From Propionibacterium sp. (GTDB taxonomy: Bacteria; Actinomycetota; Actinomycetes; Propionibacteriales; Propionibacteriaceae), in assembly GCA_012839035.1 (NCBI GenBank), contig DUOB01000009.1:1-64000 (forward strand): a stretch of DNA of 64,000 nucleotides. The letters run 5' to 3'. A program made the position numbers and the translations under genes. The notes below the pieces were generated by a model. That model made no database searches. It worked only from the letters and a program-made list of their open reading frames with translations, and was not told the origin of the DNA. Positions 1-64,000 of the stretch are shown here, piece by piece. The first letter of the stretch is position 1. Every line of letters starts with the position of its first letter.

Positions 1-1015
1 CGGCACCGATCATCGTTTCCATGACATCCTCCAGCATCGCCACCCCGGCGACCTGACCGTCGGAGCCGGTGACCACCGCAAGGTGGACGCCCGACCGCTG
101 CATCACGTCCAGGGCCTCCGGCAGCGGAGTGTCGGAGCGCACCTCCGCCATGTCGCGAATGCGACCGGACGGCACAGGTGTGTCCGGAGGGCTGTCGATC
201 AGGTCGAGGATGTCCTTCAGGTGCAGATAGCCGAGCCAGGACCCGTCGTCCAACCGCACCGGGAAACGGGAGAACCCGTGGGTCACCGCCGCTTGTTCGG
301 CCTCGCCCACGGTCGGCGGGGAACTGAGCCACACCAAATCCGCCACGGGGACCAGCACGTCCGACACGCGTGCCGAGGACAGGGTGAGCGCACCGGTGAG
401 AAGCAGGTGTTCGTGCTCCTCGAGCAGCCCGACCTCGGCGGATTCCTCCAGATAGCTGGGGACGTCCTCGGTCGTGATCGTCGACGCGACCTCGCGAGTG
501 GGTTTGATGCGCATGAGCCGCAGCACCAGGTTGGCGAGCCCGTTGAGCACCCAGAGGATGGGCTTGAGGATCCAGGCGATGGCATACATGGGTGGACCGA
601 GCAGCAGCGCGGATCGGGCGGGCCCGGCGATCGCCAGGTTCTTGGGGACCATCTCGCCCAGGGTCATGTGCAGGAACACCACGATCGCCATGGCGATCAC
701 GAAGGAGATCGGATGCACGAAGGCGTCCGGCACGTCCAGGGCCGTGAACAGGGGTTCGAGCAGGTGGGCCACCGCGGGCTCACCGATTGCGCCGAGGCCG
801 AGTGAACACATCGTGATGCCGAGCTGGGCGCCGGCCATCATGACCGTCACGTTCTCCACGGCCCGGAGGGTCAACCGGGCGCCGGCCACGCCGCGTGCGG
901 CGGCCTCCTCCACCGCAGTGCGGCGTACCGAAACCAACGCGAACTCGGCACCCACGAAGAACGCGTTGCCCAGCAGCAGGAGCACGGCGATCCCGACCGC
1001 GGTGAGATCACTCAT
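1..1015 (-). CDS. CNNM/CorC-type (DUF21 + CBS) membrane protein, hemolysin C family; 3' end beyond the window
   Basis: Reverse-strand translation reads MSDLTAVGIAVLLLLGNAFFVGAEFALVSVRRTAVEEAA...LGEMVPKNLAIA...; open to the left edge; start overlaps the end of the upstream paralogue at 1008. Confidence 0.85.
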   Translation of the reverse strand, partial: MSDLTAVGIAVLLLLGNAFFVGAEFALVSVRRTAVEEAAARGVAGARLTLRAVENVTVMMAGAQLGITMCSLGLGAIGEPAVAHLLEPLFTALDVPDAFVHPISFVIAMAIVVFLHMTLGEMVPKNLAIAGPARSALLLGPPMYAIAWILKPILWVLNGLANLVLRLMRIKPTREVASTITTEDVPSYLEESAEVGLLEEHEHLLLTGALTLSSARVSDVLVPVADLVWLSSPPTVGEAEQAAVTHGFSRFPVRLDDGSWLGYLHLKDILDLIDSPPDTPVPSGRIRDMAEVRSDTPLPEALDVMQRSGVHLAVVTGSDGQVAGVAMLEDVMETMIGA

Positions 1016-2372
1016 CGTCGCCCTCCTCGATCGCGGAGACCTGCAGCTCGATCCAGCTCACGCGGTGACCGTCCATTTCGTTGACCGTGAGGGTGGCGGT
1101 GACGCGAGTCGGGAGGTCGTCGTCGTCCAGGGTCAGCCGGTCCACGGCGTCGAGAACGATCGAGTCACCCACGGTGCAGAACCGCTCGTTCAGCTCGGTG
1201 ACCAGGCCGCCGAGTGTCTCGGAGGCTTCGCCCTCCGGCAGGTCGATGCCGATGAAGGTCGCCAGCTCGTCGGGCCGCAGGAGACCGGAGAGCATCCAGT
1301 GCCGTTCGCCCACCTGCGTGAACCGTTCCTCGGGGACATCCTGTTCGTCGGCGATCTCGCCGACGAGCTCCTCCATGAGGTCCTCGAGGGTGATGATGCC
1401 GTCGGTGCCGCCGTATTCGTCGATCACCACCGCGAGCTGCAACCCACCGCGCAGCTCCTCGAGCACGTCATCGAGTGGCATCGAGGCGGGCACGGTCCGC
1501 ACCTCGTGCAGGATCTCGGTGATCGAAGTGCGGGCCCGGTCCGCCGCCGGGACACTCAGCGCGTCCCGGAAGTGGACGGCGCCGAGGACGTCATCGGTCG
1601 ACTCGCCGACCACGACGAAGCGGGAGTGCCCGACGCGTTGACACCAGCGCAGCAGCTCGCTGACCGGATCGGTGGCCTCCAGGAAATGTACGCGGGCGCG
1701 GGGGGTCATCGCGTCGTGCGCGAATCGCTCGCCGAGCCGGGCGGAGTTCGACATGCGTGCGGCGAGCTCCCGGTCGATCGTGCCCTCCCGGGCCGACCGC
1801 TCAGCCAAGGCGCTCAGCTCCCGCGGCGAATGGCCGGAGGCCATCTCCTCCTGTGGTTCGACGCCGAGGACACGGACCAGCGCATTCGAGGAGCCCTGCA
1901 GCACCCACAACACCGGTCGCATGAGCCAGGTGAAAGCACGGTGGGGCGTCGCGACCAACCGGGACAGCCGCATCGGTTCGGCGAGTGCCCAGTTCTTCGG
2001 CACCAGCTCGCCGAACACCATCTGGGTAATGGTCGCGAGAGCGAAGGCCAGCGTGAACGACAGGGGAAGGGCCGCGGACTCGGAGAGACCGAGCGATTGG
2101 AGCGGGCCCTTGCGCAGCAGGGTGGCGATCGAGGGTTCGGCGATGAACCCGACGATCAAACTCGTCAGGGTGATGCCGAGCTGGCAGCTCGACAGCTGGG
2201 TGGACAGAGTTATCAGCGCCTTCTGCACCGAGAGCGCCTTGGCGTCTCCCTGGGCCGCCGCTCGTCGCACGGCCGGGCGGTCCACCGTCACCAGCGCAAA
2301 CTCGGCGGCCACGAAGAACCCGCCAAGGGCGATGAGGACGATCACCACCGCCAGCAGGATCCATTCAGTCAC
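1008..2372 (-). CDS. CNNM/CorC-type (DUF21 + CBS) membrane protein, hemolysin C family
   Basis: 454 aa, MTEWILLAVVIVLIALGGFFVAAEFALVTVDRPAVRRAAAQ..., VFGELVPKNWALAEP, CBS-region motif IDEYGGTDGIITLEDLMEELVGEI. Confidence 0.9.
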   Translation of the reverse strand: MTEWILLAVVIVLIALGGFFVAAEFALVTVDRPAVRRAAAQGDAKALSVQKALITLSTQLSSCQLGITLTSLIVGFIAEPSIATLLRKGPLQSLGLSESAALPLSFTLAFALATITQMVFGELVPKNWALAEPMRLSRLVATPHRAFTWLMRPVLWVLQGSSNALVRVLGVEPQEEMASGHSPRELSALAERSAREGTIDRELAARMSNSARLGERFAHDAMTPRARVHFLEATDPVSELLRWCQRVGHSRFVVVGESTDDVLGAVHFRDALSVPAADRARTSITEILHEVRTVPASMPLDDVLEELRGGLQLAVVIDEYGGTDGIITLEDLMEELVGEIADEQDVPEERFTQVGERHWMLSGLLRPDELATFIGIDLPEGEASETLGGLVTELNERFCTVGDSIVLDAVDRLTLDDDDLPTRVTATLTVNEMDGHRVSWIELQVSAIEEGDDE

Positions 2373-2443
2373 GCGAATACCTTAACGACTTCATCGGACA
2401 ACAAACCCCGGCTCCGTTCTCCAGTCACATCCTGCTGGGGCTC

Positions 2444-4051
2444 TCAGCGTCCCGGGAGTGCCGCCGGAGCTGTTGGGTTCTCCCGAGTCGTGCTGGGGTA
2501 AAGGTTCCCGAATCGTTCGGCGACGGCATCCCAGTGGGCACGGTGTTCGCGATGGGGTACGCAGGCCTCCTCCAGCGGTGGGTCCGCCGGCGGGGTCCCG
2601 GAGACGACGGTCTCGGCCGCCAGCAAGGCGGTGCCGCGCAAGGTGGACCGTTTGAAGGTCGCCGGCAGGACCGGCCGGCCGAGGCAGTCCGCCAGCATCT
2701 GCCGCAATCCGGGCAGGTCCTGGGACACCCGGCCGGCCACGACGACACGTTCCACGGTCCGGCGGTTGCCTTCTCCCTGCCGGCTGTCCTCGGCCGCCTC
2801 CACGAGTTGGGCAGCGACCCGCGCGTACGACACCACCAGTCCCTCCAGCACCCCACGCGCCAGCGCCGCCCCATCGCTCGCGGCCGAGACGTCTGCGAGC
2901 AGCGCCCGCGCGCTGCCAGCCCAGCCGGTCGAGCGCTCGCCGGAGAAGAACGGGAGGACCGTTGGTGTCCCGGGGGCGGGCGCGGCGGAGGCGATCGTGG
3001 GGAGATCCGTGTCCAGGGCCATCGTCCGTCCGATCCACTCGACGGCCCGGCCGACATCGTTCAGTGCGCCGCCGAGCAGCGCCCGCCGGTCGTCGATGCG
3101 ATAGCACCACAGGCCGCTCGGGATCTCGTCCGGTTGGTGGTGGAGCAGCACGCGCATGGCTCCTGACGTGGCCATCGACGTGACGAGGGTGGTCCCGTCG
3201 GTGCCGCCGGAGCCGAGGTTCGCGCCGAGCCCATCGGCGATCGCGGGGAACCAGGCGGCGTCGGCGAGTGCGGGCCAGCGGCTGTTGGTGACGTGGGGTA
3301 CGCCGCGCATCGGCGCATTCGGAGCGGCGATGTCGGAGAGGGCCGCGCGGTCGACCCGGGCCAGGTCGAGCATCCGTTCGGACCAGTCGCCGGTGCGCCG
3401 GTCGAGCAGCCCGGTCCACGCCGCGGTGGAGGTGCCGGCGGCGGTCCGGCCGAGCCAGGTCAACTCGGCGTACTCCCCGATCGACAGCCAGCGCACCGTC
3501 CGCCCGAACTCCTGCGGATGGGTCTCCCGGAGCCAGCGGAAGCGTGGGGTGAGGTACGAGGTGTGCAGGCGGGCACCGGTCAACTGCTGGATTTCCGCTT
3601 CGTCCACCTCCCGGCGGAGGGTGGCGAGTTGCGGGGCGGAACGGCGGTCGGCATAGGTGAAGCACGGGGTGGTTGCCCGGCCCCGGGCATCGACCCCGAC
3701 GAGGGACGAGGCGAACGTGTCGAGCGCGACCGCCGTGATGCGGCCGGTGAGGTCCGGGTGCAACGTCACGACGTCCAGAACCCGGGCGAGCTCCTCGACG
3801 ACCTGATCGGGATCGATCGTGGAGGTGCCGTCGGTCCCGGTGGTGAAGGCGTGCGGGATCTTGTGCCGGAATCCCCGGACGGGAATCCCGCGGGCGTCGT
3901 GCACGCTGCCGCGGGTCGCGGTGGATCCCACGTCCAACGCCATGACCAGCGGATCCTGTGCCTCGGCGAGATCCACCGCGAAGGCTGTCCTGTCTGTCGG
4001 GGCCAGGATGACGGGACGCGGGGCGATGCCGTGCTTGGGATGTTTGGCCAC
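2444..4051 (-). CDS. FGGY-family carbohydrate kinase (gluconokinase-like)
   Basis: 535 aa; MALDVGSTATRGSVHDARG N-terminus and GGALNDVGRAVEW / FFSGERSTGW motifs. Confidence 0.8.
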   Translation of the reverse strand: MAKHPKHGIAPRPVILAPTDRTAFAVDLAEAQDPLVMALDVGSTATRGSVHDARGIPVRGFRHKIPHAFTTGTDGTSTIDPDQVVEELARVLDVVTLHPDLTGRITAVALDTFASSLVGVDARGRATTPCFTYADRRSAPQLATLRREVDEAEIQQLTGARLHTSYLTPRFRWLRETHPQEFGRTVRWLSIGEYAELTWLGRTAAGTSTAAWTGLLDRRTGDWSERMLDLARVDRAALSDIAAPNAPMRGVPHVTNSRWPALADAAWFPAIADGLGANLGSGGTDGTTLVTSMATSGAMRVLLHHQPDEIPSGLWCYRIDDRRALLGGALNDVGRAVEWIGRTMALDTDLPTIASAAPAPGTPTVLPFFSGERSTGWAGSARALLADVSAASDGAALARGVLEGLVVSYARVAAQLVEAAEDSRQGEGNRRTVERVVVAGRVSQDLPGLRQMLADCLGRPVLPATFKRSTLRGTALLAAETVVSGTPPADPPLEEACVPHREHRAHWDAVAERFGNLYPSTTRENPTAPAALPGR

Positions 4052-4188
4052 GATGCCTTCCTCTGCTTGCCGTGAGGTTCATCGTCCCACGCGTTGGCGG
4101 TGCGCATCCGCCACCGCCGATGCCGTTGTGCTCCGGCCCCACGAAACGCTGCGCTGACCCCGTGGTGGCGCGTGCGAGAATGCCAGCC

Positions 4189-5823
4189 ATGTCGTCGCTG
4201 CCTTCCGAACTGAACGCCCGCGTCGCCGCTGTGGCCGGGACCGACCCCGAGCTGCGTGCTGCCACCAAGCCGCAGTTCGGTCACTTCCAGTCCAATGTCG
4301 CCCTGCGCCTGGCCAAGTCCGAGGGCAAACCGCCGCGCGAGGTGGCCCAGCGCATCGTCGACGCCCTGGACGTCTCCGACCTGTGCGAACCGCTGGAGAT
4401 CGCCGGCCCGGGCTTCATCAACTTCCGCCTGCGCAACGATGTGCTGGCCGCCGCCGCGGACCAGGTGCGCGTGGACGAGCGCTCCGGGGTGGCGGTCACG
4501 GCGACGCCGCAGCGGGTCGTGATCGACTATTCGGCGCCCAACGTGGCCAAGCAGATGCACGTCGGCCACCTGCGGACGACGATCATCGGTGACTGTTTCA
4601 GTCGCGTGCTCTCCGCGGTCGGCAACACGGTGATCGCCCAGAACCACATCGGCGACTGGGGCACGCAGTTCGGCATGCTCATTGAGCAGATCCTCGACGA
4701 GGGCACCGATGTGGCGGCACTGTCGCTGGATGATGCCGAGGCCCTGTACAAGCGCGCATCCACCCACTTCCGCTCCGACGAGGAGTTCGCCGAACGGGCC
4801 CGCCGTCGCGTGGTCACGTTCCAGGCGGGTGACGAGGAGTCGCTCGACATCTGGCGGCAGCTGATCGAGACGTCGAAGGCCGGGTTCAACGAGGCGTACG
4901 CCCGCCTCAATGTCCTCCTCACCGACGACGACCTGGCCGGGGAGTCGACCTACAACGAGGCCCTGCCCGAGGTGGTCGCCGATCTGGAGGAGCGCGGGGT
5001 CGCGGTCGTCGACAACGGTGCGCTGTGCGTGTTCACCGAGGGTTTCGAGGCACCGCTGATCGTGCGGAAGTCGGACGGGGGTTATGGGTACGCGACCACC
5101 GACCTCGCGGCCATCCGGTATCGGGTGCAGGAACTCAGGGCCGACCGGATCATCTATGTCACCGACGCCCGGCAGGCGGGGCATTTCGCCCAGATGTTCG
5201 CGGCTGCCCGCAAGGCGGGCTATCTGCCGGACGACGTGGTTGCCCAGCACATCGGATATGGCATGGTCCTCGGTCCCGACAACAAGCCCTTCAAGACCCG
5301 CGACGGTTCCGCGGCGACGCTGTCGAGTCTGCTCGACGCGGCGGAGGAGAATGCGGCGCCGGAAATTGCGTTGGCGGCGATCAAGTATGCCGACCTCTCG
5401 TCGGGGTTGCAGAAGGACTATGTCTTCGATCCCGAGCGGATGACGAAGACGACCGGTGACACCGGCCCCTATCTCCAGTACGCCCACGCGCGCTGCAACC
5501 AGATCCTCCGCGCCGCGCAGGCGGAGGGCTTCGAGGTCGGTCCGATCGCGCTGGTGGACGAACCGGCCGAGCAGACTCTGGCCATGGCGCTGTCGAGGTT
5601 CGGCGAGGTGGTGGACCACTTGGCTGCGGAGCTGCAGCCGCACAAGCTCTGCACTTATCTGTTCGAGCTCGCGACCGCCTATTCGGCCTTCTATGAACAG
5701 TGCCCGGTGCTCAAGAGCGAAGGGACCGTGCGGGCCTCCCGGCTCGGGCTCGTCGCGGCTACGCGGAACGTGCTCGCGCAGGGGCTGGGGCTGCTCGGGA
5801 TCGCTGCACCGGAGCGGATGTAG
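4189..5823 (+). CDS. argS: Arginyl-tRNA synthetase
   Basis: VIDYSAPNVAKQMHVGHLRTTIIGD (HIGH-type signature), C-terminal DALR-type region; start set at MSSLPSEL (4189) rather than the ORF-track 4072. Confidence 0.95.
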   Translation: MSSLPSELNARVAAVAGTDPELRAATKPQFGHFQSNVALRLAKSEGKPPREVAQRIVDALDVSDLCEPLEIAGPGFINFRLRNDVLAAAADQVRVDERSGVAVTATPQRVVIDYSAPNVAKQMHVGHLRTTIIGDCFSRVLSAVGNTVIAQNHIGDWGTQFGMLIEQILDEGTDVAALSLDDAEALYKRASTHFRSDEEFAERARRRVVTFQAGDEESLDIWRQLIETSKAGFNEAYARLNVLLTDDDLAGESTYNEALPEVVADLEERGVAVVDNGALCVFTEGFEAPLIVRKSDGGYGYATTDLAAIRYRVQELRADRIIYVTDARQAGHFAQMFAAARKAGYLPDDVVAQHIGYGMVLGPDNKPFKTRDGSAATLSSLLDAAEENAAPEIALAAIKYADLSSGLQKDYVFDPERMTKTTGDTGPYLQYAHARCNQILRAAQAEGFEVGPIALVDEPAEQTLAMALSRFGEVVDHLAAELQPHKLCTYLFELATAYSAFYEQCPVLKSEGTVRASRLGLVAATRNVLAQGLGLLGIAAPERM

Positions 5824-6101
5824 CGCGGGTGACGGCCCAGCCCGCGCCTACCGCCGAGCCCGCGCCCACCGCTGAGCCCGCGCCCACCGCGCGACGATCC
5901 GGCCAGGATTGGCGTCCAGTTGCGCGCTGGGTTCGCTGACTGGGGGTTTCGCGCCGACGCGGCGGATCTGGCCGCCAATCTTGGCCGCACCTGGAACATT
6001 CCGGGCGGGACTCGGCGCCGTGCGATGAAACGCACGCGGCGGTGGCGGGCCTGTTCCGTGCGAGGATGCGGGCCGACGATCGTGAAGGCAGGCAAAGGAT
6101 C

Positions 6102-7242
6102 ATGAGCGACCACCCCCACAATCCCCAACAGCCCGCCGGCGCTCCCTGGGGCCCGCCGACCGGACCCCGAGGGTGATCCCTGGGGCAGGCAACCAGCGTG
6201 GGGTCAGTCCCGACCACAGGGACCGGGCGGCCCCGGGAGCATGCAGCCGTTCGCCGGCGGTCAGCGACCGCCCCACGCGCCGCGGGGCCCGTCGCCGGTG
6301 AAGCGCAAGGGGTTGTCCCCCAGGGGCATCGTCGGCATCTCGGTCGGCGTCACGGTGGTGCTCGTGGGCGCCCTGGTCGCTGCCTCGGTCTTGTCGAGCC
6401 GGGACAGCATGGAGGACGGCGTACAGCGCTATTTCACCGCGCTCGGCAAGAGCTATTCGGATGAGCTGGCCGATCACGTGGTGAACGTGCCCAATGCCGC
6501 TGACCTGGAGGAGGCCCGGAAGACGGCGCGGACGCAGGACTACTCGGTCAAGGATGTCCGGACGAGGGGAAACACGGCGATCGTCGATTACTCCGTCGCC
6601 GGCCGGGCCGAGACCGTTGAGCTCGAGATGCGCAAAGTCGAGGGCGAGTGGAAGGTGGTGGACGGCTTCAGCAAGCTGACGGTCAAACCCAGTCGCAAGG
6701 GTGTCGACTTCAGAGTTGGTTTCATGAGCGAACCGGTCGGCGAACGCACCCTGTCGCTCTATCCCGGCACCTATGAGCTGCAGAAGGACTTCGACACGGG
6801 CGCGCCGTCCTATCTGTGGGATATCTCGGGCGACAAATACATCATCCTCAAGCCTGGTGAGAGCAAGTCCGTTGACGTCGAGGTCACCCTCACCAAAGCC
6901 GGCACCGACCGGGTGCGGTCCGCGTTGGGTTCGGCCTTCAGCCGGTGCATGAACGGTTCCGATGTGGCGCCGGCGAACTGTCCGTTCAAGGTGGCCGAGC
7001 CGAGCGACCGGACGAGCCCCTACGGTCGATGGACCGTGGAGACGGGCAACCGGTTCGACGTCGCCCAGAGCGCGGAGATCGGCGATGACCAGGAGTTCGA
7101 CAGCGTGTGCGGCACGTTCAGGACGGACGTGACCTATGAATACCGCAACGACGGCGGCTTCCAGAAGATCCCGGCCGAGGCGAAGGAATTCACCGGTTGC
7201 GTGGACCTCACCGAGCGTTCCCCGAGTGTGACGTGGCAGTGA
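6102..7242 (+). CDS. Single-TM membrane/secreted protein (DUF4878-like fold plausible); apparent +1 frameshift near 6171-6176
   Basis: RBS-like AAAGGA before ATG 6102 reads MSDHPHNPQQPAGAPWGPPTGPRG then TGA at 6174; the +1 frame continues GDPWGRQPAWGQSRPQGPGGPGSMQPF... into the 333-aa ORF at 6241..7242. Confidence 0.6.
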
Positions 7243-7294
7243 CGGATCCGTCGGAGCTCATGCGCGCCCGGCGCGATTCGGGCACCATGGGCTG

Positions 7295-8440
7295 ATGCAC
7301 GAGGACCCAGCGGTGTGGCGTCATCCCGACGCGACACTGCCGGTGCCCGCAGCGGGCCCCCTGGTGGGGCTTCGCCTCGCGATCACGGACCTGTTCGAGG
7401 TCGCGGCCCAGCGACTGGGGGCGGGCAGCCCCGGCTTCCTGGCCGACGCGACTCCGGCAGCGGAGTCGGCGCCGATCGTCGACCGCCTGCTCGCCGCGGG
7501 AGCCACCCCTGTCGGGATCACCCACTGTGACGAGTTCTCCTATGCGCTGACCGGGGTCAATCCCCATTACGGCTCCCCGCCCAATCCTGCGGCGCCCGAC
7601 CGCATCGGTGGCGGTTCGAGCTCGGGGGCCGCCGCCGCGGTCGCCCTCAACCAGGCCGATGTCGGCCTGGGCCCGGATACCGCCGGATCCATCCGGGTGC
7701 CGGCCGCCTATCAGGGGCTCTATGGCCTGCGGACCACCCACGGCGGGCTCAGCACCGAGGGCATGTTTCCGGTCACGCCGGACCTCGACGCCGTCGGGTG
7801 GTTGACGCGGGACGCGTTCACGCTCGCGCGGGTCACTGATGCTGTCCTGCGCAGCGAGCACAGTGCACAGCTCAATCGGGTGGCGATCTCCGCCGGCCTG
7901 CTGGCTGCCGCCGACGACGACATCACGGATGCGGTCTGGGGGTTCCTCGACAGTCGCATGCTCGGTCTGCCCCGTCGGGAGATCGACCACGACCTGCCGC
8001 TCGATCGTTGGCGCCAGGTGATGATGACCATCCAGGGCTTCGAGGCGTGGCGCCTGCACGGGGACTGGCTGGGCGCGCATCCCGGCGTACTCGGCCCCGA
8101 AATCGCCGGGCGCTTTCGTTCGGCTGCCGCGATCTCTCCGGAGGAGTACGCCGCAGCGCGCGCCGAGGCCGAATCGGCCCGCACCGCGATCCGGGCGCTG
8201 GTGGGCACGGACGTCCTGGTCGTGCCCACGGTCGCGACCGTGCCACCTCTCCGGGCGACCCCGGGGGCCTATGCGGCGGTGCGCATCGGCACGCTCAACC
8301 TCACCTGCCTCGCCTCGCTGGCTGGGCTGCCGGCGGTGTCGATCCCGTTGCGCACGGCTGACGGCATGCCGACGGGCGTGTGCCTCATCGGGCCACCCCA
8401 TAGCGATCGGGAGCTCGTCGCGCTGACGACCGTGCTGTGA
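7295..8440 (+). CDS. Amidase (amidase signature family)
   Basis: GGGSSSGAAAAVALNQADVGLGPDTAGSIRVPAAYQGLYGLRTTHG is the amidase-signature Gly/Ser region. Confidence 0.9.
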   Translation: MHEDPAVWRHPDATLPVPAAGPLVGLRLAITDLFEVAAQRLGAGSPGFLADATPAAESAPIVDRLLAAGATPVGITHCDEFSYALTGVNPHYGSPPNPAAPDRIGGGSSSGAAAAVALNQADVGLGPDTAGSIRVPAAYQGLYGLRTTHGGLSTEGMFPVTPDLDAVGWLTRDAFTLARVTDAVLRSEHSAQLNRVAISAGLLAAADDDITDAVWGFLDSRMLGLPRREIDHDLPLDRWRQVMMTIQGFEAWRLHGDWLGAHPGVLGPEIAGRFRSAAAISPEEYAAARAEAESARTAIRALVGTDVLVVPTVATVPPLRATPGAYAAVRIGTLNLTCLASLAGLPAVSIPLRTADGMPTGVCLIGPPHSDRELVALTTVL

Positions 8441-8561
8441 GCGAGGCTGGCGGTGCCCGCGTTCTGCCCTGTGGACATCGTCGTTCCGCGGAATGCACAC
8501 TCCGCGCACCGTGTCGACCGACCGTTAGGCTCGCGGTCGTCCCCCCGGGCAGGAGGAATGC

Positions 8562-9860
8562 ATGTCGGTCCGCAGCGCTTATGCCGCGAAACTTGTTGAT
8601 GCCGCGACGGCCGTCGGCCATGTGCAGGACGGGGACGCGATCGTGGTGCCACTCGGTGCGGGAGAGCCGCCGACGCTGCTGCACGCGCTGTCCGCACGCC
8701 GGCATGAGTTGCGCAAGGTCACGGTGTTCCAACTGGTGGCGCTCAGGCACTATGACTACTACGACCCCGATACCGCGGAGAACGTCCGGCACCTGACGCC
8801 CTTTGTCGGCGCGGCGAGCCGCCGGGCGGTGAACGGTGGGTGGGCCGATTTCATCCCGGCGCACTTCTCCGAACTGCCCGGCCTCATCCGCTCCGAGCAG
8901 CTCGGCTCGGACGTCGTTCTCGCCCAGTGCTCGCCGATGGACGAGCACGGATTCTTCGCGCTGGGACTGAGCACGGACTACACCCTCGCCGCCGTGAGCA
9001 AGGCCCGGACCATCGTGCTCGAGGTCAACGAAAAGCTGCCGTTCACTTTCGGCAACTGCCACGTGCACGTCAGCAGGGTCGCGGCGATCGTCGAGTCCGA
9101 GCATCCACTGGCCACCCTTCCCGGCACGAGTGTGGGGGACGTCGAGAGGGCCATCGCCCGCAACGTCGCTGATCTCATTCCGGATGGCGCGACCCTCCAG
9201 ATCGGCATTGGCGGCATCCCCGACGCCGTCGTCGCCCAGTTGATGACCAAGAACGATCTCGGTCTGCACACCGAGATGATCGGCGATGGCCCGCTCGCGT
9301 TGATCGAGGCAGGTGTGGTCACGAACAACCACAAGAACGTCAACCGAGGCAAGGCCGTGGCAACGTTCGCGCTCGGCAGTGACAGGCTCTATGCCTGGAT
9401 GAATCGCAACCCCTCCATCGAGATGCGTCCCGTGGACGAGGTGAACGCGCCGCCGATCGCGGCCCTCAACGACAACCTCCACTCGATCAACTCGACGATG
9501 GCGATCGACCTGGTCGGCCAGTGCGCCTCGGAGGGCATCGGGACCCGGCTCTATTCGGGCACGGGCGGTCAGTTCGACTTCGTCCGCGCGGCCAACATCT
9601 CCAAGGGCGGCCGGTCGATCATCGCGGTCCCGGCGACGGCCAAGGGCGGAGAATTATCGACGATCGTGGTCTCCCACGTGCCGGGTACGCCGATCACGAC
9701 TCTGCGCAACGACGTGAACTTCGTCTGCACCGAATTCGGGACCGCCAAGCTCCGTGGTGCGTCCCTCCACGAGCGGGCCGAGCAGTTGATTTCGATCGCG
9801 CACCCGGACTTCCGCGACGAGCTCACCGAGCAGGCCAAGGAGCTGCACATCCTGCACTGA
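8562..9860 (+). CDS. Acetyl-CoA hydrolase/transferase family (4-hydroxybutyrate CoA-transferase-like)
   Basis: 432 aa; IPDGATLQIGIGGIPDAVVAQL, GTGGQFDFVRAA, RLRGASLHERAEQLISIAHPDFRDEL; RBS GGAGGA before ATG. Confidence 0.88.
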   Translation: MSVRSAYAAKLVDAATAVGHVQDGDAIVVPLGAGEPPTLLHALSARRHELRKVTVFQLVALRHYDYYDPDTAENVRHLTPFVGAASRRAVNGGWADFIPAHFSELPGLIRSEQLGSDVVLAQCSPMDEHGFFALGLSTDYTLAAVSKARTIVLEVNEKLPFTFGNCHVHVSRVAAIVESEHPLATLPGTSVGDVERAIARNVADLIPDGATLQIGIGGIPDAVVAQLMTKNDLGLHTEMIGDGPLALIEAGVVTNNHKNVNRGKAVATFALGSDRLYAWMNRNPSIEMRPVDEVNAPPIAALNDNLHSINSTMAIDLVGQCASEGIGTRLYSGTGGQFDFVRAANISKGGRSIIAVPATAKGGELSTIVVSHVPGTPITTLRNDVNFVCTEFGTAKLRGASLHERAEQLISIAHPDFRDELTEQAKELHILH

Positions 9861-9935
9861 CCCGCCCTTGGTGCCCGCGAGGTGCTCGACGAAGGACGAG
9901 AACACCTATAAGTCTTCCCGGTGAGCCGATAACTG

Positions 9936-11156
9936 GTGACAATGGGCAGCATGGCTGTTGAGATTGGCGTGCCCGGGGTCACCGATGCGGTGCAGATCGG
10001 TCAGGGCGGGTTCGGCAAGGTGTATCGGGCGCACCAGTCCGACCTCAATCGTGACGTCGCTGTCAAGGTGCTCACGAACGTGGACCTCGATGAGGAGGCC
10101 CAGCAGCGCTTCACCCGGGAGGCCCGCGCGATCGGTCGGTTGAGCGGCCATCCCAACGTGGTCGATGTCTATGCCCAGGGTCTCACCGACGACGGCGCTC
10201 CCTATCTGATCATGGAGTTGTGCGCCGGTGGCTCGCTCGGTGACCGCGTCAAACGGGGTCGGCCGCTGACCTGGCAGGAAGCGACCGAGAACGTCGTCGC
10301 GATCTCCGGGGCCCTGCAAACCGCGCACGCGGTCGGCATCCTGCACCGCGACATCAAACCCGCCAATCTGCTGGTCGATTCCTATGGCACGGCGAAGCTG
10401 GCCGACTTCGGGATCGCCCACGTCGGCAGTGAGGCAACGATGACCGCGACCGGCACGATGGCCGGGTCCCCGGCCCACATCGCGCCCGAGCTGATCATGG
10501 GCCAGAAGCCCACCCCGGCCAGCGACGTCTATTCGATGGCCTCCACCCTCTTCGCGCTGATCACCGGTCAGGCACCGTTCGTGCGGGAGGGGGACACCTC
10601 GCTGCTGCCCCTCATCCAGCGCATCACCCACGAGCCCGCGCCACACCTGGGTCAGTGGGGCGTACCCCCACCCATCGCCGACATCATCGCCGCCGCCATG
10701 GCGAAGAACCCGGCGGCCCGCCCGCAGTCGATCGAGGAGTTCGCGCAGGCGCTGATGACCGCACGCGGCCGGCTCGGCCTCCCGCCCGGGGACTATCGCG
10801 TTCAGCGGGCCGCTACCCCGGCGGTCGATTCCGGTCTGACGATGGTGCCGGCGGGCTATCCGACGCCGAGGGGGAGGGGTACGCCGCCACCGCCTGCCCA
10901 CCCCGCTCCGCAGCCCGGTCCAGCTCCCTATCCGGCCCATCCCCCGACACCCGGCGGCTGGCAGCCGCAGGTCCCAGCCGGAGCGGGCGGGGGCATGGTC
11001 GCTGCCAACACAGCGGAGGGTTCGAACGGTCGGGGGATCATCATCGCGTGCTGGGCCGTGGTGGTGGTGTGCCTGGTGGCAATGATCTGGATGTTGGTCC
11101 GGCGGGCGCAGCTGATGCAGGTCAGCGCACCGCTGCTGTCCCCGTTCTGGCCATGA
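9936..11156 (+). CDS. Ser/Thr protein kinase with single C-terminal TM helix
   Basis: IGQGGFGKVYRA glycine loop, HRDIKPANLL, ADFGIAH, C-terminal GIIIACWAVVVVCLVAMIWML hydrophobic segment; exact start uncertain (9936-9951). Confidence 0.92.
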   Translation: MTMGSMAVEIGVPGVTDAVQIGQGGFGKVYRAHQSDLNRDVAVKVLTNVDLDEEAQQRFTREARAIGRLSGHPNVVDVYAQGLTDDGAPYLIMELCAGGSLGDRVKRGRPLTWQEATENVVAISGALQTAHAVGILHRDIKPANLLVDSYGTAKLADFGIAHVGSEATMTATGTMAGSPAHIAPELIMGQKPTPASDVYSMASTLFALITGQAPFVREGDTSLLPLIQRITHEPAPHLGQWGVPPPIADIIAAAMAKNPAARPQSIEEFAQALMTARGRLGLPPGDYRVQRAATPAVDSGLTMVPAGYPTPRGRGTPPPPAHPAPQPGPAPYPAHPPTPGGWQPQVPAGAGGGMVAANTAEGSNGRGIIIACWAVVVVCLVAMIWMLVRRAQLMQVSAPLLSPFWP

Positions 11157-12676
11157 CCAGCGGGCCCGGCTCCTCCGGCGATCTCACCGAGCGCCTGCGG
11201 ACGACATCGACGTGGACCGACGAGATGCTCGCGGAGGCCGGGATCCCCGTCGCGCACGTGCCCTTCGTCAGCGTGGGCGGCGGGTTCGGGTCCTTCGTGC
11301 TGGCCGATCGGTTGCGGATCTATGGCGTACCCCCCGAGCAGATCAAGGTCGTCTCCCCACGACCGAACGCCTGGGATACCTATCGGCACCTCGCGACGGT
11401 CTCCCAGATCCCGGATCACGAACGGATCCGGTCCGACTCCGCCTCCTGTCCGGACAACCTGTGGGGATATCCGAGCTATGCCTTCACCGAGGCCTGGCAG
11501 AAGAAGTCGTTGCGCCGGATCTGGCAGGTGGCGACCGAGCCGATCCTCGACGACTATTTCACTCCCCAGGCCGGGCAGGTCTATGCCGCGACGGCCAAGG
11601 AGGCCGAGCGGATCGGGTGGGCGGGGATGGTGCAGCCGGGCCGGGCACGGATGGTACGCCGGCACGCTGCCGGCGGTTATGTCGTCCTCGTCACCCCGCC
11701 GGCGGGTTGGGCACAGACCCGGCGGGTGGCGTACCGCTGCCGCTGGGCCCACATCGCCGTCGGCTATCCCGGGGTCAACTTCACCCCCGATCTGCAGGAC
11801 TATCGCCAGCGCACCGGCGATTTCACCCATGTGGTGAACGCCTATGAGCCGCACGAGCACGTCTATGAACAGCTGCGGGGACGCGGCGGGCGGGTGCTGG
11901 TGCGTGGCTCCGGGATCGTGGGTTCGCGCATCCTGCAGCGGCTGCTCGATGAAGTCGAGCGCCACGGTGCCCGGATCCAGGTGCTGCACCTGTTCCGCAC
12001 CTGGCGCGACGGCACCGCCGGGCCGTTGACGTTCCGGCGGGAGGCGAAGAACGGATTCCAGTACCAGGCGTTCAACTATGCGAAGGCCGCCTGGGGCGGC
12101 CAGCTCAAGGAGAAGCTCGAACGGCTCACCGGACAGGAACGCGCCGACTTCATCAAGGCCATGGGCGGCACCAACACCCCGCACCGCAAGGCATGGGACA
12201 CGCAGCTCGATCGGGCGCGCGCCTCGGGCGTCTATCGGGCAGCGGTCGGCACCGTGCAGTCGGTCGATCGCGGACAGACCGGGATCCAAACGACCCTCCG
12301 CACCCCCGACGGCACCACCACGCCGTTGGAGGCGGACTACATCATCGATGCCACGGGCCTGGTCGCCGACCTCAAGCAGTCCCAGCTCCTCGCCGACCTG
12401 CTCGAGCACACCGGTGCGGGCCGCAATCCGATGCGCCGGCTGGATGTGTCGAACCATTTCGAGATCACGGGTACGCGGAGTGAGCCGGGGCGCCTCTATG
12501 CCTCCGGCTCCATCACGCTGGGCGGGCCGTTCGCGCCGGTCGATTCCTTCCTCGGCCTGCAATACGTCGCCCAGCAGATCTCCGACGACCTGGTCCGGCA
12601 GGGGTTCGCGCCGAAGTTCGGCCCCGGGCGCTCGGTCGCGCAGTGGTGGCGCTGGGTCAAGGGGGTGGCGCCGTGA
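11153..12676 (+). CDS. FAD/NAD(P)-binding oxidoreductase-like protein
   Basis: From ATG 11153 (ATGA overlap with kinase stop); VSVGGGFGSFVLADRLR and VLVRGSGIVGSRILQRLLDEVE Rossmann-type motifs, DYIIDATGL. Confidence 0.75.
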   Translation: MTSGPGSSGDLTERLRTTSTWTDEMLAEAGIPVAHVPFVSVGGGFGSFVLADRLRIYGVPPEQIKVVSPRPNAWDTYRHLATVSQIPDHERIRSDSASCPDNLWGYPSYAFTEAWQKKSLRRIWQVATEPILDDYFTPQAGQVYAATAKEAERIGWAGMVQPGRARMVRRHAAGGYVVLVTPPAGWAQTRRVAYRCRWAHIAVGYPGVNFTPDLQDYRQRTGDFTHVVNAYEPHEHVYEQLRGRGGRVLVRGSGIVGSRILQRLLDEVERHGARIQVLHLFRTWRDGTAGPLTFRREAKNGFQYQAFNYAKAAWGGQLKEKLERLTGQERADFIKAMGGTNTPHRKAWDTQLDRARASGVYRAAVGTVQSVDRGQTGIQTTLRTPDGTTTPLEADYIIDATGLVADLKQSQLLADLLEHTGAGRNPMRRLDVSNHFEITGTRSEPGRLYASGSITLGGPFAPVDSFLGLQYVAQQISDDLVRQGFAPKFGPGRSVAQWWRWVKGVAP

Positions 12677-13095
12677 CCCCGACACTGTTCGGCCGCATCC
12701 AGACCCGTTGGTTCGTCCTGCTCGTCATCGGCATCCCCTGGACGGTGTTCCTGATGGGTTTCGCGGCGTTGGCCGGCTCGTCCTATGGATCCCTGCTCCT
12801 CGGTGGGCTGATGGTCCTGGGGGTGGTGGGCCTGTTGGGCACGGTCTGGGAGTTCGCCTATCACGGGCTCCAACAGTTGCGCTGGGAGAAGGACTGGCCC
12901 GCGCTGTTCGGCTTTCTCACGATCATCAACGAGGGTCTGGTGCTGGCGCTGGTCATGGTGCTGCTCGACCGTCCGCTCGGACCGCTCGGCTGGTTCCACT
13001 TCGTGACCACGTGGCTGTGGATGTGGGTCTGGGTCAACGGTCCGATGCGGGTCGTCGCGCCCCGGTGGCGCTATCGCGGGGGAAGGCTGTTCTGA
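12673..13095 (+). CDS. Small integral membrane protein, function unknown
   Basis: GTG start overlapping upstream stop (GTGA); about 4 hydrophobic segments, VTPTLFGRIQTRWFVLLVIGIPW... Confidence 0.75.
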   Translation: MTPTLFGRIQTRWFVLLVIGIPWTVFLMGFAALAGSSYGSLLLGGLMVLGVVGLLGTVWEFAYHGLQQLRWEKDWPALFGFLTIINEGLVLALVMVLLDRPLGPLGWFHFVTTWLWMWVWVNGPMRVVAPRWRYRGGRLF

Positions 13096-13096
13096 G

Positions 13097-14311
13097 ATGG
13101 ACCTCTCCTTCGTCGATGAGGCGGCGACGCGACGGGCAGCCCTCGTCCAGCGACGGAAGCGGCTCGGCTATCTCGTGCCCGCCACGATCACGCTCGCCTG
13201 GCTGATCGGTCTCACCGTGTTCGGGCTCTGGCCCCGGGTCCTCGACAACTGGGCGGCGTTCCTGACGATGGTCGTCGGGTCGTTCGTGGCGGGCTCGACG
13301 CCCCAGGGCGGCGGCGCGGTCGCCTTCCCCGTGTTCACGAAAGGGCTCGGAATCTCCGCCGAGGTCGCTCGCGTGTTCTCCCTCTGCATCCAGACGATCG
13401 GCATGGGATCGGCCGCCCTCGTCATCCTGATCCGCCGGGTGCCGGTCGATGGGTTCGCGCTTCGGCTGGGCATCCCGTCGGCGCTCGTCGGGTTTTTTCT
13501 CGGGATCCACATGCTGAGCGACACCACCCGCCCGTTCTGGCCGTCGCTGCTCCCGGGTGCCTATCTCAAAGTCGCCTTCACCCTCCTCATCATGACCACG
13601 GCGACGATCGTGTGGCTGGGATCGCGAGTCCCGGTGCGGGAGGTACGCAGCCGGATCCGCCCCGCCGGTCCACGGCAGGGTGCGCTCCTCGTTGCGGCCA
13701 CGTTCATCGGCGGGGTGGCGTCGTCTCAGCTCGGATCGGGTGCGGACGTGTTCTTCTTCCTGGTCGCAGCGGTGCTGTTGGGCCTGGAGCCGCGGGTCGG
13801 CGTACCCACCTCCGTCATCATCATGGCCAGCGTCTCCGCCGCCGGTCTCGCCTATCTGGGGCTCGTCCACGGGATGCTCAACGTCGGCGTGCAGGGTGAT
13901 CAGGTGATCTCGATCGGCGGCCACCTGCTCGCCACACCGCTGAACGCCGGGCGCAACGACCTGCTCGGGCTCTGGCTCGCGGGGACTCTCGCGGCGTGTT
14001 GGACCGCCCCGCTCGGAGCTGCATTCGCCGCGGCCGTGTCGAACCGGGTGCTCGTCGGGTTCGTGGCAGCGCTCGCGCTCCTCGAGGTCATCACGACCAT
14101 CCTCTTCCTGCCGCAACTGCGCACGGATCCGGGGCTCACGGCGTTCGCCGTGGCTTCCGCGGTCGTGATGATGGTCGCGCTGTGGCTGGGGGATCGTTAT
14201 CGACACCGCATCGCCGGGACCGTCCTCGACGGGCGGGCATCGCTGGGTCGGGACGAGGTGGAGGCGGTGCCCGAGTACGCCGACCGCACCGAACGAGGGA
14301 GCCGCCAGTGA
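13097..14311 (+). CDS. TauE/SafE (TSUP) family permease
   Basis: 404 aa polytopic protein; VVGSFVAGSTPQGGGAVAFPVFTKGLGI and FIGGVASSQLGSGADVFFFLV resemble the duplicated TSUP signature. Confidence 0.75.
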   Translation: MDLSFVDEAATRRAALVQRRKRLGYLVPATITLAWLIGLTVFGLWPRVLDNWAAFLTMVVGSFVAGSTPQGGGAVAFPVFTKGLGISAEVARVFSLCIQTIGMGSAALVILIRRVPVDGFALRLGIPSALVGFFLGIHMLSDTTRPFWPSLLPGAYLKVAFTLLIMTTATIVWLGSRVPVREVRSRIRPAGPRQGALLVAATFIGGVASSQLGSGADVFFFLVAAVLLGLEPRVGVPTSVIIMASVSAAGLAYLGLVHGMLNVGVQGDQVISIGGHLLATPLNAGRNDLLGLWLAGTLAACWTAPLGAAFAAAVSNRVLVGFVAALALLEVITTILFLPQLRTDPGLTAFAVASAVVMMVALWLGDRYRHRIAGTVLDGRASLGRDEVEAVPEYADRTERGSRQ

Positions 14312-15150
14312 GACGGATCGCCGACTACGAGTTCGTCCGGGAGCTCGGCACCGGCAACTACGGGACCTATTGGCTCGCGCGTACGCCGCAGCGGCTCGGC
14401 ATCGACGACGAGTTCTGTGCCGTCAAGGTCCTCGCGGCGCAGGCGAGCGGGGACGCGTTCAAGCGGATGGTGAACGAGCTGCGGCTGTTCGCGTCCGCCA
14501 AGTCTGATTGTCTGGTGACGCTGTTCGACGCCGGACACGAGGACGGTCAGCTCTTCTATGCCGCCCGCTATCACCCGCGTGGTTCGCTGGCAGAGGCGCA
14601 AGGGCTGTCGCCGGAGACGATCGTGCGGGCCGTCGCCGATGCCGCGCGGGGCGCGCACGCGCTCCATGAGCTCGGCGTGGCCCACCGGGACATCAAGCCG
14701 GCGAACATTCTGTTGACGGGATCGACGGGGAGCGCGCAACGGGCGCCTCGCGGCCCCGGCCCGACCGCGGTCCTCGCCGATCTCGGGTTGGCGCAGCGGT
14801 TGTCCCCGGGCCAGACGGTCACGGGGCTCGGGCCGATCGGCACCCTCGCCTTCATGGAACCCGGCGTCGCCCGCGGGCTTCCCGCCGGTCGGGCCTCGGA
14901 CATCTGGGGGCTGGCCGCGACGCTCCAGTCGGCCCTGACCGGGGTCGATCCGTTCCCCAACCTCCCGGGCAGCACCCTCGTGCACGCCCTGCACCACCTC
15001 CTGAACACCCCGCCCACCGTGACGATCACGGATTCCCGCTGGGCGGAGATCGCGCGCCGCGGGATGGCGGCGGAGCGCGGGGAGCGTTGGCGTACGGCCC
15101 TCGATTTCGCCCACGCCCTCGACGCCACGCTGACGGGAGCGCCGCGATGA
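14308..15150 (+). CDS. Ser/Thr protein kinase (soluble, DLG in place of DFG)
   Basis: GTG start in GTGA overlap; VRELGTGNYGTYWLART, HRDIKPANIL, LADLGLAQ, ASDIWGLAATL. Confidence 0.88.
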   Translation: MRRIADYEFVRELGTGNYGTYWLARTPQRLGIDDEFCAVKVLAAQASGDAFKRMVNELRLFASAKSDCLVTLFDAGHEDGQLFYAARYHPRGSLAEAQGLSPETIVRAVADAARGAHALHELGVAHRDIKPANILLTGSTGSAQRAPRGPGPTAVLADLGLAQRLSPGQTVTGLGPIGTLAFMEPGVARGLPAGRASDIWGLAATLQSALTGVDPFPNLPGSTLVHALHHLLNTPPTVTITDSRWAEIARRGMAAERGERWRTALDFAHALDATLTGAPR

Positions 15151-16259
15151 GTGCGCCCGCGGTGCGCGTCGGGGCAGGCAACGGTGTTGCCGTGCGGGTG
15201 AAGGACCTGATCGCCTGGTTCGTGCCGCCGCCCGGCACCGAAACGGCCGGGCTCGTCCGGTCGCTCGTTCTCGCGGAGGACGCGGCCTCCGGGCTGCCAT
15301 TGGGTCCGTTGACGGAGTTGAGACGGAGTACGCCGGGTCTGTCCCTCGCCGTCGTCTCGCTGGGCCTCGAGTTCGGTCAGGCATGGGTGTGCGGTGACGC
15401 GGTCGTGACCATCGACGGCCCGGACGACCGGAGTGAGGTTCGCGTACGCGACGCCACCGGTGTCGCACAGCGGACGTTTCCGCTGCCCCGCTATGCGGTG
15501 CGGCTCGGAGAGGTCGGTGTCGGAGATACCTGGAGCCACCTCATCGAAGGGGCGGTGCCGGCGGGTGGGATCGCGATCGTCTGGGACCCGAGCCGCCATC
15601 CGCAGATGCCGGTCCGCCCGGTCGGCACCGCACACGGCCGAGTCGAGAGCCCGAGCCCCCTGGAAGGTGCGATCCCGGCGCCTGCCCAGCCCGGTCGGCC
15701 TCGTGCGGAAGTGGTGTCCCTCCTGGGTGGACAGGCCACCGGCACGCGGGCGCCCCTGCCGCTGGCGGGGGCGGAGGAGGAGTCGGTCGATCAGATCGAG
15801 GTGCCCGGTCTGCGGTGCGCACGCGGTCACTTCAACCACCCGCATGCGGCGAACTGCGCTTGGTGCGGCCTCGGCATGATCCAGGTCTCCCACGTGCTGG
15901 TGAAACGGCCGCGGCCTTCGCTGGGGGTGCTAGTCGTCGATGGGCGGGCCACGTTCACACTCGATGCCGACTATGTCCTGGGACGCATGCCGCACGTCGT
16001 GCCGGAGGTCGATGGCCGTCGGGTACGGGAGATCGTGCTCTCCGCCGACCGGGCCATCAGCCGCGCGCATGCCGCGATCCGCCTCGTGGAATGGGACGTG
16101 TGCGTCGAGGACCTCGGCTCGGGCATCGGGACCTGGATCCAGCAGCCGGGACAGATGCCGTTCCAGCTTCCGCCGGGCCAGCGGGTGCCGTTGGCGCCGG
16201 GGGCGACGGTGCACATCGGACCGCACCGCTTGACCTTCCACTCGCACTTCCTGCGCTGA
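15147..16259 (+). CDS. FHA-domain protein with CxxGH..CxxC zinc-ribbon-like linker
   Basis: ATGA overlap with kinase; LRCARGHFNHPHAANCAWCGLGM then YVLGRMP...RAISRAHAAIRLVEWDVCVEDLGSGIGTWI (FHA motifs). Confidence 0.88.
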   Translation: MSAPAVRVGAGNGVAVRVKDLIAWFVPPPGTETAGLVRSLVLAEDAASGLPLGPLTELRRSTPGLSLAVVSLGLEFGQAWVCGDAVVTIDGPDDRSEVRVRDATGVAQRTFPLPRYAVRLGEVGVGDTWSHLIEGAVPAGGIAIVWDPSRHPQMPVRPVGTAHGRVESPSPLEGAIPAPAQPGRPRAEVVSLLGGQATGTRAPLPLAGAEEESVDQIEVPGLRCARGHFNHPHAANCAWCGLGMIQVSHVLVKRPRPSLGVLVVDGRATFTLDADYVLGRMPHVVPEVDGRRVREIVLSADRAISRAHAAIRLVEWDVCVEDLGSGIGTWIQQPGQMPFQLPPGQRVPLAPGATVHIGPHRLTFHSHFLR

Positions 16260-16266
16260 GCGGATG

Positions 16267-17202
16267 TCAGCAGGCTCCCGCGGACAGATCCCCGAGGTGG
16301 CCGCGCAACCAGTCGGCCGTCCGGGAGAGGGTGGTCGTCCCCTGATCGAAACTGGGAGCATCCACCGCGATCGCCACGGCGACCCGGCCCGTCGGCGTCG
16401 GCACGACCCCGAACTGTCGCACCAGATAGCCGGCCGAGGAAGGCCCCCAGCCGCCCTTGAAGCGGCTGCCCGTCAGCCGGCCCAGACCCCATTGCTGACT
16501 GGGCGCGATATTGCCCATCGCTGCATAGACGGGTTCTGCCTCGGCCCGACACGGGAGCTGGGCCGCGAACCTCGCCTGATCGGCCAGCGACCACCGGGTC
16601 TGCCCGAACGCCGTATAGGGCGGGCGGACCTGTTCCGCCTGGGTGTGTGTGCGGTGGTCGCCGAAGTTCCTGAGTACGCGGTCCGTGGCCGCCGCGGCCT
16701 CCGCGGGTGACCCCAACGACTGCCACAGCCGGATCGCCGCGTCATTGTCGGAGGCGGTGATCGCGCTGCGCATCGTCGGACGGAGTTCGGGGCCCTGCGG
16801 CGTACCCTCCACCGCGATCGCCACCGGCACCTTCGACGTCGACCAGGCGACTGGGTCACCCGGATCACCGAGGACGGTGGGGGTGGCGGTGGAGCCGACA
16901 GGAACGACCGCGACGGACACCCGGCCCTGCTGCGTCGCCGCGAACCGTGCGAACGATGCGGGGAGATCCTCAGCGGCGGCAACGGGCGGCGATGGGGAAG
17001 GGTCCGACTCGGAGCCGGCCGGCGGGAGGGCGGAGGACTGCGGGATCTGGCTGAGGACGCCGGGAGACGGCCCAGCGGTGGACGGTGGCGGAGCAGCGCC
17101 GGTGGCCGGAGGGGGCGGAGCAGTGGTGGTGGCGGGAGTCGCAGCGGACGAGCATCCGACGAGCAGCACTGCGATGAGGCTCAGACCGAGCGTGGTCCGC
17201 AT
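16267..17202 (-). CDS. Serine hydrolase lipoprotein, class A beta-lactamase/transpeptidase-like fold
   Basis: Lipobox-like VLLVGC; STSK (SxxK), SDN and KGG motifs in order. Confidence 0.75.
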   Translation of the reverse strand: MRTTLGLSLIAVLLVGCSSAATPATTTAPPPPATGAAPPPSTAGPSPGVLSQIPQSSALPPAGSESDPSPSPPVAAAEDLPASFARFAATQQGRVSVAVVPVGSTATPTVLGDPGDPVAWSTSKVPVAIAVEGTPQGPELRPTMRSAITASDNDAAIRLWQSLGSPAEAAAATDRVLRNFGDHRTHTQAEQVRPPYTAFGQTRWSLADQARFAAQLPCRAEAEPVYAAMGNIAPSQQWGLGRLTGSRFKGGWGPSSAGYLVRQFGVVPTPTGRVAVAIAVDAPSFDQGTTTLSRTADWLRGHLGDLSAGAC

Positions 17203-17226
17203 GACAGCTCTCCGATCAGCCGGTCA

Positions 17227-17820
17227 TCAGATCAGGTAGACAACCGCGTTGTTGCCGCCGGTGCAGGTGACGAGTCGGTCGCCACTGCACCTCATCTCGT
17301 ATTGGGTTTGGGTGACCGGGCTGTAGGCGGGGATGGTGACCGGCGCGTTGCGCACCGGATTGGATCCGTAGGAGATGCGCACCTCCTCCGCGAACGGGCA
17401 GGAGGTCACGTCGGTGCCGACCGCGGATTGGGTGAATCCGCCCACGTCGCCGGTGATGGCGGGGCAGGTGCGTGCACCCGCCGGGAAAGCCGGTGGCGGG
17501 GGAGGCGGGGGCGGAGGCGGCTCGGTCGTGGGGGGCGTCGTCGGATCGGGTTCCGGTGGTGCCGTGGTGGAAGGCACCGGGTCCGCTGTGGTGGGCGGTG
17601 CCGTCGTGGGCTGCGGAGCGCTGGTGGTCGGCGCGATCGTCGGCCCGCCAGTCTCGGTGGTGGGACGGGCGGTGACGTTCGGCACCGGGGAGATCACGAA
17701 GTTCCAGACCCCGACACCCAAGGTGGTGAGCAGGGCGACGGCCGCTGCCGCAATCGAGACGACCACTCCAGTTCTGGATTGACGGGGCGGTCCGGGTGGA
17801 CCGGCGTGCGGTAAGGACAT
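17227..17820 (-). CDS. Single-TM protein with Pro/Thr-rich linker and Cys-containing C-terminal domain
   Basis: TM VVSIAAAAVALLTTLGVGVWNF; PPPPPPPPPP tract; TSCPFAEEVRISY...YEMRCSGDRLVTCTGGNNAVVYLI C-terminus. Confidence 0.7.
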   Translation of the reverse strand: MSLPHAGPPGPPRQSRTGVVVSIAAAAVALLTTLGVGVWNFVISPVPNVTARPTTETGGPTIAPTTSAPQPTTAPPTTADPVPSTTAPPEPDPTTPPTTEPPPPPPPPPPAFPAGARTCPAITGDVGGFTQSAVGTDVTSCPFAEEVRISYGSNPVRNAPVTIPAYSPVTQTQYEMRCSGDRLVTCTGGNNAVVYLI

Positions 17821-17845
17821 GGCGTCTCGATTGCGGCCGGATCGG

Positions 17846-18679
17846 TCAGTGACCGAAGGAGTCGGAATCCATCATCGGGTCGGCCTGCGGGCCGGCCTGC
17901 AGACCAGCGAGCGCCTCGACCTCATCGGGCGACAGCTGGAAATCAAAGACGTCGAGGTTCTCGGCCTGCCGCTGCGGGTTGCCGGACTTCGGTGCCGTGG
18001 CGGCGCCGACCTCGATGCTCCAGCGCACCAGGACCTGGCCCGCGCTCTTGCCATGCCGGGCAGCGATCTCGTGGACGAGTGGTTCGCCGCGGAGACCGTT
18101 GTCCCGACCCAGTGGGCTCCAGGCCTCGGTGATGATGCCCTGCTCCGCGTGATAGGCCCGCTCTGCCGCCCGGTCGTAGTAGGGGTGCATCTCGATCTGG
18201 TTGACCTCGGGGGTGACGCCGGTCTCGGTGATCAGGCGGTCGATGTGAGTCGCCTTGAAGTTCGAGGTGCCGATGGCCTTGGCCAGGCCCTGCCGCTGCA
18301 GCTCGATCAGGCCCTCCCAGGCCTTGACATAGAGATCCTGGTCGGGGTTGGGCCAGTGGATGAGGGCCAGGTCGACGTAATCCATCCCGAGTCGGTCCAA
18401 ACAGGCCTGCAGGCCGGCGGCAGCGTCACCGTGCCACTGGCGGTTGAACTTGGTGGTGATGAACACGTCGCTGCGGTCGAGGCCGGACGCGCGCACAGCC
18501 TTGCCGACCGGCTCCTCGTTCAGGTAGTTCTCCGCCGTGTCGATGTGTCGGTAGCCCACCTCGAGGGCACTGCGCACCGCGGTCTCGCACTCGTCGCCCT
18601 CCATGGGCCACGTGCCCAGCGCCACCTGCGGCATCGCGCCCCCGGAGCGCAGGGTCAGGGTCGGAGCAAGGTTGGTCAT
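17846..18679 (-). CDS. Aldo/keto reductase
   Basis: GYRHIDTAENYLNEEPVGKAVR, LIHWPNP, KAIGTSNF, VNQIEMHPY motifs. Confidence 0.93.
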   Translation of the reverse strand: MTNLAPTLTLRSGGAMPQVALGTWPMEGDECETAVRSALEVGYRHIDTAENYLNEEPVGKAVRASGLDRSDVFITTKFNRQWHGDAAAGLQACLDRLGMDYVDLALIHWPNPDQDLYVKAWEGLIELQRQGLAKAIGTSNFKATHIDRLITETGVTPEVNQIEMHPYYDRAAERAYHAEQGIITEAWSPLGRDNGLRGEPLVHEIAARHGKSAGQVLVRWSIEVGAATAPKSGNPQRQAENLDVFDFQLSPDEVEALAGLQAGPQADPMMDSDSFGH

Positions 18680-18732
18680 GCATCTTCCTCTCGGATTTGA
18701 TTCACAGTGTCAGCCGGCAGAGGGCCGGTTGG

Positions 18733-19629
18733 TCAGGATGAGCTGTCGTCGCGCGCACGATCTCCACCATCGGCGCCGTCTTCCCGGTCGCTGGTGGCGG
18801 GGCCCGGCGCAGCTTCGCGGGTCCGGTCGTCGCCCGGCCCGGGCGAGGTCGTCACGTCCAGCGGGTCCGGATGGACCAGGCGGTCATGGGCCAGTCGTGC
18901 CGCGCCGATGATGCCGGCACGGTTGCGGAACATGGCGGGCACGATCGGGGTGTTCAGGGTGAGCTTCGGCAGGAAGCGCTCGTGTTCGCGGGAGATGCCC
19001 CCGCCGACGACGATGAGGTCGGGCCACAGGAGACGTTCGAGGGTCTGGTAGTAGCGCTCGATCTTCGGGATCCACTTCGCCATGGACCAGCCCTCGCGCT
19101 CCTTGACGCCGGCGCTGGCGCGGGACTCCGCGTCGTGGCCGTCGATCTCGATGTGTCCGAGTTCCGCGTTGGGGATCAGCACGCCGTTGTGGAGGATCGC
19201 CGTGCCGATGCCGGTGCCGAGGGTTGTCACGAGGACGAGTCCGGGCCGGTCCTTGGCCGCTCCATATTTCACTTCGCACACCCCGGCAGCGTCCGCATCG
19301 TTGACGACCGCGACCTCGCGGCCGAGCATGTCGGCGAACAGCTGCTCGATGGGGAAATCGATCCAGGCCTTGTCGATGTTCGCCGCGGACCTCGTCACGC
19401 CGTGCATCACCACGGCCGGGACCGTGACCCCGATCGGCCCGTCGCCGATCGTGTCGGAGAAGTGGTCGACGATCTCCTTGACGATCTTCGCGACGTTCTT
19501 GGGGGTCGACTTTGCTGGGGTGGCGATCTTCAGGCGCTCGGTGGCCCAATCGCCCACGGTGAGGTCAACGGGCGCACCTTTGATGCCCGAGCCGCCGATG
19601 TCAATGCCGAGAACCGGTCGTTCACTCAT
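18733..19629 (-). CDS. ppgK: Polyphosphate glucokinase (ROK family)
   Basis: GIDIGGSGIKGAPVDLTVG and TLGTGIGTAILHNGVLIPNAELGHIE typical of actinobacterial PPGK. Confidence 0.9.
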   Translation of the reverse strand: MSERPVLGIDIGGSGIKGAPVDLTVGDWATERLKIATPAKSTPKNVAKIVKEIVDHFSDTIGDGPIGVTVPAVVMHGVTRSAANIDKAWIDFPIEQLFADMLGREVAVVNDADAAGVCEVKYGAAKDRPGLVLVTTLGTGIGTAILHNGVLIPNAELGHIEIDGHDAESRASAGVKEREGWSMAKWIPKIERYYQTLERLLWPDLIVVGGGISREHERFLPKLTLNTPIVPAMFRNRAGIIGAARLAHDRLVHPDPLDVTTSPGPGDDRTREAAPGPATSDREDGADGGDRARDDSSS

Positions 19630-21128
19630 GGGTTGAGCCTATCCATCCCCGGCTCCCGGGTCTCGGTCAGTTGCGATCCCGAGGGTGGACCGCCGCTGGG
19701 TGGCATGAGCCGCCGGGCGTGGGCTGCCGCCGGCAGCTGACGCTCGAACATCGCGCGAGCCGTGTTCGCAGTGAGATGGGGGATCGCGAAGTCCACCGGC
19801 CCCGGCGTTGTGTCCACGTGGACGGTCGCGATCCCGAGCCGGCGCTGCACAGGGCCCTGGCTGATCCGGACGGACTGTGTCTTGGCGTGGGGGACGGTGT
19901 CTCGAACGAACACCAGCAGCCCACCCTCGCTCACGATCACCCGGTCGTTGGCGCCCCAGCGAAGCGTACGGAAGGACAGTGGGCGCAACCAGCGGGCCGC
20001 GCGATTGACGGGCTGGAGGGGGACGGACTCGTCGTGTGCGTGGGGCAACAGATAAGCCATGGCGATGCGCACCTGCTCGGTGGTGGCCACGGGAAAGAGC
20101 ATGGACGAGCCCTGGCCCTCGCTGTTCTCGTCGGCGTGATAACCCAGCACCTCGATGTCGACCCGGTGGAGTCTGAGCCGGCGCCACAGCCACGACTGGC
20201 GGATGCGTACACCCTGGATGCGATCGAGCGGCACGGACTGGCTGGTGAGGTTGATCAGGCCGCGGGTGATCCGGAGCCCCGTCGGCTCGTCCGGGTGGAC
20301 CCCTCCGGTCTCCGCCAGCGTGTAGTTGAACTGTGTCAGCACCCGCCGCGAGATCAACCCGACCACGCCCATGGCGAACGGGATCAGGCCTGCGAAGGCG
20401 GCCAGGCCATAGCCGATCCGCCACACCACCACGAGCGCGACGATCAGCACGACCAGCGAGATGATGAACTCCATGGAGGTCAGCAGGCCGATGATCAGCT
20501 GTTGCGGTGCGATGCGGACGAGCACACGGTCCGCCACCGACAGGTCCTCGAACGCTGATGCCTGCGGCCGGGCATCGGACTCGGTGACCGTGGTCGTGTG
20601 CCCATGGGCCCTGCTCAGCAGATAGTCGCGGAAGCGATAGGCCTTCTGGCGCGTGAGATAGCGCAGCGTGATCCCGGCGTCACCGGCTCCCGCCTCGATC
20701 TTCAGCTCGCACAGACCGAAGATCCTGGCGGCCAGTGGCTGGAAGACGTCGACCGACTGGATGCGGGAGAACCCGATCCGTTTCGACGAGCGATTGAGAA
20801 ACCCCGTCTCGACCCGCAACTCCTCGTCATCGATGACGAACCGGGTGAACCACCACGTGAGGATCGAGGTCAACCCGGCCAGGAGGGCGAACCCGCCGAC
20901 CAAGACCAGGAACCACCACCACGGCAGTGTCGGGGCCTCCTCCGGGCGCCGATTCGGCAGGAATTCCTGGCCGAACGCCACCACACCGGCGACCAGCAGC
21001 ACCCAGCCCCGCACCAGCGGGGTCAGCGGGTGCGGCCGTTCGGTCGCCTTGAGGGCAGGGCCCTCCGCGCTCACGTCCACCCTGACCGGCTCGGGCCGGT
21101 CGTTCGGTGGTGGCAGGGAATCGGTCAC
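19626..21128 (-). CDS. Bacterial PH-domain (bPH2, DUF304/YdbT-like) membrane protein
   Basis: 500 aa; repeated PH-like modules (FVIDDEELRVETGFLNRSSKRIGFSRIQSVDVFQPLAARIFGLCELKIEAGAGD) and TM segments. Confidence 0.85.
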   Translation of the reverse strand: MTDSLPPPNDRPEPVRVDVSAEGPALKATERPHPLTPLVRGWVLLVAGVVAFGQEFLPNRRPEEAPTLPWWWFLVLVGGFALLAGLTSILTWWFTRFVIDDEELRVETGFLNRSSKRIGFSRIQSVDVFQPLAARIFGLCELKIEAGAGDAGITLRYLTRQKAYRFRDYLLSRAHGHTTTVTESDARPQASAFEDLSVADRVLVRIAPQQLIIGLLTSMEFIISLVVLIVALVVVWRIGYGLAAFAGLIPFAMGVVGLISRRVLTQFNYTLAETGGVHPDEPTGLRITRGLINLTSQSVPLDRIQGVRIRQSWLWRRLRLHRVDIEVLGYHADENSEGQGSSMLFPVATTEQVRIAMAYLLPHAHDESVPLQPVNRAARWLRPLSFRTLRWGANDRVIVSEGGLLVFVRDTVPHAKTQSVRISQGPVQRRLGIATVHVDTTPGPVDFAIPHLTANTARAMFERQLPAAAHARRLMPPSGGPPSGSQLTETREPGMDRLNP

Positions 21129-21168
21129 GTTTCAACGCTAGCGCGAGGGACTGACACTCGATGTCCGG

Positions 21169-21681
21169 TCACAGACCCGAGGTGCGCGTCTCGCCCAGTT
21201 CGGTCAGCCGGTCCCGCAGCCGCGCCGCCTCTTCCGGCGGAAGGCCGGGAATCGTGGCATCCGTCGACGCCGACGCCGTCACCAGTTTGACCGTCGCCAG
21301 ACCCAGCGCGCGCTCGATCGGGCCCGCTTCGACCTCCACGACCTGCATCCGCCCGTACGGCACCGCCATCAGCCGCCGGAACCAGAGCCCGTGCGTGACA
21401 TAGAGATCGTCGGCCAACTCTGCGTACCCCCACGAACGCACCAACGCGTCCATCCGCCACCACCGCCAGGCGATCCACCCGACCGCCACGACGATGAGCG
21501 CGATGCCCAGCCAACGATCCACGAGCCACCAGCCGAGCACCGTGGGAGGGATGAAGAGCCAGGGCCACCCAAGGAGTACGCCGGCTCGGCGGAGCGTGCG
21601 ATAGCGCGGATGGAGGCGCTTCCATTCGGCGGTGGGTGGGGCGAACAGTGGATCGTGCACCCGGGTCCGGTTGTCGGTCAC
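21169..21681 (-). CDS. Bacterial PH-domain (YdbS-like) protein
   Basis: YVTHGLWFRRLMAVPYGRMQVVEVEAGPIERALGLATVKLVTAS. Confidence 0.85.
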   Translation of the reverse strand: MTDNRTRVHDPLFAPPTAEWKRLHPRYRTLRRAGVLLGWPWLFIPPTVLGWWLVDRWLGIALIVVAVGWIAWRWWRMDALVRSWGYAELADDLYVTHGLWFRRLMAVPYGRMQVVEVEAGPIERALGLATVKLVTASASTDATIPGLPPEEAARLRDRLTELGETRTSGL

Positions 21682-22316
21682 GTGCGCTTCTTCTTGGGAC
21701 CCTTGACGCTGACGCCGCCGAACAGGGCGATGCCCTTCAGGATGATCTTCGGGCCGCCCGGGGTCGGGCGGGTGTTCTTGACGTCCGAGCCGCCGAAGAT
21801 GCCGACCACCTCGTCATGGACCTCAACCCCTTCCGGGATCTTTACGTCGAGCCCGCCGAAGAGCCAGAAGCCGGTGATCTCGATGACGTCGTGCTCGAAG
21901 ATGGCCTCGCTGAAATCCAGCTCGCTGCCGCCGAACAGCGCGAACGAACGGATCTGGCGGCGGGCGCGCCACACCCCGCGCCGGGTCGACCCGCCGAACA
22001 CGGCAACGAGGGTTTCACTCTCGCCGGTGCTGTGCCCATCGATGCGGGGGACGTGGGTCCCCGGCGGTTGGTGCGCGGGAACGTTGGTGCGGATGGGGGC
22101 GTGCAGGGGGACCAGGTCCCTGGTCAAGGGGACGAGATCGTCGAACGTGCGGGCGTCGGCCGCTGCGGCCAAGCGTTCGTCGTGTTCGTCCTTGGTGAGG
22201 CGGCCCTCGGCGTACGCCGTCGACAACACCGTCATGACGCGATCGCGGTCCGAGTCACCGACTCGGAGGTCGCCGCCGAACTTGGGTCCGACGTCAGTGG
22301 GTTCGGGGGAGGTCAT
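21678..22316 (-). CDS. DUF1707 SHOCT-like domain protein with LiaF-like C-terminus
   Basis: LRVGDSDRDRVMTVLSTAYAEGRLTKDEHDERLAAAADART is the DUF1707 signature. Confidence 0.85.
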   Translation of the reverse strand: MTSPEPTDVGPKFGGDLRVGDSDRDRVMTVLSTAYAEGRLTKDEHDERLAAAADARTFDDLVPLTRDLVPLHAPIRTNVPAHQPPGTHVPRIDGHSTGESETLVAVFGGSTRRGVWRARRQIRSFALFGGSELDFSEAIFEHDVIEITGFWLFGGLDVKIPEGVEVHDEVVGIFGGSDVKNTRPTPGGPKIILKGIALFGGVSVKGPKKKRT

Positions 22317-22455
22317 GACCTCAACCCTAATCGGCCCGGCGGGCAGGCGAAGCCTTCGTCCGATGAGGAATCAGGTCGAACTCAGGGGCGCCCCTGCTGG
22401 TTTCGGCACGCCCTTTCGGTGATGTGGCCGGGGAACCGCTAAGGTTGAGGCTTCT

Positions 22456-22529
22456 GCGGGCGTAGTTCAGTGGCAGAACGGCACTCTTCCTGAGTGATGA
22501 CGTTGGTTCGATTCCGGCCGCCCGCTCCA
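22456..22529 (+). tRNA. tRNA-Gly (anticodon TCC, inferred), CCA encoded
   Basis: GCGGGCG acceptor arm pairs CGCCCGC; D-arm GTTCAGTGGCAGAAC; TTCGATT T-loop; anticodon loop CTTCCTG. Confidence 0.85.
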
Positions 22530-22548
22530 CTTTCCTGATGAGCGCACC

Positions 22549-22962
22549 TCAGTGGTGCTGACGGATCGCCTTCGTCACGCGTTCGAAGCGCTTTTTGTCG
22601 AGGCGTACGCCGCCCTCCTCCACCGAATCGGGATCGATGCGAACGATCCGGTTCACCCGCGCTTCGCTCACCCGGCCCTTCGGGTCCCAGGCACCCGGAC
22701 CGATCTCGATCCAATAGCGGCCGGCTCGAGCCTCCTGCTTCTGGTCAAGATCGTGATCCTTCGACGTCAGCGGAGACCCCAACAGCCAATCGCCGTCCCA
22801 GCCGATGATCAGCACCGGCCGGACCTTGCCCTTGCGGTGGTCCTCCTCATAGGGCACCCACGCCCAGACGATCTCGCCGGGATCGGCGCGATGGCCCGGA
22901 TGCGGGGCGTACTCAATCCGCGGCATCCGCTTGAAATCGCCCGGGTATTCCCTCCGCTGCAT
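22549..22962 (-). CDS. PemK/MazF-like (growth inhibitor family) protein
   Basis: ADPGEIVWAWVPYEEDHRKGKVRPVLIIGWDGDWLLGSPLTSKDHD matches the PemK/MazF N-terminal pattern. Confidence 0.7.
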   Translation of the reverse strand: MQRREYPGDFKRMPRIEYAPHPGHRADPGEIVWAWVPYEEDHRKGKVRPVLIIGWDGDWLLGSPLTSKDHDLDQKQEARAGRYWIEIGPGAWDPKGRVSEARVNRIVRIDPDSVEEGGVRLDKKRFERVTKAIRQHH

Positions 22963-23112
22963 GGGCCCACCCTAATGGCGTGCCAGCCGGGACCCGGTCG
23001 ATCATCGTCCCTCCAGTCGATCGGCGACGACGCGGGGCGAGGAGAAGCTTCCTTGTGCCCATTCACAGTCGCGATCCGGGAAACCCTGAGCTATGATGGC
23101 CGGGCACCACGC

Positions 23113-23186
23113 GCGAATGTAGTTCAATGGCAGAACATCAGCTTCCCAAGCTGAGAATGCGGGTTCGATTCCCGTCATTCGCTCCA
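23113..23186 (+). tRNA. tRNA-Gly (anticodon CCC), CCA encoded
   Basis: GCGAATG/CATTCGC acceptor stem, TCAGC-TTCCCAA-GCTGA anticodon arm, GGGTTCGATTCCC T-arm. Confidence 0.93.
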
Positions 23187-23230
23187 AAGTTTCGGACCGT
23201 CGGGCCGCCCTTGGCCGGTCCTGCTCCCGA

Positions 23231-23914
23231 TCAATGGCGTCCGCGGTCGCGGCCCTGATCATCGAAAGAAGAGTCTGACCGGGTAGCGCCGCGCCTCGAC
23301 CCATCGCCTCGCGCCGCATCCCCGTCCCCGATCACGTCACGGTCATCGCGAAGAGTGGAACCGTCACCGTCGCGCGATCCACCATCGCGAGCATCACGAT
23401 CCCGCGCTCCGGCGTCACGGGACTCGAGATCGCGCGGATCGAGATCTCGTGATCCGGTGTCGCGGTGGTCGCGTGACGCGGTGTCGCGGTGGTCGCGTGA
23501 CGCGGTGTCGCGTGCTGCGGTGTCGCGGGTGTCGCGTGCTGCGGTGTCGCGGGTGTCGCGTGTTGCGGTGTCGCGGGAGTGATCCGGGTCGAGACGGGAC
23601 GCCTCGCTCAGGTGCTCCCGGGCCGTGTGCTGGGCGTGGTCCGCCTCTGCTGAGCGGTCCTTGGCTTCGCGTTCCAAACGCTCGGACTCCATGCGGGCGC
23701 GGTGGGCCTCCGCCTCCTGCCGAGAGGCGTCCGCCGCGGCTTCCTTGGCGCGCAGCTCCTCCTCCTGGCCCTGCGTGCGGAGTTCGCCCGCGCGTTCGCG
23801 TCGCTGGGCCAGCTGGCGTTCCTTGCGGTTCTTGCCCGTCGAGGCGGCGATGATCACCACGATGATGACGACGACGACCAAGGCCGCAATGACGATCCAC
23901 ATCCAGGTATCCAT
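23231..23914 (-). CDS. Membrane-anchored protein with charged coiled-coil-like region and RDTASRDH-type repeat tail
   Basis: MDTWMWIVIAALVVVVIIVVIIAAS TM, then Glu/Arg/Ala-rich stretch and degenerate RDTxxRDx repeats. Confidence 0.65.
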   Translation of the reverse strand: MDTWMWIVIAALVVVVIIVVIIAASTGKNRKERQLAQRRERAGELRTQGQEEELRAKEAAADASRQEAEAHRARMESERLEREAKDRSAEADHAQHTAREHLSEASRLDPDHSRDTATRDTRDTAARDTRDTAARDTASRDHRDTASRDHRDTGSRDLDPRDLESRDAGARDRDARDGGSRDGDGSTLRDDRDVIGDGDAARGDGSRRGATRSDSSFDDQGRDRGRH

Positions 23915-24025
23915 GATCTCTCTCCATCCAGCGAATATTTACCGACAAATCTACTTGCCGCTGTGTTGGGGGAGAGTTCGGGGTCCCCAATTGAGGACGT
24001 GGCGGGAACGTGTCGGCGCTATCGC

Positions 24026-25444
24026 CTAACCCTCGGACAGCAGGTTCTGCATGAGAAGGGCATAGGAGAACATGCTTCCGTCACCGAGGAACCGACGCAG
24101 GACCTTCTCCTTCGCCGCCAAGCCGAGGCGTTGCGCCACCCGTTCATCTGCGAGCAGGACATTGATCTCCGCACCCAGGGAGGCCAGGTCAGTGGGATCG
24201 GGGAGCAGCCAGCCGTCGATGCCGTGGGCGATCTGATTCTGGATGCCGCCGACCGCGCTCGCGATCACGGGGCGCGATTTCCACATCGCCTCCGTGACGG
24301 TCAGACCGAAGCCCTCGAAGAGGCTCTTCTGCACGACGGCATAGGCATAGCGCTGCAGCGCGTTGATGATGTACGCATTCTCATCCGTGTCGTCCATCGG
24401 AATCGAGAAGAGGTGCACGCGTCCCTTGGCGCTGTCGTCCAGGGCGTTGAATATGGTGCGGCAATCTGCGAGGACCTCCGCTCCTTCGGGGTCGTCGCTG
24501 ACCCCGTCCACCGCGGGACCGCACAGCACCAAGTGGGCATCCGGGGCCGTGACGTTGTCGAGGAACCCGCGCATGACACCTGACATGTCCTTGAGCCGGT
24601 CCCAGCGACTGACCTGGACGATCGCCCGGGCGCCCCGGGGGAGCGGGCCCCCCTCCGTGACGGCGTTGTCGAGCGCGCGTACGGCACCGGTGCTGCCGTC
24701 CCGGCGGGGAAACTCGACCAGGCCGTCCCGCTCACCCTCGAGCAGTCCCGCTTGGACAAGGACCTTCTCGACGACGTCGGCGGGGATGTCCATGTTCTTG
24801 GCGGTGAAAGGATCGATGCAGGGAGTGATCACCGCAATCTTGTGGAGTGGCACGGTCGGTGGTCGATAGAGCAGCCGGCTCACCACGACGCGGTCGGCGT
24901 GCTCGATGTAGGGAGCGAGGAACCGCCAACCTCTCGCCGTGTGCTCGTTCGGGTCGTCCCGACCTATGTGGCTGCGCCAGATGACGCGGGCTCCCAGCGC
25001 TTTGACGCCCTCAATGAGGCCAGCAGTCTGCGGGTCGTGGAGGACCACGAGGTCCCCTGGTTGGACCAGCGTGCGCAGGTGGTCGAGGTTGGCGGCCAGG
25101 ACCTGCTCATAGTTCGTGCGCTCGGCCTCGCCCAGTTCCCCGCCGTCTCCGGGTGAGCCGTGGAGGAGATTGTGCAGGCGCTTGGTGATGCCGAAAAAGG
25201 TGGGTTCCCCGTGGAGAACGAGCCATCGCGTGTCGATGCCGGTGGTGCGCCACAACGGCAGCAACGCCAGCAGCATCTCGGCGACGCCCCCGCCCGTGGC
25301 GGTCGCGTTCACGTGCCAGATCGTCTGACCGCTCAGTTCGTTTCGGGCGGCGTCCCAGGACTCCTGGACGTGGGACCAGCGATCCGTGCCCACGAGTTCG
25401 GCCAGTGGTGTGATGTCTCGTTGTGCAAGCTCGACTTCTTCCAT
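24026..25444 (-). CDS. treT: GT4-family glycosyltransferase, trehalose glycosyltransferring synthase (TreT)-like
   Basis: IWHVNATATGGGVAEMLLALLPLWRTTGIDTRWLVLHGEPTFFGITKRLHNLLHG is a TreT-type N-terminus; EGFGLTVTEAMWKSRPVIAS. Confidence 0.8.
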   Translation of the reverse strand: MEEVELAQRDITPLAELVGTDRWSHVQESWDAARNELSGQTIWHVNATATGGGVAEMLLALLPLWRTTGIDTRWLVLHGEPTFFGITKRLHNLLHGSPGDGGELGEAERTNYEQVLAANLDHLRTLVQPGDLVVLHDPQTAGLIEGVKALGARVIWRSHIGRDDPNEHTARGWRFLAPYIEHADRVVVSRLLYRPPTVPLHKIAVITPCIDPFTAKNMDIPADVVEKVLVQAGLLEGERDGLVEFPRRDGSTGAVRALDNAVTEGGPLPRGARAIVQVSRWDRLKDMSGVMRGFLDNVTAPDAHLVLCGPAVDGVSDDPEGAEVLADCRTIFNALDDSAKGRVHLFSIPMDDTDENAYIINALQRYAYAVVQKSLFEGFGLTVTEAMWKSRPVIASAVGGIQNQIAHGIDGWLLPDPTDLASLGAEINVLLADERVAQRLGLAAKEKVLRRFLGDGSMFSYALLMQNLLSEG

Positions 25445-25515
25445 CGAGCAAGTTTGCCCGGCCCGGCGGATTCGCGGGCGTGTTCCGTCGGTATTGACCG
25501 TGAGACTGTGGAGAC

Positions 25516-26190
25516 ATGGCCACTTTTGCTGGGTTTGTGTTCGATATGGATGGTGTGTTGACCGATACCGAGTCGTTGTGGGACGAGGTTCGGCGCGGGC
25601 TCGCCGAGGAGGCGGGGCGGCCTTGGCCCAAGGATGCGACGACCGCGATGATGGGGATGAGTACGCCGGAGTGGTCCACCTATCTCGTCGAAGCGGTCGG
25701 CCTGGCGGGACCGCCCGAGCGGGCTGCTGCTGAGGTGATCGACGCCATGGCTGCCCGCTATCAGCAGCATCTGCCCACCTTGCCAGGTGCGGTGCCGGCG
25801 GTCCGTCGTATTGCCGGGCTGATGCCCATCGGTCTGGCGTCCTCGTCCCCCCGACGGTTGATCGACACCGTGCTGGACGAGTTGGGGATCGATGAACTCT
25901 TCGCCGCGACCGTGTCGACCGAGGAGGTCGGGCGCGGGAAGCCGGCGCCCGACGGCTATCTGCGAGCGTGCGAGCTGATGGGGGCCGACCCTGCGCGATG
26001 CGCAGCGGTGGAGGACTCGAGCAATGGGTTGCGGGCCGCCCACGCGGCGGGGATGACTGTCATCGCCGTGCCGCACCCATGGCATGAACCCGCAGAGGAC
26101 GCCCTGGCGCTCGCAGCGGCGGTCCTGGAATCGCTGGACGAACTCGACGCTGCCCTGCTCGGACGGCTGGCGGGCGCGCGGTTGATCTGA
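25516..26190 (+). CDS. HAD-superfamily sugar-phosphate phosphatase/phosphomutase-like
   Basis: FVFDMDGVLTDTESLW, SSSPRRLID, GKPAPDGYLRACELMGADPARCAAVEDSSNGLRAAHAAGM. Confidence 0.9.
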   Translation: MATFAGFVFDMDGVLTDTESLWDEVRRGLAEEAGRPWPKDATTAMMGMSTPEWSTYLVEAVGLAGPPERAAAEVIDAMAARYQQHLPTLPGAVPAVRRIAGLMPIGLASSSPRRLIDTVLDELGIDELFAATVSTEEVGRGKPAPDGYLRACELMGADPARCAAVEDSSNGLRAAHAAGMTVIAVPHPWHEPAEDALALAAAVLESLDELDAALLGRLAGARLI

Positions 26191-26212
26191 TGGCAGATGT
26201 GCCCGAACTGCC

Positions 26213-26408
26213 GGTGCTGGGGCGCTTGCACTTTGACCCGGCTGGTGGGCCAAAACACGAGGGCGCTGGGGTGCTTGCACTTTGATCCGTTTGGTGGGTC
26301 AAAACGCGAGGGCGCTGGGGTGCTTGCACTTTGATCCGTTTGGTGGGTCAGAACACGAGGGCGCTGGGGTGCTTGCACTTTGACCCGTCTGGCGGGTCAA
26401 AACACAAG
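26213..26408. repeat. Four tandem copies of a 49-bp imperfect repeat containing an inverted repeat
   Basis: Units 26213-26261, 26262-26310, 26311-26359, 26360-26408; core TTTGACCCG..CGGGTCAAA. Confidence 0.95.
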
Positions 26409-26459
26409 GCCTGGACCATCACCCATGGCGGGAGCGTCCAGACTGATTGGTTGCTCGGG

Positions 26460-27392
26460 TCAAGCGGTTGGATAGCTGGTCAGGATCCACCACAGCGTTT
26501 GGTTGTGCGGTGTCGGGATGCCGTGCTTGCGGCCGAGTGCCACCACTCGGCCGGCGAAGATGTCGACCTCGGTCGGCCGCCGGGCGAGCACGTCCTGATG
26601 CATCGACGTCCGGCCTTCGGCCGGCTGTCCGGTCAGAACCTTGTCCCAGGTCGCGCGGTCCTCATCACCGAGTTCGACGCCCTCGGCACCCCCGACCGCG
26701 ATGGCTTCGTCGATCAGCGCCCACATCAGATCCCGCGCCGGGCCCTCCTGCTGGAACGCGCCATAGGGGGCGTCCAGAACGGCGGTCGCCTGGTTGATGC
26801 CGACATTCACCATGAATTTCCACCACATGGCATGCTCCATGTCCGCTGGCGTCTCCCAGGCGAGACCAGCACGATCCAGTGCCCGCTGGACCCTGTGCGC
26901 CCGCTCGCTCGGCTGTCCGTCAGACCCGGCGAGCCCTGCCGGGTCTCCGAACGTCAGCCGACCCGCTTGACGGAATCGAACGTCGTGGCCGACGCGCTCC
27001 GCGTCCATCGCCAGAGCGATACAGGGCAGAACCCGCTCCGCGGCATCGAAGCGCTCGGCAATGACGCCCTCGCTGTCGAGCCCGTTCAGCACCGACAGGA
27101 ACGTGGTATGAGCACCCACCAGAGGAGCAACGGTCTCCAGGGCCTCCTCGAGCTGTTGATGTTTGACGGCCACCAGCACCAGGTCGGCGGGCGCATGGTC
27201 ACCCCCGTCGGTGTCCACGACATGAGCAGCCACTGGTTCGCCGTTCACCGTGAGCCCGGCCTCCGCGAGGCGGCGCGCACGCTCGCCCTTCGCGACGATG
27301 CGAACGCTGAAGCCGGCGCGGGCGAAGTGTGCGGCGTACATGGCGCCCATGGCCCCGGCGCCGACCACTGCTACGGACTCGATCTCGCTCAT
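26460..27392 (-). CDS. 2-dehydropantoate 2-reductase family protein
   Basis: MSEIESVAVVGAGAMGAMYAAHFARAGFSVRIV, VAVKHQQLEEAL, WWKFMVNVGINQATAVL; start set at 27392. Confidence 0.88.
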   Translation of the reverse strand: MSEIESVAVVGAGAMGAMYAAHFARAGFSVRIVAKGERARRLAEAGLTVNGEPVAAHVVDTDGGDHAPADLVLVAVKHQQLEEALETVAPLVGAHTTFLSVLNGLDSEGVIAERFDAAERVLPCIALAMDAERVGHDVRFRQAGRLTFGDPAGLAGSDGQPSERAHRVQRALDRAGLAWETPADMEHAMWWKFMVNVGINQATAVLDAPYGAFQQEGPARDLMWALIDEAIAVGGAEGVELGDEDRATWDKVLTGQPAEGRTSMHQDVLARRPTEVDIFAGRVVALGRKHGIPTPHNQTLWWILTSYPTA

Positions 27393-27418
27393 GTGCTGAA
27401 GATTAGTCCCGCCACACA

Positions 27419-27485
27419 CATTGTTCGGGACAGCAGTCCTCATTGTTCGGGACAGCAGTCCTCATTGTTCGGAACAGCTAGTCCT
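27419..27485. repeat. Three tandem 22-23-bp direct repeats in the region upstream of the ketopantoate reductase-like gene
   Basis: cattgttcgggacagcagtcct, cattgttcgggacagcagtcct, cattgttcggaacagctagtcct. Confidence 0.93.
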
Positions 27486-27499
27486 CAGCGCACTGAGCG

Positions 27500-28672
27500 T
27501 CACGCCTGGTTCTGGGCGAGGCGCAGACGCCAGCCGATCAGCAGGATCACACCGCCCAGGAACGAGGGGATTCCGCCGGTGAGCATGGCCAGATTGTGGT
27601 CGACGCCATAGATCGGCATCCAGATCACGGGTGCCAGCGAAGCTCCACCGAACTGGACGGCCAACATCACCGACGTCGCACCGGAGCGGTTGGCCGGGGC
27701 AGAGGTCACCGCCAGCTGCTGGACCACTGCACGGGTCGCGGTGGAGGCGCTGCCGGCGATGACGAGGAACAGACAGACGAGGGCCAGCCCCGTCCAGCCA
27801 CCGATCAGAGCCGTAATGCCCAGGAGCGAGGCAAAGACGCCGAACACCAAATGTGCGAGTCCGCCGATCTGGAGTCGGCCATAGCGGTCCATCATGCTGC
27901 CCGACCAGCGCCCGGTTGCCAGTCCGGCGACGCCGAAGATCGCCAGGATCAGGCCGGTGACGGTGGGCCCGATACCGAATTCGTCGCGCAGATAGAGCAC
28001 GCCGATCACGACGACGACCATCAGCGTGAAGAACGACAGGGCGGCGGCGATCGAGGCCACCGCAAGCTGCCGGTTGGCCAGGGCCTTCCAGCGTTCCCTC
28101 TGGCTGCCCGTGAACGGCTCGCGCGCATTCTCCGGCGGCAGCGCCGCGAGCACGAACGACACGAGGGCGATCGCATAGAAGGCCAGCGGCCAGTGCAGAT
28201 CAGCCGCGATGCCACCGGCCAGCGGAGACATTGCCTGCCCCGTGGCCTGCATGGCCCCGAAGATGCCCAGCGAGCGACCGAGCATGTTGCGTGGGACCAG
28301 GTCGGTGATGGCTGCCACCAACACGGGGGTCGTGAAAGCGTTCGACGCACCCATCAGGATGCGGAACAGCGTGAAGAGCACGAAGCTGCCGGAGAAGTAC
28401 GCCACCCCGCAGCCGATGGCGGTCAGGGCATAGGCGATATAGCCCACCTGCACGGTGCGCTTGCGTCCCCACTTCTCGGCGAAGGTCCCGGACATGAGCA
28501 TCAGCATCGCGAACGGGATCAGATAGGAGGTCACAGCGGTGCTGGCCATCGCGGGGGACACATCGAAGGTGTCCGCGAGCTCCGGCACCATGGTGGCGAC
28601 GATGGGGGAACCGAAGGGACCGAGGAAGCCGCCCAGATAGAGGGGCCACAGGCGTCCGGCAGTTTTCGTCAT
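27500..28672 (-). CDS. MFS transporter
   Basis: 390 aa, about 12 hydrophobic segments; FAEKWGRKRTVQVGYIAYAL loop motif. Confidence 0.9.
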   Translation of the reverse strand: MTKTAGRLWPLYLGGFLGPFGSPIVATMVPELADTFDVSPAMASTAVTSYLIPFAMLMLMSGTFAEKWGRKRTVQVGYIAYALTAIGCGVAYFSGSFVLFTLFRILMGASNAFTTPVLVAAITDLVPRNMLGRSLGIFGAMQATGQAMSPLAGGIAADLHWPLAFYAIALVSFVLAALPPENAREPFTGSQRERWKALANRQLAVASIAAALSFFTLMVVVVIGVLYLRDEFGIGPTVTGLILAIFGVAGLATGRWSGSMMDRYGRLQIGGLAHLVFGVFASLLGITALIGGWTGLALVCLFLVIAGSASTATRAVVQQLAVTSAPANRSGATSVMLAVQFGGASLAPVIWMPIYGVDHNLAMLTGGIPSFLGGVILLIGWRLRLAQNQA

Positions 28673-28708
28673 TGCCGCAGTCTAGGCATACTCGACGGCT
28701 ATCGAGCG

Positions 28709-29173
28709 TCAGCCTCTCCCGGTGCCCTTGCCCGGCGCCGGCTCGACAGGGCGACCGGCTCGTTTCCATGCGGAGAATCCGCCCTCCAGGTGGGCCACGT
28801 CGGTGCGTCCCATTTCCTTCAGGCTCCTCGCCGCGAGTGCCGAGCGCCAGCCGGATCCGCAATAGAGCACCAGTCTGCGGCCGTCGTCGAGTGCGGGTTT
28901 GAAATAGGGGCTCTCGGGATCCACCCAGAACTCCAGCATCCCGCGGGGTGCCCGGAATGCGCCCGGGATGACACCCTCCCGCTCCAATTCGCGCGGATCA
29001 CGGATGTCCACCAGCAGGATGCGGGGGTTGTCCAGCAGCGCGGTCGCTTCGGCCTGCGAGATGCAGTCGATCAGGGCGTTGGCCTCCGCCACCAGCGCGG
29101 CGGAACTCTTGGCCAGGGGAGTGCCCGGCTTGCGAGGGGTCATGCTGCCTCCGATCGGTGTGGGCTCAGCCAC
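28709..29173 (-). CDS. Rhodanese-like domain protein
   Basis: LLVDIRDPRELEREGVIPGAFRAPRGMLEFW, LVLYCGSGWRSALAARSLKEMGRTDVAHLEGGFSAW (CGSGWRS loop). Confidence 0.9.
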   Translation of the reverse strand: MAEPTPIGGSMTPRKPGTPLAKSSAALVAEANALIDCISQAEATALLDNPRILLVDIRDPRELEREGVIPGAFRAPRGMLEFWVDPESPYFKPALDDGRRLVLYCGSGWRSALAARSLKEMGRTDVAHLEGGFSAWKRAGRPVEPAPGKGTGRG

Positions 29174-31400
29174 CTCGTTGGTTGCTGCTGCCCTGGCTCG
29201 TGCGGTTGGACGGGCTGGTGCGGGTGCTGTTGTTCCGGCTGTCCTGGCTGAAATCGCCGCTCACCTCGTCGCGGCCGGGCGTGGACACCCTTGTGAATCC
29301 GGTCTTGGGTCGGCCCTGCAGCGCGGCAGCCATCGCAGGTCGATAGATGTCCTGACCGACATCGCCGGAGCCCGAGCCCTCCATCCAATAGCGCGAATAG
29401 GGCAGGCGGATGTTCTTGAGGCTGGGGCGGCTGCGGTAATAGTTGCGGGACTTCCAATACGGATGCGTCTTGTCGATGGCGATCATGCTCGCGGTCGCGA
29501 CGGTGGGCGTATATCCCATGAACCACACCGCTTGGTTGGCGTCAGTCGTGCCGGTCTTGCCCGCCTGGGGATAGCCACCGGGAACGACCGCCCGCGTGCC
29601 GGTGCCGCCGGCCATCACGTTCTGCAGCAGGGCGTTCATCTGGTCGGCGACCTGGGGTTCGATCACCTGTCGGCAATTGGCGTCGGGGACCGGCAGGGGT
29701 TCGCCGTCGCGGTCCGTCATCCGTTCCAGGATCACGGGTTCACACATCTTGCCGCGGGCTGCGAAGGTCGCATAGGCGACGGCCATGGACAGCGGGCTCA
29801 CCTCCGCCGCACCGAGAGTGAACGACGGATAGTGCGAATAGTCGTTGAAGGAACCCGGCGAGGCGAGCTCGACCCCGAGCTTCTCGGTCATCCGGGTGGT
29901 GTTGCAGATGCCGGCCTGCCGCTCCAGTTGGACGAAATAGGTGTTCACCGAGTACGCCATTGCGCGCATCATGTTCATCGGACCGTGCACGCCGGTGGAG
30001 TTCGCGACGGGATAATCGGGGGATCGGAAGCTCCCTGCGCACGACTCGAACACTTGGCCCCTGAAGTTCATGTTCGGAGCTGCGTTGTAGCTCTGATTCA
30101 GGCTGATGCCTTCTTCCAGAGCGGCGGCGGCCGTGAATACCTTGAAGGTGGAACCGGGCTGATAACCCTCGGCGCCGCCCATGTCGTTGCCGGAGGCCGC
30201 TCCGCCCACCGCATAGTTGTAGTAAGTCTCACCCACCCCCACCTTGTCGCCCATCACGGGCCGGCTCTGTGCCATGGCGAGGATCTGTCCGGTGCCGGGT
30301 TCGATCATCGCCACGACCGAGATCACCGGGTCGCGTGGATCCAGCCGCGCATCGATGGCACGCTGCGCCGCGTCCTGGGTCCGGGCGTCGATCTTGGTGT
30401 CGATCGTGTAGCCGCCCCGTTTCAGGTTGGTCAGTCGCTCGGCAGGGGTCGCGCCGAACGCCGGCTGCTTCTCGATCGTGCGCTTCACGTAGTCGCAGAG
30501 GAAGGGATAGCGGGTCCCCACGCAGCCGTTCGTGAAGTGCCGCATCCGGGCGGAATCCCAGCCATAGCCCTTGGCCCACTCAGCCTCGTCGGGCGTCGCC
30601 CAGCCGAGTTCCACCATGCGGTTGAGCACCACATTGCGCCGTTCGAGGGCGATCTCCGGAAAACGGGTCGGGTTGGTGGCGACCGGGTTCTGCACGAATC
30701 CGGCCAGCATCGCCGCCTGCTGGATGTCGAGGTCCTTGGCCGACGTGTCGAAAAAATGCTGGGCCGCGGCCTCGACCCCATAGGCGCCATCGCCGTAATA
30801 GGCGATGTTCAGATAGCGCTCCAGGATCTCGTCCTTGGTCAGTTCCTTCTCGACGGCGATCGCGTAGCGCAGCTCCTGCACCTTGCGCGCGACGGTCCGG
30901 GCCTGTGCGCGGGCCACGCCCTCGCGGTCGTCCTTGGCTGCGGCAATGGAAACCTGGACCATCTTCACGTATTGCTGCGTGATCGACGACCCGCCCTGCA
31001 CCGAGGCGGAGCCTGCGGTGTTCCGCACGAGCGCGCGCAGCGTGGCCCGCACGTCGAGCGCCCCGTGGGCATAGAACCGGTGATCCTCGATCGCCAACTG
31101 GGCGCGCTTCATGTCCTCGCTGATCTCGTCGAGCGGGACATAGACCCGGTTCTCATCGAAGAAGTACGCCAACGTCTCGCCGTTGGCCAGTTTCACCTCC
31201 GAGCGCACCGCTTGCGGGGGCGTCAGGAAATCGATCGGGACGCTCTCCGAAGCGACGGCTGCCGCGTCCACCGCCGACTTGGAGGCGCTCACCAACGGCA
31301 GGAAGAGGCCGGCGACCAGCAGTCCGGCCAAGACGGACACGGCCAAGAACATCAAGGCATGCCACGTCTGCTTGGCCGTATCCCTCAACTGTCTCGCCAC
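29166..31400 (-). CDS. Class A penicillin-binding protein (glycosyltransferase + transpeptidase)
   Basis: AIEDHRFYAHGALD, GGSSITQQYVK, EGYQPGSTFKVFTAAAALE, KTGTTDANQAVWFMGYTP. Confidence 0.95.
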   Translation of the reverse strand: MARQLRDTAKQTWHALMFLAVSVLAGLLVAGLFLPLVSASKSAVDAAAVASESVPIDFLTPPQAVRSEVKLANGETLAYFFDENRVYVPLDEISEDMKRAQLAIEDHRFYAHGALDVRATLRALVRNTAGSASVQGGSSITQQYVKMVQVSIAAAKDDREGVARAQARTVARKVQELRYAIAVEKELTKDEILERYLNIAYYGDGAYGVEAAAQHFFDTSAKDLDIQQAAMLAGFVQNPVATNPTRFPEIALERRNVVLNRMVELGWATPDEAEWAKGYGWDSARMRHFTNGCVGTRYPFLCDYVKRTIEKQPAFGATPAERLTNLKRGGYTIDTKIDARTQDAAQRAIDARLDPRDPVISVVAMIEPGTGQILAMAQSRPVMGDKVGVGETYYNYAVGGAASGNDMGGAEGYQPGSTFKVFTAAAALEEGISLNQSYNAAPNMNFRGQVFESCAGSFRSPDYPVANSTGVHGPMNMMRAMAYSVNTYFVQLERQAGICNTTRMTEKLGVELASPGSFNDYSHYPSFTLGAAEVSPLSMAVAYATFAARGKMCEPVILERMTDRDGEPLPVPDANCRQVIEPQVADQMNALLQNVMAGGTGTRAVVPGGYPQAGKTGTTDANQAVWFMGYTPTVATASMIAIDKTHPYWKSRNYYRSRPSLKNIRLPYSRYWMEGSGSGDVGQDIYRPAMAAALQGRPKTGFTRVSTPGRDEVSGDFSQDSRNNSTRTSPSNRTSQGSSNQRGG

Positions 31401-31555
31401 TCCGCCAGCTTAAGTCGGTTGTTCAAGAAGTCCGCCATGGATGCCCGGCAGCGTAATCGGATTGTTCCCGCATCCTGAGAGCCATAGCCCAGGATTATCG
31501 AGCCATTGAAGATCGTGATAGAACTGCGTGCGGTCGACGATCAAGGAGTACCCCT

Positions 31556-32587
31556 ATGTCCCCTCCTCGCGCAGCGGTCGCGCTGCTGCTCGTGCTCGCG
31601 CTCGTTGGCTGTGTTCCCGGCGGCGGTGCCAGCGACGTTCCGCGCCGGTTGGCTCTGGACTCCGGGACCGAGGGGACGCACACGACCCTCAACCTGTTTG
31701 CCTACGCGGTGCCGAAAGTCGCCTATGACGAGTTGGTGCCCGCTTTCGGGCGCACCTCGGGCGGTCGCGGCATCGCCATCCAGCAGTCCTTCGGCGCGTC
31801 TGGCGACCAGTCCCGCAAGGTCGCGGCCGGTGCGGCGGCGGACATCGTGAACTTCTCCGTGGAGCCGGACATCACGCGCCTGGTCGAGGCGGGTCTGGTC
31901 GATCCCGAGTGGCGCGCCGGGGCCCACGATGGCGTGCCCTACGGCTCCGTCGTGACCATCGTCGTCCGTGCGGGAAACCCGAAGAACATCCGTGACTGGG
32001 ATGATCTGCTGCGGCCCGGGATCGAGGTCGTGACGCCCAACCCCTTCTCATCGGGTGCGGCGAAATGGAACCTCCTGGCGCCCTATGCCGCGAAGTCCGA
32101 CGGGGGACGCGATCCGGCCGCAGGGCTGGCGTACGTCCGAGAACTCGTCCACAACCACGTCAAACTCCAGCCCAAGTCCGGCCGGGAGGCAACCGAAGCG
32201 TTTCTGCAGGGCACCGGGGACGTGCTGCTGAGCTATGAGAACGAGGCGTTGTTCATCGAGCGCAAGGGCGAGCCGGTCGAGCACGTCATCCCGGACGTCA
32301 CGTTCCGGATCGACAACCCGGCAGCCGTGCTCGCCGGCAGTCCCAACCGGGACGCCGCGCAGCAGTTCCTGGATTTCGTGAACTCCGCCGATGGCCAGCG
32401 CATCCTGGCCGAGACCGGTTTCCGTCCCGCCGACCCCGCCATCGCCCGGGAGTTCGCCACCGAGTTCGGGTCGCCGGACAAGCTCTGGTCGATCGATGAC
32501 CTCGGGGGCTGGCCGACGGTGGATGCGAACCTGTTCAAGGCCGGGAGTGGCTCGATCGCCCAGATCTATGAGGGAGCAGCCCGATGA
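31556..32587 (+). CDS. Sulfate ABC transporter substrate-binding protein
   Basis: Lipobox LVGC; QSFGASGDQSRKVAAGAAADIVNFSVEPDITRLVEAGLVD, NPFSSGAAKWNLLAPYAAKSDGG. Confidence 0.9.
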   Translation: MSPPRAAVALLLVLALVGCVPGGGASDVPRRLALDSGTEGTHTTLNLFAYAVPKVAYDELVPAFGRTSGGRGIAIQQSFGASGDQSRKVAAGAAADIVNFSVEPDITRLVEAGLVDPEWRAGAHDGVPYGSVVTIVVRAGNPKNIRDWDDLLRPGIEVVTPNPFSSGAAKWNLLAPYAAKSDGGRDPAAGLAYVRELVHNHVKLQPKSGREATEAFLQGTGDVLLSYENEALFIERKGEPVEHVIPDVTFRIDNPAAVLAGSPNRDAAQQFLDFVNSADGQRILAETGFRPADPAIAREFATEFGSPDKLWSIDDLGGWPTVDANLFKAGSGSIAQIYEGAAR

Positions 32588-33525
32588 GTTCGACCACCAC
32601 CCGAGGTGCGGCCGACCGGGCGGAGGCCCGTGATCCTGGTTCCGCGCTCCGTGCCGGGGAATCGCCCACGACCGCGTCGACCGCACCCGCAAAGAGTGCT
32701 GCACCGGCACCGAGCCGGCGTACCCCCACCCGCAACCACCGCCTTGCCAAACCACTCACGATCGGCGTGGTCACGCTCTGGCTGAGCATCATCGTGCTGC
32801 TCCCGCTCGCCGCGATCACCGTCGCCTCCCTCGGTGCCGGACCCGCGGGCTTCTGGGCCGCGATCACCGAACCGGCGGCGCTCGCCACGCTCGGCGTGAC
32901 CACCGGCATCGCCGCGGCCGTCGCCCTGGTCAACGCGGTGATGGGCACGATCATCGCGTGGGTGCTCGTCCGCGACGACTTCCCCGGGAAGCGGATCGTC
33001 GACGGTCTGATCGACCTGCCGTTCGCGCTCCCGACGATTGTGGCGTCGATCGTGCTCCTCTCGCTCTACGGGCCCAACTCGCCGATCGGGCTCCAGCTCA
33101 ACGCGACGCGCTGGGGTGTGGGGATAGCACTGGCATTCGTGACCCTGCCGTTCGTGGTCCGCGCGGTGCAGCCGGTGCTGATGGAGGTCGACAGGGAGGC
33201 CGAACAGGCCGCCGCCTCACTCGGGGCCTCGAATTGGACGACGTTTCGACGGATCGTGCTGCCTGCCCTGACCCCCGCGATCCTGTCCGGGACGGGATTG
33301 GCGTTCGCGCGGGCGATCGGGGAGTACGGGTCGGTGGTTCTCATCGGCGGCAACATTCCCCGGCAGACGCAGGTGGCGTCGCAGTACATCCAGCAGCAGA
33401 TCGAGATCGACCGGCCGCTCAACGCGGCGGCCGTCTCGGTCGTCCTGCTGGTGATCTCGTTCGCAGTGCTGATCCTGCTGCGCATCGTTGCCGTCCGCAC
33501 CCAGAGCAGAGAGGGCCACCAGTGA
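32584..33525 (+). CDS. cysT: Sulfate ABC transporter permease CysT
   Basis: DLPFALPTIVASIVLLSLYGPNSPIG, EQAAASLGASNWTTFRRIVLPAL, position in cys operon; 4-nt overlaps. Confidence 0.9.
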   Translation: MSSTTTRGAADRAEARDPGSALRAGESPTTASTAPAKSAAPAPSRRTPTRNHRLAKPLTIGVVTLWLSIIVLLPLAAITVASLGAGPAGFWAAITEPAALATLGVTTGIAAAVALVNAVMGTIIAWVLVRDDFPGKRIVDGLIDLPFALPTIVASIVLLSLYGPNSPIGLQLNATRWGVGIALAFVTLPFVVRAVQPVLMEVDREAEQAAASLGASNWTTFRRIVLPALTPAILSGTGLAFARAIGEYGSVVLIGGNIPRQTQVASQYIQQQIEIDRPLNAAAVSVVLLVISFAVLILLRIVAVRTQSREGHQ

Positions 33526-34328
33526 TCCAGAGCCGCACCGCCCGGTGGAGCCTCCGCACGGTTGCGCTGGGGTACCTCTTCGCCCTCGTCGCCGTGCCCG
33601 TCGGCATGATCCTCGTCCGGACGTTCTCACCCGGACTCCGCACCTTCTGGGACTGGATCACCACCCCTGCCGCGATCGCCGCCCTCAACCTGTCCCTGCT
33701 GATCATCGCGATCGTCGTGCCGCTCAACGTGGTGTTCGGGGTGGTGACCGCGCTGCTGCTGGCGCGGGGACGATTCCGCGGCCGGCAGGTCCTGCAGGCG
33801 CTGGTCGATCTGCCGTTCTCCGTCTCCCCGGTCGTGGTCGGGGTCGCGCTGATCACCCTGTGGGGAGCGGGCGGTTGGTTCTCCGGCGTCGAGAACCTCG
33901 GCTTCAAGGTCATCTTCGCACTGCCCGGCATGGTGCTCGCCACGGTCTTCGTGACGATGCCGTTCGTGGTCCGCGAGGTCGAACCGGTGCTGCACGAGAT
34001 CGGCACCGAGGCCGAGGAGGCCGCGGCCACGCTCGGGGCCACCGGGTGGCAGACGTTCCGGCGCATCACACTGCCGGCGATCCGGTGGGGCCTGACCTAT
34101 GGCGTCATCCTCACGATCGCGCGGTCCCTCGGTGAGTTCGGCGCGGTGCTGATGGTGTCGTCCGGCTTCCCCGGTGTGTCGCAGACACTCACCCTGCTCG
34201 TCCACGGTCGCTATATCGACGACCACAACCCCTACGGGGCGTACGCCGCCGCGACGCTGCTGATGGTCCTCGCCGTCCTCGCTCTGCTGCTCATGACCGT
34301 GCTCGACCGACTCCGGAGGAACGCATGA
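33522..34328 (+). CDS. cysW: Sulfate ABC transporter permease CysW
   Basis: GTG start overlapping cysT stop; DLPFSVSPVVVGVALITLWG, EEAAATLGATGWQTFRRITLPAI. Confidence 0.9.
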   Translation: MIQSRTARWSLRTVALGYLFALVAVPVGMILVRTFSPGLRTFWDWITTPAAIAALNLSLLIIAIVVPLNVVFGVVTALLLARGRFRGRQVLQALVDLPFSVSPVVVGVALITLWGAGGWFSGVENLGFKVIFALPGMVLATVFVTMPFVVREVEPVLHEIGTEAEEAAATLGATGWQTFRRITLPAIRWGLTYGVILTIARSLGEFGAVLMVSSGFPGVSQTLTLLVHGRYIDDHNPYGAYAAATLLMVLAVLALLLMTVLDRLRRNA

Positions 34329-35326
34329 TCCGCGTCACCGATGCCCACAAACACTATGGGGACTATCAAGCCCTCAACGACGTCTCCATCGACATCCCCT
34401 CCGGATCGCTGACCGCGCTGCTCGGTCCGTCCGGGTCCGGGAAATCCACGCTGTTGCGGTCGATCGCGGGCCTGGAGACGCTCGACCGGGGAGCAGTGCT
34501 GATCGGCGGACGTGACGTCACCCACGAGCCGCCGCAGAAGCGCGGCATCGGGTTCGTGTTCCAGCACTATGCGGCGTTCAAGCACATGACCGTCCGCGAC
34601 AACGTCGCCTTCGGTCTGACGATCCGCAGAAAGCCGAAGTCGGTGATCGACCGCAAGGTGGACGCGCTGCTGGAGATTGTCGGGCTCGGTGGTTTCCACA
34701 AGCGCTATCCGTCCCAACTGTCCGGTGGACAGCGGCAGCGGATGGCGCTGGCAAGGGCGCTGGCCGTCGATCCGGAGGTGCTGCTGCTGGACGAGCCGTT
34801 CGGTGCCCTGGATGCAAAAGTCCGCACCGATCTCCGCACCTGGCTCCGCCGGCTCCACGACGAGGTCCACGTGACGACCGTCCTCGTCACGCACGACCAG
34901 GCCGAAGCGCTGGATGTCGCCGACCGTGTCGCCGTCCTCAACGCGGGCCGCATCGAACAGGTCGGAGGGCCGGTTGAGCTCTATGAACAGCCCGCCAACG
35001 ACTTCGTCATGTCGTTCCTCGGTGAGGTCGCCGATCTCGGCGGGCGGCTCTATCGGCGGCATGACATCGCATTGGTGCGCAGCCGCAGCGAGGCCGAGGG
35101 CCGACGGGCCGAGGATGCGCCGCCGGTGATCGCCGCCAAGGTCCTGCGGGTCGTGCCGCTGGGGTTCGAGGTGCGTGTCGATCTGACCAGCGCGGACGGT
35201 GACTTCTCCGCGCAGCTCACGCGCGGCGACGCGGCAGCGCTCAGGCCGAGGCCCGGCGACGAGGTGTTCGCGCTGGTGGGACAGAAGGTGTCGGTCCTGG
35301 AGGAGTACCCCGCGCTGGGGATCTGA
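34325..35326 (+). CDS. cysA: Sulfate ABC transporter ATP-binding protein
   Basis: LLGPSGSGKST, LSGGQRQRMALARALAVDPEVLLLDEPFGALD; ATGA overlap with cysW. Confidence 0.93.
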   Translation: MIRVTDAHKHYGDYQALNDVSIDIPSGSLTALLGPSGSGKSTLLRSIAGLETLDRGAVLIGGRDVTHEPPQKRGIGFVFQHYAAFKHMTVRDNVAFGLTIRRKPKSVIDRKVDALLEIVGLGGFHKRYPSQLSGGQRQRMALARALAVDPEVLLLDEPFGALDAKVRTDLRTWLRRLHDEVHVTTVLVTHDQAEALDVADRVAVLNAGRIEQVGGPVELYEQPANDFVMSFLGEVADLGGRLYRRHDIALVRSRSEAEGRRAEDAPPVIAAKVLRVVPLGFEVRVDLTSADGDFSAQLTRGDAAALRPRPGDEVFALVGQKVSVLEEYPALGI

Positions 35327-35411
35327 CCGGCCGTGGGCAACTTGCGATGGCCGTGTGCGGCGTCAGGCGACAAATCGTTTAAACTCGTCGACGAGGCCCA
35401 CACTCGGGCCT

Positions 35412-35448
35412 GCGGACGAGGGAGCAGTACCCGCTCAGCGACAAGACT
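35412..35448 (+). ncRNA. Guanidine-III (ykkC-III) riboswitch-like element
   Basis: GCGGACGAGGGAGCAGUACCCGCUCAGCGACAAGACUG: GCGG/CCGC and CAGU/ACUG helices around conserved ACGAGG, UCAG and ACAAGAC, just upstream of the SMR RBS. Confidence 0.85.
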
Positions 35449-35465
35449 GACCACCAAGGAGAGTC

Positions 35466-35780
35466 ATGTCGTGGTTCGTGCTGATCCTGTCCGGGGTGTT
35501 CGAGGCCGTCTGGGCCGTTGCCCTTGACGCCACCCAGGGGTTCAAGAAACTCAAACCCACCATCGTGTTCGGAGCCGCGCTCATCGTGAGCATGTTGGGA
35601 CTCGGTTATGCGATGCGGGAGATTCCGACCGGCACTGCTTATGCCGTGTGGACCGGTGTCGGGGCGGCGCTCACCGTCATCTACGCGGTTGTGCGTGGCC
35701 TCGAGAAGGCCAGCGTGGTCAAGCTCGCGCTCATCGCTGTGCTGATCGGCTGCGTCGTCGGGCTCAAGGCGGTGAGCTGA
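35466..35780 (+). CDS. SMR-family transporter, Gdx/SugE-like (guanidinium exporter subunit)
   Basis: MSWFVLILSGVFEAVWAVALDATQGF, 104 aa, 4 TM. Confidence 0.9.
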   Translation: MSWFVLILSGVFEAVWAVALDATQGFKKLKPTIVFGAALIVSMLGLGYAMREIPTGTAYAVWTGVGAALTVIYAVVRGLEKASVVKLALIAVLIGCVVGLKAVS

Positions 35781-35781
35781 C

Positions 35782-36252
35782 GTGGCGTGGATCGTGCTCA
35801 TCCTGTCTGCCGTTCTCGAGGCCGTCTGGGCGACCGCACTCGGCATGTCGCACGGGCTCACGAAGCCGTTGCCGTCGTTGGTGTTCTTCATCGCCACCAC
35901 GCTGAGCATGATCGGTCTCGCGTGGGCGATGAAACACATTCCGCTGAGCGTGGCCTATTCGGTGTGGGTCGGGCTCGGCGCCGGTCTCACGGTTGCCTAT
36001 GCCATGGCCACGGGGAACGAATCCGTGTCCGTGCTCAAGGTGGTGTTTCTGCTCGGTCTGATCGGCAGCGTCGTGGGCCTCAAGTTCGTGCCGACCGAGC
36101 CGGGCGGCAGATCACCGGTCACGGACTCTCACGAGGCGATGACAACAACAGGCGGTGAGCAGCGGGCGGCGATCACTCGACAAGATCCAGCTCATCCGCG
36201 ATCCGGCGGGCGATCTCCAAGGAGGCGGTGGCCGCGGGGGAGGGGGCGTTGA
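35782..36252 (+). CDS. SMR-family transporter, Gdx/SugE-like, second subunit with C-terminal tail
   Basis: GTG start 1 nt after the first SMR stop; MAWIVLILSAVLEAVWATALGMSHGL; extra tail after KFVPTEPGG. Confidence 0.88.
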   Translation: MAWIVLILSAVLEAVWATALGMSHGLTKPLPSLVFFIATTLSMIGLAWAMKHIPLSVAYSVWVGLGAGLTVAYAMATGNESVSVLKVVFLLGLIGSVVGLKFVPTEPGGRSPVTDSHEAMTTTGGEQRAAITRQDPAHPRSGGRSPRRRWPRGRGR

Positions 36253-37360
36253 GCACATGCAGCTGGAACGGCGCACGGACGAAATGGAAATCCTCCACCA
36301 GGGTGCCGTCCTTGCGCAGCGCCTGGGCGCGTACGCCCGAGGGTGTCGGTCGCAGGGCATCGTCGGCGAGCGCGGGGACAAGTTTGCGCAGTGAGCTGAG
36401 GAACTTGGCCTTCGACATGGACCGGCTCATCTCGGCGAGCCCGGACTTCCAGTGCCGCTGGCCGAGCTTGACCAGCCCGGGCCAGCGCAGGGTCTCGGCG
36501 AGTTCGAAGGGGTTGATGTCGCGCCAGCGATACCCCTCCCGCGCCAACGCCAGCACCGCGTTCGGGCCCGCGTGCACACCGCCGTGGATCATCCGGGTGA
36601 GGTGCACGCCCAGGAACGGCAGCGACGGGTCCGGCACGGGATAGATCAGCCCCTTGACCAGATGCGCCTGGTGCGGGGCGAGTTCGTAGTACTCCCCCCG
36701 GAACGGCACGATCTTCACCTCCGGGTCCAGCTCGGCGAGCCGTGCGACCCGGTCGGCCTGGAGACCGCAGCAGGCCACGAAGCGATGCGCGGGCAGGAGG
36801 CCCTCGTTTGTGGTGATCCGCAGCCCGTTGGCGAGCCGCCGGATGCCGCGGACTTCGACGCCGAGGCGTACCTCACCGCCCAACCGCTCGATCGCCCGCC
36901 GCAGGGCGCTGCACACGGCGGAGAAGTCGATGATGCCGGTAGAGGAGACGTGGAGGGCTGCGACGCAGTCGACCTCGGGTTCGAGGACATGGGCTTCGTC
37001 GGGGGTGAGGCGTCGGACGGGTACGCCGTTCGCGGTCCCCCGGCGGTGGAGCTCGTCCAACGCGGGGAGCTCGTCGGGTTTGGTGGCGACGACGAGCTTG
37101 CCGCAGACCTCGACGGGTACGCCGTGGGTCTGGGCGAACTTCACGATCGACGCGGCACCGGCCGGTCCCAGCGAGGCCTTGAGCGTGCCGGGGGAGTAAT
37201 AGAGCCCCGAGTGGACGACCCCGGAATTGCGCCCGCTCTGATGCGCGGCAACGTGGTCCTCCTTCTCGAGGACAGTAACCCGGTGCCCGCGGCGAGCGAC
37301 CTCATATGCTGTCGCCAATCCGATGATGCCCGCGCCGGCGACAACGATATGGCTGACCAT
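36173..37360 (-). CDS. lhgO: L-2-hydroxyglutarate oxidase family FAD oxidoreductase
   Basis: HIVVAGAGIIGLATAYEVARRGHRVTVLEKEDHVAAHQSGRNSGVVHSGLYYSPGTLKA; start set at 37360. Confidence 0.9.
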   Translation of the reverse strand: MVSHIVVAGAGIIGLATAYEVARRGHRVTVLEKEDHVAAHQSGRNSGVVHSGLYYSPGTLKASLGPAGAASIVKFAQTHGVPVEVCGKLVVATKPDELPALDELHRRGTANGVPVRRLTPDEAHVLEPEVDCVAALHVSSTGIIDFSAVCSALRRAIERLGGEVRLGVEVRGIRRLANGLRITTNEGLLPAHRFVACCGLQADRVARLAELDPEVKIVPFRGEYYELAPHQAHLVKGLIYPVPDPSLPFLGVHLTRMIHGGVHAGPNAVLALAREGYRWRDINPFELAETLRWPGLVKLGQRHWKSGLAEMSRSMSKAKFLSSLRKLVPALADDALRPTPSGVRAQALRKDGTLVEDFHFVRAPFQLHVLNAPSPAATASLEIARRIADELDLVE

Positions 37361-37425
37361 GGGCCCATCATTCCTTATCCCTCCAGCACTCCGCTCTCCC
37401 GCCCTCATCCCTTCAGGAGGTCCGC

Positions 37426-38265
37426 ATGGTCCCCGACGCCAACCTCGCCTGGTTGTTCACCGAGGTCGACTGGCCGGACCGGTTCGCGGCTGCCTCGGAC
37501 GCCGGGTTCACCGGGGTCGAGATGCCGTGGCCGCCGTTGCCCCCCGAGGAGGTCGCCGCGCGGCTGACGGAGCACGGACTCGCCTCGGTCCTCGTGAACG
37601 TCCCGGTGGGGGAGCCGGGTGGGGAGACCGCGTACGGCTGGGCCTGCCGACCGGATTCGGTGGGGAGGTTCCGTGAGTCGTTCGAGCAGGCGATCATGTA
37701 CGCCGAGTTGTGCGGCACGCGGTTCATCCATGTGCTCGCCGGGCTGTGCCCGGCCGGGGTCGACCACGATCGGGCCTATGCCACCTATCGGGAGAATCTC
37801 GTGTGGGCGCTGGACCAGCTGCACACCGACAGTCCGACGCTGGTCGTGGAGGCCATCAACCGGCGGGACAACCCGACCTTCCTGTTGGACGGGCTGGCGG
37901 AGGCGACCCGACTGGTGCGCTCGATCGACAATCCGCGTCTGCGGTTGCTGTTCGACACGTTCCACTGTGGCGTCGAGCTGCTCACTGCTCGGCCCACCGC
38001 TGTGGCGGGCGCCGACCCCGCGCAGGACTCGATCTCGGGCCACGCGACCGTGGCGAGCCGGTTCGCCGAGGTCCTCGACATCGTCGGCCACATCCAGGTC
38101 GGGGATGCCCCGGACCGGACCGATCCGGGGACGGGTGTGATCGACTTCGACCTCTTCTTCACCACCCTCTCCGATCTGGAGTGGAGTGGTTTCGTCGGCG
38201 CCGAATACCGGCCGGTCGCGGGCACCGCGGCCAGCCTGGGCTGGCGGGACGAACTGAGGGGGTGA
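37426..38265 (+). CDS. Hydroxypyruvate isomerase-like TIM-barrel protein
   Basis: MVPDANLAWLFTEVDWPDRFAAASDAGFTGVEMPWP, VEAINRRDNPTFLLDG, LLFDTFHCG. Confidence 0.85.
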   Translation: MVPDANLAWLFTEVDWPDRFAAASDAGFTGVEMPWPPLPPEEVAARLTEHGLASVLVNVPVGEPGGETAYGWACRPDSVGRFRESFEQAIMYAELCGTRFIHVLAGLCPAGVDHDRAYATYRENLVWALDQLHTDSPTLVVEAINRRDNPTFLLDGLAEATRLVRSIDNPRLRLLFDTFHCGVELLTARPTAVAGADPAQDSISGHATVASRFAEVLDIVGHIQVGDAPDRTDPGTGVIDFDLFFTTLSDLEWSGFVGAEYRPVAGTAASLGWRDELRG

Positions 38266-38356
38266 CGGGGTGACGGCGGACAACGCGGGGCCCGCCTCCA
38301 CGCGGGTTCGGGACGACTGACAGGATCCGCAGAGAGGGACCGCAGAGGAGGAAACC

Positions 38357-39418
38357 ATGACGCAGTTCACCCGCAGCATCGTCTCCACGCCCCGCCTGGA
38401 CATGAACGTCTGGACGTCGGGACCGGAGGACGGGCTGCCCCTCCTGCTTGTCCACGGCAACCTGTCCTCGGCGGGGTTCTGGAAATATCTGGCGGCCGAG
38501 CTGCCGGACGACATCCGGGTCATTGCGCCCGACATGCGGTGTTTCGGCCGGACCGAGGCCAAGCCCGTCAACGCCAAACGTGGGCTGGGCGACATGAGCG
38601 ATGACGTGCACGGGCTGCTCGAGGCGCTCGGCCTGGCGGGCCGGCCCGTCAACTCGGTGGGCTGGTCGATGGGTGCCGGCGTACTCATGCAACAACTCCT
38701 CGAGAACCCCGGTGACCTCGCCTCGATGGTGTTCATCGCGCCCCTCTCGCCGTTCGGCTTCGGCGGGACGATCGACGCTGCGGGCACGATGGCCTATGCC
38801 GACCAATTCCCCGATGGCGCCGGCAGCGGGGCCGGTGGGGCGAACCCCGAATTCATCCGGCGGCTGATGGTCAAGGACGACACCGAGCTCGTCCCTCTCA
38901 CCAGCCCACGAGTGCTGCTCCGCACCTATTTCGGCCCGGAGGGCAACGCGGCCAATGTGGACGAGGACTTCCTGGTCGAGGAGCTCCTGCGCGTCCGAAT
39001 CAGCGACCAGCACTATCCCGGCAACAGTGTCCCGTCGCTCAACTGGCCCCATATCGCACCCGGCGACAAGGGGGTCAACAATGCGATGTCGCCCAAGTAC
39101 TTCAACACCTCCGCCATCATCGACCTCCCCCGGAAACCGCCGGTCACCTGGATCTTCGCCAGCAACGACCAGATCTCGTCCAATCGGTCCATCTTCGATT
39201 TCGGCACGCTCGGCATGATGGGTGCGGTGCCGGGGTGGCCGGGGCCGCTGGTCTATCCGCCGCAGCCGATGGAGGATCAGGTGCGTTTCGTTCTGCAGAA
39301 GTACGCCGCCGCCGGCGGTCAGGTGCGGGAAGTGCCCCTCCAGGGGGTGGGGCACGGGATGCCGTTGGCGGTGCCGGATGTGCTGGCGAAGGAGATCGTG
39401 CAATCACTCGTCCGATGA
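38357..39418 (+). CDS. Alpha/beta hydrolase
   Basis: LLLVHGNLSSAGFW, NSVGWSMGAGVLMQQLL (GxSxG). Confidence 0.88.
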   Translation: MTQFTRSIVSTPRLDMNVWTSGPEDGLPLLLVHGNLSSAGFWKYLAAELPDDIRVIAPDMRCFGRTEAKPVNAKRGLGDMSDDVHGLLEALGLAGRPVNSVGWSMGAGVLMQQLLENPGDLASMVFIAPLSPFGFGGTIDAAGTMAYADQFPDGAGSGAGGANPEFIRRLMVKDDTELVPLTSPRVLLRTYFGPEGNAANVDEDFLVEELLRVRISDQHYPGNSVPSLNWPHIAPGDKGVNNAMSPKYFNTSAIIDLPRKPPVTWIFASNDQISSNRSIFDFGTLGMMGAVPGWPGPLVYPPQPMEDQVRFVLQKYAAAGGQVREVPLQGVGHGMPLAVPDVLAKEIVQSLVR

Positions 39419-39912
39419 GCCGACCGGAGTGGCACCGGGAGGATCGCGGGAGCGATCCGGTCTCCTCGCGCGTTGGTCGCGGGCGCGATCGGGTTCCCTC
39501 GCGCGCTGGTCGCGGGCGCGATCCGGATGGCCGACCCCGCCAGCAGCGACCCCGTGATGCGCTCGGTCGCCCGCTGCCGTTCGGCGCGGAGGGCGTCGCC
39601 CCGGTCCCCGAGGAGCCGCTGCCGCCGCTCGACGCGCTCGCCTTCGCGCGGACGCTCATCGACGAGGGGCGGGCGTTCGGTGCGCACGAGGTGCTGGAGG
39701 CCCGCTGGAAGGACTGTCCCGAGGAGGAGCGGGACTTCTGGCAGGGCCTTGCTCAGTTGTGTGTCGCGCTCACCCACCATGCTCGCGGCAATCCCGTGGG
39801 CGCGCAGCGGTTGTTCGAGCGCGGAAGCGAGCGGCTTGTGGGGTATCCGGGGCCGACGTACGGCTTCGACTCGACCGCCTTTATCGATGAGGTGCGGTCC
39901 GTCGTGTTTTGA
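39415..39912 (+). CDS. DUF309 domain protein with repeat-bearing N-terminal extension
   Basis: ATGA overlap with hydrolase; LIDEGRAFGAHEVLEARWKDCPEEERDFWQGLAQLCVALTHHARGN. Confidence 0.8.
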   Translation: MSRPEWHREDRGSDPVSSRVGRGRDRVPSRAGRGRDPDGRPRQQRPRDALGRPLPFGAEGVAPVPEEPLPPLDALAFARTLIDEGRAFGAHEVLEARWKDCPEEERDFWQGLAQLCVALTHHARGNPVGAQRLFERGSERLVGYPGPTYGFDSTAFIDEVRSVVF

Positions 39913-39934
39913 CCCACGGGGCGGGTCAAAACAC
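39904..39934. terminator. Perfect 12-bp inverted repeat with 7-nt loop between convergent genes; likely bidirectional terminator
   Basis: GTGTTTTGACCC-acggggc-GGGTCAAAACAC; overlaps the DUF309 stop codon. Confidence 0.75.
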
Positions 39935-39964
39935 AAGGCGTCGAGCGACCGGGTCGGCTCCGGG

Positions 39965-40423
39965 TCAGACCCGCTGGAGCTTCGCGGTGAGATGCAGCGT
40001 GAGGGGCTGATCGACGGCGGCCATGTCCATCACATAGGTGAGGGTGTCCCCGTCGACCTCGAACCTGCGCACGATCCGATCGACCTGCTTGGCGGACTCA
40101 TTGTTGGCCACGGTCGCCTCGGTGGTGACCACGAGTCCGTCGCCTGCGGCGACCGTGCCGCTGCCGCACTCGGCTTGGCCGCTCGGGATGGCCGCGACGA
40201 TCTCGACCACTCCGGGGGAGGGGCAGCGGAGATAACCCATCTCCGTGTGCCGTGCTTCACCATCCATCCAGGTCCGCTCGACGAAGCGGATGAACGGCTT
40301 GCCGTTCTCCGTGAACTCCCACTCGTCGTCATAGTCGAACGACGGGATCGTGGGGTACTCCCCGTGGCCCTTGCCACGCCAGGTGCCCAACAGGGGTTCC
40401 AGAGCTGCCGCTGCTTCATGCAT
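39965..40423 (-). CDS. Nitrobindin-like / DUF1794 FABP-fold heme-binding protein
   Basis: LGTWRGKGHGEYPTIPSFDYDDEWEF is the nitrobindin GxWxGxGxGxYPTI signature; start set at 40423. Confidence 0.88.
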   Translation of the reverse strand: MHEAAAALEPLLGTWRGKGHGEYPTIPSFDYDDEWEFTENGKPFIRFVERTWMDGEARHTEMGYLRCPSPGVVEIVAAIPSGQAECGSGTVAAGDGLVVTTEATVANNESAKQVDRIVRRFEVDGDTLTYVMDMAAVDQPLTLHLTAKLQRV

Positions 40424-40463
40424 GTCTTCTCCCGGACTGTGTGCTGATCTGCCCTCAGGGTAG

Positions 40464-41126
40464 TCAGCGGCGCAGCGCCTTGCGGGCCAGCCAGTTGCCG
40501 AGGAACTGCACGGACTGGACGAACAGGACGATGACGCCCACGGTGATCCAGGTGATCGCCCAGTCGAAGCGTTGATAGCCATAGGACAGCGCGAACGCGC
40601 CGAGGCCGCCGCCGGCGACGATCCCGGCCAGGGCGGACATGTCCACGACGGCGACGAAGAGGAAGGTGTACGCGAGGATCAGCGGCGCCAGCGCCTCCGG
40701 TATCGCGACGGTTCGGATGATCGTCCACGTCGAGGCCCCCATGGATCGGGCCGCCTCGATCATCCCCGGATCCAGGGAGACGAGTGACTGCTCAACGAGT
40801 CGGGACGACGCGAACGTCACCATGAGCGCCGCGGGGAAGATGAACGCGTTCGTGCCGATGCTCGATCCGACGACCTTCAGCGTCAACGGCCCCATCGCAG
40901 CGACAAAGATGATGAACGGGATCGGCCGGAAGAAGTTGATGAGGACGTTGAGGATGTTGAAGACCACCGCGTTGGGACGGAGACCGCCCTTGCGGGTGAT
41001 GAAGAGGAGTACGCCGAGACCCAGCCCCGCCAGCCCACCCGTGCCGAGGGCGACGCTGACGATGTAGAGCGTCGTGACGATCGCCTCGAGGAAAACACCG
41101 CCGTTGGCGGCGAAGTCGAACTTCAT
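40464..41126 (-). CDS. metI: Methionine ABC transporter permease
   Basis: NFFRPIPFIIFVAAMGPLTLKVVGSSIGTNAFIFPA; downstream of metN; start set at 41126. Confidence 0.88.
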   Translation of the reverse strand: MKFDFAANGGVFLEAIVTTLYIVSVALGTGGLAGLGLGVLLFITRKGGLRPNAVVFNILNVLINFFRPIPFIIFVAAMGPLTLKVVGSSIGTNAFIFPAALMVTFASSRLVEQSLVSLDPGMIEAARSMGASTWTIIRTVAIPEALAPLILAYTFLFVAVVDMSALAGIVAGGGLGAFALSYGYQRFDWAITWITVGVIVLFVQSVQFLGNWLARKALRR

Positions 41127-41154
41127 CGGAGCCCCCTCGGGGCGGAGGGGGAGG

Positions 41155-42192
41155 TCATCGCAGCCCCCGGTCGTGTTCCTCGACACCGCCGTTGGCGACG
41201 AGCTCGGCGAGCGCGCGGTCGATGGCGGCGTCGTCACCGGTGAGGGCATAGGTCAGCGAACCATAGGGTCGCTCGGAGATCTCGATGATGCCGCCATAGA
41301 CCACCTGTGCGTTGATCCCATGGCGGGCGAACACCGAACTGCGTTCACCGGCGATGATGGGATCGACCACCACCGGCACCGTCACGAGTCGGCCGGGGTG
41401 CGCATGGGCGAGCCTGGCCAGCGCATCGGGGCTGGGGCGATCGCGCAGTGCCGTCTGCACGAAGCGCCGCGTGACGTCCTGCTTGGGAGAGGCGAAGACG
41501 TCATAGACCGACCCCAGCTCGACGACGCGGCCCCGCTCCATGATCGCGACCCGGTCGCAGAGATGGCGGACGACATCCATCTCGTGGGTGATCAGAACGA
41601 TCGTGAGGCCCAGCTCCTGGTTGACCCGACGCAGCAGTTCCAACACTTCGTGGGTGGTCTGCGGGTCGAGCGCCGACGTGCTCTCGTCGGCGAGCAGGAT
41701 CTTGGGACCTGTCGCCAATGCCCGGGCGATGCCCACCCGCTGCTTCTGACCACCGGAGAGCTGTGCCGGATAGGCGCTGATCTTGTCGCTCAACCCGACG
41801 AACTCGAGCAACTCGGCCACGCGCGCGCGGCGGCGTACCCGATCCCACTTCGCCAACCGGAGCGGATACGCGACGTTTTCCGCGATCGTCTTGGACGAGA
41901 ACAGATTGAACTGCTGGAAGATCATCCCGATGTCCGGGCGAACGCTGCGCAGCCGGCCTTCGCTCATGGCCGAGATCTCGAATCCATCGACAGTGATGCG
42001 TCCTGATGTGGAGCGTTCCAGGCCGTTGATGAGACGTACGACCGTCGACTTCCCAGCGCCGGAGAACCCGATCACGCCAAAGATTTCTCCGGGCTGGATG
42101 GCGAAGGACACATCGATGACGGCGTGCACTTCCTCCGGCCCGTCGCCGAAGGTTTTGTGCACGCCGTCAAACGTGATGATGGGGTCGGCCAT
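41155..42192 (-). CDS. metN: Methionine ABC transporter ATP-binding protein
   Basis: GVIGFSGAGKSTVVRLINGLE, LSGGQKQRVGIARALATGPKILLADESTSALDPQTT; C-terminal NIL-like region; start set at 42192. Confidence 0.92.
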   Translation of the reverse strand: MADPIITFDGVHKTFGDGPEEVHAVIDVSFAIQPGEIFGVIGFSGAGKSTVVRLINGLERSTSGRITVDGFEISAMSEGRLRSVRPDIGMIFQQFNLFSSKTIAENVAYPLRLAKWDRVRRRARVAELLEFVGLSDKISAYPAQLSGGQKQRVGIARALATGPKILLADESTSALDPQTTHEVLELLRRVNQELGLTIVLITHEMDVVRHLCDRVAIMERGRVVELGSVYDVFASPKQDVTRRFVQTALRDRPSPDALARLAHAHPGRLVTVPVVVDPIIAGERSSVFARHGINAQVVYGGIIEISERPYGSLTYALTGDDAAIDRALAELVANGGVEEHDRGLR

Positions 42193-42200
42193 CGAGCGGA

Positions 42201-43106
42201 TCAGCCCTCTTCGAGCGACGTGGTGACCTCGGCGAGGATCTGCTGCAGCTCCTCCGGGGTCTTGTCCACGATCACCGCGGAGCCGGCGGAGTTGTTCTTG
42301 AGTGCCTCGACGACCTCGGGGTGGTGCAGCAGGCGGCCAACCTGCAGGAGACGCTCGTTCTCGGCGTCGGCCTCGCGCACCACGAGGACGTTGATGAACG
42401 GCTGCGCCGACGGCGAGTTCGGGTTGTCCTCGAACAGCGCGGCATCGGGATCGAGGCCCGCGTCGTTGACGAAGTCGTTGTTCACCACGGCGCCCGCGAT
42501 CGACGGCAGCGCGGTCACGGTCTGCTGGGCGTCCATCGGCGCGACGGTCACTCTCGAGGCGGCGGTGTCGATGTCTTCCTCGGCCGCGATCACGCCGGTC
42601 TCCGGCTTGAGGGTGAGGAGCTTGGCCTCGGCCAGCACGTGGATGGCACGGGACTTGTTGGTCTCGTCGTTCGGGATCGCGATCTGAGCACCCTCGGGGA
42701 TGTCCTCGATCGACTCGTGCTGTTCGGAATAGAGCGCCAGCGGATAGATCGCGGTCGACGCGATCGGGACGAGCGTGCCGTTGTTGTCCTTGTTGTATTG
42801 GGCCAGATAGAGGATGTGCTGGAACTGGTTCGCGGTGAGCGAGCCGTCCGACACGGCCGGGTTCTCGGTCGTGTAATCGGTGAAGTCCCTGATCTCCACG
42901 TCGAGGCCCGCTTCTTCGGCCTTCTGGCGGAACACGGTCCACTGGTCCTTGGAGGCCCCGACGACGCCGATGGAGATGGTGTCGTCCTCGCCGGTGGGAG
43001 CGGTCGCGTCCTGCTCACCTCCGGCACAGCCGGTCAGGACCAGCGACAGCGCCGCAACGGCGGCGACGCTCGACAGAGCGCGACGGATGGACTTGGTGAT
43101 GTGCAT
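42201..43106 (-). CDS. metQ: Methionine ABC transporter substrate-binding lipoprotein (NlpA family)
   Basis: MHITKSIRRALSSVAAVAALSLVLTGCAGG lipobox; VEIRDFTDYTTENPAVSDGSLTANQFQH. Confidence 0.9.
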   Translation of the reverse strand: MHITKSIRRALSSVAAVAALSLVLTGCAGGEQDATAPTGEDDTISIGVVGASKDQWTVFRQKAEEAGLDVEIRDFTDYTTENPAVSDGSLTANQFQHILYLAQYNKDNNGTLVPIASTAIYPLALYSEQHESIEDIPEGAQIAIPNDETNKSRAIHVLAEAKLLTLKPETGVIAAEEDIDTAASRVTVAPMDAQQTVTALPSIAGAVVNNDFVNDAGLDPDAALFEDNPNSPSAQPFINVLVVREADAENERLLQVGRLLHHPEVVEALKNNSAGSAVIVDKTPEELQQILAEVTTSLEEG

Positions 43107-43233
43107 GATGATCCTTAATGACACTGGTGGTGCGGTGGGCGCCACCGTGTCTCACGGAATCCCCTTCGCACGCATGACCGGTGCACGATGCCCGGCGGGG
43201 AACATGGTAGCCCTATTGGGCAGGCCTATCGGA

Positions 43234-43923
43234 TCATAGATATTTGATGAAACCGCCGGCGGGCCGTTCGTCCGGGACGGTGACCTCGTCCGCGGGGCCG
43301 GCTTGGTGCCACCGCTGGATGCTGTGGTGTTGATGCGCGAGCATGCGGAGCGCGTTGAGATAGGCGGTCCCCAGCACGGTGCCGATGACCGACAGGCCGA
43401 CGGTTGCCGCGAGGTCCTGCTGGGCAGCGATCGTCTCGACGTCGAGGCGGGCGATGGCATCGGCCTGTTCCACATAGCCCGGCCACACATTCACGAGGTC
43501 GAGGTCAAGCGTGCGGCGGGCGGAGATGAGGAGCGCCCGGACCTGTCGGGCCACGGCGCTGTCCGGCCGCGTGACCCAGCCGGTCTTGGCGATGAGCTCC
43601 GCATAGCGCTCGTCCGCCCACGTGACTTCTTCCTCGTCGGCGTCGATGTCGGCCGCGGGTCCGACCAGTGCCTCGGCTGCCGTGGCGAGAGCCGTCAGGG
43701 GGCCGAGATCGATGGCCTGCAGCACGGCCTTGGTCTCGGCCACCGACATGTTGCCGACCGTCATCAGCGAGTCGAGAAGCCACAGCCTGCGCAGGTGTTC
43801 ATAGGAATAGTCGGCGCCTGCCGGTGTCGCCCCTTCGCCCGGCTGCAGGAGGCCCTCTCCGAGGTAATATTCGATCGCTTCCGCGGGCAATCCGGATTCC
43901 TCGATCAACTCGGCCATGCGCAT
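43234..43923 (-). CDS. MerR-family transcriptional regulator
   Basis: MRMAELIEESGLPAEAIEYYLGEGLLQPGEGATPAGADYSYEHLRRLWLLDSLM; start set at 43923. Confidence 0.85.
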   Translation of the reverse strand: MRMAELIEESGLPAEAIEYYLGEGLLQPGEGATPAGADYSYEHLRRLWLLDSLMTVGNMSVAETKAVLQAIDLGPLTALATAAEALVGPAADIDADEEEVTWADERYAELIAKTGWVTRPDSAVARQVRALLISARRTLDLDLVNVWPGYVEQADAIARLDVETIAAQQDLAATVGLSVIGTVLGTAYLNALRMLAHQHHSIQRWHQAGPADEVTVPDERPAGGFIKYL

Positions 43924-44021
43924 GGGAGAACCTCCTGTCGGGCGTCGCGCCAAACTTACTGCATGGCCCTTGTGGGATTATTTGCCTGTTGTGCGGTGAT
44001 TTCTCGACGCTCGGCAGTGCT

Positions 44022-44097
44022 CCTGCATGCGGTTCCTGCGTGCGGTTCTTGCGTGCGGATCTTGCGTGAGGTTCTCGCGTGCGACTACTGCGTGCGG
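44022..44097. repeat. About six tandem copies of a 13-bp repeat
   Basis: cctgcatgcggtt cctgcgtgcggtt cttgcgtgcggat cttgcgtgaggtt ctcgcgtgcgact actgcgtgcgg. Confidence 0.9.
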
Positions 44098-45029
44098 CGG
44101 ATGATGATGATTCCGACAATGACGACGACTGCGCCGATCCATTGGATGGGGGCCAGCGCCTGGCCGAGCACCAGCGCCGCGGTGGCCGTGGCGATCAGCA
44201 CCTCGATGAGTGCGAGGAACGCGGCCAACCGGGGGCCGAGCCGGCGTACGGCAAGAATCCCCGACGCATAGGCAACCGCCCCGCTGACTCCACCCAGCGC
44301 GAGAGCCGCGGTCCACCACGGCACGGTCAGGCCGCCATAGTCGAGGCGGAGGGTGGAGGTGGTCCAGGGGAGTACGCCGACCGCGCACAGCGCCAGCAGG
44401 CCCAGCGCACCCAGGCCGAGACCGCCGGCGGCGAGGACCGGGGGCGGGACGGGCTCACCGGTGTGCGTGACGGCGTTGTCGGCGTCGGTGCGCGGGGAGT
44501 CGGCGAGGATGAAGTACGCCGCCAGTCCCACCGCTGCTGCCAGGCCCCAGCTCACTCCGCGGAGATCGAGCTGGTCGATCCGGTCGAGTTGGAGCACCAG
44601 CACCATGCCGGTCAGCGCGACCCCGGCACCCATCCAGGCGGGCCAGGCCACCTTCTGATGCCGGCGTACCCGCAGCCACACCAGCACGAGGACCAACCCC
44701 AGGTATTCCAGCAGGAGCGCGACGGCGACGGGGATCGTGCGGACGGCCTGGAAGTACGCGAACTGTACGCCCGCCACCGCCAGCGCGCCATAGACCGCGA
44801 TCGTGCCGAGCATCGATCGCCACCGGGTCCAGTGTCCCTTCATGCTGATGACGGCCCAAGGGGCGAGCGCGAGCGCGCCGATCGACAGGCGGACGACCAC
44901 TGCCGCGGCCGGGGACCAACCCGCCGTCAGCATCGGGGTGACGATCGTCCCCGACAGACCGAAGGCGGCTGCGGATATCAGGGCGGCAACCACACCGCTC
45001 GAGCGGGTGGGGACAGAGACGGAGGGCAC
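44085..45029 (-). CDS. EamA/DMT-family transporter
   Basis: 314 aa with about 10 TM; VVAALISAAAFGLSGTIVTPML, LGPRLAAFLALIEVLIATATAALVLGQ. Confidence 0.9.
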   Translation of the reverse strand: MPSVSVPTRSSGVVAALISAAAFGLSGTIVTPMLTAGWSPAAAVVVRLSIGALALAPWAVISMKGHWTRWRSMLGTIAVYGALAVAGVQFAYFQAVRTIPVAVALLLEYLGLVLVLVWLRVRRHQKVAWPAWMGAGVALTGMVLVLQLDRIDQLDLRGVSWGLAAAVGLAAYFILADSPRTDADNAVTHTGEPVPPPVLAAGGLGLGALGLLALCAVGVLPWTTSTLRLDYGGLTVPWWTAALALGGVSGAVAYASGILAVRRLGPRLAAFLALIEVLIATATAALVLGQALAPIQWIGAVVVIVGIIIIRRTQ

Positions 45030-45102
45030 ATGTCCGAGCGTGGACCATGGCCCGCCCGGACTGGGAACTGTCCGGGGTTCGGGTCAGCGTCCCAGTGGGA
45101 GA

Positions 45103-45510
45103 TCAGGTCTGGTCGCCCTGCTCCTCGATCGCTCCCGCATCCTCGGGGGCCCAGCACAGATCGAGCAGATCCACGATGTGGGGGAGCGCCTTGCAGAGCT
45201 GCTGACGGGTCCAGATCTCGGTGCTGTCCGGGGCGTGATCGCCGTCGGTGTCATAGCTGATCTCGTAGCCCCCGTCCTCGTCGAGGCGCCGCACCCAGAC
45301 CTCCGCCTGACCGTCACCGTCAATGTCGAGGAGAGCGATGTCGAACTGCCGGTCGGGGGCGCCGTCCAGGTCGACCAGGCCGATGGTGCGGCCTTCGGTG
45401 AAGTCGATCAGCAGCGAATCGATCCGATCCTCCGGGGGTAGCTCCGAGGCATAGGGGTCGTCTTCCGGGATGTCCGGTTGGGTGGAATCGGTCATGCGCG
45501 CTCCTGCCAC
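45103..45510 (-). CDS. Small acidic hypothetical protein (DUF6802-like, EF-hand-like acidic repeats)
   Basis: DIALLDIDGDGQAEVWVRRLDEDGGYEISYDTDGDHAPDSTEIW. Confidence 0.65.
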   Translation of the reverse strand: MAGARMTDSTQPDIPEDDPYASELPPEDRIDSLLIDFTEGRTIGLVDLDGAPDRQFDIALLDIDGDGQAEVWVRRLDEDGGYEISYDTDGDHAPDSTEIWTRQQLCKALPHIVDLLDLCWAPEDAGAIEEQGDQT

Positions 45511-45575
45511 TTGGCCTTTGGAGTGAGGCTACCCTCTCCGCACCAGCCAGAACAGGCACCGAGCTGCCTCCCCGG

Positions 45576-46820
45576 TCACGCTGCCGTTCCGGGTTCGAGT
45601 CGGGCGCCGGGCTCGAGGTTCGTGCCTGCGCCCACTGTGCTGTCCCGGCCCACGAGCACCATGGCGTCCGGCCCGAGCGGGCCCGCGGAATGCAACGCCC
45701 CGATGCGGGCACCTCGCCCGATCCGGGTGCCGGAATCGATCACCGAACTGGCGAGATGTGCGCCGGCGCGCACGACCACGTCCTCCAACAGGACGCAATC
45801 CTCCACGACCGCACCCGACTCGACCACCACACGTGGGCCGAGGACGCTGTCCCGGACCGTGCCCCGGACGACCGACTGCGGTCCGATCATCGACCGTTGC
45901 ACCCGGGCGTCCTCCCCGATCAGCGCCGGAGGGCCGAGCGTCGCCCGGCCGAGGACCGGCCGACCGGGCTCGGAGAAGACATCCACCCGTCCACGCAGGA
46001 GATCGCGGTGTGCCTGCAGATAGGCCTCCGGCCTGCCCGCGTCCCGCCAGTAGCCGGACAATCGCATCGCATGGGTCCGGCCCCGCTCGATCATCCTCGG
46101 AAGCAGGTGGTCACCGAAGTCGCCCAGGCCCGTGTCCGCCTCCTCCTCGCAGTCATCGAACTCCCTCCGCAACCGTTCCAGCTCCGTGACGAGGACCTCG
46201 GCGTCATAGAGCGTCACCTCTGTGGCGACCTCATTGCACGAGGGGTGTGCGGGCTTGCTCGCCAGGGATGTCACCCGGCCCCCGGCATCGGTCTCGATGA
46301 CGACGTTGTGCCGCGCCTCCTGCGGTCCCACCTCCGAGGTCAGGACCGTGCACTCCGCCGACCGCTCCACGTGCTCGGTGAGCAGAGCGTGCAGGTCGGG
46401 GTTCATCACGCTGTCGCAGCTCAGCACGGCGACCACATCGGGAGCGAGATCGCAGATCGCATCGCGCAGGCGGTAGAGCCCGTCCGCATTCCCCCGCGCG
46501 AAGCCCTCCTGGTCGGCGGAGCCGGAGCCCTGCTCGGGCGCCCTCATGCGGAGTCCGCCCCGGGTGCGGTCCAGGTCCCAGGGGCGGCCGCCGGCGAGAT
46601 AGTCCTCCAGGGATCCCGCCTGGTATTGCACCGATACCCACACATCGTCGAACCCCGCATGGGCCACGGCCGAGAGCGCGAAATCCACGAGCCGGAACGT
46701 GGCGGCGAACGGGAGGGCGGGTTTCGCGCGCTCGCGGGTCAGCACGTCCATGCGGTTGCCGGCGCCGCCGGCCTGGAGGATCGCGAGCACCTTCTGGTGG
46801 CTGTGCGCGGAGGGGGTCAT
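45576..46820 (-). CDS. Sugar nucleotidyltransferase, glucose-1-phosphate adenylyltransferase-like
   Basis: AILQAGGAGNRMDVLTRERAKPALPFAATFRLVDFALSAVAHAG and C-terminal left-handed beta-helix-like repeats; start set at 46820. Confidence 0.85.
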   Translation of the reverse strand: MTPSAHSHQKVLAILQAGGAGNRMDVLTRERAKPALPFAATFRLVDFALSAVAHAGFDDVWVSVQYQAGSLEDYLAGGRPWDLDRTRGGLRMRAPEQGSGSADQEGFARGNADGLYRLRDAICDLAPDVVAVLSCDSVMNPDLHALLTEHVERSAECTVLTSEVGPQEARHNVVIETDAGGRVTSLASKPAHPSCNEVATEVTLYDAEVLVTELERLRREFDDCEEEADTGLGDFGDHLLPRMIERGRTHAMRLSGYWRDAGRPEAYLQAHRDLLRGRVDVFSEPGRPVLGRATLGPPALIGEDARVQRSMIGPQSVVRGTVRDSVLGPRVVVESGAVVEDCVLLEDVVVRAGAHLASSVIDSGTRIGRGARIGALHSAGPLGPDAMVLVGRDSTVGAGTNLEPGARLEPGTAA

Positions 46821-46916
46821 GGGGTCACGGTACGCCCGCAGCCTCCTTGACCTCCATCGGAGATCGCACTCATCCACTGACCCGCGACCTGGCTGCCCGC
46901 CACGCCGGCGGCGCGT

Positions 46917-48866
46917 TCAGTGGCTCGTCAGCGGATCCCAGTCGGCGGGGACGGGCTCCGGCCAGCAACCGTGGACCGCCAGCATCCGGCTGGCGTCCGC
47001 GATCTGCTGATCGGTGACGGTGGCCCGGATGTGGTGGGCGAAGGTACGCAGGGCTTCGCGCGCCTGACGTCCTCCGGGATTGTGCGGTCGTGCGTACCGG
47101 AGCTGGTGCAGCGCGGACCGCACCCGCATGCCGGCCGTCCTCGGGTCAAGCCCGGTGGCCTCCGTCACTGCGTTGACGAGTTCGGTTTCGTCGGGATCGG
47201 GTACGCCGAGACGGGCGACCGCGGCCGCCACCAGCTCAGGCCCCTCCCCTTCGAGACCGGCGATCACATCGAGGTCGGCCGGGGGAAGGGGTGGTGGCGG
47301 GGTCGGGATCCCGGTGATGATGAGCCTGATCGCCGCCGCCGCCCCTTGTCCGGCGAGACGCCGGCGAAACTGGTGCTGAGCCATGGCCCGGGCGTACTGC
47401 CGCGCCACGGGTTCGACGTCCGGCACCACGGGATAGGCCGGCGGGGCACCGGCCGCCAGCACCCCTGCGCCCCGCAGGAATTCCGCGACAGCCCGGCGTA
47501 CCTCCGCAGCCTCCTCCGCGCTCGGGCGTTGCCGGCCGAGGAACCCACGGCGGGGAGTCAGCCCGGCGGCGGACTGAAGTGCCCCTGCCGGCCGGGGGGT
47601 CTGATCGGTGCCGATCTGCCACTCGGCGGGCCAGACGGCCAACGGTTCTGCCTGCTGCACGCGCTGGCGCCAGCGTCCCCGCGTGGTCCAGCTGACCGCG
47701 CGCGCCCGGTCGTTCGAGACCGCGACAAGCAGGGGATGGGGGATCCACTGGGGTATGGCGCCCCGGCCGTCGTGGTCCGGCCACAGCAGGCTGGCGATGG
47801 GTTTGGCTCCACCGTCGTGTTCCGGTCCGAGGTCCAGCAGCACCAACCGACCGGGATCCTGACCGAGGAGCCTGACCGCACCGGCCTCCGTCCTGGCGTA
47901 CAGCCCCCACTCATCCAGCCGGAACCGCCGCTGGGCCGCGGGAATCTCCGCGGCGATCTCCCCGGCCACCGCCTCGCCCCACAGCCGCACGAGGTCGTGG
48001 ATGCGGGCCAGGGCATCGGCATCCCGCGCAGCCAGGTCGGCGAGGAACTCGCGGGGACCGGGCTGGAGGTCCAGCGGGAGCGGTGACCCGACCAGCCGCC
48101 GCACGTGCGCCGCGATCTCGACGGCCTCGGTGAGCTGGTCCTCACTCGGCTCGTTCGTGCGCAGTCGGGCGGCGATGTGCCGCAGGTGCGTGGTGAGTCG
48201 CGTCGGGTCCGTGGCAATCTCGTCGGTCACCACGGCGTTCCACATGACCCGGGTCAGCGCGGTGAGGTCGACATCACCGGCGACGTCCTGCTGGAGTTCG
48301 TGGGGCCCGTCGGGTCTCATCTGCTGCAGCACCTCTTCGTCGCTGCCGATCAGTTCGCTGACCCTCGTCATCCGGCCGTGCCGCCAGGGGTGAACGGGGT
48401 CGAGTTCGGTGAGGTTGTCCTCTGCCCAGCGCGGGTCGCCGTCCTCCGGGAGGCGGTCCAGGACCGCTCCGGACTGGTGCCAGCGTCCCCCGTCGAACCA
48501 CGTGAACAGTCCCAGCGCCTCCCCGTGCCAGCGATTGGTGTCGCCGGTGTGGGCGAAGCCGGTCCAGTCGGGTACGCCGGGTCCGCGCTCCCCGGGGCGG
48601 AAGAAGACGTTCCAGTCCTCCGCCCGGTCGACCGGACCGAACAGATCGCGATCACCCCCGAACAGGACCCAGCGTTCCCCGTCCGGGCCGTCCGGGCGAC
48701 GGATCACGACAATGCCGCCGCCGCTTCCGTCGCGATAGGCGAATCCGGAGTCGATGCGTTGCGCGGTGTCCGAACTCGGCTGGAGGGCGGCGGAGTTGGT
48801 GGCGAGGACGCCGAGTCAGGCGACGAGTTGGTGAAGGGTCTGAAGAGGGGTGAGATCGGGATTCAC
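46917..48866 (-). pseudogene. Large hypothetical protein of unknown family; in-frame TGA at 48816-48818, or a shorter intact ORF from GTG 48707
   Basis: 596-aa ORF from GTG 48707; same frame extends upstream as MNPDLTPLQTLHQLVA*LGVLATNSAALQPSSDTAQRIDSGFAYRDGSGGGIV before VIRRPDG. Confidence 0.5.
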
Positions 48867-48913
48867 GGGTGCCACGGTAGGAGGCCGGGGGCTCAGCAAC
48901 GGCGGACACGCTC

Positions 48914-48958
48914 TTCACTCCGGGGCCCTTCACTCCGGGGCCCTTCACTCCGGGGTTA
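48914..48958. repeat. Three tandem copies of a 15-bp repeat
   Basis: ttcactccggggccc x2 followed by ttcactccggggtta. Confidence 0.92.
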
Positions 48959-49032
48959 GCCGAACAGCATCGGAGCGGGTTTCCTATTCCGGAAATATCG
49001 AACAGAAGAGCGAATAATGTCAGTCCCGCCGT

Positions 49033-50403
49033 GTGGACTGTGGCATGGAGAACCCGACCACCGGCCTCGAAGCCATCCCGGCCCTCGGCACCGTGCTGTC
49101 CAATGCCCTCGTCGCGCCGGAGGGTCCCGGGTTGAGCCTGGTCACCAACAAGAGTCTCGCGGAGTTGGCGACAGCCGCTGATCGGTTGGTCTCGATTGTC
49201 GAGGCGGCGCGTGCGGCGGTGGTCCGGGAGCTCGAGATCCGGGACGCCACTCAGGAGGTGGCTTCCTGTTCGGTTGCGGAATGGCTGCGCCGTGAACACA
49301 GCCACACGGTGCAGCGGGCCAGGAGCATCGTGAAGGAGGCCGTCAGGATCGGAGCCTTCCCGGAGTTGGCCGCTGCGCATGCGACCGGTGATGTGTCGAC
49401 CGCTCAGGCGGTGGCGATTGCGAAGACTCTGGCGGAGCTTCCCGACGATCTCGCCACTGCCGAGCTCGCAGCCGCGACGGCGACGATGATCGGTTTTGCT
49501 GCCGAGCACGACCCCGCTGATCTGTCCCGGCTCGGGTGGCGGCTGTTGGAAAACGTCGCGCCTGATCGGGTCGAGGAGATCCTCGGCGAGCAGTTGGCGC
49601 GGGAGGAGCGGCGTGCAGCCGCTCAACGTGGGCTGAAACTCATCCCCGATCATCACGGGTCGTGGATCCTGCGGGGCAGCTTCGATGCGGCCGAGGGTGA
49701 GGAGTTGTCCGCGATTCTGTCCGCCTATTCGGAGTCCGCCTGGAAGAAGGCCCTTGACGACCCGTGCCCTCCGAAGGACAAGAGCCACCTGTTGGCGGAC
49801 GCGTTGATGACCATTGTCCGGGCCCATCAGGCTCGGGGTGAGGCGCCCCTGCATGGTGGTGATCGGCCGCGGGTCAACCTGATCCTCCCCCTCGGTGCCC
49901 TCATCAGTGGGCTGGGGGAGATGGCCCTCACCGGTGGCAGCTTCGTCGGCGCAGACGAGGCGCGCCGCCTCGCCTGCGACTGCGACCTCATCCCGGCCGT
50001 CCTGGACGACCTGGGGGTCCCCCTCGATGTGGGCCGGGAGAAGCGGCTGGTGACGCCAGAGATCCGGGCTGCCCTGGTCCTGCGCGACCGCGGCTGTGCG
50101 TTCCCGGGCTGCGACCGGCCGCCGGAGGTCTGCGAGGCCCACCACATCATCCCCTGGTGGGCCGGGGGACCGACGAGCCGTGACAATTTGGTGCTGCTCT
50201 GCCCCCACCACCACCGTCGGATCGAGCCTGGTCGCGGACAGACCTGGGACGCCGACAATCCCCATCGGTGGGCGATCCGCCTGGGCGCTGATCGGCTCCC
50301 CGAGGTGATCCCGCCGACCGGGTGGGACCCCAGGCGAAGGCCTCGACGCCACACCCGTTACACCACCAGCCGGATCACCCGCTCCACTCCGCTGCGGCGG
50401 TGA
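49033..50403 (+). CDS. DUF222 / HNH endonuclease-signature protein (13E12-repeat family-like)
   Basis: N-terminal DUF222-like helical region; LRDRGCAFPGCDRPPEVCEAHHIIPWWAGGPTSRDNLVLLCPHHHRRIEPG HNH motif. Confidence 0.88.
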   Translation: MDCGMENPTTGLEAIPALGTVLSNALVAPEGPGLSLVTNKSLAELATAADRLVSIVEAARAAVVRELEIRDATQEVASCSVAEWLRREHSHTVQRARSIVKEAVRIGAFPELAAAHATGDVSTAQAVAIAKTLAELPDDLATAELAAATATMIGFAAEHDPADLSRLGWRLLENVAPDRVEEILGEQLAREERRAAAQRGLKLIPDHHGSWILRGSFDAAEGEELSAILSAYSESAWKKALDDPCPPKDKSHLLADALMTIVRAHQARGEAPLHGGDRPRVNLILPLGALISGLGEMALTGGSFVGADEARRLACDCDLIPAVLDDLGVPLDVGREKRLVTPEIRAALVLRDRGCAFPGCDRPPEVCEAHHIIPWWAGGPTSRDNLVLLCPHHHRRIEPGRGQTWDADNPHRWAIRLGADRLPEVIPPTGWDPRRRPRRHTRYTTSRITRSTPLRR

Positions 50404-50556
50404 GGGTCACACCCCGATCCAGGAGGCGAGCCTCGGTCCGATCCAGGGCGCGACGACCAGGCCTCCCTGCTGCGTCTCGAAAGTGAATCGATGGAGCAGC
50501 TCGACGCCGCCCGAACGTGACCTCGGCGGGCGTGCTCAGCGCGCCGGCCACCGGGG

Positions 50557-51762
50557 TCAGGCGGTCTGTGCGCGCAGATACCGCCCGAAGTGCGGCACCG
50601 TGAACGCGATCTGCCCGCGCTCGCCGGAATAGATCAGGCCCTTCTTCATCAAGGCGTCGCGTGCCGGGGACAGCGACTGCGGCTTGCGGTTGAGGTGCCT
50701 CGCGACGTCGGCGGTCGGGACCGCCTCGACCGGTTCGTCGCCTTCGGACGCTTCGTACGCCAGGTCCGCCATCGCTCGCAGATATTCGCGCTCGCCCGGT
50801 GTCGCCCGCTCGAACCGGGACCCGAAGAAGCCGATCGCCAGCTCGGACTCGGCTTCGGGCGAGGCGACGCGTACGTCCTCGGCGGTGATCGGCGAGCGGG
50901 GTGCGACGTCCCAGCAGACTTTGCCGTACGCCTGGATGAAATAGGGATAGCCGCCGGTGGCGGCATACATGGCGGCCAGCGCCTCCTCATCCCACTCCGC
51001 GCCCTCGTCCTCCGCGGGGGTCTGCAGCGCGCGGGTCGCCTCCGCGGGATCGAGCCGGTCGATCCGCGAATAGCGGAACAGCCGCTCGGAATAGGACTTC
51101 GACGCCGACAGCACCGCCGGCAGGTGCGGCAGGCCGGCACCGACGACGATGACCGGCAGTGCGTTCTGGGAGATCTCGTGGCAGGCAGCACACAGGGCGG
51201 ACACGTCCTCGGGCTGGAGATCCTGCATCTCGTCGATGAAGATCGCCACGCCTTTGCTCACGTCCTGGGCGAGCCCGCCAACATCGGTCAGCAGCTCGAC
51301 GAGATCGATCTCGATGTCCCCGGAGTCCGCGCGCCCCGGCACCGCGGCCACGTCGATCCCCGGCTGCCAGCGGTCGCGGATCTTGGCGTTCGGCGCGGCA
51401 TCCCGCAGCGCGAACGACTTGATCACGCCGAGCACCTGCTCGACGTCCTCGCCGGAGGGGTGGCCGAGCTCCCGCACTGCGGTGTGCAGCGCCGCGGACA
51501 CCGGCCGCCGCAGCCCCTGGTCGGGTCGGGCCTCGAACTTCCCGGAACCCCAGCCCCGGCGTACCGCCGCCGAGCGCAAGGTGTTCAGCAGGACCGTTTT
51601 CCCGACGCCCCGGAGGCCGGTGAGCACGATCGACCGCTCCGGGCGGCCCTTGGCGATGCGTTCGAGGACGACCTCGAACGTGCGCAGCTGCTCATCGCGA
51701 CCGGCGAGTTCGGGTGGGCGTTGGCCGGCGCCGGGGGCGTACGGATTGTTGATCGGATCCAC
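50557..51762 (-). CDS. AAA/ORC-type ATP-binding protein
   Basis: ELAGRDEQLRTFEVVLERIAKGRPERSIVLTGLRGVGKTVLLN (Walker A), GVAIFIDEMQDLQ (Walker B), wHTH-like C-terminus. Confidence 0.85.
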   Translation of the reverse strand: MDPINNPYAPGAGQRPPELAGRDEQLRTFEVVLERIAKGRPERSIVLTGLRGVGKTVLLNTLRSAAVRRGWGSGKFEARPDQGLRRPVSAALHTAVRELGHPSGEDVEQVLGVIKSFALRDAAPNAKIRDRWQPGIDVAAVPGRADSGDIEIDLVELLTDVGGLAQDVSKGVAIFIDEMQDLQPEDVSALCAACHEISQNALPVIVVGAGLPHLPAVLSASKSYSERLFRYSRIDRLDPAEATRALQTPAEDEGAEWDEEALAAMYAATGGYPYFIQAYGKVCWDVAPRSPITAEDVRVASPEAESELAIGFFGSRFERATPGEREYLRAMADLAYEASEGDEPVEAVPTADVARHLNRKPQSLSPARDALMKKGLIYSGERGQIAFTVPHFGRYLRAQTA

Positions 51763-51849
51763 GCTGAGACTTTATGGCGCTGTCTAGCGGAATCCCGAGA
51801 TCTGCGGAGAAAAGATGATGGCGTGTCGGGCTCGCGTACAGTCCTCCGG

Positions 51850-52845
51850 GTGAAAAGGGTGTGGAAGGTCGTCGCGGGCTGGCTCGATGTGTACATCCTC
51901 CTGCTCTTCGGCATGGTCCTCCTCGCGGCGATCCTGCCCGCGACCGGGCGCGCGGTCCGTCCCGTGGAGCTCGCGGCCGACCTGGCGGTGGCGCTGCTGT
52001 TCTTCCTCTATGGGGCGCGACTGTCCGCCGACCAGACGCTGCAGGGCCTCAAGCACTGGCGGCTCCATTCGTTGGTGCTCGCCTTCACCTATGTGATGTT
52101 TCCGATCCTCGGGTTCGTCGCGGCGTTCGTCAGCCGCCCGTTCCTGGGTCCCGAACTGGCAGCCGGGATGCTGTTCCTGTCGCTGCTGCCGTCGACCGTG
52201 CAGTCATCGGTGGCGTTCACCTCCATCGCCCAGGGCAATGTCGCGGCCTCCATCGTTGCGGCCTCGATCTCCAACCTGCTCGGCGTGGTGATCACCCCGC
52301 TGCTCGTCGCGCTCGCCATGGGTGCAGCCGCCGGAGTGAACCTGGGCACGATCCGCGCACTGTTCCTCCAGCTCGTGCTGCCGTTCGCGATCGGCCAGCT
52401 CGTGCATCGCTGGCTGGGCGGGGTCCTGAACCGCCACAAAGCCATCACGACCAAGTTCGACCGTGGCGCGATCCTGCTGGTCGTCTATGCGGCGTTCTCC
52501 GCAGGCATGCGCGAGGACATGTTCTCCAGGCTGGGCGGATGGCAGCTGGTCGCCCTGCTCGTGGCCTGTTGTGTCCTGCTCGCCGTGGTGATCGCGGGGA
52601 CGATGGTGATCAGCAAGGCGCTCGGCTTCTCCTGGCCGGACCGGGTTGCGATCATCTTCGCCGGATCGAAGAAGTCCATGGCGTCCGGGCTGCCGATGGC
52701 CCAGGTCATCTTTCCCGCCGCCACCGTCGGCATTCTCGTCCTGCCGTTGATGATCTTCCATCAGATCCAGCTCATGGTCTGTGCCCAGCTCGCGCGCCGC
52801 TGGTCGAAGCTCGAGCCGGAGGTCGAGAACGCCGCCACAGCGTGA
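51850..52845 (+). CDS. Bile acid:sodium symporter-family (SBF/YfeH-like) transporter
   Basis: LSLLPSTVQSSVAFTSIAQGNVAASIVAASISNLLGVVITPLLV; VAIIFAGSKKSMASGLPMAQVIF; start could also be 51823. Confidence 0.87.
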   Translation: MKRVWKVVAGWLDVYILLLFGMVLLAAILPATGRAVRPVELAADLAVALLFFLYGARLSADQTLQGLKHWRLHSLVLAFTYVMFPILGFVAAFVSRPFLGPELAAGMLFLSLLPSTVQSSVAFTSIAQGNVAASIVAASISNLLGVVITPLLVALAMGAAAGVNLGTIRALFLQLVLPFAIGQLVHRWLGGVLNRHKAITTKFDRGAILLVVYAAFSAGMREDMFSRLGGWQLVALLVACCVLLAVVIAGTMVISKALGFSWPDRVAIIFAGSKKSMASGLPMAQVIFPAATVGILVLPLMIFHQIQLMVCAQLARRWSKLEPEVENAATA

Positions 52846-52859
52846 GTGGGCGGTTGGTG

Positions 52860-53582
52860 TCAGCCGGAACTCGCTTGCGGATTCCCGGGCCGATGCCAGC
52901 CGAGGCGCGGGGAATAGGCCAGGCCGGCGCGCTGGCCCGGCGAGCGTGTGATGCCCAGAACCAGGAGGCCGTGGGACACCGCATAGGTGGCCATCACGGC
53001 CACGTCGTGGTGGGGGAACGTGAACGCTGTGAAGTTCTGCGCGGCGATCAGTGAGTCGGAGACGATGAAGAGCGCGCCGCCGACCACTCCCGGCCAGCCG
53101 AGACCGCTCGCCAGCACCGCTGTCGTCAGCAGTGCCGCGGCATAGACGACCACGCCCGGCGCGAGGAAGCCGGCGCCGGGAATCGTCCAGGTCACCACAC
53201 CCACGGCGACAGCCAGATAGACGATCAGCAGCCAGGGGCGCGGCGGGCGTACGCGCCACAACCCGATGATCCAGGTGACGTGCGCGATCAGGAACGAGGC
53301 GAGCAGTGCCGAGAGCTCGTACGCCTCGGGGACGAACCGCGGCAGGGTGTCCCCGAGGAACGAGAAGAACAGCGCGACGAAGCTCCAGGTCCGGAGCTGT
53401 CGTGACGGGATGGCCAGCGCGACCACGGCGAGCACCGGCATCAGCAGCGACTGGGCGGGGACGCTGATGCGGCGCTCGCCGAACCACAGCGCGGTGAGTT
53501 GGACGGCGACGACAGCGGCGTACGCCAGCCAGCGGGCAGGCATGAGCCGGCGGTTGGGGGCGGGGGTGCCCCGGGTGTTCAC
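52860..53582 (-). CDS. YhhN/lysoplasmalogenase-family membrane protein
   Basis: FVALFFSFLGDTLPRF, GGALFIVSDSLIAAQNF motifs. Confidence 0.85.
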   Translation of the reverse strand: MNTRGTPAPNRRLMPARWLAYAAVVAVQLTALWFGERRISVPAQSLLMPVLAVVALAIPSRQLRTWSFVALFFSFLGDTLPRFVPEAYELSALLASFLIAHVTWIIGLWRVRPPRPWLLIVYLAVAVGVVTWTIPGAGFLAPGVVVYAAALLTTAVLASGLGWPGVVGGALFIVSDSLIAAQNFTAFTFPHHDVAVMATYAVSHGLLVLGITRSPGQRAGLAYSPRLGWHRPGNPQASSG

Positions 53583-54448
53583 AGCGGTGCCGTGGTGATG
53601 GTCAGGGTGAGTTCGTGGGCCTGGCCCGGGTTGAGGTGAACCGCGCGGTCCCGGACGTTCGCGGTCTCGACGCAGGCCATCGACCGCCAGGCGTCATCGG
53701 GCATGTCGGAGAACCCGGCACTCTTGTCCGGCCCCGGGTTCCACACGATCGTGTTGTCGGACCGCCCGGTTGTGAGGATGATGCGGCGGTTCAGGACTGG
53801 GTCGTGAACCTCGACCGGAGTGTTCAGCCAATAGATCCGGTCGACCTCCCCGTCGAACTCCACCGCGCCGATCTGGGTGTCATAGCGCGACGTCAGCTTG
53901 TCCAGATATTCGACGCCCGACAGCCCGTGCACGGAGACCTCGTTGATGTCCCCCACGGTCAGATAGGTGTGCAGGGCCTCCTCGACGACCAGCGGTGCGG
54001 CGTCGGTGTTTCGCAGCGACAGCCGGACCGTCAGGTCCTCACCGAAGGTCTGGGTGACCTCGAGCTCGAACCGATTGCGTCCCGGGTCGACGGCTTCCAG
54101 ATCGGTGATCATCGTTTCGTCCAGGCGCCAGCGCAGTGTGGTGACACCGCCGGCCTCCTTGCCCGAGAGCAGCTGCCACTGCAGCAGCCGGGCGAAGCCG
54201 TGGGCGGGGGTCTTGTTGTCCTTGCGGCCGTTGGCGAACCACGGGAAACAGATCGGGATCCCGCCCCGGATTGCGGCGCCCTGTTCGAAACGCGCGTTGG
54301 GGCTGGTCCACAGCACCGGTTCGGCATCGACCGCCGGTTTCCATTCGGTGATGTGGGCGCCGTGGTCGTGCACTGTGAATCGGCCACCGGCCGGGGTCGC
54401 ACCGGAGCAGCGTCCCCAGCCGTTCGAGTCGATGGTTCGTTCGAACAC
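53579..54448 (-). CDS. D-hexose-6-phosphate mutarotase / aldose 1-epimerase-like
   Basis: FEQGAAIRGGIPICFPWFANGRKDNKTPAHGFARLLQW; VVWNPGPDK-like IVWNPGPDKSAGFSDMPDDAWRSMACVETANV. Confidence 0.9.
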   Translation of the reverse strand: MFERTIDSNGWGRCSGATPAGGRFTVHDHGAHITEWKPAVDAEPVLWTSPNARFEQGAAIRGGIPICFPWFANGRKDNKTPAHGFARLLQWQLLSGKEAGGVTTLRWRLDETMITDLEAVDPGRNRFELEVTQTFGEDLTVRLSLRNTDAAPLVVEEALHTYLTVGDINEVSVHGLSGVEYLDKLTSRYDTQIGAVEFDGEVDRIYWLNTPVEVHDPVLNRRIILTTGRSDNTIVWNPGPDKSAGFSDMPDDAWRSMACVETANVRDRAVHLNPGQAHELTLTITTAPL

Positions 54449-54481
54449 GCTGATCCCTCCTGGATTCGAGCGTACGCGGGG

Positions 54482-55354
54482 TCAGATCCCCGCAAAAACG
54501 CGTACCGCGTCGAGATGGGGGAAGGATACGGCGGCGGCTGCAGCGGCGTGCGTGATGGGCTTGGCGCAATAGGCGACCCCGAGGCCGGCCGTGGCCAACA
54601 TGTCGAGGTCGTTCGCGCCGTCGCCGATCGCGATGACCCGCTCGGTGGAGACCCCGAGCAGGTCGGCGAACTCGAGAAGATGCCGCCGCTTGGCGTCGCG
54701 GTCGACGATCGGCCCGAGCGTGCGTCCGGTGAGGCGACCGTCAACGACCTCGAAGCGATTCGCCCGGACGAGTTCCACGCCGAGGGACGTTGCGAGCGGG
54801 TCGACGATCTCGTGGAAACCACCGGAGACGAGACCCACGCCCACCCCTTGTTCGTGGGCCGCGGTGATGAGGTCGGCCGCGCCGTTGGACAGCCTGACCT
54901 CGCCGGCGACCTTGCCGAGTGCGGTCTCCGGCAGGCCCTCGAGCGTCGCCACCCGCGCGGCGAGGGACTCGGCGAAGTCCAGCTCCCCGCGCATGGCGCG
55001 CTCCGTGATGTCGGACACCATCTCCGCACTGCCGGCATGGGCGGAGATGAGCTCGATCACCTCGCCGGTGATGAGCGTCGAATCGACGTCCATCACGATC
55101 AGACCGGGTCCCTCCTCTGCCAACGGGCCCCAGGTGAGCGTCGCATCCACCCCCGACTCCTCGGCGAGTTCGCGGATGCGGGTGCGCAGCGCAGGACCGG
55201 CGCCCTCGTCGATCCGGCCGGTGAATGCCACGGCGTCGAATCCCGGGCTGGTCGGCGTGGTGGCGATGAATCGGGGCAGCAGAAGGTGCACGCGGTCGAG
55301 CAACTCGACGGGGATCGGATGGGCGCTGACGAGTCCGGCGCGAGCGGCGATCAT
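54482..55354 (-). CDS. serB: Phosphoserine phosphatase
   Basis: LIVMDVDSTLITGEVIELISAHAG (DxDxT), VGLVSGGFHEIV, VIAIGDGANDLDMLATAGLGVAYCAKP; start uncertain (55378 or 55354). Confidence 0.9.
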   Translation of the reverse strand: MIAARAGLVSAHPIPVELLDRVHLLLPRFIATTPTSPGFDAVAFTGRIDEGAGPALRTRIRELAEESGVDATLTWGPLAEEGPGLIVMDVDSTLITGEVIELISAHAGSAEMVSDITERAMRGELDFAESLAARVATLEGLPETALGKVAGEVRLSNGAADLITAAHEQGVGVGLVSGGFHEIVDPLATSLGVELVRANRFEVVDGRLTGRTLGPIVDRDAKRRHLLEFADLLGVSTERVIAIGDGANDLDMLATAGLGVAYCAKPITHAAAAAAVSFPHLDAVRVFAGI

Positions 55355-55429
55355 GATCGGAACCGTACTAGACCTCACACCCGCCCCGGATTCACCGCCT
55401 GGGCGCCGATCCCGCCGGAATCTGTGGCT

Positions 55430-56284
55430 TCAGAGGGTGGTCAGTGCGATGGCCGCGAAGACCAGCGTGACCGCGACCTCACCGAAACCGGCGTGCTTGG
55501 GAGAGACGTTGCGCCCCGACATGGGTCCGAGCGCCGGGACCAGCCACGCCCGGACCGTGATGAGTGCGAAGAAGGCCGTCCACCACCACGACAGCACGCC
55601 CAAGGCCGCTGCGACGGCGGCCAGCGCGGTCGCCACGACGTGATAAACCACCGAGCCGATCACCCATGATTTGTGGCCACGCTCACGGATGAGGGTCTTC
55701 ACATAGGGGACGGTGCCGAAGAAATACGTGAACGCGAGCGCCGCCAGCCACCAGGCGTTCGCGGCCTCCGGGCGCAGCGCGTCGGTCGGGACCGGATGGG
55801 CCGCGGTGACCGCCATGAGCCCCGCGGCGGCAATCGTCAGCAGCCCCGAGAGCGTGGAGCGCTCCTTCCTGTGCGCGACGAGCCACAGCGTGATGGCGGT
55901 CAGTGGCACATAGGCGACCCCCCACCACAGCAGCGCCGGACCGATGAGCAGCAGCACCAGCAGGCCCAGGACCCCTGCGATGCTCGCATAGGTCACCATC
56001 GGCTTGAGGAACTTCTGCTTGCGATGGGACTTCAGCCACAGTGAGGCGGCGGCGAACGCGAAATAGCCGAACATCCAGGCGCCGAACAGCGGCAGGATGT
56101 GCCAGGACCACCCGAAATCCCGGACGTGCAGCGCGGCACCGACGGTGAAGGGTGCGATGAGCATCGCCCAGGCCCCGTGCTGATTGGGGACCCACCCGGA
56201 GGCCTTCTTCCCCGCTGGCTTGTTTCTTGTTCTTGTCGGGCGCTTCGTCGCCTGTGTGCGGGGCTGGGAGGATGTGGTGCTCAT
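55430..56284 (-). CDS. YwiC-like family membrane protein
   Basis: GWVPNQHGAWAMLIAPFTVGAAL; polytopic; start set at 56284. Confidence 0.85.
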   Translation of the reverse strand: MSTTSSQPRTQATKRPTRTRNKPAGKKASGWVPNQHGAWAMLIAPFTVGAALHVRDFGWSWHILPLFGAWMFGYFAFAAASLWLKSHRKQKFLKPMVTYASIAGVLGLLVLLLIGPALLWWGVAYVPLTAITLWLVAHRKERSTLSGLLTIAAAGLMAVTAAHPVPTDALRPEAANAWWLAALAFTYFFGTVPYVKTLIRERGHKSWVIGSVVYHVVATALAAVAAALGVLSWWWTAFFALITVRAWLVPALGPMSGRNVSPKHAGFGEVAVTLVFAAIALTTL

Positions 56285-56316
56285 CCCGGAATAATACGCC
56301 TCCTTCCGGACAAAAA

Positions 56317-57357
56317 TCATAAGGTGGGACGAACCCGGCGAACGCTGCGCGTGACGATGAACTTCTGGTTCCGCGCGACGATCTCCGTACGCCCGATCCG
56401 CTGCCGCAGCCGTGGCAGATAGGGCAGGTGCGCGTTGAACACCAGCCACAGTTCCCCGCCCGGCTGCAGCACGCGGGCCGCGTCATCGATCATCGCCAGC
56501 GCCGGCGTGGAGTCCTTGGTGGTGCCGACGTGGAAGGGCGGATTGCACACGATCAGCCGCGCGCTCCGGTCCGGTGTCGCCGTCAGGCCATCCGCGCGCT
56601 GCACCGTCACGTCGCCCGCCGCCTCCCCGGCAGCGTGACCGTTCAACCGCGCGGTCGCGGCGGTCGACAGGCAGGCGGCCCGGGATTCGTCGATCGCGAT
56701 CACGGCGTGCCCGGCGCGTGCAAGGAGCGCAGCCAACGTCCCGTTGCCCGAACCGAGGTCGATGGCGGGGATGTCCGGGTCGGCGGGCGGCAGTCGGTCG
56801 AGCGCGCCGACCATCAGCCGGGTGCCCGGGTCGATCCGGCTCCCGGCGAAGGTCGCGCCGTGGGCCGCGAGCGTCAGCCCCAGTTCGGCATGCTGTGCGG
56901 TGCGCGGAAAATCGACCGTCCCGGGCAGCGGCCCGGTTGCGTGGAGCACGCGGGACTTCTGCCGGCCGAGGCTCGCCCGGACGGTGTCGAACCGGGTGGC
57001 CAGCACCTCGTTCATGGACCGCGTCATGTGCTTCACGCGCCCGCCCGCGACCACGTGGCGCAGGCTCGGGAGCAGGGCGAGACGTTGCGCGTACTCCTCC
57101 AGCGCCGCCGTCGCCTTCGGCAGCCGCAGCAGCACCAGGTCGACGGTCGTCAGGGATTCGGGTACGCGGCCGGGTTCCGGCAGCCGGTCGGTCACCGGGA
57201 CCTCGCAGCGTCGCTCGTCGAGCAGGGAGTCGGCGTACGCAATCACATCCCAACCCCGGGCCGCCGCGGCCGTGGCAAGTTCGGGCGCATCCAGCACCAG
57301 CACCCGGCCGGCGGGCTCGGGGGTCTCGTCGAGGATGAGGCGGTCGACGGGGTCCAT
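56317..57357 (-). CDS. RsmC/RlmG-like class I SAM-dependent rRNA methyltransferase
   Basis: AIDLGSGNGTLAALLARAGHAVIAIDES, LIVCNPPFHVGTTKDS (NPPF); start set at 57357. Confidence 0.87.
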   Translation of the reverse strand: MDPVDRLILDETPEPAGRVLVLDAPELATAAAARGWDVIAYADSLLDERRCEVPVTDRLPEPGRVPESLTTVDLVLLRLPKATAALEEYAQRLALLPSLRHVVAGGRVKHMTRSMNEVLATRFDTVRASLGRQKSRVLHATGPLPGTVDFPRTAQHAELGLTLAAHGATFAGSRIDPGTRLMVGALDRLPPADPDIPAIDLGSGNGTLAALLARAGHAVIAIDESRAACLSTAATARLNGHAAGEAAGDVTVQRADGLTATPDRSARLIVCNPPFHVGTTKDSTPALAMIDDAARVLQPGGELWLVFNAHLPYLPRLRQRIGRTEIVARNQKFIVTRSVRRVRPTL

Positions 57358-57400
57358 GTCCCGGGACGCTAGCGGAGTCGCCGGGAGCCCTGGCGCGGGT

Positions 57401-57466
57401 GGAGAGAAGAAGGAGGGGAGGGGGAGAGGGCGAGAGAAGGGGGAGAGGGGAAGAGAAGGAGGAGAA
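57401..57466. other. 66-bp near-homopurine tract with one pyrimidine
   Basis: ggagagaagaaggaggggagggggagagggcgagagaagggggagaggggaagagaaggaggagaa. Confidence 0.95.
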
Positions 57467-57619
57467 TCGTGCCACGAATCCGGGAGGAATACTCGCGTAC
57501 GCGGAATTTCGGACGTCAACGACCCCTGAACATTCACCCTGCGAGACAAAGGGCCCGGATAGTGGCTTTGGTTGGGTGGTACGTGCTCCCGCGAAGCACG
57601 GACAGAGTAAGTTGGCGAT

Positions 57620-58498
57620 GTGTCCGACCAGGCCCTCGAGATTCACGTGATCGCCGACTCCACCGGCGCCACTGCAGCACGCCTGGCCAGGGCCGCTCAG
57701 GCCCAGTTCCCCGACCATCCCTTTCGGATCGTTCGCCATCCCCGGGTGACGACGGCCGAGGAACTGTTCCTGATCTTCGACACCCTTCGAGGCCACGTCG
57801 ACCGGCCCTCCGTGGTCATGTCGACCCTGGTCAATCCAGTTCTTCGCGATTTGGTCGACGATGGCTGCGCCGAGCTGGGGCTGGTGCACATCGATCTGCT
57901 GGGGCCGACCCTGCAGCAGCTCGAGCTCGCCACCGGCGTCGCGCCCGTCCGGGTGGCCATGCGCCCGGTCGGGGTGGAGAAGGACTATTTCACCCGGATC
58001 GCGGCGATGGAATTCGCCGTGCGCCATGACGACGGCCAACAGCCGGAGGGGCTCAAGGACGCTGACATCGTCATCGTGGCCGCCTCGCGTTGTGGCAAAA
58101 CACCGCTGTCGATGTATCTCGGTTATCTCGGCTACAAGACGGCGAACGTCCCGCTGGTGCCCGGCATCAAGCCGCCGGCGGAACTGTATGAGATCGAGCG
58201 CTGGCGCATTGTCGGGTTGACCCTCGACCCCCAGTTGCTCGCGGACATCCGGGCCAGAAGACTCAAGGGCATGGGCTCACATCAGCGATCCGATGGCTAT
58301 GCGGAGCTGGTCAGGATCTATGACGAGTTCGATGAGATCAAGGCGATCCAGCGCGGGTTGGGCTGCCCGGTGCTGGACACCACCAAGATGGCCCTTGAGG
58401 AGTCGGCCGCGCGGATCATCGACATAGTCGACGACCGCGCCCGCGCCAATGGCGGCGTGCTGCGCAGACTGCCCGGCGAGCTCAAGTTCGCTCCCTGA
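57620..58498 (+). CDS. Pyruvate,phosphate dikinase / PEP synthase regulatory protein (DUF299 kinase/pyrophosphorylase)
   Basis: IHVIADSTGATAARLARAAQAQFP, VAASRCGKTPLSMYLGYLGYKTANVPLVPG, SGxGGTP-like loop; adjacent to ppdK. Confidence 0.92.
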   Translation: MSDQALEIHVIADSTGATAARLARAAQAQFPDHPFRIVRHPRVTTAEELFLIFDTLRGHVDRPSVVMSTLVNPVLRDLVDDGCAELGLVHIDLLGPTLQQLELATGVAPVRVAMRPVGVEKDYFTRIAAMEFAVRHDDGQQPEGLKDADIVIVAASRCGKTPLSMYLGYLGYKTANVPLVPGIKPPAELYEIERWRIVGLTLDPQLLADIRARRLKGMGSHQRSDGYAELVRIYDEFDEIKAIQRGLGCPVLDTTKMALEESAARIIDIVDDRARANGGVLRRLPGELKFAP

Positions 58499-58543
58499 AT
58501 TCGCTCCGAAGCGACTGCAATACCCGAGAAACAAGGAGACCCG

Positions 58544-61189
<2,646 letters not shown>

Positions 61190-61258
61190 TCTTCGGATCT
61201 GACACTGGTGGCCCGTCCCCTGGGGGCGGGCCACTGGCGTTGCAACTAGGGTCGGGCC

Positions 61259-62152
61259 ATGGCGTTCACGCTCCCCGACCGCATTGTTCCTCCGCTGATC
61301 CGCGCCACTGGGGTCAACAAGTCTTTCCTGTCGGCCGATACTGCGCGCCGGCATGTGCGCGCGTACGCGATCCGGCCGCAGTCGTACGCCCCACCCAAGC
61401 GCATCCGCCGGGACGTCGTCATCGACATCGACCGGTGGCGCGGCTGGCCGGTCTATCGGGTGAAGCCCAGGCACACGAAACCGTCGGGCGCGGTCATCTA
61501 TGCGCACGGCGGCGGGTGGGTGAACGAGATGACGTTTCTGCACTGGCATTTTGTCGCGCAGCTCGCGGCGGAGGCCGCCACGACGTTCATCGTCCCGATC
61601 TATCCGCTCATCCCGTTCGCGAACGCGGCGGAGGTGATCGACCGCTTTGTCCAGATCACCCGGGAGACAAAGGCGACCAACACGCGTACGACCATCGCCG
61701 GCGACTCCGCCGGCGGCCAGATCGCCCTCTCGACCGCCCAGGAACTCCGCGATCGCCACGGGATCACCCTGGACGACACGATCCTCATCTCGCCGGCTCT
61801 GGACCTGCGGCTGGAGAACCCGGAGATTCCCGAGGTCCTGCCGCGGGACCCGCTGCTCGGCGTCGAGGGGACCCGCTATTTCGTCGAGCTCTGGCGCGGG
61901 GACCTGCCGGTCACTGATCCGCGGGTCAGCCCTCTGTTCGGGGAGATGGAGGGGCTCGGGCGGATCCTGCTCTTCTCCGGCACGGACGACATCCTCGCCC
62001 CGGACATCCGCATTCTGGACGAGAAACTGCGGGCGGCGCAGGTGCCCGTGGACTTCCACGAGGAGGAGGGGCAGATCCATGTGTTTCCCGTTGTCCCGGT
62101 CCGCGCCGCCCTCGCGGCGCGGGAATTGATCGTCCAACGGCTCCGGGCCTGA
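61259..62152 (+). CDS. Alpha/beta hydrolase (HSL-like esterase/lipase)
   Basis: AVIYAHGGGWVNEM (HGGG oxyanion motif), IAGDSAGGQIAL (GDSAG). Confidence 0.92.
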   Translation: MAFTLPDRIVPPLIRATGVNKSFLSADTARRHVRAYAIRPQSYAPPKRIRRDVVIDIDRWRGWPVYRVKPRHTKPSGAVIYAHGGGWVNEMTFLHWHFVAQLAAEAATTFIVPIYPLIPFANAAEVIDRFVQITRETKATNTRTTIAGDSAGGQIALSTAQELRDRHGITLDDTILISPALDLRLENPEIPEVLPRDPLLGVEGTRYFVELWRGDLPVTDPRVSPLFGEMEGLGRILLFSGTDDILAPDIRILDEKLRAAQVPVDFHEEEGQIHVFPVVPVRAALAARELIVQRLRA

Positions 62153-62249
62153 GGCTGCAAGGTGCGCTCGGCGCTCGGTTCGGGTGGCGCACCACCCGAG
62201 AGCAAGTTACTATTCAGTAGCCTCGCTTCGAGCGTCAAAGGAGACCTCA

Positions 62250-63458
62250 GTGACACCAAGAGATGTGGTTTTCGTGGATGGGGTACGCACCCCGTTCGGG
62301 AAGGCCGGCGACGAGGGGCTCTATGCCCACACCCGAGCGGACGACTTGGTCGTTGCCTGCCTTCGGGAGCTCCTGCGCAGAAATCCCACCCTGCCCCCCG
62401 AACGAATCGACGATGTCGCGATCGCCGCGACGACCCAGACCGGTGATCAGGGTCTGACGCTGGGCCGGACGACCGGCCTGCTCGCGGGCCTGCCGAAGTC
62501 GGTGCCCGGTTATGCGATCGACCGCATGTGCGCCGGCGCGATGACCGCAGTGACGACGACGGCCGCCGCGATCGGCTTCGGTCAGACCGACATCGCCCTT
62601 GCCGGCGGCGTCGAGCACATGGGGCGCCACCCGATCGGTGCCGGCATGGATCCAAACCCGCGGTTCCTCGCGGACCGGATCGTCGATCAGTCGGCGCTGG
62701 TGATGGGCAAGACCGCGGAGAACCTCCACGATCGCTATCCGCAGATCACCAAGGAGCGCTGTGATGCCTATGCGGTGGGGTCGCAGGCGAAGTACGCCGC
62801 AGCACTCGCCGCGGGACGCATCCAGGCGGACCTCGTCCCGGTGGCCGTCCGCTCGGTGGAGCTGGGCTGGGGTGTCGCGGATGCCGACGAGCCCCCGCGC
62901 CCGGGGACCACGCTGGAGAGCCTGGCCACCCTGCGTACCCCCTTCCGCGCCCACGGCCACGTCACCGCCGGCAACGCGGCCGGACTCAATGACGGAGCGA
63001 CCGCGTGCCTGATCGCCGGGGCCGACACCGCCGCCGAGCTCGGCTTGCCGGCCGCGATGAGGCTCGTCGGGTTCGCGTTCGCAGGGGTCGAGCCGGAGGT
63101 GATGGGCGTCGGACCCGTCCCGTCCACGCGCAAGGCTCTGGATCGCGCGGGTCTCACGCTCGATGACATCGGGCTGATCGAGATCAACGAGGCGTTCGCC
63201 GTGCAGGTGCTGGCGTTCTGCGAGGAATTCGGGCTCGCCGACGACGACCCGCGGATCAACCCGTGGGGCGGGGCGATCGCGGTGGGCCATCCGCTGGCGT
63301 CGTCCGGCGTACGGCTCATGACGCAACTCGCCCGCCAATTCGCCGAGCGGCCCGACGTCCGGTACGGCATCACCACCATGTGCATCGGCCTCGGCATGGG
63401 CGGCACCGTCATCTGGGAGAACCCGTCCTTTGCTGCTGGCACGGAGGGGGAGAAGTGA
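62250..63458 (+). CDS. Acetyl-CoA acyltransferase (thiolase)
   Basis: AAAGGAG RBS then GTG 62250; VDGVRTPFGKAG, DRMCAGAMTAVTTTAAAIG, NPWGGAIAVGHPLASSGVRLM, TMCIGLGMGGTVIWE. Confidence 0.95.
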   Translation: MTPRDVVFVDGVRTPFGKAGDEGLYAHTRADDLVVACLRELLRRNPTLPPERIDDVAIAATTQTGDQGLTLGRTTGLLAGLPKSVPGYAIDRMCAGAMTAVTTTAAAIGFGQTDIALAGGVEHMGRHPIGAGMDPNPRFLADRIVDQSALVMGKTAENLHDRYPQITKERCDAYAVGSQAKYAAALAAGRIQADLVPVAVRSVELGWGVADADEPPRPGTTLESLATLRTPFRAHGHVTAGNAAGLNDGATACLIAGADTAAELGLPAAMRLVGFAFAGVEPEVMGVGPVPSTRKALDRAGLTLDDIGLIEINEAFAVQVLAFCEEFGLADDDPRINPWGGAIAVGHPLASSGVRLMTQLARQFAERPDVRYGITTMCIGLGMGGTVIWENPSFAAGTEGEK

Positions 63459-64000
63459 ACACACTTGAGACCGTGAAGGCGCTCGCCGCTCAGTTGGCGG
63501 AGATGGAGCGGGCGACGGAATTCCGGGTACGCAAGGTCGCGATCCCCGACCCCGCTCAGACGAGAGACGCAAACACGTTGGGCACGGACCCTGGACCGTT
63601 CGCGCCGCGGCTTGCGGCGCTGATTTCCATGGACAACGGCTTCGACCACACCAAGCCGACGACGCTCGGCTTCAACGGCCTGTTGAACCTCTCGGCCGCG
63701 CTGGACGAGGTCGAGCGGCTCGCGCGGGACGGGGAGATCGTCGCGGCGGGGATCACGGGCAAGCCGTTCATCTTTGCGGCGGGTGCGGACCTGTCGCTGA
63801 TCAGCATGGTCACGGAGCGGGCGCATGCGCGGGCGCTGGCGGAGTTCGGGCACGAGCAGATGCGGCGGCTGCACAACCTGGGCGTTCCGTCGTTCGCGTT
63901 CGTGAACGGGCTCGCTCTGGGCGGTGGCCTGGAGGTGGCGCTGGCCTGCGATTACCGGACGATGCAGGAAGGCGTGTCGGTCGCGCTCCCCGAGACGATG
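63455..64000 (+). CDS. 3-hydroxyacyl-CoA dehydrogenase / enoyl-CoA hydratase fusion, N-terminal part; 3' end beyond the window
   Basis: GTG start overlapping thiolase stop; GKPFIFAAGADLSLISMV...FVNGLALGGGLEVALACDYRTM crotonase motifs. Confidence 0.85.
   Translation, partial: MNTLETVKALAAQLAEMERATEFRVRKVAIPDPAQTRDANTLGTDPGPFAPRLAALISMDNGFDHTKPTTLGFNGLLNLSAALDEVERLARDGEIVAAGITGKPFIFAAGADLSLISMVTERAHARALAEFGHEQMRRLHNLGVPSFAFVNGLALGGGLEVALACDYRTMQEGVSVALPETM

Follow-up and report, generated by a model that had tools for sequence, protein, structure and literature searches.

The six-gene operon analyzed here, which lies in a 64,000-nucleotide stretch of Propionibacterium DNA (the window), is one version of a gene set that is widespread in actinobacteria. 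Comparative analysis showed that a flavoprotein, a small membrane protein (SMP) and an FHA protein make up an old conserved set, which is usually accompanied by a short Ser/Thr kinase (K2) and by one secondary transporter whose class has been swapped between lineages. The operon with all six genes represents a local variant of this set, in which the gene of the TSUP transporter and that of a membrane-bound kinase (K1) are local options outside the core.

A six-gene operon in Propionibacterium

The operon comprises six co-directional genes on the + strand, between positions 9936 and 16259 of the window, and all six reading frames were found:

9936..11156, + strand: K1, Ser/Thr protein kinase (Pfam Pkinase, 3.5e-47)
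11153..12676, + strand: FAD, flavoprotein of the two-dinucleotide-binding type, family unnamed (fold and motifs; no Pfam or NCBIfam match)
12673..13095, + strand: SMP, small integral membrane protein (about four TM segments; no Pfam family above cut-off)
13097..14311, + strand: TSUP (TauE/SafE-type) secondary transporter (TauE, 32.1 bits against a cut-off of 32.6)
14308..15150, + strand: K2, short cytosolic Ser/Thr kinase (Pfam Pkinase, 2e-26)
15147..16259, + strand: FHA protein (Pfam FHA, 1.4e-8)

The four 4-nt start/stop overlaps and the 1-nt gap given for these genes in the original prediction were borne out when the junctions were read from the sequence. The K1 and flavoprotein genes share ATGA (11153-11156), the flavoprotein and SMP genes GTGA (12673-12676), the TSUP and K2 genes GTGA (14308-14311), and the K2 and FHA genes ATGA (15147-15150); the SMP stop codon (TGA, 13093-13095) is separated by a single nucleotide from the TSUP start codon (ATG, 13097). 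The start of K1 is ambiguous, with GTG at 9936, ATG at 9942 or ATG at 9951 as candidates. Overlap-capable junctions were counted in 11 of the 38 co-directional neighbour pairs of the window, namely in four of the five pairs inside the operon and in 7 of the 33 outside it; as overlaps are not rare in this genome, these junctions are modest evidence, and conservation in other genomes provides the stronger argument against chance. Inside the operon, no sigma-70-type promoter match was found and no terminator match exceeded the shuffle mean, both of which are weak evidence. A convergent open reading frame on the - strand (16267-17202) ends just past the operon.

Conservation and distribution of the gene set

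Confinement to one species, which would have counted against the original prediction, did not hold: the set was found across several classes of Actinomycetota. A scan with one genome per species yielded 133 relatives of the flavoprotein, and the 80 listed and inspected all belong to Actinomycetota, including Nitriliruptoria, Acidimicrobiia and a Miltoncostaeaceae MAG. Among 397 sampled genomes of the phylum, 19 carry the flavoprotein (12 of them, window included, as strong matches); within the family group to which the window belongs, two of 148 genomes have it. One congener (locus L104) keeps the entire operon. The genomes were sampled, many of the relatives are MAG fragments, and genes in the relatives were called with a simple codon-bias script, which makes their starts approximate.

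Neighbouring genes were clustered and also counted with profiles. The SMP gene adjoins the flavoprotein gene almost always, being near it in 88 of 91 core loci, and FHA was found in 78 and K2 in 42; the transporters were of the Na+/H+ exchanger type in 32, TSUP in 8, MFS in 8 and SulP in 4. The count was repeated for 36 genus-level groups, limited to loci whose downstream sequence extended over at least 7 kb: SMP was present in 35, FHA in 32, K2 in 25, the exchanger in 21, TSUP in five, MFS in three and SulP in two. With 5-8 FHA domains and 1-11 Na+/H+ exchangers per genome, we estimate that an FHA gene would lie within 7 kb by chance in about 4% of cases and an exchanger in about 2-4%, and thus the association is far from chance. 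The conserved core is the flavoprotein, SMP and FHA, usually with K2, and its constant parts are the flavoprotein-SMP pair, not TSUP or K1. Spread by plasmids was considered and rejected, the single match being on an 11.85 Mb record that resembles a chromosome.

The association extends to a divergent branch of flavoproteins (L115-L119) of only 23-24% identity, where a recognisable SMP relative is still encoded next door. In this branch, the flavoprotein gene at L116 is flanked by two FHA genes together with kinase and antiporter genes, an FHA gene is present at L117 and a kinase gene at L119. In two genomes the set is split over two places. In G522, the flavoprotein, a DM13 protein and an antiporter end a PknB-type operon near FtsW/RodA, PBP, PP2C and FHA genes (L105), and an SMP-K2-FHA-antiporter cluster occupies a second place (L148); in Rhizohabitans, flavoprotein, SMP and FHA genes lie together at L027, and K2 is found beside an antiporter on another contig (L176).

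The flavoprotein and the small membrane protein

The product of gene 2 has no match in Pfam or NCBIfam. Its AF2 model is confident (mean pLDDT 90.2), and the best Foldseek matches in the PDB were PvdA, SidA, KtzI and DesB (E about 1e-19 to 1e-15); it shares the two-dinucleotide-domain fold of PvdA/SidA (Foldseek E 2e-19, TM by target mostly 0.65-0.75). G42, G44, G46, G252, G254, T401 and G402 are invariant in the family, and fold and motifs together indicate that the protein probably binds FAD. The resemblance to PvdA, SidA, DesB and KtzI covers the overall fold and the nucleotide-binding motifs; unlike them, the module flavoprotein (12-16% identity) is tied to a membrane protein and has no siderophore genes seen alongside. 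None of 52 family members matched PF13434, the Lys/Orn N-hydroxylating monooxygenase family, at E 0.05, and hhalign comparison of the family profile with three true N-hydroxylases was weak (probability 3.6, E 0.012). Membership in the siderophore N-hydroxylases was consequently rejected, and we refer to the protein as a flavoprotein that resembles N-hydroxylases in fold, rather than as an N-hydroxylase. Its sequence-profile matches were weak and mixed (FSP1, NADH:ubiquinone reductase and MbtG). The original label of "FAD oxidoreductase" thus holds insofar as the protein is of a redox type, and needs amendment in that no Pfam or NCBIfam family contains it and its fold is that of N-hydroxylating monooxygenases.

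Such a fold would suit a small-molecule enzyme equally well. A flavin monooxygenase may oxidise a small molecule at the membrane, with the transporters moving substrate, product or counter-ions and the kinase and FHA protein serving only as regulators. This biosynthesis and export function, to which the nearest structures point, would fit the extra downstream genes at L087 (one of them for a methyltransferase) and L094, and MFS and TSUP proteins are plausible exporters. We nevertheless regard it as rather unlikely, given the failed PF13434 search and the weak profile comparison; in addition, biosynthetic partner genes are inconsistent across loci, and the commonest partners are antiporters. 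We know of no cation/proton antiporter that exports organic products.

SMP has no hit above the Pfam cut-off and belongs to no NCBIfam family. An alignment including divergent homologues revealed two motifs, PTLxGRxQTR and WExxYHxLQQxRWEKDWP. A role as haem-binding membrane subunit was rejected, since the CopD match is weak (0.016) and the single conserved His is lost in the divergent branch. This bears on a further explanation, in which the flavoprotein and SMP form an NAD(P)H:quinone-type redox pair in the respiratory membrane, adjusted by the kinase and FHA protein, and the transporter, ungated by this complex, offsets the disturbance of ion balance or pH that follows. The near-constant adjacency of the two genes, the weak matches to FSP1 and NADH:ubiquinone reductase, and the location of the flavoprotein gene next to a DM13 "electron transfer" gene at L105 and a COX1 gene at L084 all speak for such a respiratory branch; it is unlikely, as N-hydroxylases rank first in the fold search and a conserved His pair for haem is absent from SMP.

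Kinases and FHA protein

Both kinases retain intact Hanks-type catalytic motifs (VAVK, HRDIKPAN and DFG in K1; AVKV, HRDIKPAN and DLG in K2). K1 consists of a PknB-like catalytic domain, a Pro-rich linker and, by hydropathy, one C-terminal TM segment at 366-384, and K2, which forms a recognisable kinase subfamily, is predicted to have none, in agreement with the original assignment of one membrane-bound and one soluble kinase. K1 was found inside the operon only in the window and the congener (L104). PADLOC PD-T4-6 models matched the kinases, but these models pick up kinase domains in general and the other genes of the set went unmatched, and a defence system was rejected.

The AF2 model of the FHA protein shows an alpha/beta domain at the N-terminus (residues ~1-150) and a disordered linker, followed by a zinc-ribbon-like motif (CxxGHFNxP...CxxC) and the C-terminal FHA domain, which matched MDC1, GarA and OdhI in Foldseek. 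The G-R, S-R-x-H and S-x-N-G-T positions are retained in 33-38 of 38 family members. The window copy has Ile in place of the conserved Asn of S-x-N-G-T at residue 327 (Asn in 33 of 38), as does the congener's upstream FHA copy, and phosphothreonine reading by the window copy is thus unproven. Of the original proposal that FHA is the reader of the system, the linkage of an FHA gene to the set is supported. The N-terminal domain is enriched in genomes with the flavoprotein (9 of 12 versus 6 of 385), although it turns up elsewhere too, for instance at L150 in an operon of the MoxR/PP2C type, and hence is not exclusive to the module. From its topology, a degenerate PP2C was suspected in this domain; with one weak SpoIIE match among 38 members, it is a poor candidate.

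An exchangeable transporter

The transporter slot is occupied by a TSUP, Na+/H+ exchanger-type (PF00999), SulP or MFS protein, and never by two kinds at one locus. The window TSUP copy is borderline, scoring 0.5 bits under the PF01925 (TauE) cut-off, and its subfamily passes the PF01925 test, with 44.2-61.7 bits at five other loci and 36.9 bits in the congener. This subfamily was found in three of the 397 phylum genomes, each time beside the flavoprotein gene (3 of 3; Fisher 2e-5). Mapped onto a tree of 95 flavoproteins, the distribution of transporter classes requires at least four changes: TSUP occurs in divergent branches, the exchanger in most, SulP in Frankia/Parafrankia, and MFS in a clade of Nonomuraea, Actinomadura and Planomonospora. 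As the tree is a quick one with open, long-branched deep nodes, no order of transporter arrival is argued. An assigned transporter was lacking nearby in 42 of the 95 tree rows, including all 20 Nocardia loci, which also lack K2 at the flavoprotein locus.

K2 is mostly present where an exchanger or TSUP occurs (31 with both, 38 with neither, 7 discordant). The co-variation of kinase and transporter on the tree is suggestive only, as independent tree pairs (about 4:0, median p 0.125) are too few for significance. Since cation/proton antiporters occupy the same slot, the output must in general be drawn more widely than the redox enzyme and anion permease of the original description. The idea of a phospho-signalling module is partly supported: kinase and FHA genes are linked with a redox-type protein and a transporter, and the six-gene form proved to be local.

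The varying transporter class and the reduced Nocardia loci would also be expected if a signalling cluster of kinase and FHA genes had simply received transporters and the flavoprotein pair, all being co-expressed with no joint mechanism; the occurrence of the FHA N-terminal domain at L150 favours this too. We consider it quite unlikely, because sub-sets remain linked where the set is split (L148 and L176), the association survives in the divergent branch, and the window's TSUP subfamily, in the genomes sampled, is confined to places beside the flavoprotein gene.

Possible mechanism and comparison with known systems

We tentatively propose, at somewhat less than even confidence, that a flavoprotein complex under kinase/FHA control gates the exchangeable secondary transporter or serves it. 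The flavoprotein would bind FAD and NAD(P)H and be held at the membrane by SMP. K2 may phosphorylate threonines on at least one partner, and the FHA protein would read or compete for these phosphothreonines, thereby assembling or releasing the complex. The redox state or activity of the flavoprotein may then gate the transporter or act together with it. In the window, the transporter would be of the TSUP (anion) type, and the second, membrane-bound kinase K1 may bring an outside signal into the circuit. It is somewhat doubtful that control is phospho-redox in a stricter sense, with the N-hydroxylase-like flavoprotein recruited, alongside SMP, as a membrane redox sensor that is switched by a dedicated kinase and FHA reader and in turn governs the secondary transporter present in a given lineage, be it of the anion, cation/proton, sulfate or MFS kind.

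Free FHA proteins such as GarA and OdhI, with PknG and PknB, are phosphorylation-controlled regulators of an enzyme. The module resembles them in having a free FHA protein with a matching FHA fold, and differs in that the target enzymes are unrelated and its FHA protein carries a further domain at the N-terminus as well as a zinc-ribbon-like motif. Precedents for couplings of the proposed sort come from two further systems, neither of which is a membership match. In Escherichia coli, the flavoprotein KefF is an ancillary subunit of KefC, a glutathione-gated K+/H+ antiporter (PMC2920069), which parallels the pairing of a flavoprotein with an exchanger-class cation/proton antiporter. KefF has an FMN quinone-reductase (flavodoxin-like) fold and KefC a KTN domain, whereas the module flavoprotein is of the two-dinucleotide type, its transporter may instead be TSUP, SulP or MFS, and kinase/FHA control is added. 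The antiporters examined contained only PF00999 (two of them with a Usp domain) and no KTN/RCK domain, and a KefC-like gating site is thus not evident. In Mycobacterium tuberculosis, the Ser/Thr kinase PknF is encoded in an operon with the FHA-bearing transporter Rv1747, which it controls (PMC3908365; PMC5549992). FHA domains and a kinase couple phosphorylation to transport there, and a like coupling is proposed here. In that system, however, the FHA domains are inside an ABC transporter; the module has a separate FHA protein and TauE, PF00999, SulP or MFS transporters, with no FHA-bearing ABC transporter among them, and its constant parts are a flavoprotein and a membrane protein.

Implications

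The gene set is widespread in actinobacteria yet undescribed as far as open-access text shows; a search of that text found no account of it, in line with the original statement that no described system was recognised. Two protein families of the module, the flavoprotein and SMP, are without a Pfam or NCBIfam entry. That the transporter is swapped while the rest is kept suggests a general control unit rather than a single-substrate pathway, and the composition of the set suggests a phosphorylation-controlled, redox-linked transport unit. To our knowledge, most Ser/Thr kinases and FHA proteins of actinobacteria have no assigned targets or outputs, and an old, repeatedly rearranged gene set that ties a kinase and an FHA protein to a flavoprotein and a transporter offers concrete candidate partners for them.

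Variants and Genomic Context of the Module

Immediately upstream of the six-gene operon in the window lies one ORF, identified from its own sequence, which seems to be unrelated to the module:

8562-9860, putative acetyl-CoA hydrolase/transferase-like ORF

In the congener (locus L104), an additional kinase and FHA pair (5146-7070) directly precedes the six-gene operon, and was perhaps generated by duplication of the end of the operon that encodes the short kinase K2 and the FHA protein. The conserved Asn of the S-x-N-G-T motif is replaced by Ile in the FHA domain of this pair, as it is in the FHA protein of the window.

A second, deeply divergent flavoprotein family of approximately 447 aa was observed at five loci (L115, L116, L117, L118, and L119), where it is paired with its own relative of the membrane protein and, at several of these loci, is flanked by kinase, FHA or antiporter genes. 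The one member searched had no Pfam match. Two partner antiporters, at L116 (5869-8574) and at L148 of genome G522 (10555-12777), have a C-terminal match to the universal stress protein (Usp), which in L148 falls below the curated cut-off. At another G522 locus (L105, 9175-19998), the flavoprotein gene is directly attached to the end of an operon that contains PknB-type kinase, penicillin-binding protein, FtsW/RodA, PP2C and FHA genes, along with genes for an antiporter and for a DM13 "electron transfer" protein at the same end.

Downstream of the flavoprotein pair in Rhizohabitans (L087, 10946-15340) and Actinokineospora (L094) come a large protein, which is FHA-type in the former, and then additional genes, one of which encodes a methyltransferase in Rhizohabitans; this arrangement hints at a biosynthetic version of the module. 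The distribution of the N-terminal domain found in the FHA protein extends beyond the module, because this domain is also present in an operon at L150 (6551-16204), whose genes read as encoding a kinase, PP2C, FHA protein and MoxR-like ATPase.
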